NCBI RefSeq assembly: GCF_000731095.1
Contig: NZ_JMTZ01000086.1
Location: forward strand, 1 to 50,076
Source of the DNA: Lysobacter antibioticus
Lineage (GTDB): Bacteria; Pseudomonadota; Gammaproteobacteria; Xanthomonadales; Xanthomonadaceae
Length of the DNA stretch: 50,076 nt
Direction: 5' to 3'
The notes beneath the pieces were generated by a model. That model was not told the DNA's origin. It searched no databases and worked only from the letters and a program-made list of their open reading frames with translations. The translations under genes and the position numbers were made by a program. Shown piece by piece: positions 1 through 50,076 of the stretch (positions are counted from its first letter, which is position 1; each line of letters starts with the position of its first letter).

Positions 1-60
1 CGCGTAGCGGGCGGAAGCTCTGCTCTTGCTTGAGAGACACGCCGGAGGCCGCGAGAGCGC

Positions 61-86
61 GGTCGCGACTTGCGTCGCTCCTACCC
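61..86 (-). repeat. GTAG-type REP element
   Basis: An inverted copy of the short palindromic repeat whose forward form begins GGGTAGGAGCG and continues to a complementary CGCGACC. The same element recurs at about ten intergenic places in this window. GTAG-headed REPs are typical of Stenotrophomonas, Xanthomonas and Lysobacter genomes. This copy has CGACGCAAGTCGCG in place of the commoner GGCGCAAGCCGCG. Confidence 0.7.
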
Positions 87-150
87 ACGCTCCAGCAGTC
101 GACGACGCGAGATTGAAACTCCGTAGTTGCGGTTTGTAACCGGAGGATAT

Positions 151-173
151 CCAGTAGGACGCCGCTCCTACCC
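151..173 (-). repeat. Variant GTAG REP half-element
   Basis: CCAGTAGGACGCCGCTCCTACCC, a variant of the REP in which the far arm is replaced by 'ccagtaggac'. A nearly identical variant lies at 4313-4335, so this is a recurrent sub-type rather than a random decay product. Confidence 0.55.
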
Positions 174-342
174 TTTGAAGCCGCGAACACAACGCCCCGA
201 TCACGCGCCGAGATGCAGGTCGCTGCGCAACCCACCGCCACACCGTGCCGGATCGGTCAAAATTGCGGCGCGAGGTTCGCGGCTGATGACGCGCACGGAA
301 CCCTGGCGCTATGCTCGGATGATTCCCTGCAGGAGACCGTCC

Positions 343-1296
343 GTGCGCGAGCTGTATCCGGAAATCGAGCCTTACCGCACTCATCGCCTCGCGGTCGACG
401 AGCTGCACGAGCTGCACATCGAGGAATGCGGCAACCCCGACGGCTTGCCGGTGATCTTCCTGCACGGCGGTCCCGGCGCCGGCGTCTCGCCGTACCACCG
501 CCGCTTCTTCGATCCCAAGCGCTATCGCATCGTGCTGTTCGACCAGCGCGGCTCCGGCCGCTCCACGCCGCACGCCGAACTGCGCGACAACACCACCTGG
601 CACCTGGTCGCCGACATCGAAGCGATCCGCGAGCATTTCGGCATCGAGCGCTGGGTCGTGTTCGGCGGCTCCTGGGGTTCGACCCTGGCGCTGGCCTATG
701 CGCAAACCCACCCCGAGCGCACGCTCGGCCTGGTCTTGCGCGGCATCTTCCTCGGCAGCACCGGCGAGCTGCGCTGGTTCAACGAACTCGACGGCGGCGC
801 GCGCTGGATCTTCCCGGAACGGTGGACGCGCTATCTCGACCACATTCCGCCGGACGAACACGAGGACCTGACCGAGGCCTATTGGCGCCGGCTCGACAGC
901 GACGACGAGGCGGTGCGCCTGGCCGCGGCGCAGGCCTGGAGCTATTGGGAAGGCGGCAGCACCACGCTGGTGCACGACCCCGACGAGGTCGGCAATTTCG
1001 AGGAGCCGCATGCCGCGATCAGCGTCGCGCGCGCCGAGGCCCACTACTTCCGCAATCGGGTGTTCCTGGAACCGGACCAGTTGCTGCGCGGGGTCGAGCG
1101 TATCCGCCACATCCCCGCGACCATCGTGCACGGGCGCTACGACATCATTTGCCCGGTCAAGAGCGCCTACGACCTCGCCTGCGCCTGGCCCGAGGCCGAT
1201 TTCCGCGTGGTACTGGCCGGCCACAGCGCGGCCGATCCGGCGATCGTCGACGTACTGGTGAGCGCGACCGACGCGCTGGCCGATCGCTACGGCTGA
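343..1296 (+). CDS. pip: Proline iminopeptidase (alpha/beta hydrolase)
   Basis: A cytoplasmic serine peptidase that releases N-terminal proline from peptides. The 317-residue product matches the family's usual length. It shows the oxyanion-hole motif HGGPG (residues 41-45), the nucleophile elbow GGSWGS (Ser110), the acid in GRYD (Asp267) and the catalytic His294 in GHSA. The GTG at 343 is chosen because AGGAG at 331-335 sits 7 nt upstream and the product then begins with MRELYPEIEPY, as in relatives. The frame is open further upstream, but that extension runs through REP DNA and lacks homology. An in-frame ATG at 319 is the alternative start. The gene stands alone and converges on idi, 39 bp away. 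Confidence 0.93.
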   Translation: MRELYPEIEPYRTHRLAVDELHELHIEECGNPDGLPVIFLHGGPGAGVSPYHRRFFDPKRYRIVLFDQRGSGRSTPHAELRDNTTWHLVADIEAIREHFGIERWVVFGGSWGSTLALAYAQTHPERTLGLVLRGIFLGSTGELRWFNELDGGARWIFPERWTRYLDHIPPDEHEDLTEAYWRRLDSDDEAVRLAAAQAWSYWEGGSTTLVHDPDEVGNFEEPHAAISVARAEAHYFRNRVFLEPDQLLRGVERIRHIPATIVHGRYDIICPVKSAYDLACAWPEADFRVVLAGHSAADPAIVDVLVSATDALADRYG

Positions 1297-1335
1297 GGCT
1301 CGACCGCAGCAAGCAGAACCGCAAAGCCGGCGGCG

Positions 1336-1875
1336 TTATCGCGTCGCCAGGCTTTGCCAGCGTTCGAACTCGGCGCGCCCGGTTTGGTCGGCGATATGGC
1401 GCAGCCAGCGGCTGAACTCCTGCGGCCGTCCGGCCAGGGCATCCCACAGCTCCGGCAGCGGCTTCCAGGCCCAGTCGGAAGCTTCCGCGGGATCGGGCAG
1501 CGGCTGGCCGTCGTAGCGGCCGACGAAGACGTGGTCGCATTCGTGTTCGACCAGGCCGTCGGAGACGTCGAGACGATAAGTGATGCGGGCCACGTGCCTG
1601 AGCTCGCACTCGAAACCCATCTCCTCGCGCAAGCGGCGCCGCGCCGCGGCATCGGTGGCCTCGCCTTCGCGCGGATGGCCGCAGCAGCTGTTGCTCCACA
1701 AACCGCCGGAGTGGTATTTGCCGTCGGCGCGACGTTGCAGCAGCCAGCGCCCCCGGGCATCGAACACGAACACCGAGAACGCGCGGTGCAGCAGCCCTTG
1801 CCGGTGCACCTGCATCTTCTCGCCGACGCCGATGGCCTGGTCTTGCTCGTCGACCAGGATAAGCATCTCGTTCAT
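1336..1875 (-). CDS. idi: Isopentenyl-diphosphate delta-isomerase, type I
   Basis: Interconverts isopentenyl and dimethylallyl diphosphate (IPP and DMAPP), the C5 units for quinones, undecaprenyl phosphate and carotenoid or xanthomonadin-like pigments. The 179-residue protein is a Nudix-fold type I enzyme. It has NSCCGHP with Cys65 at the position of E. coli Cys67, the Nudix-like REEMGF segment, and the metal/active-site pair in VEHE (Glu110, Glu112). ispG at the other end of this window shows that the cell uses the MEP pathway, where IspH makes both isomers, so Idi here balances pools rather than being strictly required. It is monocistronic and convergent with pip. Confidence 0.95.
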   Translation of the reverse strand: MNEMLILVDEQDQAIGVGEKMQVHRQGLLHRAFSVFVFDARGRWLLQRRADGKYHSGGLWSNSCCGHPREGEATDAAARRRLREEMGFECELRHVARITYRLDVSDGLVEHECDHVFVGRYDGQPLPDPAEASDWAWKPLPELWDALAGRPQEFSRWLRHIADQTGRAEFERWQSLATR

Positions 1876-2053
1876 ATCGCTCTCGTTCGCTGCATGAGCG
1901 CGACTATGCCAGCCCCTGCGTTCGGGGTCGTGCGCTCAATCACGGGCGGGGCATGAAACCGGCCGAATCGGCACAGCGCGGGAATGGCCGAGCGGGCTTG
2001 CGAAGCGCGACCGCCGCGCCCCCTGCAGCTCGCTTGCGAATCCGCATAGCGAA

Positions 2054-2075
2054 CGGCCCCGCCAAGGCGGGGCCG
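2054..2075 (-). terminator. GC-rich hairpin downstream of the 2104-2445 gene
   Basis: CGGCCCCGCC and GGCGGGGCCG form a 10-bp perfect inverted repeat about 30 bp past the stop of the small secreted protein gene. There is no long U-tract, so termination strength is uncertain. Confidence 0.5.
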
Positions 2076-2103
2076 CTGCGTTCGAACCGATGTCGCGACC
2101 GGC

Positions 2104-2445
2104 TTACTTGTCGATGCGGGCCGGGTCGCGGCTGGTGGAGCTGGCGCCCTTGGTGTCGGTGGTCGGAGCCGGCGGCTCGCCGCCTAAGTCGGCGTCACCC
2201 ATCTTTCCGTCGAGAAACGCTTGCTTGCACACACGTGCGAACAGGTTGGCCGAATAGGGATTGAAGCACTTGCGGTTGACGACCTTGTACTCGCCGGTGG
2301 CGGGATTGACCGGCCTCCAGCAGTCCTGCGGCACGCCGATCTTGCAGAACAAGAAGGGGTTGTTGCCGTAGTACGGAATGAACTCGTTGGCGAAGGCGCT
2401 CGAGGACGCCATCAGCAACACGATCGACAGACAAAGCTTTTTCAT
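2104..2445 (-). CDS. Small secreted Cys-containing protein of unknown function
   Basis: A 113-residue protein that I do not recognise. It starts with a clear Sec signal peptide (MKKLCLSIVLLMASSSAFA, cleaved before NEF). The mature part of about 95 residues contains four cysteines (FC, DC, KC, VC), suggesting two disulfides in the periplasm or outside the cell. The C-terminus is low-complexity (Pro, Thr, Ser, Asp). The ATG at 2445 is preceded by AAGGAGAGG at good spacing. The frame stays open upstream to 2964, but that part is Arg/Pro-rich and lies before the ribosome-binding site, so it was excluded. Confidence 0.8.
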   Translation of the reverse strand: MKKLCLSIVLLMASSSAFANEFIPYYGNNPFLFCKIGVPQDCWRPVNPATGEYKVVNRKCFNPYSANLFARVCKQAFLDGKMGDADLGGEPPAPTTDTKGASSTSRDPARIDK

Positions 2446-2980
2446 GAGACCTCTCCTTAGTGTGAACTCGATTTCCTGTATTGCAGACCGGCGCGTCGTT
2501 CCCCTCGCCTGGATTCGCGGTCGAAACCGTCGAATCGGCCCCCGGGGCCCTGCGCTTCCCCTTGCCGCCACAGCCTTCACGGCTTGAGCTTCGTGGCGAA
2601 GACTAGCCGATGAGCCTGGGCCAGGCAAAGGCCGGCCCCCGCAAAGACTATCGCCGAGCCTTGTCGCAGGGGTCACGACGGCCCGGTTGGCAGGGGCCAA
2701 CGTCCTGGCGCCCCGTCGCCGGCACACCGAATACCGCTCGGCCATCCCGCGCCGGTCTCGGCAGCGCCGGAGGCCGTCCCGACCCTCCAAACGCCCGAAA
2801 CCGTCGATCGGCCGGCCGGAACGGTCGCGACCGCCGACCCATGTGGACAAATACGGCAGCCCTGGCCCGGACCGGTCAGGCCTGGTGGCCGCGGCAGGAT
2901 GAATAAGGGGGCGGCGGCACCGCGCCGGCCGGGCCGGCGGGTCGCCGCGAGGGGTTGCCGGCAAAAAATCGCAGGCAACA
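2446..2980. other. Intergenic region without a supported gene
   Basis: About 535 bp of very GC-rich DNA. It contains overlapping open frames on both strands, all Arg/Pro/Gly-rich without ribosome-binding sites or recognisable motifs, as expected by chance at this GC. It should hold the promoter of the small secreted protein gene; I could not pick out a convincing -35/-10 pair. Confidence 0.5.
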
Positions 2981-3006
2981 AAAAACCCCGCCGAGGCGGG
3001 GTTTTT
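2981..3006 (-). terminator. Intrinsic terminator of tRNA-Leu
   Basis: AAAAACCCCGCC, a short loop, then GGCGGGGTTTTT. The GC-rich stem is flanked by A- and T-runs, so it can act on both strands. It lies 44 bp past the 3' end of tRNA-Leu on the minus strand. Confidence 0.85.
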
Positions 3007-3049
3007 CGTTGGATCGTCGCATCGGTGCCGACTGCGATGATCGATGTAG

Positions 3050-3134
<85 letters not shown>

Positions 3135-3167
3135 CTGCCGCAACACGTTCAGTACTGCGGGGCGCGT

Positions 3168-3196
3168 ATGTTGCGTTGCGGCGGGTCGGCTGTCAA
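3168..3196 (-). promoter_or_regulatory. Candidate promoter of tRNA-Leu
   Basis: The minus strand has a consensus -35 TTGACA (3191-3196), then 17 bp, then CAACAT as a weak -10 (3168-3173). Transcription would start about 25-30 bp before the tRNA. Confidence 0.45.
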
Positions 3197-3541
3197 CGGT
3201 TTTGTCGCAACTTATTTCAACCAGCATTTAAGGCAAGGTCGGGAAGGCCGCGTCCGAGCCGTTGCGCTCGCGAGGACTGCAGCGCAAGGCCCGCGCCATG
3301 CGCGCGCCGACGCAATCGCGCCGCCGTCGGCGCCGGCGAACGGTGCTGAACGCTCCGCTTGCTGCGCTCCATCACCGAGGCCCGGTTCCATCCGATTCCT
3401 GCCGCGCTCGGACCGCGCAGCGGCGCGGCAGGGCAGCGCCTGCGGCTTGATGCCCCCTCGCCGCCGGGCTAAGGTCCGCGAACATCCTGAACCGCGGGCG
3501 GCGCATCGTGCGTCGCCCGTTCTTGCTTTGGAGATCCACGA
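3197..3541. other. Intergenic region between tRNA-Leu and the rnk-like gene
   Basis: No supported gene. Short Arg/Ala-rich open frames occur here on both strands without ribosome-binding sites. The last 20 bp hold the ribosome-binding site of the downstream regulator gene (TTGGAGAT). Confidence 0.5.
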
Positions 3542-3979
3542 ATGAACCCGAACCACCTGCCCCATCCCTCGGGACTGCCTCCTCCGCTGACCCTGTCGCG
3601 CCTGGACTGCGACCGGCTCGAAGCCCTGCTGGAACAGCCGCTCGCCGCCGCTCTCGACACCCGCGGCCTGCGCCGCGAACTCGACCGCGCCGACCTCGTC
3701 GAACCGGCGCAGATGCCGGCCGACATCATCACCATGAATTCGGTGATCCGCTTCCTCGACGAGAGCAGCGGCGAAGAGCGCGAAGTCACCTTGGTGTATC
3801 CGCGCGACGCCGACGGCAGCGCCGAACGCATCTCGATCCTGGCGCCGATCGGCACCGCCCTGCTCGGCCTGTCGGTCGGCGCCAGCATCGACTGGCCCCT
3901 GCCCGGCGGCCGCAGCGCACGACTGCGCGTGCTCGCCCTGCGCTACCAACCCGAAGCTGCGGGCGACCTGCACCGCTGA
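3542..3979 (+). CDS. rnk: Rnk-like regulator of nucleoside diphosphate kinase
   Basis: A 145-residue protein with an N-terminal helical arm (about 17-60) and a C-terminal GreA/GreB-type FKBP-like domain (about 60-140). The domain shows the family run ADIITMNSVIRF, then VTLVYP, SILAPIGTALLGLSVG and W-LPGG. Rnk proteins bind RNA polymerase near the secondary channel and were named for an effect on nucleoside diphosphate kinase. GreA/B coiled-coil acidic tips are absent, so this is not a cleavage factor. The start is supported by TTGGAGAT about 8 nt upstream. It is monocistronic, followed directly by REP elements. Confidence 0.85.
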   Translation: MNPNHLPHPSGLPPPLTLSRLDCDRLEALLEQPLAAALDTRGLRRELDRADLVEPAQMPADIITMNSVIRFLDESSGEEREVTLVYPRDADGSAERISILAPIGTALLGLSVGASIDWPLPGGRSARLRVLALRYQPEAAGDLHR

Positions 3980-3998
3980 GTCGCGCGGGCGCGCCCGT

Positions 3999-4023
3999 GG
4001 GTAGGAGCGGCGCGAGCCGCGAG
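3999..4023 (+). repeat. GTAG-type REP element
   Basis: GGGTAGGAGCGGCGCGAGCCGCGAG in forward orientation, 20 bp past the rnk stop. It is the first of four elements in the 350-bp gap before the sensor kinase gene. Confidence 0.75.
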
Positions 4024-4120
4024 CGCGAAACCAACGGCGACGACGCCCCCGGCAAAGGCCACGAGAGAACCACCGCGCGAGCGACGGCCATGGTTCGTTC
4101 GCGGCGATCTGAAACCGCGT

Positions 4121-4189
4121 GGTCGCGGCTTGCGCCGCTCCTACCCTTTGCTGCGTCGCTCCTGGGTAGGAGCGGCGCGAGCCGCGACC
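4121..4189. repeat. Inverted pair of GTAG REPs
   Basis: Two REPs face each other: GGTCGCGGCTTGCGCCGCTCC... (4121-4146, reverse) and GGGTAGGAGCGGCGCGAGCC... (4164-4189, forward), separated by 17 bp. Together they form one long stem-loop of about 26 bp per arm. This is the REPIN-like dimer arrangement. The pair sits between convergent genes (rnk forward, sensor kinase reverse) and could terminate or stabilise both mRNAs. Confidence 0.7.
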
Positions 4190-4312
4190 GCGAAACCGCA
4201 GCCAGCTGCGACACATCGGCGGCTAGCAGAGAATCAGCGATGCGAGCGACGCCCATCGATGGGTTCACGGCAATCTGAAACTGTGTGGCCGCGGCTTATG
4301 ACCGAAGGAAAT

Positions 4313-4335
4313 CCAGCAGGACGCCGCTCCTACCC
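4313..4335 (-). repeat. Variant GTAG REP half-element
   Basis: CCAGCAGGACGCCGCTCCTACCC, almost the same variant as at 151-173. It overlaps the last codons and stop of the sensor kinase gene (stop at 4330-4332), so the REP has encroached on the coding end. Confidence 0.55.
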
Positions 4336-5733
4336 TGTAGCGCTGGTGCAGGCCGCCGGTGTGGCGAGGTTGAAGCCCACCGTCGTCGCACCCTCTTCGC
4401 TGTTCGCGAATACTTCGCCGCCGTGCAGGACCGCGATGGCCTTGACGATCGACAGGCCCAGGCCGTGATGGCGTTCGCCGCGGTGTTCGCGCGCGGCGTC
4501 GACGCGATAGAAACGATCGAACATGCGCACCAGGTGCTCGGAGGCCACCGAGGAGCCCTGGTTGCGCACCGCGACGCGCGCGCCTTCGCCGCCGTTGCCG
4601 AGTTCGACCACGATCTCCGAGCCCGGGGTCGCGTGCTGCACCGCGTTGTGCAGCAGGTTGGTCATGGCGCGGCGGAACAGCGCGGTGTCGATCCAGGCAT
4701 CGGCGGCGCCGTCGATGCGCAGGCGCATGCCGGCTTCTTCGAGCAGGTACTCGAGGAACTCGCCGGTCTTGGCGACTTCGTCGGCGAGCGCCACGCAGAC
4801 CCGATCCAGGGCGATGTCGCCCTGGTCGGCACGCGACAGGAACAGCATGTCGTTGACGATGCAGCGCATGCGTTCGAGCTCTTCCAGGTTCGACTGCAGC
4901 ACGTCCTCGAGCTGGGCGGCTTCGCGCGGCCGCGACAGCGCGACCTGGGTCTGGCCCATCAGATTGGTCAGCGGCGTGCGCAGTTCGTGGGCGACGTCGG
5001 CATTGAACGCATCCAGGCGGGTGTAGGCGCCTTCGAGCCGGTCGAGGGCGCCGTTGAAGGCGCCGGTCAGATGGCCGAGCTCGGGCGGCAACTGCGCCGG
5101 CTGCAGGCGTTGCGAGAGGTTGCTCGGGCTCAAGGCCTGCGCCTGGCTCGACAAACGCTGCAAGGGCCGCAGGCCGACCCGCGCGATCCAGTGGCCGAGC
5201 AAGGCCACCACGGCGGTGCCGACCACGCCGAGCACCACCAGCGCCAGCACGAACGAGCGCAAGGCCGACACGTAAGGCCAGGAATCGATGCCGATCCACA
5301 ACCGCACCGCCGGCCGCTCGCCGTGCGCGGGAATCAATTCGTTGAGGGTGCGGTACGGCGCCGAGTGGCCGTTCAGCCACAGGCGGCCCATGCCATGGTC
5401 GCCCTTGCGCGGCACGTCCACTTCCGGCTCGCCGCTGCCGATGCGGAAACCGGCATCGCCGCTCCAGGCCCAGATGCGGATGCTGCGATCGCTGGAGGTC
5501 AGGTTCTCGACCTTGTCCTGCACCTTGTACCAACGCTGGCGGGTGTCGCACATGGCGACGCTGCCGGCGACCGAACGCAGCTTGGTCTCCAGCTCGGCGC
5601 GCTGGTAACGCACGATCTGGTTTTCCAGCACCTGGTACAGGGTGACGCCGACCAGGGTGAACACCAACAGCGCGGCGAGCGCGAACATCGCCGCGAGGCG
5701 TTGGGCGATGGAGATGTCGCTGAAAGGCCTCAT
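4330..5733 (-). CDS. Heavy-metal-type sensor histidine kinase (CusS/CopS-like)
   Basis: A 467-residue inner-membrane kinase. Transmembrane segments at about 14-36 and 158-182 bracket a periplasmic sensor domain of about 120 residues. A HAMP linker follows (about 183-236), then the dimerisation box [13 protein letters not shown] with phospho-acceptor His249, and an ATPase domain with the N box ([12 protein letters not shown]), F box (DRFYRV) and G box ([11 protein letters not shown]). The order and motifs match the CusS/CzcS/CopS family. Its start overlaps the end of the regulator gene by 4 bp (ATGA), so the two are translationally coupled. The C-terminus is slightly eroded by a REP. Metal specificity cannot be read from sequence; the partner pump looks like a multidrug rather than a metal pump. 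Confidence 0.92.
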
Positions 5734-6446
5734 GCCGAGGCCCGCCCCGACGGCGACGGGACTTCGCCCTGCTCGCCCTCGCGCGCCTCCAACACATAGC
5801 CCATGCCGCGCACGGTGTGCAGCAGCTTGTCGCGGAAGGGACCGTCGATCTTGGTGCGCAGGCGCTTGATCGCGACCTCGACCACGTTGGTGTGGCTGTC
5901 GAAATTGATGTCCCAGACCTGTGCGGCGATCACCGTCTTCGACAGGATCTGGCCGCGGCGTTGCGCCAGCAAGGCCAGCAAGGCGAATTCCTTGCCGGTC
6001 AGATCCAGGCGGCAGCCGTCGCGATGGGCGCGGCGCGCGATCAGGTTGATCGACAGATCGCCGATCTGCAGCTCGGTCGGCTCCTGCTGGCGGCCGCGCC
6101 GCACCAGCGCTTGCAAGCGCGCCAACAACTCGATGAAAGAGAACGGCTTGACCAGGTAATCGTCGGCGCCGGCGCCGAGGCCATGCACGCGGTCGTCGAT
6201 GCGGTCGCGCGCGGTCAGCATGATCACCGGCGTCTGCTTGCGCGTGCGCAGTTCGCGCAGCACCGCGAAGCCGTCCATGCCGGGCAGCATCACGTCGAGC
6301 ACGATCACGTCGTAATCGAGTTCGCGCGCCAGGTGCAGGCCGGACACGCCGTCGCGGGCGACATCGACCGCCCAGCCCTGCTCGGCCAGGCCGTCGCGCA
6401 GGTAATCGGCGGTCTTGATTTCGTCTTCGACGATCAGCAGCTTCAT
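5730..6446 (-). CDS. OmpR/PhoB-family response regulator (CusR/CopR-like)
   Basis: A 238-residue regulator. The receiver domain has the acidic pair at residues 7-9, phospho-acceptor Asp51 in LDVMLPG, Thr in MLTAR, and Lys99 in VKPF. The winged-helix DNA-binding domain (about 128-225) contains [22 protein letters not shown] and the RTKIDG...[12 protein letters not shown] signature of heavy-metal regulators. It is the fourth-to-third step of a minus-strand operon: 49 bp after the RND pump gene and overlapping the kinase by 4 bp. A CusR-box-like palindrome at 10964-10977 upstream of the first gene suggests it autoregulates the whole operon. Confidence 0.93.
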
Positions 6447-6495
6447 CGCGACACCGAGCTTGCGGGCAATACCTGGGCCGACATCGTACCGCCGC

Positions 6496-9400
6496 TCAGG
6501 CCGTCGCCGCTGCGGCCGGGTCGGCCGAGCGGGCCGGGTCGACCGGCCCGGGCGAGGCCGCCTGCGCCGCCTCGCGGCGACGGCGCAGGAACAGCCGGTC
6601 CAGCGCCAGATAGATCACCGGCGTGCTGTACAGGGTCAGGACCTGGCTGATCAGCAGGCCGCCGACCACCGCCACGCCGAGCGGCTGGCGCAACTCCGCG
6701 CCTGTGCCGAAGCCGATCATCAGCGGAATCGCGCCGAGCAAGGCCGCCAGGGTGGTCATCATGATCGGGCGGAACCGGGTCAGGCAGGCCTCGTGGATCG
6801 CCGCGGTCGGCGTCAGGCCGCGCCGACGTTGCGCATCCAGCGCGAAGTCGACCAGCAAAATGCCGTTCTTCTTGACGATGCCGATCAGCAACACAATGCC
6901 GATCAGGGCCATGATCGAGAAATCCAGGCGCCACACCCACAGCAGCAAGACCGCGCCGATGCCGGCCGACGGCAGAGTCGACAGGATCGTCAGCGGGTGG
7001 ACGAAGCTCTCGTAGAGCACGCCGAGGATGATGTAGACCGCGAGCAAGGCGGCCAGGATCAGCAGCGGCTGGGTCGCCAGCGAGTCCTGGAAGGCCTGCG
7101 CCGAGCCCTGGAAATTGCCGCTGACGCTGCTCGGCATGCCGATCTCCGCCTTGGCCCGGTCGAGTGCGGCGACCGCATCGCCGAGGGCGACGCCGGCGGC
7201 GAGGTTGAACGAGATGTTGACCGCCGGCGACAGGCCGTTGTGGCTGATCGACAAGGGCCCGTTGCCGGGCGGCTCGACCCGCGCCACCGCCGACAACGGC
7301 ACCATCTGCCCGGTGGTGGCCGAACGCAGATGGAAGTAAGCCAGGCTGTCGATGCTGCCGCGCATGCGCGGGTCGATTTCGAGAATCACCCGGTATTGGT
7401 TGGTCTCGGTCTGGAACTCGTTGATCTGGCGCTGGCCGTAGGCGTCGTACAGCGCATTGTCGATGTCCTGGGCGCTCAGGCCGAAACGCGCCGCGGCGGT
7501 GCGGTCGATCGCCAGGCGCACGATGCTGGCGCCGATCTTCTGGTCGTTGGACACATCGCGCAGCTCCGGCAATGTCGCCAGGCGCTGGGTCAGGCGATCG
7601 GCCCACAGCCCCAGTTCGGCGCTGTCGGCGCCGCGCAGGGCGTACAGGTATTGGGTGCGCGAGGGCCCGGCGCCGATGTTGATGTCCTGCGCCGAGCGCA
7701 TGAAGATCGTGATGCCCGGCACCTGCGACAGCTTGCCGCGCATGCGGTCGATGAACTCGTCGGCGGACACGTCGCGATCGCCGCGGTCCTTGAGCACGAA
7801 CCAGAACCGGCCGTTGGACATGGTCGAACTGCCGGCCGTGGCGCCGACCGAATGGCCCCAGCTCTGCAGGGCCGGGTCTTCGGCGGCGAGCTGCGCCAGT
7901 TGCTTGTGCTTGGCGACCATGTCCTCGTAGGAAATGTCCTGCGCAGCTTCGGTGGTGGCGAACACGAAGGCGGTGTCCTGCGACGGAAAGAAGCCCTTCG
8001 GGATCAGCGCATAGGAAGCGACCGCGATCACCACGGTCAGGCCGAAACCGGCGAGCATCAGGCGTTGATGGGCCAGCGCCCATTGCAGGCTGCGGTCGTA
8101 GCCGGCGAGCAACCGTCCCGACCAGGTGCCGGCGGCATCGGCATGGCCGGAGGACTTGCGCATGAAGCGCGAGGCCAGCATCGGCGCGAGCGTCAACGAC
8201 GCCACGATCGAAATCGCGATCGCCACGGTCACGGTCAGCGCGAACTCGGCGAACAGGCGCCCGACCACGCCGCCCATGAACAACAAGGGGATGAAGGCGG
8301 CGATCAGCGACACGCCGATGGTCACCACGGTGAAGCCGATCTCGCTGGCGCCCTGCAGCGCCGCCTGCAGCATCGGCATGCCGGCTTCGCGATGACGATG
8401 GATGTTCTCGACCACGACGATGGCGTCGTCGACCACGAAACCCACGGCGATCACCAGCGCCACCAAGGTGAGGTTGTTGAGAGTGAAACCCAGGGCGTAC
8501 ATCGCCGCGAACGTGGCCACCAGGGCCACCACCAGCACCGCGCCGACGATCAGAGTGGCGGACAGTTCGCGCAGGAACAGGCCCATTACCACGACCACCA
8601 GCAGCACGGTCAGGACCAGGGTCAGCTCGACGTCGTGCAGGGAGGCGCGAATGGTGCGGGTGCGGTCGTTGAAGACCTCGACCTCGACGCTGGCCGGCAG
8701 ATTGGCGCGCAACCGCGGCAACGCTTCGAGCACCGCGTCGGTGGTCTTGATGATGTTGGCGCCGGGCTGGCGAAACACCACCAGCATCACCCCGTCCTTG
8801 CCGTTCGGCCAAGCGCGTACGTAATCGTTCTCGCCGCCGAAACTGATGCGGGCGACGTCGCCCAGCCGCACTGGCGCGCCGTTGCGATAGGTCACGACCA
8901 GGCGCTCGTAGTCCTCGGCCTTGAACAACTGGTCGTTGGTTTCCAGGGTCGACATGCGCCGCGCGCCGATCACCGCGCCCTTGGCCTGGTTGACGCTGGC
9001 GCTCTGGGCGACGTTGCGCAGGTCGGCCAGGGTCAGGCCGATCGCGGCCAGGCGCTCGGGCGCGGCCTGGATGCGCATCGCCGGCCGCACCTGGCCGGCG
9101 ACGAAGACTTCCGACACGCCGTCGATCTGGCTCAGGCTGCGCGCGAAGCGGGTCTCGGCGAGGTCGCTGAGCTCGGTCAGCGGCATCAGCGGCGAATGCA
9201 TGCTCAGGATCAGGATCGGGCTGTCGGCGGGGTTGATCTTGGTCCAGCGCGGCAGGCTCGGCATGTCGCGCGGCAGGCGCCCGGAAACGTTGTTGATCGC
9301 CGCCTGCACTTCCTGGGCGGCGGTGTCGATGCTCTTGTCGAGCACGAACTGCAAGGTGATCGAGGTGCTGCCCAGGGCGCTGGTCGAGGTCATCTCGCTG

Positions 9401-9642
9401 ATGCCCGGCACCGCGGTCAGCTGCGTCTCCAGCGGCGTCGCCACCGCCGAGGCCATGGTCTCGGCACTGGCGCCGGGCAGCGAAGCATCGATGCGGATGG
9501 TCGGGAACTCGGCCTGCGGCAACGGCGCCACCGGCAGCCGCGGCAAGGCGAACAAGCCGAGCAACAGCACCGCTGCGGTCAGCAGCGTGGTCGCGACCGG
9601 ATGGCGAACGAACCAGCCGGAAATCGAGACGCGACCGCTCAC
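6496..9642 (-). CDS. RND efflux permease (MdtB/MdtC/MuxC-like)
   Basis: A 1048-residue inner-membrane proton antiporter, the pump of a tripartite efflux system. It starts [16 protein letters not shown] with the first transmembrane helix, then the porter loop ([15 protein letters not shown]). Helix 4 carries the proton-relay Asp pair in [15 protein letters not shown], around residues 400-410. The second half repeats the layout and ends Arg-rich. [13 protein letters not shown] followed by AIVVVENI is typical of the MdtB/MdtC group rather than metal pumps. The GTG start at 9642 overlaps the fusion-protein stop in GTGA. A much longer open frame runs upstream in this phase, but it lies antisense-shifted through the fusion-protein gene and is not real. 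No outer-membrane factor is encoded here, so it must borrow a TolC-like channel. Confidence 0.95.
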
Positions 9643-10838
9643 GGCGCCCCCGCCACGCGCGCCGCCACGGCGTTGCCCGGCGCGGCGCGTACGGTCGGCG
9701 CGGTCGGCGCCACGGTCATGCCGGGTTTGAGTCGCGACTGGCCGTCGCGCACCACCACGTCGCCGGCCTGCAGTCCGCTGACCACGGCGAGTTTGTCGTC
9801 CTGGTACTCGATCCGCACCGGAACCAGCGCGACCTTGTTGCCGGCCTCGAGGCGGTAGACGAAGTGGTCGTCGGCGCCGCGCTGCACCGCTTCGCTGGCG
9901 ACCACGGTCGCGGCCGCGCTGGTGCCGGTGCGCACGCGCACGCTGACCAATTGCCCGGGCCACAGGCGGTCCTGCGAATTCTTGAACACCGCGCGGATGC
10001 GCACGGTGCCGGTGGCGTCGTCGATCTGGTTGTCGATCACGCTCAACTCGCCTTGCGCCAGCACCACGCCGGCGTCGCGGTCGAGCGCCTGCACCTCGAC
10101 CGCGCCGGCGGCCTGGGCTTGGCGCAGGCCCGGCAATTGGTCCTGCGGCAGGGTGAACATCACCGAGATCGGATCGACCTGCTGCACCGTGACCAGGCCG
10201 TCGTCGTCGCCGGCGCGCACCACATTGCCCGGATCGACGCGGCGCAGGCCGACGCGGCCGTCGATCGGCGACAAGATTCGGGTATGCGACAGTTGCACGC
10301 GAGTGGCGTCGATCGCCGCCTGGTTGGCCTGCGCGGTGGCCTGCAACTGCTGCACCGAAGCGGCCTGCTGTTCCAGCATCTGGCGGGCGATCAACTGGCT
10401 GCCGGACAACTGGCGGAACCGGTCGAGGTCGGATTTCGCCGCGCGCAGTTGCGCCGCATCGCGCGCCAATGCGGCCTGGGCGCCGTCGAGATTCGCGGCG
10501 ATGCTGCGGTCGTCGATGCGCGCGAGCAACTGCCCGCGCTTGACCTGCTGGCCTTCGCGGAACAGCACCTGGGTCAGCACGCCATCGACCTGCGGGCGCA
10601 GCACCGTGCTCTGCAGGGAGGTCACCGTGCCGATGGTTTCCTGCCAATGCGGCACGTCGCGGCGCTCGACCCGCATCGTCGTCACCGGAACCGGCGGCGG
10701 TGGCGCCGGCGGCGGCGCGCCGCGGCTGCCGAAAGCGCCCCAGGCCAGCCCTCCGGCGACGACCGCGAGCGATACAGCGGCGGCGAAAACGGTCTTGCGG
10801 GCGCGGGGCGAAAGCGTGGAGACGGGCGTGGGCGACAT
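9639..10838 (-). CDS. RND efflux periplasmic adaptor (membrane fusion protein)
   Basis: A 399-residue HlyD/AcrA-family adaptor that links the RND pump to an outer-membrane channel. It has an N-terminal membrane anchor (about 15-38) followed by a Pro-rich linker, a lipoyl half (DGVLTQVLFREGQQVKRGQLLARID), an alpha-hairpin rich in Ala/Gln (about 110-175), the second lipoyl half (RILSPIDGRVGLRRVDPGNVV) and beta-barrel and membrane-proximal domains. It lacks a lipobox Cys, so it is anchored by the N-terminal helix. It is first in a four-gene operon: adaptor, pump, regulator, kinase. Spacing is -4, +49 and -4 bp. The start ATG has only a weak GGATG-type ribosome-binding site. Confidence 0.93.
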   Translation of the reverse strand: MSPTPVSTLSPRARKTVFAAAVSLAVVAGGLAWGAFGSRGAPPPAPPPPVPVTTMRVERRDVPHWQETIGTVTSLQSTVLRPQVDGVLTQVLFREGQQVKRGQLLARIDDRSIAANLDGAQAALARDAAQLRAAKSDLDRFRQLSGSQLIARQMLEQQAASVQQLQATAQANQAAIDATRVQLSHTRILSPIDGRVGLRRVDPGNVVRAGDDDGLVTVQQVDPISVMFTLPQDQLPGLRQAQAAGAVEVQALDRDAGVVLAQGELSVIDNQIDDATGTVRIRAVFKNSQDRLWPGQLVSVRVRTGTSAAATVVASEAVQRGADDHFVYRLEAGNKVALVPVRIEYQDDKLAVVSGLQAGDVVVRDGQSRLKPGMTVAPTAPTVRAAPGNAVAARVAGAP

Positions 10839-11191
10839 GGCGGCATCCGTGGCGGGTCGATGGAGCGGCGCACCGGAGCGCGCCGCGACGGCCCGCGAGG
10901 GGAGGAAAGCAGACCGTGCGACGACTCTAGGCGGCGGCCACGGACAGCAAGCTGTCGCTTGGCTGACAAATTCGTCAGCTGGCGCGGTTATCGCCGGCCT
11001 GCTTCATATCGATGCGTTCGACGACAGTGCCTATCGGCACGGTCGCGTCGCACGATCGCGATGGTTGGACGCACGCAGCACAATGCGGCGCCGCAAGGGC
11101 ACGCAGGCTCCAGCGATACAGGCGGCCAGATCCCGCTCTATGTGGCTTGATCTGTGCGGTTCGAACGGCGCGGTTTGGCTGGGCCGTTTGC
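10839..11191. other. Control region of the efflux operon
   Basis: A 350-bp gap between the efflux operon start and the end of the cyclase gene, both on the minus strand. It contains no supported gene. Its notable content is the CusR-like palindrome at 10962-10979. Confidence 0.6.
10962..10979. promoter_or_regulatory. CusR/CopR-box-like palindrome
   Basis: GCTGACAAATTCGTCAGC has perfect 6-bp arms (GCTGAC/GTCAGC). Its core TGACAAATTCGTCA differs at one position from the CusR-type box TGACAA-NN-TTGTCA. It lies 124 bp upstream of the adaptor start, where an operator for the operon's own regulator would be expected. Confidence 0.6.
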
Positions 11192-12016
11192 TCAGCGCGG
11201 CTTGACCGCGCGCGGCGCCGGCGGCACCAGTTCGATCTCGAACAGATCCGGCCACAACTTGCCGGTCACGAACAGACGCTTGCGCGCGCCGTCGTAAGCG
11301 ATGCCGTTGAGTACGTCGGCGCCGCGGCTGCGGGTGCCGTGGCGCGCGAGCAGGCCGCCCAGGTCGATGCGACCGACGACCCGGCCGCTGTTCGGGTCGA
11401 TGCGGACGATGCTGTCGGTCATCCAGACGTTGGCGAACAGCTCGCCGTCGACCCATTCCAGTTCGTTGAGCTGCGGCAGCGGCTTGCCGTTGAAGGTCAC
11501 CCGGATGCGCGAGCGCTCGCGCAGCGACTTCGGATCGAGCAAACGGATCTGCGCGGTGCCGTCGCTCATGTAGATCGTGTCGGCCGAGCGCGCCAGGCCC
11601 CAGCCCTCGCCCGGATAGGCGAAGTTGCCGGTCACCGCGAGCCCCGGCAGCTTGACGATGTAGCCGGTCTGCGTGGTCCAGGTCAGCACCAGCAACTGCT
11701 GGCCGCGGTCGGTCAGGCCTTCGCCGAACACCGAGGCCGGCAGATCGGTCTTCTCCAGCACCTTGCCGTCGGCCAGGCGGACCTTGCGCACCGACGAGCG
11801 CCCGTACATGCCGGTGCTCTCGTACAGGAAACCGTCCTTGAAGATCAAGCCCTGGGTGAACGCGCCGGCATCGTGCGGATAGCGCGCGACCACCCGGTAG
11901 GAATACACCGGCACTTCACGCCCCGGCGCCTGGGCCGTCGCCACCGGCAGCACACTCGCCCCGATCAAGGCCAGGCAAGGGATCAGCGAGGCGGGAAGGC
12001 GTGCGCGCAAGGGCAT
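11192..12016 (-). CDS. Glutaminyl-peptide cyclotransferase (bacterial/plant type)
   Basis: Converts N-terminal glutamine of exported peptides to pyroglutamate. The 274-residue protein has a Sec signal peptide ending near VATAQA (about residue 30), then a five-bladed-propeller type cyclase domain. Recognisable runs are HDAGAFTQGLIF, YESTGMYGRSSVR, FGEGL, YPGEGWGLA, YMSDGT, LNELEWVDGELFANVW and LNGIAYD, all typical of the family known from Xanthomonas and papaya. The ATG at 12016 is chosen because it starts the signal peptide; the frame upstream lacks homology and would overlap the parC control region. It is divergent from parC. Confidence 0.9.
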   Translation of the reverse strand: MPLRARLPASLIPCLALIGASVLPVATAQAPGREVPVYSYRVVARYPHDAGAFTQGLIFKDGFLYESTGMYGRSSVRKVRLADGKVLEKTDLPASVFGEGLTDRGQQLLVLTWTTQTGYIVKLPGLAVTGNFAYPGEGWGLARSADTIYMSDGTAQIRLLDPKSLRERSRIRVTFNGKPLPQLNELEWVDGELFANVWMTDSIVRIDPNSGRVVGRIDLGGLLARHGTRSRGADVLNGIAYDGARKRLFVTGKLWPDLFEIELVPPAPRAVKPR

Positions 12017-12159
12017 GGCAGTCTCAACGTGGGCGATCGCGGATGCCGAGAATACCGCCTCGCGCCCGAACCGGCTGCCGCACGGCTGCCGCACGACGCC
12101 CGCGCCGGTCCACGCCCCGTCCACGATACCCCGTCCACATCCGCCCAGCCGTCCCCGGT

Positions 12160-12165
12160 TAGAAT
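12160..12165 (+). promoter_or_regulatory. -10 element of parC
   Basis: TAGAAT within GGTTAGAATCCCGG, 33 bp upstream of the parC ATG. This -10 form recurs at several genes in the window. No good -35 was found. Confidence 0.45.
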
Positions 12166-12198
12166 CCCGGCTCAGCCCTACCCCGCCTCAAAGGTTCC

Positions 12199-14442
12199 AT
12201 GACTGATCCCGTACGTCCGGTTTTCCACGGCTTCGAACAGATTCCCCTGCGCGAGTACGCCGAGCGCGCCTACCTCGACTACTCGATGTACGTGGTCCTG
12301 GACCGCGCCCTGCCCTTCCTGGGCGACGGCCTCAAGCCGGTCCAGCGCCGCATCATCTACTCGATGAGCGAACTCGGCCTCAACGCCGGGGCCAAGCCGA
12401 AGAAATCCGCGCGCACCGTCGGCGACGTGATCGGTAAGTACCACCCGCACGGCGACAGCGCCTGTTACGAGGCGATGGTGCTGATGGCGCAGCCGTTCTC
12501 GTACCGCTATCCGCTGGTCGAGGGCCAGGGCAACTTCGGTTCCAGCGACGATCCCAAGTCGTTCGCGGCGATGCGCTACACCGAATCCAAGCTGACCCCG
12601 ATCGCCGAAGTGCTGCTCGGCGAGCTCGGCCAGGGCACGGTCGACTGGACCCCGAACTTCGACGGCACCCTGGAAGAACCGACCTGGATGCCGGCGCGCC
12701 TGCCGCACCTGCTGCTCAACGGCACCACCGGCATCGCGGTCGGCATGGCCACCGACGTGCCGCCGCACAACCTCAACGAGATCGTCAGCGCCTGCGTGCG
12801 CCTGCTCGACGACCCCGACGCCACCACCCGCGACCTGTGCGAACACGTGCTGGGCCCGGACTATCCGACCCCGGCCGAGATCATCACCTCGCGCAGCGAC
12901 CTGCTGGCGATGTACGAGACCGGCCTGGGCAGCGTGCGCGCGCGCGCCATCTTCGAGAAGGACGGCCCGAACATCGTCGTCACCGCGCTGCCCTACCAGG
13001 CCTCGCCGGGCAAGGTCATCGAACAGATCGCGACCCAGATGCGGGCCAAGAAGCTGCCCTGGCTGGAAGACATCCGCGACGAGTCCGACCACGCCAACCC
13101 GACCCGCATCGTGCTGGTGCCGCGCTCCAACCGTGTCGACGTCGAACAGCTCATGGGCCACCTGTTCGCGACAACGGACATGGAGAAGAGCTACCGGATC
13201 AACATGAATGTGATCGGCCTGGACGGCCGGCCGCAGGTCAAGGGGCTCAAGGCCTTCCTGAGCGAGTGGCTGAGCTTCCGCACCGACACCGTCACCCGCC
13301 GCCTGACCCACCGCCTGGAAAAGGTCGAGCGCCGCCTGCACTTGTTGGAAGGCTTGCTGGTCGCGTTCCTCAATCTCGACGAAGTGATCCGCATCATCCG
13401 CAGCGAGGACGAACCGCGTCCGGTGCTGATGAAGCGTTTCGACCTCAGCGAAGAGCAGACCGACTACATCATGGAAACCCGGCTGCGCCAACTCGCGCGC
13501 CTGGAAGAAATGAAGATCCGCGGCGAGCAGGACGAACTGGCCGCCGAGCGCGAACAGCTGATCGCCACCCTCGGCAGCAAGGCCAAGCTGAAGAAGCTGA
13601 TCAAGGACGAGTTGCTGGCCGACGCCAAGAAGTTCGGCGACGCGCGCCGTTCGCCGCTGGTCTCGCGCAACGCCGCCCAGGCCTTGTCGGAAACCGAGCT
13701 GGTCGCCAGCGAGCCGATGACCGTGGTCATCAGCGAAAAGGGCTGGGTGCGCGCGGCCAAGGGCCACGAGATCGACGCCGCCACGCTCAGCTATCGCGAC
13801 GGCGACGGCCTGCTCGGCGCGGCGCGCGGACGCAGCACCCAGCAGGTCGCGTTCCTGGATTCGACCGGCCGTTCCTACTCGACCCTGATCCACGGCCTGC
13901 CCTCGGCGCGCGGCAACGGCGAACCCTTGACCGGCCGTTTCTCGCCGGCACCGGGCGCGTCGTTCCAGACCCTGGCGGCTGGCGACAACGATCAGCGCTT
14001 CGTTCTCGCCAGCAGTCATGGCTATGGCTTCGTGACCCGCTTCGAGAACCTGACCGGCCGCAACAAGGCGGGCAAGGCGATGCTGTCGCTGACCCCGAAT
14101 GCGAAGGTGCTGCAACCGGCGCAGGTCGGCGATGTCGAGCAGGATCGCGTGGTCGCGGTCACCAACGTCGGCCATCTGCTCGCCTTCCCGGTGTCGGAGC
14201 TGCCTGAGCTCGACAAGGGCAAGGGCAACAAGATCATCGACATCCCCAAGGCCAAGCTCGGCACCGAACGCGTGATCGCCGTCGCCGTGGTGGCCCCGGG
14301 CGGCACCCTGACCGTCAAGTCGGGCGCGCGCACCATGAGCCTGTCCTGGAAAGACCTGGAGCCCTACCTCGGCGCCCGCGCCACCCGCGGCGGCCTGTTG
14401 CCGCGCGGCTGGCAGAAGGTCGAAGGCTTGTCGGTGGAGTAA
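12199..14442 (+). CDS. parC: DNA topoisomerase IV subunit A
   Basis: The 747-residue breakage-reunion subunit of topoisomerase IV, which decatenates daughter chromosomes together with ParE. The catalytic tyrosine is Tyr127 in [10 protein letters not shown]. The quinolone-resistance region reads [13 protein letters not shown]: the residues matching E. coli Ser80 and Glu84 (Ser87 and Glu91 here) are wild type, so no target-site fluoroquinolone resistance is seen. A coiled-coil gate follows (about 370-490), then a C-terminal beta-pinwheel (about 510-740). The length and the lack of a GyrA-box separate it from GyrA. The start has AAGG shortly upstream and a TAGAAT -10. A strong terminator follows. 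parE is not adjacent. Confidence 0.97.
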
Positions 14443-14467
14443 GCCTCCGCAGGCCCCGTCGCAAATA

Positions 14468-14503
14468 CGACAACGCCCCGCTTCGAGCGGGGCGTTGTCG
14501 TTA
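14468..14503 (+). terminator. Intrinsic terminator of parC
   Basis: A perfect 15-bp inverted repeat (CGACAACGCCCCGCT / AGCGGGGCGTTGTCG) with a TCG loop, 26 bp after the parC stop and followed by TT. Confidence 0.85.
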
Positions 14504-14510
14504 TGAGTCC

Positions 14511-14888
14511 GGTGGCGGCGATACGCTCTTGGGTAGGAGCGGCGCAAGCCGCGACAGCCGAAGCGGTGCAATACCACGCCAGCAACCGAAGTCAGGACGC
14601 AATCGGACATCGCTGTAAAGCAGCCGCTTCCCTGCAGCTTCGGCTGACTACGCTTGCGAAAATTACTTCGATTGGTCGCGGCTCGCGCCGCTCCTACCCG
14701 ATTGCGGCGATACGCTCTTGGGTAGGAGCGGCGCAAGCCGCGACAGTCGAAGCGGCGAAATACCAAGCCGGTGTCCGGAGCCAGGACGCAATCGGACATC
14801 GCCATAAAGCAGCCGCTTCCCTGCGGCTTCGGCTGACTACGCTTGCGAAAATTACTTCGGTTACCCGAAAAGCAGAACGCTCCGGGTG
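14511..14888. repeat. Tandem duplication of a 189-bp REP-bearing unit
   Basis: Two copies with a 189-bp period. The marker ATACGCTCTTGGGTAGG occurs at 14521 and 14710; GGACGCAATCGGACATCG and CTTGCGAAAATTACTTCG also recur at the same offset. Each unit starts with a forward GTAG REP (14531-14555 and 14720-14744), and an inverted REP lies at the junction (14674-14699). Frames open across it give WVGAAQAAT-type peptides, which are a translation artefact of the REP. Confidence 0.85.
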
Positions 14889-14906
14889 CGAGCCCGGAGC
14901 GTTCTG
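14873..14906 (-). terminator. Terminator of the giant autotransporter gene
   Basis: A 14-bp perfect stem (CAGAACGCTCCGGG / CCCGGAGCGTTCTG) with a 6-nt loop, about 70 bp past the stop. On the minus strand the stem is followed by CTTTTC. Confidence 0.75.
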
Positions 14907-14975
14907 AGTGCATCGTTTCAATCAACTTCGCGGTTGCGCTTTGCAGCCGGCCAACCGCGACTCAACAGCGCCCAC

Positions 14976-17900
14976 TCAGCGCCCGGTCTCCGGCGTCTTC
15001 GTGGCCGCCTCCGTCTCCATCGCCACGTCCTGCGCGCTCGGGGCCATCATCGCCGCACCCGACTGCAGGCCCGGCGAGAACGACAGCAGCAGGCCGAAGC
15101 TGGTGCTCGGGTCCTGGCCGCTGCCGTGCTGGCGACGCATCAGCAGCGACAGCTTCCAACCTCTGGAGAAGGTCATGTCCATGCCTGCGCCGTAGCTCAA
15201 CGCGTTGTCGCCGTAGCTGCGCAGGCCCAGCACGTAGTCGTTGGCGACCGGCATGATCACGTAGTTGAGGTTGACGTCGCTGCGGTTGTCGATCGACTCG
15301 CGGTATTCGAGCAACCAGTACGGACGGAAGATGTTGCCGCGTGCGGTCACGATCGGCAGGCTGCCTTCCACGCCCAGCGATGCACCGCTGTTCTCGACGG
15401 TCTGCGAGCCGTAGCTCAGGTCGTAGATGCCCAGCCCGGTCTCGCGATAGCCGTCGAGCTTGGTGCGGCTGCTGTCGAGGCGGCCGTAACCGGTCAGCAT
15501 CATGCCGTTGCCGCCGCCGTGTTCGTAACCGGCGGTGAGCGAACCGAACACCTGGTCGCCTTCTCGCTCGGCCGAAGCGGTGGCACCGGCCGTCGCACTG
15601 TAGCGGCGGATGTCGAAATCGAGGCGGCCCCAACCGAGGATGCCGTCGACGAACCAGCGTTCGCTCGGGCGCCACAGGCCGTACAGCGACAACGCGCGCT
15701 GCTCGGCATCGAGCTTCGAGCGGCCGTCGTCCAGGTCGGTGTCGTTCCAGCCGAAACCGCCGGCGACGCCGAGCAGGAAGCGCTCGCCGATGCGCCAGTC
15801 GGCACCGACGGTGAGGCCGTCGCTCTGGAAGTCGAAACCGTCGCTGCGCGCGTTGCGTTCGCGCTGACCATTCGTGATGCTGCCGGCCGTCCACAGGCCC
15901 CAGCCTTCCGGCAGGCGCACCGGATCGATCGACATCACTTGGCCGGCGGTCAGCGACATCGCCCCGCCCGAGCGGCTGCTCAGGTTGAGGGCCATGTCGT
16001 TGCTGGAACGGTTGGCGCCGGCGAAGCGCTGCTGGCGCAGGCGGTCGTGGATGTTGGACTGCTGCGCCGAAGCGAAGCGCACGCTGGCGTCGACTTGCGC
16101 TTGCAAGCCACCGACCACGCTGGGATCGCGGGTCGGGTCGGGTCGGCCGGTCACCGTCAAGGTGGCATCGATCGAAGCCTGCAGGTAACTGCCGCTGGCC
16201 GCCTGGGTCGCGACCAGGGTCGCCACGCCGGCACCGACGATCGTCACCCTGCGTCCGCTGACCGTCGCCACCGCCGTATTGGCGCTGCTGAAGCTGAAGG
16301 CGCCGTTGCTGTTGCTGCTCGGGTCGGGCAGATCGAAGGCCGCCTCGCCGACGGTCTTGGCGAGGTCGCCGATCCAGGCCAGGTTCGGCGTGGCGCCGGC
16401 GATGATCACTTGCAAGGCGACTTGCGGCGCGGCGGTGTAGTTGGCGTTGCCGGCCTGGTCGGCGGTGAGCGAACACGTGCCCGATCCCAGCGTGCTGACC
16501 GTATTGCCGCTGACGGTGCAGATCGCCGGCGAAGTGCTGGCGAACACCACCGGATTACCCGAGGCTCCGCCGCTGGCCGACACCGTGAAGCTGCCGCCCG
16601 GCGTGTACACCGGCGCTGCCGGATTCGCGCTGAAAGCGGTGATGGCCTGAGCGGCCGCGCCGATGGTCACGTCCAGCGTCAGTTGCGGCGCGGCGCTGTA
16701 GTTGCCGTCGGCGGCCTGGTCGGCCGTCAGCGAACAGGTGCCCGCGCTCAACATCGTCACGGTGCTGCCGCTGACCGTACACACCGAACTCGTAGTGCTG
16801 GCAAACACGACCGGGCTGGTCGAGGCACCCGGCGTGGCCGAGACCGCGAAGCTGCCGCCGGCCGCGAACACCGGCGCCGCCGGGTTGGCCGCGAAATCGG
16901 TGATCGCCTGGGCCGCGAGGGCGATGGCCACATTCAAGCTGACCTGCGGCGAAGCGCTGTAATTGCTGTCGCCGGCCTGATCGGCGGTGAGCGAACAGGT
17001 ACCCGCGCTCAGCATCGACACCGTGCTGCCGGCGACCGTGCACACGCTCGGCGTGACGCTGCCGAACACCACCGGGCTGCTCGACAGGCCCGGCGTCGCC
17101 GAGACCGTGAAGCTGCCGCCCGGCGCGTACACCGGCGCGGCCGGATTGGCAGCGAAGTTGCTGATCGATTGAGTGGCGACACCGATCGCGACGACCAGCG
17201 AGGCCTGCGGCGCGGCGCTGTAGTTGGCGTTGCCGGCCTGGTCGGCGGTCAGCGAGCAATTGCCCGCGCTGACGATCGTCACCGTGTTGCCGCTGACCGT
17301 GCAGACCGCCGGCGTGGTGCCGGCGAACACCACCGGGTTACCCGAGGCGCCACCGGTCGCCGACACGGTGAAGCTGCCGCCCGGCGAGTACACCGGTGCG
17401 GCGGGATTGGCCGCGAACGCGCTGATGGCCTGGCTGGCAGGACCGATGGTCACCGCAAGCGTCGCCTGCGGCGCGGCCGTGTAGTTGGCATTGCCGGCCT
17501 GATCGGCGGTGAGCGCGCAGTTGCCTGCCGCCACCGTCGTCACCGTATTGCCGGCGACGGTACAGACCGCAAGCGTGGTGCTGGCGAAGACGACCGGGTT
17601 ACCCGATGCGCCACCGGTGGCCGAGACGGTGAAGTTGCCGCCCGGCGCGTACACCGGCGAGGCCGGATTGGCGGCGAAGGCGGTGATCGCCTGGCTCCCC
17701 TGCGCGATCACCAGGGTGTAGGCGCGCGTGCCGCTGAAACCGTTGCTCGAAGTCGCCTGCACGGTGAAATTGAACGAACCCGCGGCGGTCGGGGTGCCCG
17801 ACAACGCACCGCCGTTCGACAGGGCCAGGCCCGGCGGCAAGGCGCCGGCGGTGACCGCGAAGGTATACGGAGCGACGCCGCCGTTGCCGCTGGTGGCGCT

Positions 17901-19223
17901 GAGGGTCTGCGAATACGCGGTCGCGAGCGCGCCATTGGGCAAGGTGGCCGGATTGACCGTCACCGCCACCGTGACGCAGCTCAGCACGAGGTTGGTCACG
18001 TCGGCGGCGATCGCCGCACCGCTGGACGGCGCGACGCTGCACAGCTGGCCGGCGGGATTGCTGAGCACGCTGACGTTCCAGTTCGCGCCCTGTGGCAGGC
18101 GTGTGGCGAAGACGAAGCTGCTGGCGGCCTGCGCCACCACCACCTGCTGCGAGCTGACCGGATTGGTCGCGGCGAGTTGCAGGGTGACCGGGCCGGTCTG
18201 GCCGCTGGCCGAACCGCCGACCGCGAATTGGGTCGGGGCGAAGCAGACCAAGGCCGCGCCGTTGCCGGCTTGCACGCCGTTGTTGATGGTGACGGCGCTC
18301 AGGCCGGTCGCGCCCGAGCTGCCGCCCGCACCGCCGCCACCGCCGCCGTTCCAGTTCTGCTGGCAAGTGACGGTACCGACGCCGGCACCGCCGCCGCCGG
18401 CACCGACCGTGGCACCGCCGCCGCCGCCGCCGCCGAAGCCGGCACCGCTGAAGGAACCGGAGAAGTTGAAGGCGTCGCCGCCGTTGCCATTGGCCGCGTT
18501 GCCGGCAGTGGCCGGAAAGCTGCCGCAGCCACCGCCGCCCGCACCGCCGGTGCCGACCGCTCCGCCACCGCCGCCGTAGGGGCCGGGGCCGCCCGGCACG
18601 TCCGCGCCTGCGCCGCCCGTGCCGCCGCCGCCGACACCGCCGGCACCGCCCGCGATGACGTTCGCGGTGCTCCAGCCGGCGTTACCGCCGCCACCGCCGC
18701 CGCCGGCGATGCCGACGCGGTTGCCGATGCCGTTGCCGCCGACGCGCAGGTCGGTGGCGCCGCCGCCGATGCCGTCGACGCCCTCGCCGATGCCGCCGGG
18801 ATTGACCGCCTGCGAGCCCTGCCCGCCGACCCAGATCGACAAGGTCGCGCCGGGCGTGACCGCCAGGGTGCCGCGCACCCGCCCACCCAGGCCGCCGGTG
18901 CCACCGGGTGAGTTCGGGCTGCCGCCGATGGTGCCGGCGCCGCTGCGACCGGCGCCGCCCTGGGCGCCGCTGAGGTAGACGGTCAGCGAATGCACGCCGG
19001 CCGGCACGGTGAGGGTCTGCTCGCCGCCGGTGAAACCGAACGCCGCCGGCGTTTCGCCGACACCGCAACTTTGCGCTTGCGCCGTACCGGTAATGCCGAG
19101 CCCCGCCAGCAACAGCAGGCCGCTCAGCCGGACCATGGCGCCGCGAGCCGCGCGCAGGGCCGGATCGAGACACAGGCGCGTGGTCGCGCCCGCACGGAAT
19201 CGCAACGTCTTCATAAGCATCAT
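14976..19223 (-). CDS. Giant autotransporter with Gly-rich head and five 87-residue repeats
   Basis: A 1415-residue type V secreted surface protein. A long signal region ends near GTAQA (about residue 50). Next come a Gly-rich domain (about 50-330) with long GGGG tracts, Ig-like segments (about 330-505), five tandem 87-residue repeats (about 508-943), a bacterial Ig-like domain containing AVATVSGRRVTIVGAGVATL, and a C-terminal autotransporter beta-barrel (about 1035-1415; ADWRIGERFLLGVAGG, YGLWRPSERWFVDG). Two cysteines per repeat are unusual for a passenger that crosses the outer membrane unfolded. The start MMLMKTL follows AGGGGG by 4 nt; the ATGs at 19220 and 19214 are equally possible. 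It is monocistronic with its own terminator. An adhesive or biofilm role is inferred; no enzymatic domain is visible. Confidence 0.88.
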   Translation of the reverse strand: MMLMKTLRFRAGATTRLCLDPALRAARGAMVRLSGLLLLAGLGITGTAQAQSCGVGETPAAFGFTGGEQTLTVPAGVHSLTVYLSGAQGGAGRSGAGTIGGSPNSPGGTGGLGGRVRGTLAVTPGATLSIWVGGQGSQAVNPGGIGEGVDGIGGGATDLRVGGNGIGNRVGIAGGGGGGGNAGWSTANVIAGGAGGVGGGGTGGAGADVPGGPGPYGGGGGAVGTGGAGGGGCGSFPATAGNAANGNGGDAFNFSGSFSGAGFGGGGGGGATVGAGGGGAGVGTVTCQQNWNGGGGGGAGGSSGATGLSAVTINNGVQAGNGAALVCFAPTQFAVGGSASGQTGPVTLQLAATNPVSSQQVVVAQAASSFVFATRLPQGANWNVSVLSNPAGQLCSVAPSSGAAIAADVTNLVLSCVTVAVTVNPATLPNGALATAYSQTLSATSGNGGVAPYTFAVTAGALPPGLALSNGGALSGTPTAAGSFNFTVQATSSNGFSGTRAYTLVIAQGSQAITAFAANPASPVYAPGGNFTVSATGGASGNPVVFASTTLAVCTVAGNTVTTVAAGNCALTADQAGNANYTAAPQATLAVTIGPASQAISAFAANPAAPVYSPGGSFTVSATGGASGNPVVFAGTTPAVCTVSGNTVTIVSAGNCSLTADQAGNANYSAAPQASLVVAIGVATQSISNFAANPAAPVYAPGGSFTVSATPGLSSSPVVFGSVTPSVCTVAGSTVSMLSAGTCSLTADQAGDSNYSASPQVSLNVAIALAAQAITDFAANPAAPVFAAGGSFAVSATPGASTSPVVFASTTSSVCTVSGSTVTMLSAGTCSLTADQAADGNYSAAPQLTLDVTIGAAAQAITAFSANPAAPVYTPGGSFTVSASGGASGNPVVFASTSPAICTVSGNTVSTLGSGTCSLTADQAGNANYTAAPQVALQVIIAGATPNLAWIGDLAKTVGEAAFDLPDPSSNSNGAFSFSSANTAVATVSGRRVTIVGAGVATLVATQAASGSYLQASIDATLTVTGRPDPTRDPSVVGGLQAQVDASVRFASAQQSNIHDRLRQQRFAGANRSSNDMALNLSSRSGGAMSLTAGQVMSIDPVRLPEGWGLWTAGSITNGQRERNARSDGFDFQSDGLTVGADWRIGERFLLGVAGGFGWNDTDLDDGRSKLDAEQRALSLYGLWRPSERWFVDGILGWGRLDFDIRRYSATAGATASAEREGDQVFGSLTAGYEHGGGNGMMLTGYGRLDSSRTKLDGYRETGLGIYDLSYGSQTVENSGASLGVEGSLPIVTARGNIFRPYWLLEYRESIDNRSDVNLNYVIMPVANDYVLGLRSYGDNALSYGAGMDMTFSRGWKLSLLMRRQHGSGQDPSTSFGLLLSFSPGLQSGAAMMAPSAQDVAMETEAATKTPETGR
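16395..17700 (-). repeat. Five in-frame 261-bp repeats within the autotransporter
   Basis: The marker TAGTTGGCGTTGCCGGCCTG (with variants) recurs at 16438, 16699, 16960, 17221 and 17482, an exact period of 261 bp or 87 codons. Each unit encodes ANPA-PVY-PGG-FTVSA, then VCTV-GNTV, then G-C-LTADQAGNANY. The units are close enough in DNA sequence to recombine. Confidence 0.93.
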
Positions 19224-19765
19224 CTCGCCCCCTAGGCGAACCGCATCGCGGTTGCACGAAACCCTCGCACACGCGATCGCGCGCACGGCCTGTGCGCCAC
19301 GAACGCGAGTGCTCCCCTGCAAAAAGTCCTGGGCCTATGCGCTCGCGGCCTACCCCAAGGCCCGACGAGCGTCCGGTCGAAACCGGTACCCGGAACACAA
19401 GCGCCCCTCCCTGAGGCGCTTCGTTGGAAACAGTTAACGCGGAACGAGCCCGTTTGCGGACAACTCGTCACAATAAAAACTGTGCCAAGCGACACATTAA
19501 TCCAGATGACCCGGATTTTCCGTACCGCTGGTCCGACAACCCCGGACTCGGCTTCACGATGCCGGCCGCGGCACGTTGCAGCCGAGCTTGCCGACTCGGA
19601 CGCGCCGCTACGCGCGATCGGGCGCGCCGTGGCCTGGCCCCCGCGGGACCAGCCGCCTGCGACGAACCCGGCCGCGAGCGTTGTAGCGCAGCGCGCAAGC
19701 ACGGCTATGCGGCGTCCCGGCCCAGCCGCCGGACACGGTCGTGGCCGGGCCACGGCCGCCCCGGG
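19224..19765. other. Control region between the autotransporter gene and tRNA-Arg
   Basis: About 540 bp without a supported gene. It is partly AT-rich (19462-19505) compared with its surroundings and contains a CRP/Clp-like site at 19481-19496. The promoters of the minus-strand autotransporter and of tRNA-Arg diverge from here. Confidence 0.55.
19481..19496. promoter_or_regulatory. Candidate CRP/Clp-like binding site
   Basis: The minus strand reads TGTGTCGCTTGGCACA, matching TGTGA-N6-TCACA at 8 of 10 positions and in an AT-rich context. It lies about 260 bp upstream of the giant autotransporter. Clp, the Xanthomonad CRP homologue, controls extracellular enzymes and adhesion factors. Confidence 0.4.
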
Positions 19766-19771
19766 TACAAT
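19766..19771 (+). promoter_or_regulatory. -10 element of tRNA-Arg
   Basis: TACAAT within GGGTACAATCCTCCGG, 67 bp before the mature tRNA 5' end. No clear -35 was seen. Confidence 0.4.
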
Positions 19772-19838
19772 CCTCCGGCTCGCTGCACTCAGGCGCAGCG
19801 CGGTCGTAGAGCAGCCGGCTACACCGTGAAATCGCAAC

Positions 19839-19915
19839 GGCCCCGTAGCTCAGCTGGATAGAGCATCCCCCTCCTAAGGGGAAGGTCACACGTTCGAATC
19901 GTGTCGGGGTCGCCA
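19839..19915 (+). tRNA. tRNA-Arg, anticodon CCT
   Basis: A 77-nt cloverleaf with encoded CCA: GGCCCCG acceptor strand paired to CGGGGTC, D arm GCTCAGCTGGATAGAGC, anticodon arm CCCCCTCCTAAGGGG and T arm CACACGTTCGAATCGTGTC. The CCT anticodon reads AGG, a very rare codon at this GC. tRNA-Arg(CCT) is a common attachment site for integrative elements, and a 52-bp partial copy of this gene lies at 22729-22780. Confidence 0.97.
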
Positions 19916-19918
19916 ACC

Positions 19919-20328
19919 TAAGGGCTGGGCGAGACAGCAAGCAAGCGCGCGCTTCCAAGTCCCGATGGCTCCGCTCATCGCATTCGACTCGGACTTCACC
20001 CGGTCGGGCAACGGCCCGACGGCGGCAAACACGCTGCCGGCACCAATGCGTCACGTCTGCTCGGCCGGCACGAACGACACATCGAACACTCGCCATCTTT
20101 GTGCGGTTCGATCCGCCCCGGCCACTTACCTGCCGGCATCGCGCACATAACGTCGAACAGCGCCGTCTTCGGCCAGCGGCCATGAACAAAAAATAAGTGT
20201 GATTGCCCTGAATTTGGCGTATTTCTCTACGTACGACGGAACATGCGGCCCTATGCTTGCGCTCTGTCGGAACAACCGACGAACCGCTGGCATCGAGTTG
20301 CTACAGCCGTTCTCAGGGGGAAGGTTCC
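19919..20328. other. Upstream region of the DUF11-type gene
   Basis: 410 bp without a supported gene. The stretch 20180-20250 is AT-rich compared with the rest of the window and probably holds the promoter of the surface protein gene. The rest contains only short frames lacking ribosome-binding sites. Confidence 0.45.
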
Positions 20329-22530
20329 ATGCCGAGGTCATCCAGTGCCCTGCTGCCGCCAGGCGCAGCCCTGCTTTCTGTGAGCCGGCGCAGGCCGGGC
20401 ATACGATTTTCGAGACGCGCCTTCCTCTGCCTGTTTGCGGCGATGTCGGCATTCGGATTCGCCGGCGGTGCTTTCGCGCAAACCAACTGGGTCACCTTGT
20501 CGGGCGGTAATCCGGGCATTTTGAACAGCGGCCAGACCGCCACGCGAACCTGGCTGTGGGCGCCCGGTGGAAGCTCTATTACCGGCACGGTCGATATGAC
20601 CCGCACCGGCGCCGGGCAGGTCTATGGATTCACCGAGAATCATCAAACCACCATTACCGCGAGCGGCTTCGGCGCCCCCGCTTACTCCGACGCATACGCC
20701 AACTCTGTCGGCGGCGTGACCGGAATCTTCCACTTCGGTTTCGAGGGCGAATTTCCGCGCGCACCGGACGATGCGCCGCCCGCGGCGGTTTCCACGACCG
20801 TCGTCGACTTCAAATTCAACGGCAGCGTCACCTCGCCCGACAACACCATCATTTCGTTATTCGACCCCGGTTCCGGCGATACCGGCGTCACCGGGCCGTT
20901 CACTTATAACTTCGATGCCTACTATCAAGGCGTTCCGATCAACACCAGCACCTGGACAGTGACGGTCGTCGACCCGTATCCGCCCACCGGCACGCCGACG
21001 AACTACACCTGGAACGCATCCACCGCGACCTACACGCTGTCGTCGTTTCCGTCGGCGACCGGCGGCAACTATCCCGACACGCTGGTTTTCATCGATACCC
21101 ATAACACCACCTTCGACCGTCTGGTATTGACGGCGGTCGGTCTGGTGACGGACAACCTGGGCGTCGGCTTCGGCTCGGCCAATGTGCCCAACCTGCCGAT
21201 CACCCTGGGCAAGACCTGGGTCAACGGCAAGAGCGGCGATACCGTCAGCCTGACTCTCGCAGGAGCGGGCGCAGAAAATCCTACCGCCGGCACCTCGACG
21301 CCGCCGGCCACGACGACCGCGGCGACCGCGAACGGCTTGCCGAGCCAAACGGTCACCCTCAGCGAAACCTTCACCACCGGCAGCGCGGCGAACTACACCA
21401 TCACCTGGGAATGCCGGCGCATCTCGAACAACACGCTGGTGGCGAGCGGCACCGGCGCTAGCGGCAGCTTCACCATGCCGACCGACTCGGGCGTCGGCTG
21501 CGCGTTCACCAATACCCGCATCGCGCAGCAGATCAATCTGGCCAAGACCTGGCAGAACGCCACAGTCAACAATGCGATTACGGTGACGACGACGGGCGGC
21601 ACCAACAACCCGACGCTCGCCTCCACTGCGAACACACCGAACGAGACCGATACCGGCGCGGCGGTCACCGTGTATGCCGGCGACAGCGTCGTGCTTCCGG
21701 CGGAAGCCTTTTCCAACGGCAGCCAGGCGAACTACCTCACGACGGTCGCCTGCGCCGGCGGCTCCACGCTCGCGTCGGGCGCGACCGGACGCTCGCTGAC
21801 GATCTCGACCAGCACCACGGCGACCACCTGTACCTACACCAATATCAAGCGACCGGTGATTCGCCTGCAGAAGTCCTTGCCGCTCGGACGCTTCGTTGCC
21901 GCCGATCAGTTCGCACTGAGCGTGGCCGGCCCGGGCGCGCCGGCGCCGGTGACGACCACCGGCAGCGGCAGCACCGCCACCGGCACCGTGACGGTGGACC
22001 CGGCCACGATCGGCTCGGCCTATACGCTGTCGGAAACGGCGGCGGCCGGCACCAATCTGGCGAACTACACCACGGCCTGGAACTGCAGCAACGCCTTTTC
22101 GGGCGGACAGACGCCCAGCGGCAGCGGCACCAGTTTCAATCTCACTCCGGTAGCCGGCGACGACCTGACCTGCACCTTCGCCAACACCCGCGCACCGCTC
22201 GCGGACTTGTCCATCACCAAGACCAACACCCCGGGCGTGAACGGCGACGTCGACCAGGCCAACGACACCTTGATTCAAGGCGCCATCACCACCTACACCA
22301 TTGTGGTGACCAACAACGGCCCGGACGCGGTGACCGGCGCGGTATTGCGCGATCCGATCGCCGGCCGTAGCGAGCTGATCTGCCCAGGCCCGGCAGCTTG
22401 CTCGGGAGCGGGTTGCCCCGCACCCACCCTGACCATCGCGCAACTGGATGCAGGGGTGGCGCTGGCAACCTTGGCGGCGACGGCACCGAACAATCAGGCG
22501 ACCGTAACCCTGAGCTGCACGGTCCAGTAA
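20329..22530 (+). CDS. DUF11-type secreted surface protein with prealbumin-like repeats
   Basis: A 733-residue exported protein. A long N-region with RRR and RR precedes the hydrophobic core and a cleavage site at GGAFA/QT (about residue 50). An N-terminal beta-rich domain (about 51-285) is followed by three repeats of about 105-120 residues. Each has a GKTW or QKSL-type start, a T-SET/LSET strand, a centre containing TTxxC or ITWEC, and an ending CxFTNTR or CTYTNIK. These are prealbumin-like folds, as in adhesins. The C-terminal DUF11 domain (about 625-733; ADLSITKTN, TYTIVVTNNGPDAV) ends LSCTVQ, as complete proteins of this type usually do. No sorting signal or beta-barrel is visible, so the means of surface retention is unknown. 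The start at 20329 is supported by GGGGGAAGG. It lies alone between the tRNA-Arg repeats. Confidence 0.85.
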   Translation: MPRSSSALLPPGAALLSVSRRRPGIRFSRRAFLCLFAAMSAFGFAGGAFAQTNWVTLSGGNPGILNSGQTATRTWLWAPGGSSITGTVDMTRTGAGQVYGFTENHQTTITASGFGAPAYSDAYANSVGGVTGIFHFGFEGEFPRAPDDAPPAAVSTTVVDFKFNGSVTSPDNTIISLFDPGSGDTGVTGPFTYNFDAYYQGVPINTSTWTVTVVDPYPPTGTPTNYTWNASTATYTLSSFPSATGGNYPDTLVFIDTHNTTFDRLVLTAVGLVTDNLGVGFGSANVPNLPITLGKTWVNGKSGDTVSLTLAGAGAENPTAGTSTPPATTTAATANGLPSQTVTLSETFTTGSAANYTITWECRRISNNTLVASGTGASGSFTMPTDSGVGCAFTNTRIAQQINLAKTWQNATVNNAITVTTTGGTNNPTLASTANTPNETDTGAAVTVYAGDSVVLPAEAFSNGSQANYLTTVACAGGSTLASGATGRSLTISTSTTATTCTYTNIKRPVIRLQKSLPLGRFVAADQFALSVAGPGAPAPVTTTGSGSTATGTVTVDPATIGSAYTLSETAAAGTNLANYTTAWNCSNAFSGGQTPSGSGTSFNLTPVAGDDLTCTFANTRAPLADLSITKTNTPGVNGDVDQANDTLIQGAITTYTIVVTNNGPDAVTGAVLRDPIAGRSELICPGPAACSGAGCPAPTLTIAQLDAGVALATLAATAPNNQATVTLSCTVQ

Positions 22531-22728
22531 GCAAGCCGACCGCCGGATCGACAGCGGCCGGCGCGGCCCGCCGCGCGGCCGTGATCGGCCTAGCCATGCC
22601 CGGCCATGACGGGCAATCAACATGCAATAACCGGCCATAAGCGCCCGTTACCGGCCGTTGCCGAGCACCGCCGCGGCCCACCGGCTACAATTCGCCGGAG
22701 CACCCCACGCTTCGATTGGACGCGGCGC

Positions 22729-22780
22729 CCCCCTCCTAAGGGGAAGGTCACACGTCCGAATCGTGTCGGGGTCGCCAACC
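22729..22780 (+). pseudogene. Partial tRNA-Arg(CCT) copy (3' half)
   Basis: It repeats the tRNA-Arg from the anticodon stem to two bases past CCA. The single mismatch changes the T-loop GTTCGAATC to GTCCGAATC, at the universally conserved T54/psi55 region, and the 5' half is missing, so it cannot make a tRNA. A TACAAT hexamer lies 38 bp upstream (22686-22691), like the one upstream of the intact gene. Confidence 0.85.
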
Positions 22781-22875
22781 ACGCAGCGCCGCTCATGCGC
22801 GCTGCCGGCGCCCGCGAGGGCGTCCCCTTTCCGTCTCGCCGCGCCACGGCGCGACCATCACTTGGAGCTTTCGGT

Positions 22876-24408
22876 ATGACCCACCCCGTTCTCGCCGCCC
22901 TGGGACTCAAAGACAACGAGTCCGGCACCTACCTCGGTCATGGCGAATGGTCGAAGACCGCCGACGCCGGCGTGCTGGAGCCGATCAATCCCACCGACGG
23001 CGAAGTGCTGGCGCGCGTGCAGGCGTCCTCGCAGAGCGATTACGACACCATCGTCGAACGCGCCCAAGCCGCCTTCGCGGTGTGGCGCACCACCCCGGCC
23101 CCGCGCCGCGGCGAAGCGATCCGCCTGTGCGCCGACGCGCTGCGCAAGCACAAGGACGCGCTGGGTTCGCTGGTCGCGCTGGAAATGGGCAAGTCCAAGC
23201 CGGAAGGCGACGGCGAAGTGCAGGAAATGATCGACATCGGCGATTTCGCCGTCGGCCTGTCGCGCCAGCTGTACGGCCTGACCATGCACTCCGAGCGCCC
23301 GGGTCACCGCATGTACGAGCAGTGGCATCCGCTCGGCCTGGTCGGCGTGATCTCGGCGTTCAACTTCCCGGTCGCGGTGTGGGCCTGGAACTCGTTCATC
23401 GCGGCGATTTGCGGCGACATCACCATCTGGAAGCCCTCGCCGAAGACCCCGTTGTCGGCGATCGCCTCGATGAAGATCTGCAACGAAGCACTGCGCGCCG
23501 CCGGTTTCCCGGACATCTTCTTCCTGTTCAACGACGCCGGCACCGAGCTGGCCTCGAACTTCGTCGACGACAAGCGCATCGCGCTGGTCAGCTTCACCGG
23601 TTCGACCAAGGTCGGCCGCGTGGTCGGCGAGCGCGTCGCGCGCCGCATGGGCCGCTCGCTGCTGGAACTCGGCGGCAACAACGCCATCATCGTCGACGCT
23701 TCGGCCGACCTGAAGCTGGCGATCCCGGCGATCGCGTTCGGTGCGGTCGGCACCGCCGGCCAGCGTTGCACCACCACCCGCCGTTTGTTCGTGCACGAGT
23801 CGATCCATGACGACGTGCTGGCCAAGCTGGTCGCGGCGTTCAAGCAGGTCGAGAAGAAGATCGGCGACCCGACCGACCCGGCCAACCTGATGGGCCCGCT
23901 CAACAGCCGCGATGCGGTGCAGGCCTACCTGGATGCGGTCGAAAAGGCCAAGGCCAGCGGCGGCAAGGTCGAGACCGGCGGCGCGCAGATCGAGCGCAAG
24001 GGCAACTTCGTCCTGCCGACCATCGTCACCGGCCTGAGCAACGACGCCGAAGTGGTGCAGACCGAAACCTTCGCGCCGATCCTGTACGTGATGAAGTTCA
24101 AAACGCTGGACGAAGCCATCGCCCTGCAGAACGACGTGCCGCAGGGCCTGTCGTCGTCGATCTTCACCGCCAACCTCAAGGCCGCCGAAGCTTTCCTGTC
24201 GGCCGCGGGTTCCGATTGCGGCATCGCCAACGTCAACATCGGCACCTCCGGCGCCGAGATCGGCGGCGCGTTCGGCGGCGAGAAGGAAACCGGCGGCGGT
24301 CGCGAGTCGGGTTCGGACGCATGGCGCGCCTACATGCGCCGCCAGACCAACACGATCAACTACTCCGACGCATTGCCGCTGGCGCAGGGCATCAAGTTCG
24401 ATCTGTAA
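22876..24408 (+). CDS. amaB: ALDH7-family aldehyde dehydrogenase (aminoadipate semialdehyde type)
   Basis: A 510-residue NAD-dependent dehydrogenase of the antiquitin/ALDH7 family, which oxidises alpha-aminoadipate semialdehyde (in equilibrium with piperideine-6-carboxylate) in lysine breakdown. Active-site residues are in place: Asn163 (AFNFP), Lys186 (WKPSPK), Glu264 (LELGGNN) and Cys298 (GQRCTT). [43 protein letters not shown]-like segments near the C-terminus are characteristic. The start is supported by GGAG 8 nt upstream. It is immediately downstream of the partial tRNA. The symbol follows the Pseudomonas usage; the exact substrate is inferred from family. Confidence 0.9.
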
Positions 24409-24420
24409 GCGCGGGCGGCG

Positions 24421-24723
24421 ATGCCGTTCTCCGATCGAACGCCAGGTCCGTTGCCGCCGGGGTATCCCCTGGCGGCAACGGATGCCGCGGGCCAGCCCAT
24501 CGGTGCAGGCACGCGGGTATGCATTCCCTGTTTGCCCGACTGGTTGATCCACGACCTGCCCGAGCCAGAGGTCGCGGAGCTGCGCCGCTTCGAAGGCCAG
24601 TCGCTGCCGGTTTTGCGCATCGACGCTTACGGTTACCTGTGGTTCGGCGAGAACTCTCCGCGGTTTTGCCTCAGGCCGGCCGAAGTGTTGGTCGAGCCCA
24701 TCGATTCCAGCAGCCCGGGCTAG
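24421..24723 (+). CDS. Conserved hypothetical protein, 100 residues
   Basis: Starts 12 bp after the dehydrogenase stop and is probably co-transcribed with it. The product is soluble, with no signal or membrane segment. It has a CIPCLPDWLIHDLP motif, an acidic helix PEVAELRRFEG and a terminal IDAYGYLWFG...FCLRPAEV region that looks like a small beta-barrel or SH3-like fold. I believe similar proteins occur in Xanthomonadaceae but cannot name a function. The ribosome-binding site is weak (GGGCGG). Confidence 0.65.
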   Translation: MPFSDRTPGPLPPGYPLAATDAAGQPIGAGTRVCIPCLPDWLIHDLPEPEVAELRRFEGQSLPVLRIDAYGYLWFGENSPRFCLRPAEVLVEPIDSSSPG

Positions 24724-24880
24724 CGCAACGCAGTCCCCGGCAACCACACCGTTTTGTGATCGCAAGCGCAAAAGTCCGTCACACCGGCGATCGCAGACCG
24801 CGACGCATTCGGCGTAATCGCCGCGCCGCCGCCCCTAGCATGGGCTCGCCAGATGGACTGGCGACGGTGAAGGACGTCTT

Positions 24881-25102
24881 GTGGACACACGGAACCGTAG
24901 CATCCGCTTGAGCGCACTGGCCTTCGGCGTATTCGGCTTCGCCGCCGCCCTGACCGCCTACGCCGCGCCGCAATGCGAGCACTGCCTGGCCGGCTATTAC
25001 GTCTGCCGAAGCAACAGCCCAGGCGACACGCAACCCTGCCTGGAAGCCATGTGGGATTGCGAGACCGCCAGCGGCTGCGCGATGAGCTATCCGCCGGATT
25101 GA
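24881..25102 (+). CDS. Small secreted Cys-rich protein
   Basis: 73 residues, GTG start with GAAGGA about 6 nt upstream. It has a Sec signal peptide (positive RNRSIR, hydrophobic ALAFGVFGFAAALTAYA, cleaved before APQ). The mature part of about 45 residues contains six cysteines (QCEHC, YVC, PC, WDC, GC), suggesting a compact disulfide-bonded peptide. The function is unknown; an export-linked peptide, inhibitor or toxin-like role is possible but unsupported. Confidence 0.7.
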   Translation: MDTRNRSIRLSALAFGVFGFAAALTAYAAPQCEHCLAGYYVCRSNSPGDTQPCLEAMWDCETASGCAMSYPPD

Positions 25103-25275
25103 TCTATCGCGGGCATCGGCACGCGCCCGGTACCGGCCATGATCGAACGCGGACCGCGAACGCGCTTTGCGGACCGCTTCGTCTTTGCGTCGTCGCGATA
25201 ACCCGCGGCGAGCATGCCGGCGCGGCAAGCCCGTCGTATGCTGTGACGATATTCACATCACGAGGGAACGTCCCC

Positions 25276-25566
25276 ATGCAAATGCCTGTCCGCCAGACCA
25301 ATGTCCTGGCCATCATCAGCCTGATCGCCGGCATCCTCGGCTGGACCCTGCTGCCCCTGGTCGGCAGCCTCGGCGCCATCATCACCGGCCATATGGCGCG
25401 CGGCCAGATTCGCCGCGAACCGGACCGCTACGACGGCAACGGCCTGGCTATCGGCGGCCTGATCCTGGGCTGGGGCTCGGTGATCATCGCCCTGCTCAGC
25501 CTCATCGTGATCGTGCTGTTCTTCGGCGGCCTGGCCACGATCGTGGCCCTGAGCGGCCAGCACTGA
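25276..25566 (+). CDS. DUF4190-type small membrane protein
   Basis: 96 residues with two transmembrane helices (about 9-35 and 58-92) separated by a GHMARGQIRREP...DGNGLAIGGLILG loop. The loop's GH-A-GQI and G-G-A--GLI motifs are characteristic of DUF4190 proteins. Its role is unknown. GAGGGAA precedes the ATG by about 8 nt; an ATG at 25282 is an alternative. A 10-bp hairpin follows. Confidence 0.8.
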   Translation: MQMPVRQTNVLAIISLIAGILGWTLLPLVGSLGAIITGHMARGQIRREPDRYDGNGLAIGGLILGWGSVIIALLSLIVIVLFFGGLATIVALSGQH

Positions 25567-25574
25567 CACCGCCT

Positions 25575-25602
25575 GCGCGATGCGTCCCCGGGCGCATCGC
25601 GC
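25575..25602 (+). terminator. Hairpin after the DUF4190 gene
   Basis: GCGCGATGCG and CGCATCGCGC form a perfect 10-bp stem around an 8-nt loop just 9 bp after the stop. There is no U-tract, so it may act as a stabiliser or as a weak terminator. Confidence 0.45.
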
Positions 25603-25690
25603 AACCGCCGCGCCATCCCGCCGGCTGCGGCCCAGCCCGCCCGCCGCCAACCGCCACACGCCATGCTCGCCCCGAGCCACCCGCTTGGGC

Positions 25691-25696
25691 GATAAT
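25691..25696 (+). promoter_or_regulatory. -10 element of pyrD
   Basis: GATAAT, 35 bp upstream of the GTG start, in the same local context (followed by CGGC) as other -10 boxes in this window. Confidence 0.4.
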
Positions 25697-25731
25697 CGGC
25701 GTCCCCGTCCCCGAGCGCCCCCGACGACCTC

Positions 25732-26790
25732 GTGTACAGCCTTGCCCGACCCTTTCTCTTCGGACTGGATGCCGAACGAGCGCACGGCCTAGGCCTGACG
25801 GCGCTGGAAACCGCTTATCGCAGCGGCCTCAATCCACTCATGGCGCGGCCGCCCAAGCCGCTGCCGACCAAGGTCTTCGGCCTCAGCTTCCCCAATCCGG
25901 TCGGCCTGGCCGCCGGCCTGGACAAGAACGGCGCCCACGTCGACGCCCTGCTCTCGCTGGGTTTCGGCTTCATCGAGATCGGCACCGTCACGCCCAAGCC
26001 GCAGGCCGGCAACCCGCGTCCGCGCATGTTCCGCCTGCCCGAACAGCAGGCCGTGATCAATCGCCTGGGCTTCAACAACGACGGCGTCGACGCGCTGGTG
26101 CGCAACGTCGCCAAGGCGCGGCGCAAGCGCGGCCTGCTCGGCATCAACATCGGCAAGAACAAGGACACCCCGAACGAGAACGCGGAGAGCGATTACCTCT
26201 ACTGCCTCGAACGCGTGTATCCGCTGGCCGACTACATCACCGTCAACATCTCCTCGCCCAACACCGCCGGCCTGCGCGAACTGCAGGAGGAGCAGTCGCT
26301 GCGCCGCCTGGTCGGCAGCCTGCGCGAGGCGCAGGAGAAATTCGCCGCGCGCGAAGGCCGGCGCGTGCCGATGCTGGTCAAGATCGCGCCCGACCTGTCC
26401 GACGACGACATCGAGGCCGCCGGCCGCGTGCTCGGCGAGTTGCAGGTCGACGGCGTCATCGCCACCAACACCACCATCGCGCGCGACGGCGTCGAAGACA
26501 GCCCGCATGCGAAGGAAGCCGGCGGCCTGTCCGGGCGCCCGCTGATGAGCCAATCGACCACGGTGCTGCGCAAGATGCGCACGCGCCTGCCGGAAAACAT
26601 TTCGATGATCGGCGTCGGCGGCATCCTGTCGGGCGCCGACGCGGTCACCAAGATGGCCGCGGGCGCGAGCCTGGTGCAGTGCTATTCGGGGCTGGTCTAT
26701 CGCGGGCCGGCCCTGGTCCACGAATGCGTCGAAGCGATCCGCCGCCGCAAGGAAGCGCCCAGCCGCGGCAATGTCCCGCCGACGATCTGA
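25732..26790 (+). CDS. pyrD: Dihydroorotate dehydrogenase (quinone), class 2
   Basis: A 352-residue inner-membrane-associated flavoenzyme that oxidises dihydroorotate to orotate with quinone in pyrimidine synthesis. The N-terminal amphipathic helix for membrane and quinone binding (about 1-40) marks class 2. FMN and substrate motifs include [26 protein letters not shown] and INRLGFNN. The catalytic serine is Ser175 in NISSPNT. IGVGGI and the last FMN phosphate loop [11 protein letters not shown] are present. The start is GTG, in line with the [11 protein letters not shown]-terminus of relatives. murB follows 69 bp downstream. Confidence 0.96.
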
Positions 26791-26859
26791 GCCCGCCGTC
26801 ATCCACCCGATTCCCTATCGCAAGCATGATTCGCAGGCATGGTTCGCAGGCATGAGCGC

Positions 26860-27900
26860 ATGAGCCCGAGCGTGCGCGTGCTGCGCGATGCATCCCTGAA
26901 AGACCGCAACAGCTTCGGTGTCGCCGCGCGCGCGCCGTGGCTGGTCAGCGTCGACGAGGCCGCGGCCCTGCCCGAGGCGCTGCAACGCCCCGAACTGAGC
27001 GACGGCCTGGCCCTGGTGCTCGGCGGCGGCAGCAATCTGCTGTTCGCCGGCGACCCGAGCGGTGCGGTGCTCGAACTCAGCGGCCGCCAGGTGCGCATCG
27101 TCGAAGACGACGGCGAACGCGCGATCGTCCGCGCCGATGCCGGCGTGCCCTGGCACGGCTTCGTCATGCAGATGCTGGCGCAAGGCTTCGCCGGCCCCGA
27201 AAACCTGGCCCTGATCCCGGGCACGGTCGGTGCCTCGCCGATCCAGAACATCGGCGCCTACGGGGTCGAGGTGCGCGACTTCGTGCACGCAGTCGAAGCC
27301 TTCGAGCCGGCGACCGGGCGTTGGTTGCGCTTCGACAACGCGCAATGCCGGTTCGCCTACCGCGACAGCCTGTTCAAGCAATCGCCGGACCGTTACCTGA
27401 TCAGCGCGGTCGAGTTTTCGCTGTCGCGCGTGCCCGCGCTCAGGCTCGACTACGCCGGCATCGGCGATGAGCTCGCGACGATGGGCGTGCATGCACCGAC
27501 GCCGCAGGCGGTCGCCGATGCGGTGATCGCGATCCGCCGCCGCAAGCTGCCCGACCCGGCCGTGCTCGGCAACGCCGGCAGCTTCTTCAAGAACCCGATC
27601 GTGCCGATCGCGCAAGCAGAAGCCTTGCTGGCCGAGCATCCGTCGATGCCGTCGTTCCGCGGCAACGACGCCGACACGCGCAAGCTGTCGGCGGCCTGGC
27701 TGATCGACGGCTGCGGCTGGAAAGGCCATCGCGACGGCGACGCCGGCGTGTCGGCCGCGCATGCGCTGGTCCTGGTCAACCATGGCCGGGCCAGCGGCGT
27801 GCAACTGCTCGACCTGGCCCGCCGCATCGCCGCCTCGGTGCAGTCCCGCTACGGCGTCGCGATCGAACCGGAACCGCGCCTGATCGGCGCCACGTGGTGA
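26860..27900 (+). CDS. murB: UDP-N-acetylenolpyruvoylglucosamine reductase
   Basis: A 346-residue NADPH-dependent FAD enzyme that makes UDP-MurNAc for peptidoglycan. It is type I (E. coli-like): it has the extra segment with YRDS (Arg168), and the catalytic Ser241 in NAGSFFKNP. FAD-binding GGGSNLLF and IPGTVGASPIQNIGAYG are intact, and the C-terminal Glu lies in EPEPRLIG. The ATG at 26860 gives the normal start. An ATG at 26839 is in frame and sits in a small duplicated sequence (TTCGCAGGCATG twice). The stop overlaps the start of the transporter gene. Confidence 0.96.
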   Translation: MSPSVRVLRDASLKDRNSFGVAARAPWLVSVDEAAALPEALQRPELSDGLALVLGGGSNLLFAGDPSGAVLELSGRQVRIVEDDGERAIVRADAGVPWHGFVMQMLAQGFAGPENLALIPGTVGASPIQNIGAYGVEVRDFVHAVEAFEPATGRWLRFDNAQCRFAYRDSLFKQSPDRYLISAVEFSLSRVPALRLDYAGIGDELATMGVHAPTPQAVADAVIAIRRRKLPDPAVLGNAGSFFKNPIVPIAQAEALLAEHPSMPSFRGNDADTRKLSAAWLIDGCGWKGHRDGDAGVSAAHALVLVNHGRASGVQLLDLARRIAASVQSRYGVAIEPEPRLIGATW

Positions 27901-28808
27901 GCGCCGCGCCGGCGCATCCGATGCGGGCCGCCAGCCTGATGCTGGCCAGCACGATCTCGTTCGGCGTGATGACCATCGCGATCCGTTTCGCTTCGCAATC
28001 GCTGCATACCTTCGAGATCGCCTTCTTCCGCAACCTGTTCGGCCTGCTCGCGGTGTTGCCGCTGTTGCTCGGCGCGCAGCGCGCGGAACTGCGTACCCGG
28101 CAATTGCCGAAGTATTTCGTGCGCTGCCTGATCGGCATCTGCTCGATGCTCGCCGGCTTCTGGGCCATCGGCCACCTGCCGCTGGCGCAGGCGATTTCGC
28201 TGACCTATTCGACGCCGATCTTCGTCACCATCGCCGCGGTGCTGTTCCTGCACGAACAGGTGCGCGCGCGGCGCTGGCTCGCGGTGCTGGCCGGTTTCAT
28301 CGGCGTGCTGGTGATCGTGCGGCCGGGCTCGGCGGATTTCTCCATCGACAGCCTCGCCGCCCTGCTCGCCGCGGTGCTCGGCGGGGTGATCTCGATCCAG
28401 ATCAAGCAGCTCTCGCGCATCGACTCGGCCAACACCATCGTCCTCTACACCTATGCGTTCTGGGTGCCGATGTCGTTGGTCCCGGCACTGTTCGTCTGGC
28501 AGTGGCCGCAGGGCACGGTGTGGTGGTGGATCATCGCCGCCGGCATCTTCGGCACCGGCGGGCAAGTGCTGTGGACGCACGCGCTCAAACTCGGCGAAGT
28601 CTCGGCGCTGACGCCGATCAGCTTCATGCAACTGCCGTTGGTGGCGCTGGCCGGCTGGCTCTGGTTCGGCGAAGGCCTGGACGCCTACACGGTGACCGGC
28701 GCGGCGATCATCCTGGCGTCCAACGCCTACATCGCCCATCGCGAAGCGGTGCTGGCGCGGCGCGCGGCGTCGGCCGCGGCGACGGCGGGGGCCGTGCCGG
28801 GAGAGTGA
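27897..28808 (+). CDS. EamA-family (DMT) transporter
   Basis: A 303-residue inner-membrane carrier with ten predicted helices in two EamA repeats (about 8-138 and 146-285), including the typical IRFASQ, FFRNLFGLL, YSTPIFVTIAAVLFLHE and GVLVIVRPG of repeat 1 and ALTPISFMQLPLVALAGWLWFGE of repeat 2. The substrate is unknown; members move amino acids, nucleotide sugars or S-adenosylmethionine. The start is taken as the GTG in GTGA overlapping the murB stop; the adjacent GTG at 27894 and the ATG at 27921 are alternatives. Cotranscription with murB is likely. Confidence 0.88.
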   Translation: MSAAPAHPMRAASLMLASTISFGVMTIAIRFASQSLHTFEIAFFRNLFGLLAVLPLLLGAQRAELRTRQLPKYFVRCLIGICSMLAGFWAIGHLPLAQAISLTYSTPIFVTIAAVLFLHEQVRARRWLAVLAGFIGVLVIVRPGSADFSIDSLAALLAAVLGGVISIQIKQLSRIDSANTIVLYTYAFWVPMSLVPALFVWQWPQGTVWWWIIAAGIFGTGGQVLWTHALKLGEVSALTPISFMQLPLVALAGWLWFGEGLDAYTVTGAAIILASNAYIAHREAVLARRAASAAATAGAVPGE

Positions 28809-29228
28809 GTTGCTGCGCCTGGTCGTAGCGTTTGTAGGGTCGCCGGTCAGGCGGGGCCTCGCGATCTGGCGCAAATCCCCTCTGCCCCCCCTTTGCAAAA
28901 GGGGAACAGCACGGTGGCTTTGAAGGCACGAACGCTCCTGGTGGCTCGTACCAGCGATGCATCGACTCCGCTTGTTGCAGCGCACGAAGGCGCCGACCGC
29001 ACTCGGCGATTCCGTGATCGGGGTCCGGGCATTAGCGGACAGGCGCGGCCGCATTAGCGGTCAATCTGCGCAGATCGGGTCCGGCGCACGCCGGCGCGAT
29101 TGACGCGGCCGTACGGCGGGCGATATCCAGACGCGGCAGTACGGAGGGGAACCGGCCTCGCGCACGCCCTAGCGCGCGCCGGTAACGCGACCCGCTCCTC
29201 CCTTCATGACGATCCAAGGAGAGAGATC
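28809..29228. other. Intergenic region with a CCCCTTTGCAAAAGGGG palindrome
   Basis: 420 bp without a supported gene. CCCCTTTGCAAAAGGGG (about 28890-28907) is a near-perfect palindrome, and GCATTAGCGG occurs twice (around 29031 and 29054). The 3' end carries the strong AAGGAG ribosome-binding site of the esterase gene. Confidence 0.5.
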
Positions 29229-30632
29229 ATGGCACTGAGCCGTCACGTGGCCGTCGCCCTTCTGGGCGGCGCCGTCGCCTTGTCCAGCCTGCCCTCGCAT
29301 GCCGAGCAAGGCGATTACGGTTTCTTCGAAACCATCCGCAACCTGTTCTCGCCGCCCAAGGCCGACAACAAAGTCCAGCCGGCGCAACGCAGCGGGCAGT
29401 ACCCGCTGCTCAGTCGCGACGCCGCACGCGCCGACGGCTTCGACCCCGGCGCCTACTACCAGTGGCAGACGGTGCAGTTGCCCGCCGAGACCGGCGCAGT
29501 CTGCGGCAACGGTTCGCCGTACAAGATCTTCGTCAACCGCGTGCCCGACACCACCAACACCATCATCTACATGGAAGGCGGCGGCGCCTGCTGGGACTAT
29601 GCGAGCTGCTCGGGCCAGGGCGGCGTGCGCGGCGCGCGCAATCCCAACGGCGTGCCCGACGACTACATGAAGCTGCTCAATCCCGGCGCGAGCCTGGTCA
29701 GTCCGTTCGTGACCCGGGTCAGCCCGTTCGACGGGGTCAAGACCCAGGGCTGGAACATGGTCTACGTGCCCTATTGCACCGGCGACCTCTACGGCGGCGA
29801 CAAGGTCGCGGTCTACGACGACCCGACCGGGCAAGCGCAACCGCTGGTCTGGCACCACAACGGCCTGCGCAATTCGCGCGCGCTGACCGCCTGGCTGAAG
29901 GACAACCTGCCGCGGCCCGGGCAGATGCTCAGCACCGGCTGCAGCGCCGGCGGCGCCGGCAGCCTGATCAACTACGACCCGCTGCGCCGCGATCTGTCGC
30001 CGAGCCGCGCCTTTCTGATCGACGACTCCGGCCCGATCTTCCCGACCCCGCGCAACGGCAACCCGGCCCAATACCCCTCGCAGCCGTTGATGGCGCATAT
30101 CCGCGGCGCTTGGGGCCTGGACGCGCCGAACGGCCCGCTGGCCTATCTCGCCAGCGGCCTGCCGCAGCTCGACCTCGACGAACTCGGTTCGATCTACCCC
30201 GCACTCGCCAACAAGCACGGCAGCGACCGGCTCGGCGCGACCCACTTCTGGCAGGACCTGAATTACTCGTCGTACTCCTACGAGCGCTTCCACGCCGACA
30301 TCCAATCGGCGCCGAACCAGGCCGCGAAAGAAACCCTGATCCACGCGAAATGGGCTTCCGACACCCAACGCCTGTCGGACCGCCTCAACGGCCTGGACAA
30401 CTTCGGCGGTTACTTCCCGCAATACCGCGCCTTGAACGAAAGCCATTGCACGACCATCGTCGATTTCAAGAACGGCGACGTGCAGGAGCAGAGCCTCGAG
30501 CTGAAGCACTTCATCGACAGCGTGCTCGACGGCAGCGGCAAGGTGCGCGACGCTTCCGAGCAGAACGACAGCCGCGACAAGGCCAAGCCGTTCAACCTGC
30601 TGTACTGGCTGGTCGACCAGTTGCTGGCCTGA
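29229..30632 (+). CDS. Secreted pectinacetylesterase-family (Notum-like) hydrolase
   Basis: A 467-residue exported serine hydrolase of the pectinacetylesterase family. A Sec signal peptide is cleaved near PSHA/EQ (residue 25). The N-terminal oxyanion strand reads IIYMEGGGACWD (about 112-123), the nucleophile is Ser239 in the family motif GCSAGG, and His406 in NESHCTTIVDF is the catalytic His; Asp265 or Asp266 in LIDDSG is near the nucleophile. Members deacetylate pectin or lipidated proteins; which applies here is unknown. The start has AAGGAG 7 nt upstream. The next gene lies 30 bp downstream and is probably co-transcribed. Confidence 0.88.
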   Translation: MALSRHVAVALLGGAVALSSLPSHAEQGDYGFFETIRNLFSPPKADNKVQPAQRSGQYPLLSRDAARADGFDPGAYYQWQTVQLPAETGAVCGNGSPYKIFVNRVPDTTNTIIYMEGGGACWDYASCSGQGGVRGARNPNGVPDDYMKLLNPGASLVSPFVTRVSPFDGVKTQGWNMVYVPYCTGDLYGGDKVAVYDDPTGQAQPLVWHHNGLRNSRALTAWLKDNLPRPGQMLSTGCSAGGAGSLINYDPLRRDLSPSRAFLIDDSGPIFPTPRNGNPAQYPSQPLMAHIRGAWGLDAPNGPLAYLASGLPQLDLDELGSIYPALANKHGSDRLGATHFWQDLNYSSYSYERFHADIQSAPNQAAKETLIHAKWASDTQRLSDRLNGLDNFGGYFPQYRALNESHCTTIVDFKNGDVQEQSLELKHFIDSVLDGSGKVRDASEQNDSRDKAKPFNLLYWLVDQLLA

Positions 30633-30662
30633 CCGGTTCACACCTGATAGAAGCAGGCACCG

Positions 30663-31277
30663 ATGCGCACGACCCTCTTATGGGTGCTCACCCTGACCGC
30701 CGCGGCCATCGCCGCGGCGGTCGGCGGCGGCTGGCTGCCGCTGTCCAAGGCGAAAGCCGATACGGTAGCGGCCAGCAACGCTCAGGGCACGGGCGCGCCG
30801 TCGCAGATGCAGGCCCTGCTGGCGACACCGCAGGCCCGCGACTACCGCCAGCGCCAACAGTTCCAGCGCGATGCGCAGCGCTTCTTCCGCGATGCGCGCA
30901 ACCTGGGGCCGGTCGCACGCAGCCAGCGCGCGCAAGTGTTGGAGCGCAAGATCGATGCCTATGAGAACGCCGGCGAACTCTCCGCCGGCGAAACCATGCT
31001 GCTGCGGGTCGGGCTGATCCAGGCCACGGTCGTCGACCCCGCCGAACAGGCGGCGCAGGTCGAAGCGCTCGCCCAGCGTTACCGCGCCGAGGCCGCGCGC
31101 CGTAATGCGCAGTGGCAAAACCAGCAACAGCGAGACCCGCGTTTCCGGGACTACAAGCAGCGCGAACGCGACGTGGTCGCCGAAGTCCTGGCGATGCAGC
31201 GCATCCCCGGCGGGCTCAGCCGCGACGAGTACCTGCGCCAGCGCCTGCAGGCCGAACGCGAACAGGCCTATCGTTAG
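30663..31277 (+). CDS. Membrane-anchored periplasmic helical protein, possible esterase chaperone
   Basis: 204 residues: an N-terminal uncleaved-looking membrane helix (about 5-25) followed by a soluble domain that is almost entirely charged alpha-helix (YRQRQQFQRDAQRFFRDA, RAQVLERKIDAYENAGELSAGETMLLRVG, PAEQAAQVEALAQRYRAEAARR, GGLSRDEYLRQRL). I do not recognise a named family. Anchor plus helical periplasmic domain, directly after a secreted hydrolase, is the layout of lipase-specific foldases and of PlcR-type phospholipase chaperones. That role is inference from architecture and context only. Confidence 0.75.
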   Translation: MRTTLLWVLTLTAAAIAAAVGGGWLPLSKAKADTVAASNAQGTGAPSQMQALLATPQARDYRQRQQFQRDAQRFFRDARNLGPVARSQRAQVLERKIDAYENAGELSAGETMLLRVGLIQATVVDPAEQAAQVEALAQRYRAEAARRNAQWQNQQQRDPRFRDYKQRERDVVAEVLAMQRIPGGLSRDEYLRQRLQAEREQAYR

Positions 31278-31307
31278 CCGTGCTGCTATCGGTTGGCGGC
31301 AACGCGC

Positions 31308-32378
31308 TCAATCGCCTTCCGCCACCGCCACACGATTGCGCCCGCCGCGCTTGGCCGCGTACAAGGCCTGGTCGGCGCGCGCGAACGTGGCCGCCGTGTC
31401 CTCGCCGGCGCGGTGCGTGGCCAGGCCGATGCTGATGGTCAGCGGCAACCCGACCGGCAGATTCGCGACCGCCTCGCGCACGTACTCGCATTGCAGCTGC
31501 GCTTGCGCCTGACCGCACTCGAACATCATCAGGAACTCCTCGCCGCCGTAGCGCGCCACCCCGCCCGGCGCGGCCGCGTACAGACGCAAGGCCTCGGCGA
31601 CCGCCAGCAGGACACGGTCGCCTTCGGGGTGGCCGTGGACGTCGTTGATGGTCTTGAAGTGGTCGATGTCGAGCACGGCGACGTGCAGCGCGGCCGGCGC
31701 CTGCTGCCGCGCCAGCGCCTGTTCCAGCGCCAGCGCGAACGCGCGCCGGTTCGGCAGGCCGGTCAGCGGATCGGTGCGGGTCAGCGCAGTCAGATCGGCG
31801 TTGCTGGCTTCGAGCTCGGCCTGGTACTGCAGCAGCTTCTGCTCGTACCAATCGCTCTCTTGCAACTGCCGTGCCAAAGCGTGGCTGACCCGGCGCAATT
31901 CGAGCAGGCGCGAGGTCTGGGTCGACAAGGCCTGCAAAGCGACGTACTGGTGTTGGCGTAACTCGCGCGGCTGGCGGTCGATCACGCACAGCGTGCCCAG
32001 CGCCTCGCCGCCCGGCGTCACCAGCGGCGCCCCGGCATAGAAGCGGATGTTCGGGTCGTCGACGACCAGCGGGCTGTCGGCGAAACGCGCATCGTTATGC
32101 GTGTCCGGCACCACCATGGTCCGGTTCGGCTCGAGGATAGCGTGGGCACAGAACGCCAGCTCGCGCGGTGTCTCGCTCGCGGCCAGGCCGATGCGCGCCT
32201 TGAACCACTGCCGGTCGGCGTCGACCAGGCTGACCAAGGCGGTCGGCACATCGCAGATCGCGGCCGCGATCGCGACCAGATCGTCGAAATCCTTTTCCGG
32301 GGCGGTGTCGAGGATGTCGTAGCTGCGCAACGCCGCCAGGCGCGCGGCTTCGTTGGCGGGTATCTCGGGTTTCTGCAC
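31308..32378 (-). CDS. GAF-GGDEF diguanylate cyclase
   Basis: A 356-residue cytoplasmic protein. The N-terminal GAF domain (about 8-165) carries the common ERLAALRSYDILDT-like opening and FYAGAPLVTPGGEALGTLCVID. A short coiled coil (about 165-200) links it to the GGDEF domain (about 200-356). The active-site loop is YGGEEF (residues 277-282), with RTDPLTGLPNRR and LDIDHFKTIND upstream, so it should make cyclic di-GMP. The RxxD inhibitory site is not present before the loop, so product inhibition may be absent. The GTG start has AGGAAT about 8 nt upstream. It converges on the esterase operon. Confidence 0.93.
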   Translation of the reverse strand: MQKPEIPANEAARLAALRSYDILDTAPEKDFDDLVAIAAAICDVPTALVSLVDADRQWFKARIGLAASETPRELAFCAHAILEPNRTMVVPDTHNDARFADSPLVVDDPNIRFYAGAPLVTPGGEALGTLCVIDRQPRELRQHQYVALQALSTQTSRLLELRRVSHALARQLQESDWYEQKLLQYQAELEASNADLTALTRTDPLTGLPNRRAFALALEQALARQQAPAALHVAVLDIDHFKTINDVHGHPEGDRVLLAVAEALRLYAAAPGGVARYGGEEFLMMFECGQAQAQLQCEYVREAVANLPVGLPLTISIGLATHRAGEDTAATFARADQALYAAKRGGRNRVAVAEGD

Positions 32379-32723
32379 GACTCGGATTCCTGGGGTCGGA
32401 GCTGTCGAACCCCATCCCCTGTCATGGCCTCCGACCTGTCGAGTCTAGCAAGGCCTCGCCGCCGCGGGATCGGACCGGAGCACGGACCAGAGCACGGACC
32501 GGACCGGCCGCCCTGCCCCGTAACCGCGCCATGCGCAAGTGCGGGACCGACCCGACCCGCGTTTCGCCGACCGCCGTCACGGCCATTGCGCGATGCCGTA
32601 CTTTCAAGCGATGGCGCTGCTTGCAATGTCGGCCCGCTACAATCGAACCTGCCGTGCAGGCGCGCGAGCGGCCTGCGAACGACAACCTGGAACGACCGCA
32701 CCCATCGCCACAGAGAGGGCCAC

Positions 32724-33092
32724 GTGCAAGTGGAAACGAACGATTACGTCGAACTCAAGAGCGAGATCCTCGACGGCATGCGCAGCTACATGGAAGAAGT
32801 CGCCGAAGACGGCAGCGACGCGGGTTACACCGCACAGGACATCGACGACTGCGAAGGGATCATCGATCGTTTCCTCGACTCCATCGCCCACGCCGCCGGC
32901 GACAACGCCCGCGCCAGCGGCGCGGTCAAGGATGCGGTGCTCGCCCTCAACGCCCTCAACGCACGTTGCAATCACAGCCTGATCGAGACCGACCAGCGCG
33001 AAGGCCTGTGCGAACTGATCATCCGTGTCGCCGCGACCGCCGGCGTGGGCTCGGGCCAGGACGACATCACCGAGGAATGGCGCGAGTGGTGA
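32724..33092 (+). CDS. Conserved hypothetical acidic protein
   Basis: 122 residues, very acidic and mostly helical, with no signal. Runs such as VELKSEILDGMRSYMEEVAEDGSDAGY-type helices, DCEGIIDRFLDSIA and a C-terminal TEEWREW are visible. I do not know a function; it resembles small proteins found in Xanthomonadaceae. The GTG start is preceded by GAGAGGG. A TACAAT hexamer at 32638-32643 may be its -10. The frame extends upstream but loses coding character there. Confidence 0.75.
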   Translation: MQVETNDYVELKSEILDGMRSYMEEVAEDGSDAGYTAQDIDDCEGIIDRFLDSIAHAAGDNARASGAVKDAVLALNALNARCNHSLIETDQREGLCELIIRVAATAGVGSGQDDITEEWREW

Positions 33093-33859
33093 GGCGAGTG
33101 GGCTGCGTCGGCGACACCGGCGCGGCTCACATCATCGAGTACGCCCGCCATTGTCAATGAGTTGTGGAGCCTTCCAAGGCACGAGACGAAAAGCGGCAAG
33201 ATCCGCTTCATCCTGCACCGACTCCTCGATACCCTCCCCCTTCGAGGGATGGCCCGATTTGAAGGATACGCCGTGAAGATCGAACGAAGTGCAATTCGCA
33301 CGGGCAGAAAGCACGAACAAACAGGCGCCTGATGCCCAAGACGCCGAAGCGGACAGTTTCACGGGCACTCTGCTTCGTTCGTTATTTCGGTATGAGCAGC
33401 ACCCATCCCGACTACGCTTGGACAGACGTGCGTGGCGCATCCGTCCGGCGAACCCAGCGCCTGCCCTCGTACCGAACCGAGCGCCAGCGCCAGTCCGAAA
33501 AACGCCATCCAGGCCAAGGCGCGCCGCAACCATTGATTGCGATCGGTAGTTCCGTTTGAAGTTCTCATGGTTCATCCGTGCCAGTCAGCCGTTGCAGCTG
33601 AAACCTTCGATGCGGGCAACCTTGTCCGCTTTCCGTCGCAATCTTTCTTCGTATGAAATGTGCTTTGCAAGCCTTCGAAATACGGCAGGAAACGAAGGGT
33701 GAATTGAATTCGTTGAATATGAATGCGTAGATGGCACATCCATCGGCGCTCAACGGTCGGCCGTCGATAGCTGTCGATGGCGAGAAAACAGAAGCGGCCG
33801 ATCGATAATCACCGATCGATGTACGACCACATCGCAGGCATCCTCGCCGCCACGCAGGC
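33093..33859. other. Comparatively AT-rich intergenic region
   Basis: About 770 bp with lower GC than the rest of the window, particularly 33600-33740. The only candidate gene is the short minus-strand frame at 33359-33568. A CCCTCCCCCTTCGAGGG hairpin lies near 33231-33247. No repeats or mobile genes were recognised. Confidence 0.5.
33359..33568 (-). CDS. Possible small exported protein
   Basis: 69 residues: a basic start, a hydrophobic stretch ALAWMAFFGLALALGSVRG that looks like a signal or membrane segment, then a short tail with three cysteines. The ribosome-binding site is weak (GGATGAACC). It could be chance in a non-coding region. Confidence 0.3.
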   Translation of the reverse strand: MRTSNGTTDRNQWLRRALAWMAFFGLALALGSVRGQALGSPDGCATHVCPSVVGMGAAHTEITNEAECP

Positions 33860-33890
33860 AAAAAAAACCGGGCCCGCGAACGGGCCCGGT
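33860..33890 (-). terminator. Terminator of subtilase 1
   Basis: A 10-bp stem ACCGGGCCCG / CGGGCCCGGT with a CGAA loop, 27 bp past the stop. On the minus strand it is followed by a run of seven T residues. Confidence 0.9.
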
Positions 33891-33916
33891 CTGGATAACG
33901 CTTCAGCCTGCGATGG

Positions 33917-36900
33917 TTACGGAGTGACGGTCAAGGCCACCCGCAACGCCACCTTCGGCCGCACCGGATCGTCGCTGGCCACGCAGACATAACCCACGTG
34001 TCCGCCCGGCGCGAGGCCGGCGGTGTTGATGCGCACGCGATTGGCGATCGTGCCGTGTCCCGGCACGGTGCCGAAGGCGCGCGTCGGCGCACCGATCCAC
34101 GGCGCACCGCAAGCGCTCAGGCCCTGGATGTCGTAGGCCAGCCCGGCGAAACCGGCACCGGCCAACCAGGTGCCGACACCGCTCGCGTTCGGCGCGATGG
34201 TGCGGAACTGGCTGTCGCCGCTGTTGGAGGCGAACCAGACCCAGCGGTTGGCGAAGCTGGTACGCGCATTCACCACCAGCCAGTAGCGGCCCGGAGCGAG
34301 TTCGACGTTCTGCCCGGCCGCGACCAGGTCCAGCGCGATGTTGGCGCCGTCCAGGGTCACGCCCACGCCGTTCGGCGCGGAGGTGTAGCTCCACACCGCA
34401 CTGCCGGCCAACGGGTTGCTGCTGGGATTACCGCCGTTGTCGGCATACACGCTCCAGCTGATGTTGGTCGCCGTGCTCGCCAGGGACGCACCGCTGGACA
34501 CGAAGCCTTCCGAGAACAGCTTGGACAGGCGGGTGGTGTCGGTCAGGGTGAAATCGTCGCTGGAGAACTGCGCCGGCAGACCGCCGGCCGAGGCCGGGTC
34601 GGTGTAGATCGTGCTGCGGAAGCCGCTGGCGACGCCTTCGCTGCTGGCGTTGACGACGGTGCGCGATGCCGAACCGGTGTTGTCGACCTGGAACTCCAGC
34701 GGCGAGGCGCTGGTGTTGCCGATGCTGAAGTCGGCGAAACCGCGGCTGCCGGCCCTCAGGCTCAGCGACACTTGTTCCGGGCTCAACGCGATCGCCGGCG
34801 GCGGCACCGAGATCGCGATCGGCAGATGCAGATCGGGCGATGCGCGGGTCAACATCGGCTTGAGGTCGAGCTGACCGAAGTGCCAGCTTCCGTCCTTGGC
34901 GAAGCCCTTGCTCAGCACGATCACGTGCACCGTCGTGCTCTGCCCGGGCGCGGACAGGAACACCGGCGGGAAGGCGATGCCGTCGAGTCCCTTCACCTGC
35001 GCCAGCCACAACTCCGGCTTGCCCTGGGCATGGCGGAAGACGCGCTTGAACGTGCACGAGCCATAGCACTCACGCTTGTCCAGGCTGGCCAGGTTGAGCT
35101 TGGAGACGTCGCCGCCGGTGGCCGGATCGGCCGCCAGGAAGTTCGCCGTGGTTTCGTTGAGCACCAGGCCCGAGCGCAAGGCGCGATCGACCTGGATGCG
35201 GCCCGCTCCCTTGGCGAAGGCGTCGGCCGGGGTGACTTCGTCTTCTTTGAAGACCTCTTCCTTCGAGGTCATCATCAAGGCCGACTTGATCTCGTGCGAG
35301 GTCCAATCGGGCTTGGCCTGGCGCAACAGCGCGGCGGCGCCGGCCTGATGCGGCGAGGCCATCGAGGTGCCGCTGAGCAGGCCGACGATGTTCTCGCTGC
35401 CGGTCAGGGTGGTGCCGGAAATCACCGCGAGTATGTTGACGCCGGGTGCGGTGACGTCGGGCTTGATCAGATCCAGGCCGTCGGTCGGTCCGCGCGAGCT
35501 GAAACCTGCGAGCACATCGGGCGTGTTCGGAATCGGCGTCGGCGGGAAGTTGATCCCGCCGGTCGTCGTATTGCCGTTGCCGGTGGCGAAATTACGCAAG
35601 GCATCGCTGTCGGTCTGCGCGGCGAGGAAGGTCGGGATCGTCGTGCCCGGGACGCTGGGCGAGGTGGCGCCCGGCTGGTTATTGGCGATCACCACCGCGA
35701 CCGCACCCGCGGCGGCTGCGTTGTTGACCTTGACAGTGAAGTTGCAGGTGCCGCGACGCACCACCGCGACCGCATTCTGGAAGGTGGCGGCCGGGAACGC
35801 GGCGCAACCGTCGGCGGCGGTATCGATGCCGGCGCTGACGCGGACCGGCGTGGTCGGCGGCAAGGACGTGGTGAACGCCGCGCCGGACGAGCCTTCGGTC
35901 AGTACCACCGCCTGCAACGCCGGCGGCACGGCGCCGGGGCCGGTCACCTGCAGCAGATAGGCGAAGGTGCCGCGGCCGTGCTGGGAAGCGGCGGTCGTCG
36001 AGGTCCACGGTTCCTGGTGGCCGAGCGTGTTCGGGCCGGGGCCGCTGTTGCCGGCCGAGGTGGCGATGTAGATGCCGGCATCGGCCGCGTTGAGGAAGGC
36101 CAGCGACACCGCTTCGCCCCACGGCGAGGCGCCGCCGCCGATCGAGTAATTGATCACGTCGACGCCGTCGGCGATCGCCTGGTCGACCGCGGCCACCGCC
36201 GAGGTGTTGGGGCATTGGCCTTGGTTGGTCGCGATGATCGTGTAGCAGATGTCGTAGGCGATGATGTTGGCGTGCGGTGCGACGCCGGAAATACGGATGT
36301 TGCGGCCCTTGTAATTCGCGGTCCAGGCGTTGCCGGCCGCGGTCGACGCGGTGTGGCTGCCGTGGCTGTTGGTGTCGCCGAAACCGGGCTCTTCGCGCAG
36401 GCCCGCAACGCCGCAGGTGTTGCCGGGCGGCCCGCAGACGAAGTCGTAACCGCCGATCAGCTTGTCGTTGCAACGGCCTTCGTCGACGCCGCCGGGGGCA
36501 CAGGTGCCGAGGTAGTTGCCGCTGCCGTTGGGATTGATGTGCTGATAGCCGGTATCGTCGACCGCGGCGAACGCCGGGCTGCCGAAGTTGATGCCGGTAT
36601 CGAGCACGCCGACCACCACGCCTTCGCCGCGGAACTGAGTCGGGCTGGCGTTCCACAACGCCGGCGCGCCGATCAGCTGCGGGCCGACGTCGGTCGCCAG
36701 CGGATACTCGCGGTATTCCTCGACCAGTTCGACGCCGGGCAACTTGGCGATGCGCGCGGCTTCGTTCTGGGTCATGCGGGTGACCACGCCGTTGACGGCG
36801 TGATGCATGCGGCGCTCGATCGCGAGCGGACGACCGATCAACGAACTGATGCCGCGCTCGTGATCGCGCTGCACGGTGTCGAGATGGCGTACGTAGCTGC

Positions 36901-37231
36901 GCGCTTGCGCGCTGTGTACGTCGATGCGATTGCCGTCCGCGCTGTTGGCGGCAGCGCTGTTCGCGTTCTGCGCGCCGGCCAGGCGTTGCGGCGCGGGCAG
37001 GCCCGCGACTTCGCCGTGGTAGGTGCTGAGCGGCGCTTCCTTGTACAACACGATGTAACGGCTGGTCTGGGTTTCCAGGCCGTTATGGATACGATTCGGC
37101 GATGGTGCGCCGCCGATCGCGCCGGCATCGGCCGGGCTGTCGTTCGAGAGACCGCGGATCGCGGCCCCCGCGAGCGCCGCCAGCCCGACCAGGCTGATGG
37201 CGATCGTCAATCGGTTCAGTGCAGTTGGCAT
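33917..37231 (-). CDS. S8 subtilisin-like secreted protease, paralogue 1
   Basis: A 1104-residue exported serine protease. An N-terminal hydrophobic signal or anchor (about 8-27) precedes an I9-like propeptide (about 55-175; SRYIVLYKEAPLSTY). The peptidase S8 domain has Asp211 (VVGVLDTGINF), His290 (NSHGSHTAS), oxyanion Asn395 and Ser623 (GTSMASPH). A PA domain (about 460-540) is inserted between His and Ser, and the family's Cys pairs (CAPGG, RCNDK, DFVC, CGV) are present. About 480 C-terminal residues hold Fn3/Ig-like beta domains ending in GYVCVASDDPVRPKVALRVALTVTP. The ATG at 37231 has GAGGAG at 8 nt. It is one of three paralogues in tandem. Architecture resembles cucumisin-like/lactocepin-group subtilases. 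Confidence 0.93.
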   Translation of the reverse strand: MPTALNRLTIAISLVGLAALAGAAIRGLSNDSPADAGAIGGAPSPNRIHNGLETQTSRYIVLYKEAPLSTYHGEVAGLPAPQRLAGAQNANSAAANSADGNRIDVHSAQARSYVRHLDTVQRDHERGISSLIGRPLAIERRMHHAVNGVVTRMTQNEAARIAKLPGVELVEEYREYPLATDVGPQLIGAPALWNASPTQFRGEGVVVGVLDTGINFGSPAFAAVDDTGYQHINPNGSGNYLGTCAPGGVDEGRCNDKLIGGYDFVCGPPGNTCGVAGLREEPGFGDTNSHGSHTASTAAGNAWTANYKGRNIRISGVAPHANIIAYDICYTIIATNQGQCPNTSAVAAVDQAIADGVDVINYSIGGGASPWGEAVSLAFLNAADAGIYIATSAGNSGPGPNTLGHQEPWTSTTAASQHGRGTFAYLLQVTGPGAVPPALQAVVLTEGSSGAAFTTSLPPTTPVRVSAGIDTAADGCAAFPAATFQNAVAVVRRGTCNFTVKVNNAAAAGAVAVVIANNQPGATSPSVPGTTIPTFLAAQTDSDALRNFATGNGNTTTGGINFPPTPIPNTPDVLAGFSSRGPTDGLDLIKPDVTAPGVNILAVISGTTLTGSENIVGLLSGTSMASPHQAGAAALLRQAKPDWTSHEIKSALMMTSKEEVFKEDEVTPADAFAKGAGRIQVDRALRSGLVLNETTANFLAADPATGGDVSKLNLASLDKRECYGSCTFKRVFRHAQGKPELWLAQVKGLDGIAFPPVFLSAPGQSTTVHVIVLSKGFAKDGSWHFGQLDLKPMLTRASPDLHLPIAISVPPPAIALSPEQVSLSLRAGSRGFADFSIGNTSASPLEFQVDNTGSASRTVVNASSEGVASGFRSTIYTDPASAGGLPAQFSSDDFTLTDTTRLSKLFSEGFVSSGASLASTATNISWSVYADNGGNPSSNPLAGSAVWSYTSAPNGVGVTLDGANIALDLVAAGQNVELAPGRYWLVVNARTSFANRWVWFASNSGDSQFRTIAPNASGVGTWLAGAGFAGLAYDIQGLSACGAPWIGAPTRAFGTVPGHGTIANRVRINTAGLAPGGHVGYVCVASDDPVRPKVALRVALTVTP

Positions 37232-37455
37232 GAGAGATCTCCTCGTCCGTTCGCGAAGAAACCGCCCCACGCCTGCCCCCTCAGGCATGTCGCGGTTCGA
37301 ATTCAGGAAGGTAAAGATCGTCGGCGACGAACGGCGGCCCTGCTCCGTGCCCGCAGCCCCCCAGCGCCCTTCCAAGCGCCGGAACTACCGCAAACGCAAC
37401 GAGGCGTTGCCTCCCCTCCCAAGCCAGCAGCCTGCTGGAGGCTCGAACGTTGCGG

Positions 37456-37471
37456 CGTGATGAGTAACACA
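37456..37471. promoter_or_regulatory. Candidate CRP/Clp-like binding site
   Basis: The minus strand reads TGTGTTACTCATCACG, matching TGTGA-N6-TCACA at 8 of 10 positions, about 225 bp upstream of subtilase 1. It is similar to the site upstream of the giant autotransporter. Confidence 0.4.
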
Positions 37472-37619
37472 TTTTCGATGCGCCCACAGATGCTTTTTCG
37501 GCATGTTGCAGTGCTGAAACCTCAGTTCCGGGGCAGGCGCGGACGTGCGGCCGATGCCGGCCAGCGATGGCAGCGAGGCCGAGCGAACCTGCGAGCCCTC
37601 GGCGAGGTTGCCGCTAACG

Positions 37620-37650
37620 ACGACGGCGCCCGGTGGGGCGCCGTCGTTTT
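37620..37650. terminator. Hairpin terminator between subtilases 1 and 2
   Basis: A 12-bp stem ACGACGGCGCCC / GGGCGCCGTCGT with a GGTG loop. The T-run (TTTT) is on the plus-strand side, yet the flanking genes are on the minus strand, so it is an imperfect terminator for subtilase 2. Confidence 0.6.
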
Positions 37651-37727
37651 GTTGCGCCGCGGCAGAGTCGCGGTATTCACCTTGCATCGCAGCACGAGCC
37701 GCGAGTGAGGCGCGCTGCGGTGCGGCC

Positions 37728-40700
37728 TCAGGGCGTCACGGTCAACTCCACGCGCAAGGCCGAGTTGGGGCGCTCGGGATCGTCGCTGGAGACGCAGACA
37801 TAACCGACGTAGTGCCCAGGGGCGAGACCGTTGCTGACGATGGTGACGTCGTGGTCGTCGCCATTGCCGATTCCGACTTGGCCGCTGCCCAAGTTGGTGA
37901 GTATCCAGCTCGCTCCGCAGGTATGCCGCGTCTCGACGCTCCAGGCCAGTCCGGTCCCGCCGGGCCCGGGCAAGCCATTTCTCCAGTTGTAGAAACCCAG
38001 ACGCATGGCGCGATAGCCGTTGCTCCCGGCCAAGTTCGATTGCAGCCAGATCCACTGCGTGGCTTGCGCCGTGCGCACGTAAGGCACCAACCAATACCGT
38101 CCAGGCGCCAGGTCGAGCGTTTGATTGGCCGCAGCGAGATCCAAGCCGATATCGCCCCCCTTGAGACGCAGACCGGGCGCGGTCATCGAAGCGGTGGAGA
38201 AATTCCAGACCGCCGGTGGATTGCCGACCGTCATCGGGTGTCCGGATGGGTTGCCGTTGAAATCCGGATACACGCTCCACCCCAACATCATGGCCACGTT
38301 CGCCAACGGCGAGCCGCCGCTATTCGCGCCTCGCACGAGCATTTTGCCGATGCGCGTGGTTTCGGTGAGGGTGAAATCCTCGGCGGCGAAGGCCGCCGGC
38401 GGATTGAGGTTGGGATCGGTGAAGATCGTGCTCACGTCTCCATACGCGATAGGCGAGGCGCTGGTGTCCACCAGCGTACGCAGTGCGGTGCCACCGAGCT
38501 GGAACTGATACAGCAAGGACGAGCCGCCACGATTTTCGACACGGAACGGCACGGTCGCGTTGCTGCCCGCGGCCACGGTCAACGATACCTGCGCCGGATT
38601 GAACGCGATCGCCGGCGGCGGCACCGCGATCGCAATCGGCAAACGCAGAACGGCCTGGGTACTGCCGCTGCCGGAGCTGAGTTCCAAGCGGCCGTGGCGC
38701 CACGAGTTGTCTTTCGGCACGCCGCTGCTGTCGATGGTGACGAGCACCGCCTGGCTTGCGCCGGGCGTCAGCGTGAACTGGGTCGGCGCGATCGAGCCGG
38801 GAAAGCCATGCAGCACCAGGTTCCAGGTCTGTGCGTTCGCCGAGGTATTGCGGAAAACCCGGGTGAAGCTGCAACTGTCGGGACACTTCGCCTGCGCCAG
38901 GCTCGCCAGGTTCAAGTTCGCCGGGTCGCCGCCGTTGGCCGGATTGGCCGCGCGGAAGTTCGCCGCGGTTTCGTCGAGCACCAGGCCGGCGCTCCAGGCC
39001 TGATCGACGCGAATGCGGCCGGCACCGATCGCATGCGCATTGCCGGGCGTGTACTCGTCGGGCAGGAACACCTCGGGCTTGGCGGTCATCATCAAGGCCG
39101 ACTTGAGCTCGGCCGCGCTCCATTGAGGCCGTGCCTGACGCAGCAACGCCGCCGCGCCGGCATTGTGCGCGGCCGCGATCGACGTGCCGTTCGCCAACGC
39201 GACCGCGGACTCGCTGCCGCTGATCGCCGTGCCCGACGTCGCCGCCAGCACCAGCACGCCGGGTGCGGTCAGGTCGGGCTTGAGCACGGAGAAACGGCCG
39301 GCCGGCCCGCGGCCGCTGCTGCCGGCCAACACGTCGGGCGTGTTCGGGATCGGCGTCGCCGGATAGCCGATGCCGGCGGTCGCCGAGGCCTGGGCCATGG
39401 CGAAATCGCGCAACTGCGTGCCATCGGCGGCGGAAACGTGGAAGGCCGGGATGGTCGTGCCTGGATAGGTCGGCGCGAACGTGCCCGGCACGTTGTTGGC
39501 CATCACCACCGCGACCGCACCGGCGGCAGCGGCGTTGTTGACCTTGATCGAGAAGGTGCAGGTGCCACGGCGCATGATCGCAATCGCGCCCTGGAACGTC
39601 CCGCTTGGGAATGCACTGCAACCATCGGACCCGGTGTTGATGCCCGGACTCGCACGCAACGGCGTGCTCGCGTCTATCGCCGCAGTCAGCGCTACACCGG
39701 TACTGCTTTCGCCCAGGACGATCGTCTGCACCGCCGCCGGCACCGGTGCGGGCCCGGTGACCTGCAGCAAGGAAGCGAACTCGCCGCGCCCATGCTGCGC
39801 GGCCGCGGTCGTCGCGACCCAGGGTTCGAGATGCTCGACCTTGCCCGCCTCCGAGCCCAGGTTGCCTGCCGGCACCGCCACATAGATGCCGGCTTCGGTG
39901 GCGTTGAGCAAAGCCAAGGACACCGCTTCGCCCCAAGGTTCGAGACCGCCGGTGATCGACAGGTTGAGCACGTCGACGATGCCGTCGGCCACGGCCTGGT
40001 CGACCGCCGCGACGACCGACACGCTCGGGCAATAGCCCTGCCCGGTCGAGACCGCGCTGTAACAGGCGTCGTAAGCGATCAGGTTGGCGTGCGGAGCCAC
40101 GCCAGAGATGGCGACGTCGCGGCCCTTGTACTGGACCGTGCGCGCATTGCCCGCGGCCACCGATGCCACCTGCGTGCCGTGGCCTTGGCTATCGCCGAAA
40201 CCGGGCTCTTCGCGCACCGTCGAGATGCCGCAAAAATTGCCCGGCGCGCCGCAGACGAAATCGTACCCGCCGATCAGCTTGTCGTTGCAGCGCCCTTGGT
40301 CGACGCCGCCGGGAGCGCAGGAACCGAGATAATTGCCGCTGCCGAGCGGATTGACGTGTTGATGATTCGCCGCATCCACGCCGGCGAACGACGGGCTGCC
40401 GAAGTTGATGCCCGAGTCGATCATGCCGATCACCACGCCATCGCCCTGGAACGAGGTCGGGACGGCATTCCACAACGCCGGTGCGCCGAGCAACGCCGGT
40501 CCGGTGTCGCCGGCCTGGGCGTATTCGCGATACGGCTCGACCAGCAAGACTTCGGGGTGTTCCGCGACACGCGCAGCCTCGGCCGCGCTCAAGCGCACTA
40601 CCGCACCATTGAGCGCGTGACGCAGGCGCCGCTCGACGTGCAGGCGGCGTCCGAGCGCACGGCCGATCTCGGCCTCGTGCTGCGCCTGCAGGCGCTCGAG

Positions 40701-41012
40701 GTGATCCAGATAGGCGCGTGCGCCATTGCCATGCACGTCCAACCGTCCGCGGCCGGCAGGGCCGGCCTGCTGTCGCGCCGGTGCCGGCAGATAACCCGAC
40801 TGACCGCGATAGGCGCTCAGCGGCGCCTCGCGATAGACCACGAAGTAACGCACGGCGTCGCCGCCGCTGCCCGTACTCAAGCCCGGTGGCGGAGCGCCGC
40901 CAACCGGTCCCGAATTTCCTGCCTCCTCGCGCGACACCTTCATGGCCGCGAAAGCGAGCGCTGTCACCGCCGCCGCGGCTAGCGCCACGGCGATCGAAAT
41001 CTGCTTCGACAT
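37728..41012 (-). CDS. S8 subtilisin-like secreted protease, paralogue 2, with altered Ser motif
   Basis: 1094 residues, same layout as its neighbours: signal or anchor (about 5-24), I9-like propeptide (RYFVVYREAPLSAY), S8 domain with inserted PA domain, then C-terminal beta domains ending GYVCVSSDDPERPNSALRVELTVTP. The triad is retained (Asp199, His278 in GHGTQVAS, oxyanion Asn384, Ser611), but the usual GTSMASP-H around the serine is GTSIAAAH. Both paralogues next door keep GTSMASPH. It is also the most diverged of the three around His (QGHGTQVAS rather than NSHGSH-AS). It may have changed activity or specificity. The ATG at 41012 has GGGGAGAC at 8 nt. Confidence 0.92.
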   Translation of the reverse strand: MSKQISIAVALAAAAVTALAFAAMKVSREEAGNSGPVGGAPPPGLSTGSGGDAVRYFVVYREAPLSAYRGQSGYLPAPARQQAGPAGRGRLDVHGNGARAYLDHLERLQAQHEAEIGRALGRRLHVERRLRHALNGAVVRLSAAEAARVAEHPEVLLVEPYREYAQAGDTGPALLGAPALWNAVPTSFQGDGVVIGMIDSGINFGSPSFAGVDAANHQHVNPLGSGNYLGSCAPGGVDQGRCNDKLIGGYDFVCGAPGNFCGISTVREEPGFGDSQGHGTQVASVAAGNARTVQYKGRDVAISGVAPHANLIAYDACYSAVSTGQGYCPSVSVVAAVDQAVADGIVDVLNLSITGGLEPWGEAVSLALLNATEAGIYVAVPAGNLGSEAGKVEHLEPWVATTAAAQHGRGEFASLLQVTGPAPVPAAVQTIVLGESSTGVALTAAIDASTPLRASPGINTGSDGCSAFPSGTFQGAIAIMRRGTCTFSIKVNNAAAAGAVAVVMANNVPGTFAPTYPGTTIPAFHVSAADGTQLRDFAMAQASATAGIGYPATPIPNTPDVLAGSSGRGPAGRFSVLKPDLTAPGVLVLAATSGTAISGSESAVALANGTSIAAAHNAGAAALLRQARPQWSAAELKSALMMTAKPEVFLPDEYTPGNAHAIGAGRIRVDQAWSAGLVLDETAANFRAANPANGGDPANLNLASLAQAKCPDSCSFTRVFRNTSANAQTWNLVLHGFPGSIAPTQFTLTPGASQAVLVTIDSSGVPKDNSWRHGRLELSSGSGSTQAVLRLPIAIAVPPPAIAFNPAQVSLTVAAGSNATVPFRVENRGGSSLLYQFQLGGTALRTLVDTSASPIAYGDVSTIFTDPNLNPPAAFAAEDFTLTETTRIGKMLVRGANSGGSPLANVAMMLGWSVYPDFNGNPSGHPMTVGNPPAVWNFSTASMTAPGLRLKGGDIGLDLAAANQTLDLAPGRYWLVPYVRTAQATQWIWLQSNLAGSNGYRAMRLGFYNWRNGLPGPGGTGLAWSVETRHTCGASWILTNLGSGQVGIGNGDDHDVTIVSNGLAPGHYVGYVCVSSDDPERPNSALRVELTVTP

Positions 41013-41196
41013 CCTGTTGTCTCCCCGGGTGATGGGACGGTACGAGCGCACCGCCCGGCCGCGATGTTCGCATTGCGCCATGCGGATGTCCGCTGCGGCC
41101 GCGCGCATTGCGGTGGCTTGCAAAGGCACAACCAAGCTGCGCCCGACCGGCCGCCGAGGCTGCGATGCCGGGACCCGCCCGGAAGCCTGCGTGCCT
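41013..41196. other. Upstream region of subtilase 2
   Basis: About 180 bp holding the ribosome-binding site and presumably the promoter of subtilase 2. No gene and no clear -35/-10 pair were seen. Confidence 0.4.
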
Positions 41197-41225
41197 AAAA
41201 AAAGCGGCGCCCTCACGAGCGCCGC
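41197..41225 (-). terminator. Terminator of the YadA-like gene
   Basis: GCGGCGC / GCGCCGC stem with an 8-nt loop, followed on the minus strand by TTTTTTT. It lies about 85 bp past the adhesin stop. Confidence 0.85.
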
Positions 41226-41308
41226 CCAGAACTTGCCGCTTTTTGAAATCGCGCTTCAACGATCGGACATGAACTGCCCTGGGTTACGCGACAACAATGC
41301 GAACCGCC

Positions 41309-42577
41309 TTACCAGCCGAAGCCGACGCCCACGCCCGCCGAGCTTTCCGAATCGCTGAACGCACCGCCGACGGTCACCGTGGCGCGGTCGCTGATCGCGC
41401 GCTGATAGCCGATCGACAAGGCCTGCTCGCCGCCCTGGAAACCGGCGCCGACCGCGATGCGGTTCTGGGTGCGCAGGCCGGCCGCGCTGGCCGACATCTG
41501 CACCATCGCCGAAGTCATCGCGCCCAGCTTGTCGATGCGTTCGTCCTGCTTGTTGAAACGCCAGTTCATGTCGTCGCGCAGTTCGTTGATCGCCGCGGTC
41601 GGCGCCGCCAGCATCTGGTTCATGCGCGCATCGGTGTAGGTGTTGGCGCTGCGCAGCGTCTGCGCATCGCCGGCCTGCACCTGGGCGACGTTGGCCGCAT
41701 CGGTCGGCGCGGTGCCGGTGGCGACGTTGGACACGCGCGTGCCGCCACCGCCCTGCAGAGTGACCTGTGCCTTCGAAGCGTCGTCATAGGTCACCGACGA
41801 AGCCACGCCGGCGCCGACCCGCGTGTAGAGATCGGTCAAACGGCCGTCGACCGCGGAGAAGGCCGCGCCGACGTCGTTGTAGTTGCCGCCCTGGATTACA
41901 TAGGTCGGCGGCGTGAACACGCCGCCGGCGAAGCTCGCGCCGCCGCCGAAGGCGCCGCTCAGGGTGTTGAGCTGCGAAAGGTTCACCGCATCGGTGTCCT
42001 GGGTCGCGGCGGCGACGTTGACCAATTGCCGCTCGCTGCCGGCGGCGCCGAAGGACACGCTGTTGGCGCGGTCGGCGATGGAATCGCTGCCGAGCGCGAC
42101 CGAGCCGACGGCCGACGCCGAGCTGTTGGCGCCCAACGCGGTGGCGTTGTCGACGCTGGCCGAACTGCCGGCACCGCTGGCGGTGGAGAAGCGTCCGCCG
42201 GCCGTGCTGGCCGAGCCGCTCGCGGTGGAGAACTCGCCGGCCGCGGTGGCGCTGTCGCCGATCGCGCTGCTGTTGGCGGCCGAAGCGGTCGCGCCGGTGC
42301 CGACTGCGGTGCTCTGGTCGCCCGCGGCGGTGGTGCCCGCGCCGACCGCAACCGCGCCGACCGCGCTGGCGGTCGCGCCGGCGCCGGTGGCCACGGCGAA
42401 GTCGCCGTCGGCGCTGGCGCCCTGACCGCAAGCGATGGCGCTGCCGCCGGCGGCGGTGGCGCCGCCGGTGGTGGTGCCGCCGAAGCCGTCGTCGAGCACG
42501 CAGGGCTCGCCGGCCCAGACGGTTGTGCAAGCCAGCGAAAGAGCGGCAGCGAGAAGAGTCTTGTGCGAAATGTTCAA
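41309..42577 (-). CDS. YadA-like trimeric autotransporter adhesin
   Basis: A 422-residue type Vc adhesin. A signal peptide (NISHKTLLAAALSLACTTVWA) is followed by a head of 14-residue left-handed-roll repeats (about 45-170; AVGAGTTAAGDQSTAVGTGATA), a neck (RQLVNVAAATQDTDAVNLSQL), a second neck-like VSNVATGTAPTDAANVAQV, a coiled-coil stalk and a membrane anchor of about 75 residues (NRIAVGAGFQGGEQALSIGYQRAISDRATVTVGGAF, ending in Trp). It is short for the family. A TTG start at 42577 is proposed because TGGGGGA lies 5 nt upstream and it starts the signal peptide cleanly. ATGs at 42622 and 42646 are in frame but lack ribosome-binding sites. It sits between subtilases 2 and 3, on the same strand. 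Confidence 0.88.
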   Translation of the reverse strand: MNISHKTLLAAALSLACTTVWAGEPCVLDDGFGGTTTGGATAAGGSAIACGQGASADGDFAVATGAGATASAVGAVAVGAGTTAAGDQSTAVGTGATASAANSSAIGDSATAAGEFSTASGSASTAGGRFSTASGAGSSASVDNATALGANSSASAVGSVALGSDSIADRANSVSFGAAGSERQLVNVAAATQDTDAVNLSQLNTLSGAFGGGASFAGGVFTPPTYVIQGGNYNDVGAAFSAVDGRLTDLYTRVGAGVASSVTYDDASKAQVTLQGGGGTRVSNVATGTAPTDAANVAQVQAGDAQTLRSANTYTDARMNQMLAAPTAAINELRDDMNWRFNKQDERIDKLGAMTSAMVQMSASAAGLRTQNRIAVGAGFQGGEQALSIGYQRAISDRATVTVGGAFSDSESSAGVGVGFGW

Positions 42578-42682
42578 ACTGTCCCCCAGTAGGATGTCGT
42601 GCGCCGCCGCGGATCCGTGCATCGGCGCGGCGGTGGAAAGAGGCATCGACGCGGACCGCACAAGCGGCCGCGCCGGGTTTTG

Positions 42683-42714
42683 AGGTGCCGGACCCGAATG
42701 CGGGTCCGGCACCC
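42683..42714 (-). terminator. Strong hairpin after subtilase 3
   Basis: GGTGCCGGACCC / GGGTCCGGCACC, a perfect 12-bp stem directly past the stop. There is no U-tract on the minus strand, so partial read-through into the YadA-like gene is possible. Confidence 0.55.
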
Positions 42715-42720
42715 GGAGCG

Positions 42721-45700
42721 TCACGGCGAGGGCGTGACCGTCAGGGCCACCCGCAGCGCCGCCTTGGGACGCAACGGATCGTTGCTGGCCACGCAGACAT
42801 AGCCGGAGTAGCTGCCCGGCGCGAGGCCGGCGGCGCTGATCTGCACCTGCGTGTCGACGTTGGCGCCGACCGCGAGGCGGCCGAACGCGCGCGACGGCGC
42901 GCCGATCCAGGTGGCGCCGCAGGCGTTGGCGCCCTGCAGCTGATAGGCCATGCCGGGCGCACCGGCCGTCGCCGTCCAGGCACCGCTGCCGTCGGGGACA
43001 ATGATCGCGCCGCGGTAGATGTTGTCGCCGCTGGTGGCGTTGAACCAGAACCAACCGGTCGCCAAAGGCGCGCGCACCGATACCACCAGCCAGTAGCGAC
43101 CGGCCGGCAGATTGACGTTCTGACCGGCGGTGGCGAGGTTGAGGTTGATGGTGGCGAAGCCCGAGGTCGACACGCCGGCGCCGTTCACCGTGGAGGTGTG
43201 GCTCCACACTGCCAACTGCGGCGTCGATTCCGGATTGCCTTCGGGGTTGCCGTCGACGTCGCGGAAGATCGACCAGTTGATGTTGGTCGAAGTCGCCAGA
43301 GAACCGCCGTTGACGAAACCATCGGCGACGATCCGGGTGATACCGGTCGCATCGCTGAGGGTGAAGTCATCCGCCGACAGCTGCGCGCGCGCGCCGACCG
43401 TGGCCGCGTCGGTAAAGCGAGTGGAACGGCGGCCATTGGCGTTGTTCGGCAACTGCGCGACCAGCGTGCGTCCACCGCTGCCGGTATTGTCGATCTGCCA
43501 ATCCAGGTTGGAACCGCCGATGTTGCCGAGGCGGAAGGTCACGTTGCCGCTGCTGCCTTGGGCGAGGCTCAGCGCGGTGGCCGGAGTGGCATCCAGACGC
43601 GGCGGTTGCACCGCGACCGCGATCGGCAGGCGCAACAGCGGTTGGCTGGTGTCGCCGCCGGACGGCGTCAGCACCAACTTGCCGAAGTTGAAGTTGCCGT
43701 TCGAGGGCAAGGAACTGGTGCTGACCGTGATCTTGACCGTCTTGCTCTCGCCCGGATTGAGCGTGAACAGCGAGGGCGAGACCAGTGCGCTCAAGCCCTG
43801 CACCTTGCCGGTCCAGGTCTGCCGGGTCGACAGCACGTTACGGAAGGTGCGGGTGAACGAGCACGAACCGGCGCAGCTGAACTTGGCCATGCTGGCCAGG
43901 TTCAGCGCCGAGACCTCGCCGCCGCCGGCCGGATTGGCCGCACGGTAGTTAGCGGTGGTCTCGTTGAGCACCAGACCGGCGCGGATCGCTTGCTCCAGTT
44001 GCAGGCGGCCGGCGCCCATCGCGTGCGCATCGGCCTGAGTGACGCCGTCCTCCTTCAGCACTTCCTGTTTGGCAGTCATCATCAGCGCCGACTTGACCTC
44101 GGCCACGGTCCAGTTCGGACGTGCCTGGCGCACCAGCGCGGCGGCGCCGGCATGGTGCGGCGAGGCCATCGAAGTACCGCTGATCAGGCCGACCAGGTTC
44201 TCGCTGCCGCTGATCGCCGTGCCCGCGGTGACGGCCAGGATATCCACACCCGGCGCGGTGATTTCGGGCTTGATCACATCCAGGGTGCCGGCCGGGCCGC
44301 GCGAGCTGAAACCGGCGAGCTGGTCGGGCGTGTTGTTGACGATCACCGACGGGAACGGAATGGCGCCGACGCTGGTGTTGGCGTTGGCATTGGCGAAGTC
44401 GCGCAGCAGGTTGCTGTCGGCCTGGCTGGCGACGAAGGCCGGAACGGTCGCGCCGGTCACCGTCGGGGTCAGCCCCGTAACTTGGTTGTTGGCGATGACC
44501 ACCGCCACCGCACCCGCGGCCGCGGCGTTGGCGACCTTGTCGCTGAAGTTGCAGGTGCCGCGGCGGACTACCGCGACCGAGTTCTGGAAGGTATTGGCCG
44601 GGAATGCGGCGCAACCGTCGTTGGCGGTATCGATGCCGGCGCTCACGCGCACCGGCGTGTTGGCCGGAATGGCGACGGTGAACGGCGTGCCGCCGCTGCC
44701 TTCGGTCAGTTCGATCGCCTGCAGGTCGTCGGGCACGCTGCCCGGGCCGGACAGCGACAGCACCCATGCGAAGGTGCCGCGGCCGTGCTGCGAAGCGGCG
44801 GTGGTGGCGACCCATGGTTCCAGGTGGCCGGAACTGTAAGACCCCGGGCCGTCGTTGCCCGCAGCGGCGGCAACGTAGATACCGGCATCGGTGGCGTTGA
44901 GGAACGACAACGAGGTCGCTTCGCTCCACGGATTGGAACCGCCGCCGATGGAGTAGTTGATGACGTCGACCACGCCGTCGGCGATGGCCTGGTCGATCGA
45001 ACGCACCGTGGCGGTGTTCGGGCACAGGCCGCGGCCGGTAGAAATCTGGGTGTAGCAGGCGTCGTAGGCGATGATGTTCGCGCGCGGCGCGACGCCGGAA
45101 ATGCGGATGTTGTGGCCGCGGTAGCTCGCGGTCCAGGCGTTGCCGGCCGCGGTCGAGGCGACGTGGCTGCCGTGGCTGTTGGTGTCGCCGAAGCCGGGCT
45201 CTTCGCGGATGTCGGCCACGCCGCACTGGTTGCCCGGCGCGTTGCAGACGAAATCGTAACCGCCGATCAACTTGTCGTTGCAACGGCCTTCGTCGACGCC
45301 GCCGGGGGCGCAACTGCCCAGGTAGGTGCCGGCGCCGAGCGGGTTGACGTGCCGATAGCCGCTGTCGTCGATCGCGGCGAAGGCCGGGCTGCCGAAGTTG
45401 ATGCCCGAGTCGATGATGCCGACCACCATGCCCTCGCCACGGAACCCGGTCGGAGCGGCGTTCCACAGCGCCGGCGCACCGATCAGCGCAGGGCCGACGT
45501 CGGTGGCCTGCTCGTATTCCTTGTACGGCTCGACGAAGCGCACTTCGTCGAGTTGGGCGAGGCGATCGGCCTCGCGCGGGGTGAGCTGGGTGACCATGCC
45601 GTTGAGGGCGTGGCGCATGCGGAAGTCGATGCGCGGGCTGCGTCCGAGCAGGCCGCGGATGCGCTGCTCGTGCTGGGCCTGGACATCGCCCAGATGCTGC

Positions 45701-46011
45701 ACGTAGCCGCGCGCCGCCGCGCTTTGGACGTCGATGCGTCCATTGCCGGCGACCGTGCTCGGCAGGCGCTTGGGCGCCGGCAAACCGCGCACTTCGCCCT
45801 TGTAGCTGCCCAACGGCGCCTCGCGGTAAACCACGATATAGCGCTGATAACCGTCCAGCGCTGCCTCGCTCGGCAGCGACGGCGGCGGTGCGCCGCCGAT
45901 CGGCCCGCTCGGGCCGGCATCGCGGCCCGACATCAGCGCGCTCGCCCCCGCGACGGCGGCAACCGCGGCGATCGCCGCCGCAATGGAAGTCCTCTTCATC
46001 ACTTTCCGCAT
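42721..46011 (-). CDS. S8 subtilisin-like secreted protease, paralogue 3
   Basis: 1096 residues. Signal or anchor (about 7-27), then GGAPPP linker, I9-like propeptide (RYIVVYREAPLGSY), S8 domain with Asp201 (VVGIIDSGINF), His280 (NSHGSHVAS), oxyanion Asn386, Ser614 (GTSMASPHH), a PA domain (about 455-530) and C-terminal beta domains ending YVCVASNDPLRPKAALRVALTVTPSP. It is nearer to paralogue 1 than to 2 around all three catalytic motifs. Start choice is open: the ATG at 46011 follows GAGGGG at 10 nt; the ATG at 45999 (MKRTSI) is preceded by GGAAAG at 3 nt. It is first in the cluster and lies upstream of the YadA-like gene. Confidence 0.92.
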   Translation of the reverse strand: MRKVMKRTSIAAAIAAVAAVAGASALMSGRDAGPSGPIGGAPPPSLPSEAALDGYQRYIVVYREAPLGSYKGEVRGLPAPKRLPSTVAGNGRIDVQSAAARGYVQHLGDVQAQHEQRIRGLLGRSPRIDFRMRHALNGMVTQLTPREADRLAQLDEVRFVEPYKEYEQATDVGPALIGAPALWNAAPTGFRGEGMVVGIIDSGINFGSPAFAAIDDSGYRHVNPLGAGTYLGSCAPGGVDEGRCNDKLIGGYDFVCNAPGNQCGVADIREEPGFGDTNSHGSHVASTAAGNAWTASYRGHNIRISGVAPRANIIAYDACYTQISTGRGLCPNTATVRSIDQAIADGVVDVINYSIGGGSNPWSEATSLSFLNATDAGIYVAAAAGNDGPGSYSSGHLEPWVATTAASQHGRGTFAWVLSLSGPGSVPDDLQAIELTEGSGGTPFTVAIPANTPVRVSAGIDTANDGCAAFPANTFQNSVAVVRRGTCNFSDKVANAAAAGAVAVVIANNQVTGLTPTVTGATVPAFVASQADSNLLRDFANANANTSVGAIPFPSVIVNNTPDQLAGFSSRGPAGTLDVIKPEITAPGVDILAVTAGTAISGSENLVGLISGTSMASPHHAGAAALVRQARPNWTVAEVKSALMMTAKQEVLKEDGVTQADAHAMGAGRLQLEQAIRAGLVLNETTANYRAANPAGGGEVSALNLASMAKFSCAGSCSFTRTFRNVLSTRQTWTGKVQGLSALVSPSLFTLNPGESKTVKITVSTSSLPSNGNFNFGKLVLTPSGGDTSQPLLRLPIAVAVQPPRLDATPATALSLAQGSSGNVTFRLGNIGGSNLDWQIDNTGSGGRTLVAQLPNNANGRRSTRFTDAATVGARAQLSADDFTLSDATGITRIVADGFVNGGSLATSTNINWSIFRDVDGNPEGNPESTPQLAVWSHTSTVNGAGVSTSGFATINLNLATAGQNVNLPAGRYWLVVSVRAPLATGWFWFNATSGDNIYRGAIIVPDGSGAWTATAGAPGMAYQLQGANACGATWIGAPSRAFGRLAVGANVDTQVQISAAGLAPGSYSGYVCVASNDPLRPKAALRVALTVTPSP

Positions 46012-46282
46012 TCCCCTAGCCCCTCTTTGCTGACGCATGCGCTAAGCGCAACGCCTGGCCAACGCGACCGGCATTGCGCACTCGTGTAGGGGAAGGTGGA
46101 TCCGTCGCGGCGCCGGCGTGGACACGGCCCAGGTGCTGCGTTGTTCCTTCCCCCTGAAGTCACAACGCAGGCGGAACGGGATCCCCCCACCCGCGTCACA
46201 CTTTATTTGTGGAATAACCTTGCCAGTCTTGGCGAAACCGGCCGAACGATGGCCGCCGAAACCCTTGCCCGCGGGCTTGGAA
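46012..46282. other. Upstream region of subtilase 3
   Basis: About 270 bp without a supported gene, with a short AT-rich stretch near 46195-46220 (CACACTTTATTTGTGG) that may form the promoter of subtilase 3. No terminator with a U-tract was found for the preceding PAP2 gene, which ends here. Confidence 0.4.
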
Positions 46283-46994
46283 TCAGGTAGCCGCGCGCCA
46301 CGGCCGCAACTGCCCGCCGCGGTAGACGATCAGATACACCGCCACCACCCAGGCGGTGGCGACCGCCCAGCCGGCGAGGATGTCGGAGGGGAAATGCACG
46401 CCGAGGTAGAGGCGCGAGAAACCGACCAGGGGCACGAAGGCCGCCATGATCGCCAGCACCGGCCAGCGCCAGCGCGTGTTCCAGCTCAACAGGATCAAGG
46501 TCGCCGCGAGCGTCATCGAGCCCATCGCGTGGCCGCTGGGGAAACTGTAGTTGTGCTCGGGCGCGATCGACTCCCACAGCGACGGCCGCTCGCGGGCGAA
46601 GAACTGCTTGGCGGCGATGTTGAGCAGGGCCGAGCCACCGAGGGCGAGCGCGGCGAAACTGCCTTCGCGGAAACGGCGGCGCGCGATGAGCGCGGCCACC
46701 AGGGCGATGTCGAACGGCACCACGCCGTGAAGGTAGCCGATCCGGGAGATCAGCACGAAGAACTTGTCGTAGCCCTCGCGCGCCAGGCCGTGGGCGTATT
46801 CGAGGATGGGTACGTCGAAGACGATCGCTTCCTGCTCGTGGATCTCGTCGGCGAGTTCGGCGAAGCCCCACAGCGGCATCAGCAGACCGATGAAGACCAG
46901 CAGCAACAGCCAGCCGTGTCGACGCAGCAGCGCGGCGCCGAAGCGCGCTTCCTGCTGGAGGGTGTCGCCGCCCTCTCGGGCGGCGACGCTGGAC

Positions 46995-47020
<26 letters not shown>
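46283..47020 (-). CDS. PAP2-superfamily phosphatase (PgpB/UppP-like)
   Basis: A 245-residue inner-membrane lipid phosphatase. About six helices are predicted. The three PAP2 motifs are intact: [17 protein letters not shown] and [16 protein letters not shown], with the catalytic His in the last. Members dephosphorylate phosphatidylglycerol phosphate, phosphatidate or undecaprenyl pyrophosphate; the substrate is not readable here. The start overlaps the ispG end by 26 bp, so translation is probably coupled to ispG. Confidence 0.93.
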
Positions 47021-48266
<1,246 letters not shown>

Positions 48267-48273
48267 GCCCGCC

Positions 48274-48279
48274 ATTGTA
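48274..48279 (-). promoter_or_regulatory. -10 element of ispG (leaderless geometry)
   Basis: TACAAT on the minus strand, 7 nt upstream of the ispG ATG. Transcription would start at or beside the A of ATG. Confidence 0.5.
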
Positions 48280-48390
48280 GCGCCGAGGGCCGGACTTACG
48301 TGTCGCGCAGGTGAAGCGCGGTTCGATGAACGGCCCCGCGCAAGGGCCGAAGCCGCGGACCGGCGCTGAGACCGGGCCGGCCCATCGCGA

Positions 48391-48396
48391 TACTAT
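48391..48396 (+). promoter_or_regulatory. -10-like element of xseA
   Basis: TACTAT, 8 nt upstream of an in-frame GTG (48405). This suggests a leaderless mRNA with an earlier start than the one homology favours. Confidence 0.4.
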
Positions 48397-48473
48397 CGGC
48401 GCCTGTGCCCGTCGGCGCCCCTTGCGGCGCCATGCCGTCGCTCCCGCCTGCCGCCGTCTCTCCAGTCTCTTCC

Positions 48474-49835
48474 ATGCCCCCCAGCGACCCCGATCACGTC
48501 CTGACGCCAAGCCAGCTCAATACGCTGGCGCGCAACCTGCTCGAGGACACCTTCCCGCTGATCTGGGTCGAAGGCGAACTCGGCAACCTGTCGCGGCCGT
48601 CCTCCGGGCATCTGTACATGACCCTGAAGGACGCGCGCGCCCAGGTCCGCTGCGCGATGTTCAAGCCCAAGAGCAGTTGGCTGAAGTTCGTCCCGCGCGA
48701 AGGCCTGCGGGTGTTGGCGCGCGGCCGGCTGACCCTGTACGAAGCGCGCGGCGACTACCAGCTCGTGCTCGACCATATGGAAGAGGCAGGCGAAGGCGCC
48801 TTGCGGCGCGCGTTCGAGGAACTCAAGGCGCGGCTAAGCGCCGAAGGCCTGTTCGACGCCGAACGCAAGCGCGAGCTGCCCCGCTTCCCCTCGCGCATCG
48901 CCGTGATCACCTCGCCGAGCGGCGCCGCGGTACGCGACGTGCTGAGCGTATTGGCCCGGCGTTTTCCACTGGTCGAAGCCGAGGTGTTGCCGGTGCCGGT
49001 GCAGGGCGATACCGCGGCGGCGCAGATCGTCGCCATGCTGCAACGCGCCCTGGCCTCGCAACGCTACGACGTGATCGTGCTGGCCCGCGGCGGCGGCTCG
49101 CTGGAGGACCTGTGGGCGTTCAACGACGAACGCCTGGCACGCGCGATCGCCGCGTCCGAAGTGCCGGTGGTCTCGGCGATCGGCCACGAGACCGATTTCA
49201 CCCTCGCCGATTTCGCCGCCGACGTGCGCGCACCGACGCCTTCGGTGGCGGCCGAGCTGCTGGTGCCGCAGCGCGAAGACCTGCTGCACCGCGTGCGCGT
49301 GCTGGAGGCGCGGCTGCGCAATCTGCAATTGCAGCGCCTGCGTCAGGCCATGCAACGCGCCGACCGCGCCGGCCTGCGCCTCAACGCCTTGCGCCCGCAG
49401 GCGCGACTGGCGGCCCTGCGCGTCCGTCAACAGGACGCGCTGCGCCGCCTCGAACAGGCCTGGCGCCGCCAGCTCGAACGCGAACGCGCGCGCCTGCGCC
49501 ACGCCGACGCCGTGCTGCGTGCGCACCAACCGCAGCGGCGCATCGCGCGCTTGCGCGAACGCCTCAGCGCCCTCGCCCACCGCCCGCAGGCGGCGATCGC
49601 CCGGCGCCTGCGCAGCGACGCCCTGCGCCTGCGCGGCCTGGCGCGCTCGCTCGAAGCCTGCAGCCCCTTGGCCACCGTAGCCCGCGGCTATGCCATCGTC
49701 CAACACGAAGACGGCCGCGTCGTGCGCAGCGTGCTCGACGCCGCCCCCGGCGACCGCCTCAACGCGCGGGTCAGCGACGGACAATTGCGCCTGGTAGTGG
49801 AAGCGCCGGTCGGCGCCGACGGCGAGCGCGGGTAA
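48474..49835 (+). CDS. xseA: Exodeoxyribonuclease VII large subunit
   Basis: A 453-residue catalytic subunit of exonuclease VII, which degrades single-stranded DNA with the small subunit XseB. The N-terminal OB fold (about 1-100; [32 protein letters not shown]) is followed by the catalytic domain (about 120-300; [50 protein letters not shown]). A long Arg-rich coiled coil (about 300-420) carries the small subunits. The ATG at 48474 matches the usual start ([13 protein letters not shown]), but it has no ribosome-binding site. The GTG at 48405 and ATG at 48432 are in frame; the GTG fits a leaderless start from TACTAT at 48391. Confidence 0.94.
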
Positions 49836-49914
49836 CCGAAGCACCCGACCCGATCGCGGCCTGTAGCGTTTCTACGTAGTCTGCGGCCGGTGACGGTGCG
49901 AACGGAATCATCAC

Positions 49915-49940
49915 GGTCGCGGCTCGCGCCGCTCCTACCC
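49915..49940 (-). repeat. GTAG-type REP element
   Basis: GGTCGCGGCTCGCGCCGCTCCTACCC, reverse copy about 80 bp past the xseA stop. Confidence 0.75.
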
Positions 49941-49948
49941 GGAAGCAG

Positions 49949-49984
<36 letters not shown>

Positions 49985-50037
49985 ACATGAGCTTGGCGCA
50001 GTATCGAACTTGCGAGAACGCCTGGAGACCCGGAGGG

Positions 50038-50063
50038 CGCCGCACAGGACGTGCGGCGTTTTT
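50038..50063 (+). terminator. Intrinsic terminator at the window edge
   Basis: CGCCGCAC / GTGCGGCG 8-bp stem with a 5-nt loop followed by TTTTT. It is the likely end of the xseA transcript, about 200 bp downstream. Confidence 0.7.
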
Positions 50064-50076
50064 CGATAGGACAAGG

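Follow-up and report, generated by a model that had tools for sequence, protein, structure and literature searches.

A precisely inserted, integrase-less one-gene island in tRNA-Arg(CCT) of Lysobacter antibioticus

How does a single gene for a putative surface protein come to lie between a tRNA gene and a second copy of that tRNA's 3' half, with no integrase beside it? The question is raised by a stretch of 50,076 nucleotides from the soil bacterium Lysobacter antibioticus (contig NZ_JMTZ01000086.1 of assembly GCF_000731095.1), called the window here. The tRNA-Arg(CCT) gene on the left is intact, as a preliminary description made from the letters alone had proposed; it is called by ARAGORN and scores 108.1 bits with our covariance model R1. 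A 52-bp repeat that starts in the anticodon stem of this tRNA recurs to the right of the surface-protein gene (Table 1), again in agreement with that description. The starts of the two copies are 2,862 bp apart, and the copies are identical at 51 of 52 positions, the mismatch being a T to C at 22756, within the T loop. The chance expectation of such a match in the 5.5-Mb genome is E = 2.7e-19; the only other matches to tRNA-Arg are two of 74–75 bases (72–74% identical). The regenerated tRNA and the displaced end fragment have the same orientation, and the fragment lies on the side expected of a tRNA genomic island. The gene on the right flank is presumably of the ALDH family, a name taken from the preliminary description and from general knowledge.

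Table 1. Positions of the insertion unit, its parts, and the right-flanking gene in the window
Feature	Position	Strand	Basis
tRNA-Arg(CCT), intact; insertion target, rebuilt at the left junction (attL side)	19839..19915	+	ARAGORN
52-bp repeat, left copy (positions 29-77 of the tRNA and ACC), starting in the anticodon stem	19867..19918	+	repeat search
Non-coding leader of the island, 60.7% G+C	19919..20328	+	composition and alignment
Sole clear gene of the island, 733-aa protein	20329..22530	+	Pfam, NCBIfam, same-site orthologues
TACAAT promoter-like motif at the right end of the island, directed at the ALDH gene	22686..22691	+	motif search; putative function
Right copy, if read as a whole tRNA shape; 52.6 bits	22701..22777	+	model R1
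52-bp repeat, right copy (attR side): the 3' half of the tRNA, displaced	22729..22780	+	repeat search
ALDH-type gene, right flank; directly after tRNA-Arg in empty-site genomes	22876..24408	+	ORF and comparison with congeners

In 17 of 19 congeners, the nearest relative G005 among them, the tRNA-Arg runs directly into the ALDH gene, which starts 80–148 bp past the tRNA match. Such empty sites had been named beforehand as a sign of insertion, and they support the earlier view that an integrative element brought in the surface-protein gene. Only G010 and G019 also carry the DUF11 gene at this site; one of these two is L. antibioticus HS124, and the sister of that genome has an empty site. Past its tRNA, G005 continues as the window does past 22780, with 4 mismatches in 162 aligned bases counted from the repeat start, one of them inside the repeat. 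The left flanks of the two genomes are 86.8% identical over 1.3 kb and the right flanks 93.8%. With this agreement on either side, the insertion is bounded exactly by the repeat. Nor do all relatives carry gene and fragment, the outcome that the preliminary description had named as fatal to its interpretation: the specific N-terminal part of the protein is matched in 3 of 20 genomes of the genus, and across the family 3 of 395 genomes have its N-terminal segment of 273 residues, always at tRNA-Arg(CCT); both counts include the window's own genome.

The DUF11-type gene is the sole clear gene between the repeats, and here the preliminary description was right; the AT-rich DNA that it saw around the gene is not borne out, the island having 65.1% G+C compared with 68.3% in the rest of the window. 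Among 473 equal-length stretches of the window, 4.9% are as low or lower. The 410-bp leader alone drops further, to 60.7%, and it aligns only patchily with the two other occupied sites. The start codon at 20329 was picked by eye owing to GGGGGAAGG immediately upstream, and the N terminus of the protein, also read by eye, is signal-like. Domain matches are located in the C-terminal part, with Pfam (20377–22527 scanned) giving SpaA_3 (E 9.6e-29) and DUF11 (E 1.8e-5); the NCBIfam family TIGR01451 is matched as well. At this tRNA, G010 and G019 have orthologues that are 83 and 81% identical over the alignment (84.6 and 83.3% by tblastn). The protein has 14 matches in its own genome including itself, mostly to the C-terminal half; around seven paralogue loci, each taken with ~1.5 kb of flank, one tRNA is found (tRNA-Phe, ~1.2 kb away, at a contig end). 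The first 374 residues have matches in 6 of 20 genomes of the genus, the window's own included, and three of these (G012, G013, G018) are confined to residues 285–374. In these genomes, the N-terminal region of the protein is specific to the tRNA-Arg(CCT) site. Three plasmid records match the protein only over parts of residues 345–727 (<60% identity), and a search of genome contigs returned L. antibioticus HS124 and, in a Sphingorhabdus bin, a C-terminal match at 45%. AlphaFold runs on three sequences gave no usable structure (mean pLDDT 41). The literature collection searched has no paper joining Lysobacter antibioticus with DUF11 and none combining Lysobacter, genomic island, and tRNA-Arg.

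At the right end of the island, the TACAAT motif at 22686 and its surroundings are conserved in G010 and G019. The motif is absent from the tRNA–ALDH spacers of the 17 empty sites (for G015, 2.9 kb were examined, since the spacer is not delimited). It may give the ALDH gene a promoter after insertion. The Rfam tRNA family has no tRNA match on the right copy, either in the window stretch or in L043, the corresponding locus of G010, and model R1 was therefore built from ten tRNA-Arg genes and used to score the right copies of both. With up to 8 substitutions allowed, no right copy of the repeat is found in G010 and G019. Their right end is a diverged tRNA-like relic (30.1 bits, E 7e-7 in G010 with model R1), which joins the same flank that follows the tRNA in the empty genome G008; in shuffle tests of the G010 relic, the 5' part is suggestive (301/20000) and the 3' part clear (0/20000). 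The relic (L043 8506–8594 in G010, with identical letters in G019) is 89 nt long, a tRNA-like length, and the 7 bp of its acceptor stem pair perfectly. The two sides of its T stem have both diverged from the host tRNA, and the stem still pairs. It could be read as lucky decay, as retained structure, or as a foreign tRNA half.

The full-length tRNA shape of the window's right copy, the TACAAT that begins 15 bp upstream of this shape, and the score and acceptor stem of the G010 relic are what a tandem tRNA duplication would leave, if one copy were degenerating and the gene between them were incidental. The window's right copy does not qualify as a complete second tRNA, its 5' part failing the shuffle test (3132/20000 as good); 7417 of 50000 28-mers of the window score as well as its first 28 nt. 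A duplication would thus have decayed unevenly, to chance level in the first 28 nt and by one change in the last 49, and each of the 17 empty sites has one tRNA-Arg there. We regard duplication as very improbable.

The next question is whether the three occupied sites go back to one insertion or two. In a tree of three flanking genes, the window is sister to the empty G005, and G010 with G019 is sister to the empty G008, with node support of 1.0; the occupied genomes stand in separate clades. The DUF11 gene has a dS of 0.82 between the window and G019 (684 codons; 0.86 with the longer ORF that includes the leader) and of 0.80 between the window and G010. For 25 other window genes compared with G019, dS is 0.22–0.77 (median 0.39). 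These were taken from 30 genes called by a simple GC3-based caller, not from annotation, with best matches as orthologues; three genes with no G019 match, one paralogue comparison (dS 0.80, its match overlapping that of a neighbour), and the DUF11 gene itself were dropped. As other window genes reach 0.67–0.77 and the paralogue row 0.80, the DUF11 value is high without standing apart. Had the insertion preceded the split of the window genome from G019, ~10 changes would be expected in the 52 nt of the repeat at the median rate, and the Poisson probability of at most one change is 0.0005 (0.02 at the lowest gene dS). Since the split from G005, ~3.4 changes are expected, with a probability of 0.14 (median of four genes).

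Two separate insertions, one in the window lineage and one in that of G010 and G019, would fit best and are favoured because of the separate clades, the high dS, and the fresh as against the decayed right copy; the occupied sample is three genomes, of which G010 and G019 are near-identical. The main escape is gene conversion by the intact tRNA gene, which could keep the right copy fresh and undo the timing argument. With such conversion acting in the window, a single ancient insertion before the split of the window from G010/G019, followed by loss in G005, G008, and others, would account for three genomes that share gene, site, orientation, and a similar TACAAT right end. It requires several precise losses on the tree, it leaves the DUF11 gene with a dS above all 25 comparison genes, and the right copy, fresh in the window lineage, is decayed in that of G010 and G019; we consider it quite unlikely.

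The cargo allele itself has a history between the two near-identical genomes. G010 and G019 show 8 differences in 9,000 bases (0.1%) on the left side of the tRNA and 47 in 7,250 (0.6%) beyond the island on the right, whereas their islands are ~8% apart (206 mismatches over 2,500 bases counted from the start of the tRNA), which indicates that the allele was replaced as a block. The divergent stretch runs from four bases past the tRNA to 56 bases before the gene stop. Within the DUF11 gene, 157 of 2,049 bases differ (dN 0.028, dS 0.25), and within the ALDH gene 9 of 1,530 (dS 0.024). The replaced block begins at the tRNA end or somewhere left of it and stops in the last bases of the gene, not at the right att copy. 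As the end lies inside the gene, the event is not simple att recombination; the right-hand end needs no more than ordinary homologous recombination. A diversifying retroelement was weighed as the source and rejected, the differences spanning coding and non-coding DNA and being mostly synonymous. If the DNA of an occupied relative had been imported by ordinary homologous recombination, and the window lineage had seen no site-specific step, this block would be a precedent, as it stops ~56 bases short of the gene stop and not at an att site. Up to the repeat, however, the window agrees on both flanks with its empty sister G005, and the fresh right copy is unlike the decayed one in the known occupied relatives. 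Import of this kind seems improbable to us.

The assembly of the window contains two PF00589 proteins only (Pfam; 312 and 318 aa open frame, on contigs C49 and C21), and the island, on contig C86, holds neither. From their length and profile, we take both to be Xer-like proteins, and they match the integrase of G010 weakly. A tblastn search with that integrase found no integrase or stub in the three occupied islands. With no recombinase in the island and only Xer-like proteins elsewhere in the assembly, the unit cannot move alone now; as the assembly is in 168 contigs, an integrase could have been missed. These results fit the earlier suggestion that the integrase was lost or is supplied in trans, and since no occupied island has an integrase or stub, the enzyme is one that we infer. 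IMG/VR contains no exact match to a 45-base stretch of the tRNA 3' half. Among phage records, 449 have general tRNA similarity, the best at 89.6% identity and none in the band >90%.

Across related genomes, tRNA-Arg(CCT) is an insertion hot spot. G010 has an integrase frame of 370 codons (phrog_1 integrase, E 2e-53; 328-aa part scanned) that ends beside the intact tRNA on contig C80, and contig C21 of that genome carries a 5' tRNA fragment with upstream DNA nearly that of G019. The G010 element was probably inserted from the 5' side, with C80 and C21 flanking one element. G007 has a 5' tRNA fragment 6.7 kb upstream together with the last 49 aa of an integrase, and G008 has a stub of the last 48 aa (69% identical). 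In G022, from another genus of the same family, an element splits tRNA-Arg(CCT) at the anticodon (L084 1880–2200, L085 500–560) and carries its own tRNA-Arg(CCT) (L084 1905–1981); no integrase was recognised by eye in the ORFs of the first 2.2 kb. It resembles the tRNA-dependent lysogeny reported for actinobacteriophages in the part of PMC10865867 drawn on here. The elements of G007, G010, and G022 meet in or beside the anticodon arm of the tRNA-Arg. On the 5' side, the repeats stop at tRNA positions 42 and 45, and the repeat of the window starts at 29, so that all include the anticodon loop, the probable place of a common crossover for the tRNA-Arg elements.

Other tRNA genes and the left flank gave further observations. 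On contig C9 of the window's genome (L135 9971–14289), tRNA-Pro(CGG) is followed 4.2 kb downstream by a perfect 49-nt copy of its 3' half (positions 29–77), and the five ORFs scanned between them yield a single Pfam family, HNH_3. G005 has two full tRNA-Pro copies 5.06 kb apart, and G009 a full copy and a 50-nt 3' copy ~12.2 kb away. On contig C22 (L139 9950–13979), an 89% copy of the first 38 nt of tRNA-Ser(TGA) is located ~3.9 kb upstream of the gene, with a 729-aa open frame between them that has no Pfam match above the curated cut-off. Immediately upstream of the tRNA-Arg, the window has a large autotransporter gene with a He_PIG domain (14976–19322, minus strand). Of the 19 congeners, 14 have an autotransporter match upstream of the tRNA within the stretches compared, which vary in upstream reach; it is absent from the examined stretches of G007, G008, G010, G018, and G019.

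The full integrase of G010 and the stubs of G007 (49 aa) and G008 (48 aa) form a decay series on the other side of the tRNA, and the 4.2-kb tRNA-Pro island of the window's genome has an HNH gene and no integrase family in its five scanned ORFs. Both would suit a larger prophage or ICE at the tRNA-Arg site from which all but the surface-protein gene was deleted, separately in each lineage. Two lineages would then have to reach the same single gene, with similar length and order, and no stub was found. This is a narrower form of the last step of the account given next, with which its odds overlap, and we hold it to be possible though rather doubtful.

Our preferred account, to which we give a probability of about 0.65, is that of a site-specifically inserted, integrase-less, CIME-like one-gene island that is not self-mobile, with two separate insertions. 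The 2,862-bp island would have entered the anticodon arm of tRNA-Arg(CCT) by site-specific recombination, bringing a tRNA 3' half that rebuilt the gene on the left and pushed the 3' half of the host to the right end. In the window lineage, this would have happened around or after the split from G005, and a related unit would have been inserted separately in the lineage of G010 and G019. The inserting enzyme was presumably a tyrosine integrase of anticodon specificity, acting in trans or since deleted, as for CIMEs. The cargo would be expressed as a secreted protein, and its allele can be replaced as a block. A bolder proposal, unlikely in our view, is that of integrase-free 'tRNA cassettes': preformed one-gene units, bounded only by the tRNA-Arg(CCT) 3' half, would travel and be inserted in trans by anticodon-specific integrases of resident prophages or ICEs, and the genus would swap surface-protein genes and alleles at one tRNA with no dedicated transfer system.

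Among known systems, phage satellites and hitchers, as treated in the part of PMC11389934 used here, resemble the window island in small size and in movement that depends on others. A PHROG search with the cargo protein gave no match at E 0.01, and a pattern-based search of viral contigs found no relative of it. The island also differs from phage satellites in having no recognised satellite or packaging gene and no recombinase. Tycheposons are counted among phage satellites and other hitchers. Integron cassettes and CALINs, named in the same part of PMC11389934, likewise have one gene per mobile unit and the enzyme elsewhere; the site of the window island differs in being a tRNA anticodon arm. 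In Islander, 2083 of 3919 islands are anticodon-centred, class 'A' (PMC4383910), and the window island resembles these in its regenerated tRNA and displaced 3' fragment; its length is above the 2-kb limit given there. According to the sections of PMC4383910 cited here, Islander drops candidates with no integrase, so that integrase-less islands are left out by construction and catalogues of this kind are blind to one-gene tRNA islands.

A CIME, in the portion of PMC5704250 relied on here, is an att-flanked island that has kept attL and attR and lost its integration and transfer genes. The window island is likewise placed in a tRNA gene between a putative attL and attR, both kept, with integration and transfer genes absent and SpaA/DUF11 as its sole gene. 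In G010, the island has an integrase-bearing element as its neighbour at this tRNA, which recalls accretion (PMC5704250), a probable tandem arrangement pieced together from two contigs. There are differences: the neighbouring element of G010 lies on the 5' side of the tRNA, and the window island has one gene only, with no ICE or IME remnant recognised in it. As a precisely inserted, integrase-less one-gene tRNA island, it belongs to an ordinary class of mechanism; its unusual points are the single gene and the same site occupied in two clades. If such units insert repeatedly, as the two clades suggest, they would be a cheap means for secreted proteins to spread and diversify, given a helper. 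The locus offers a clean case, with both flanks, an empty site, and a relative that carries a candidate helper integrase at the same tRNA.
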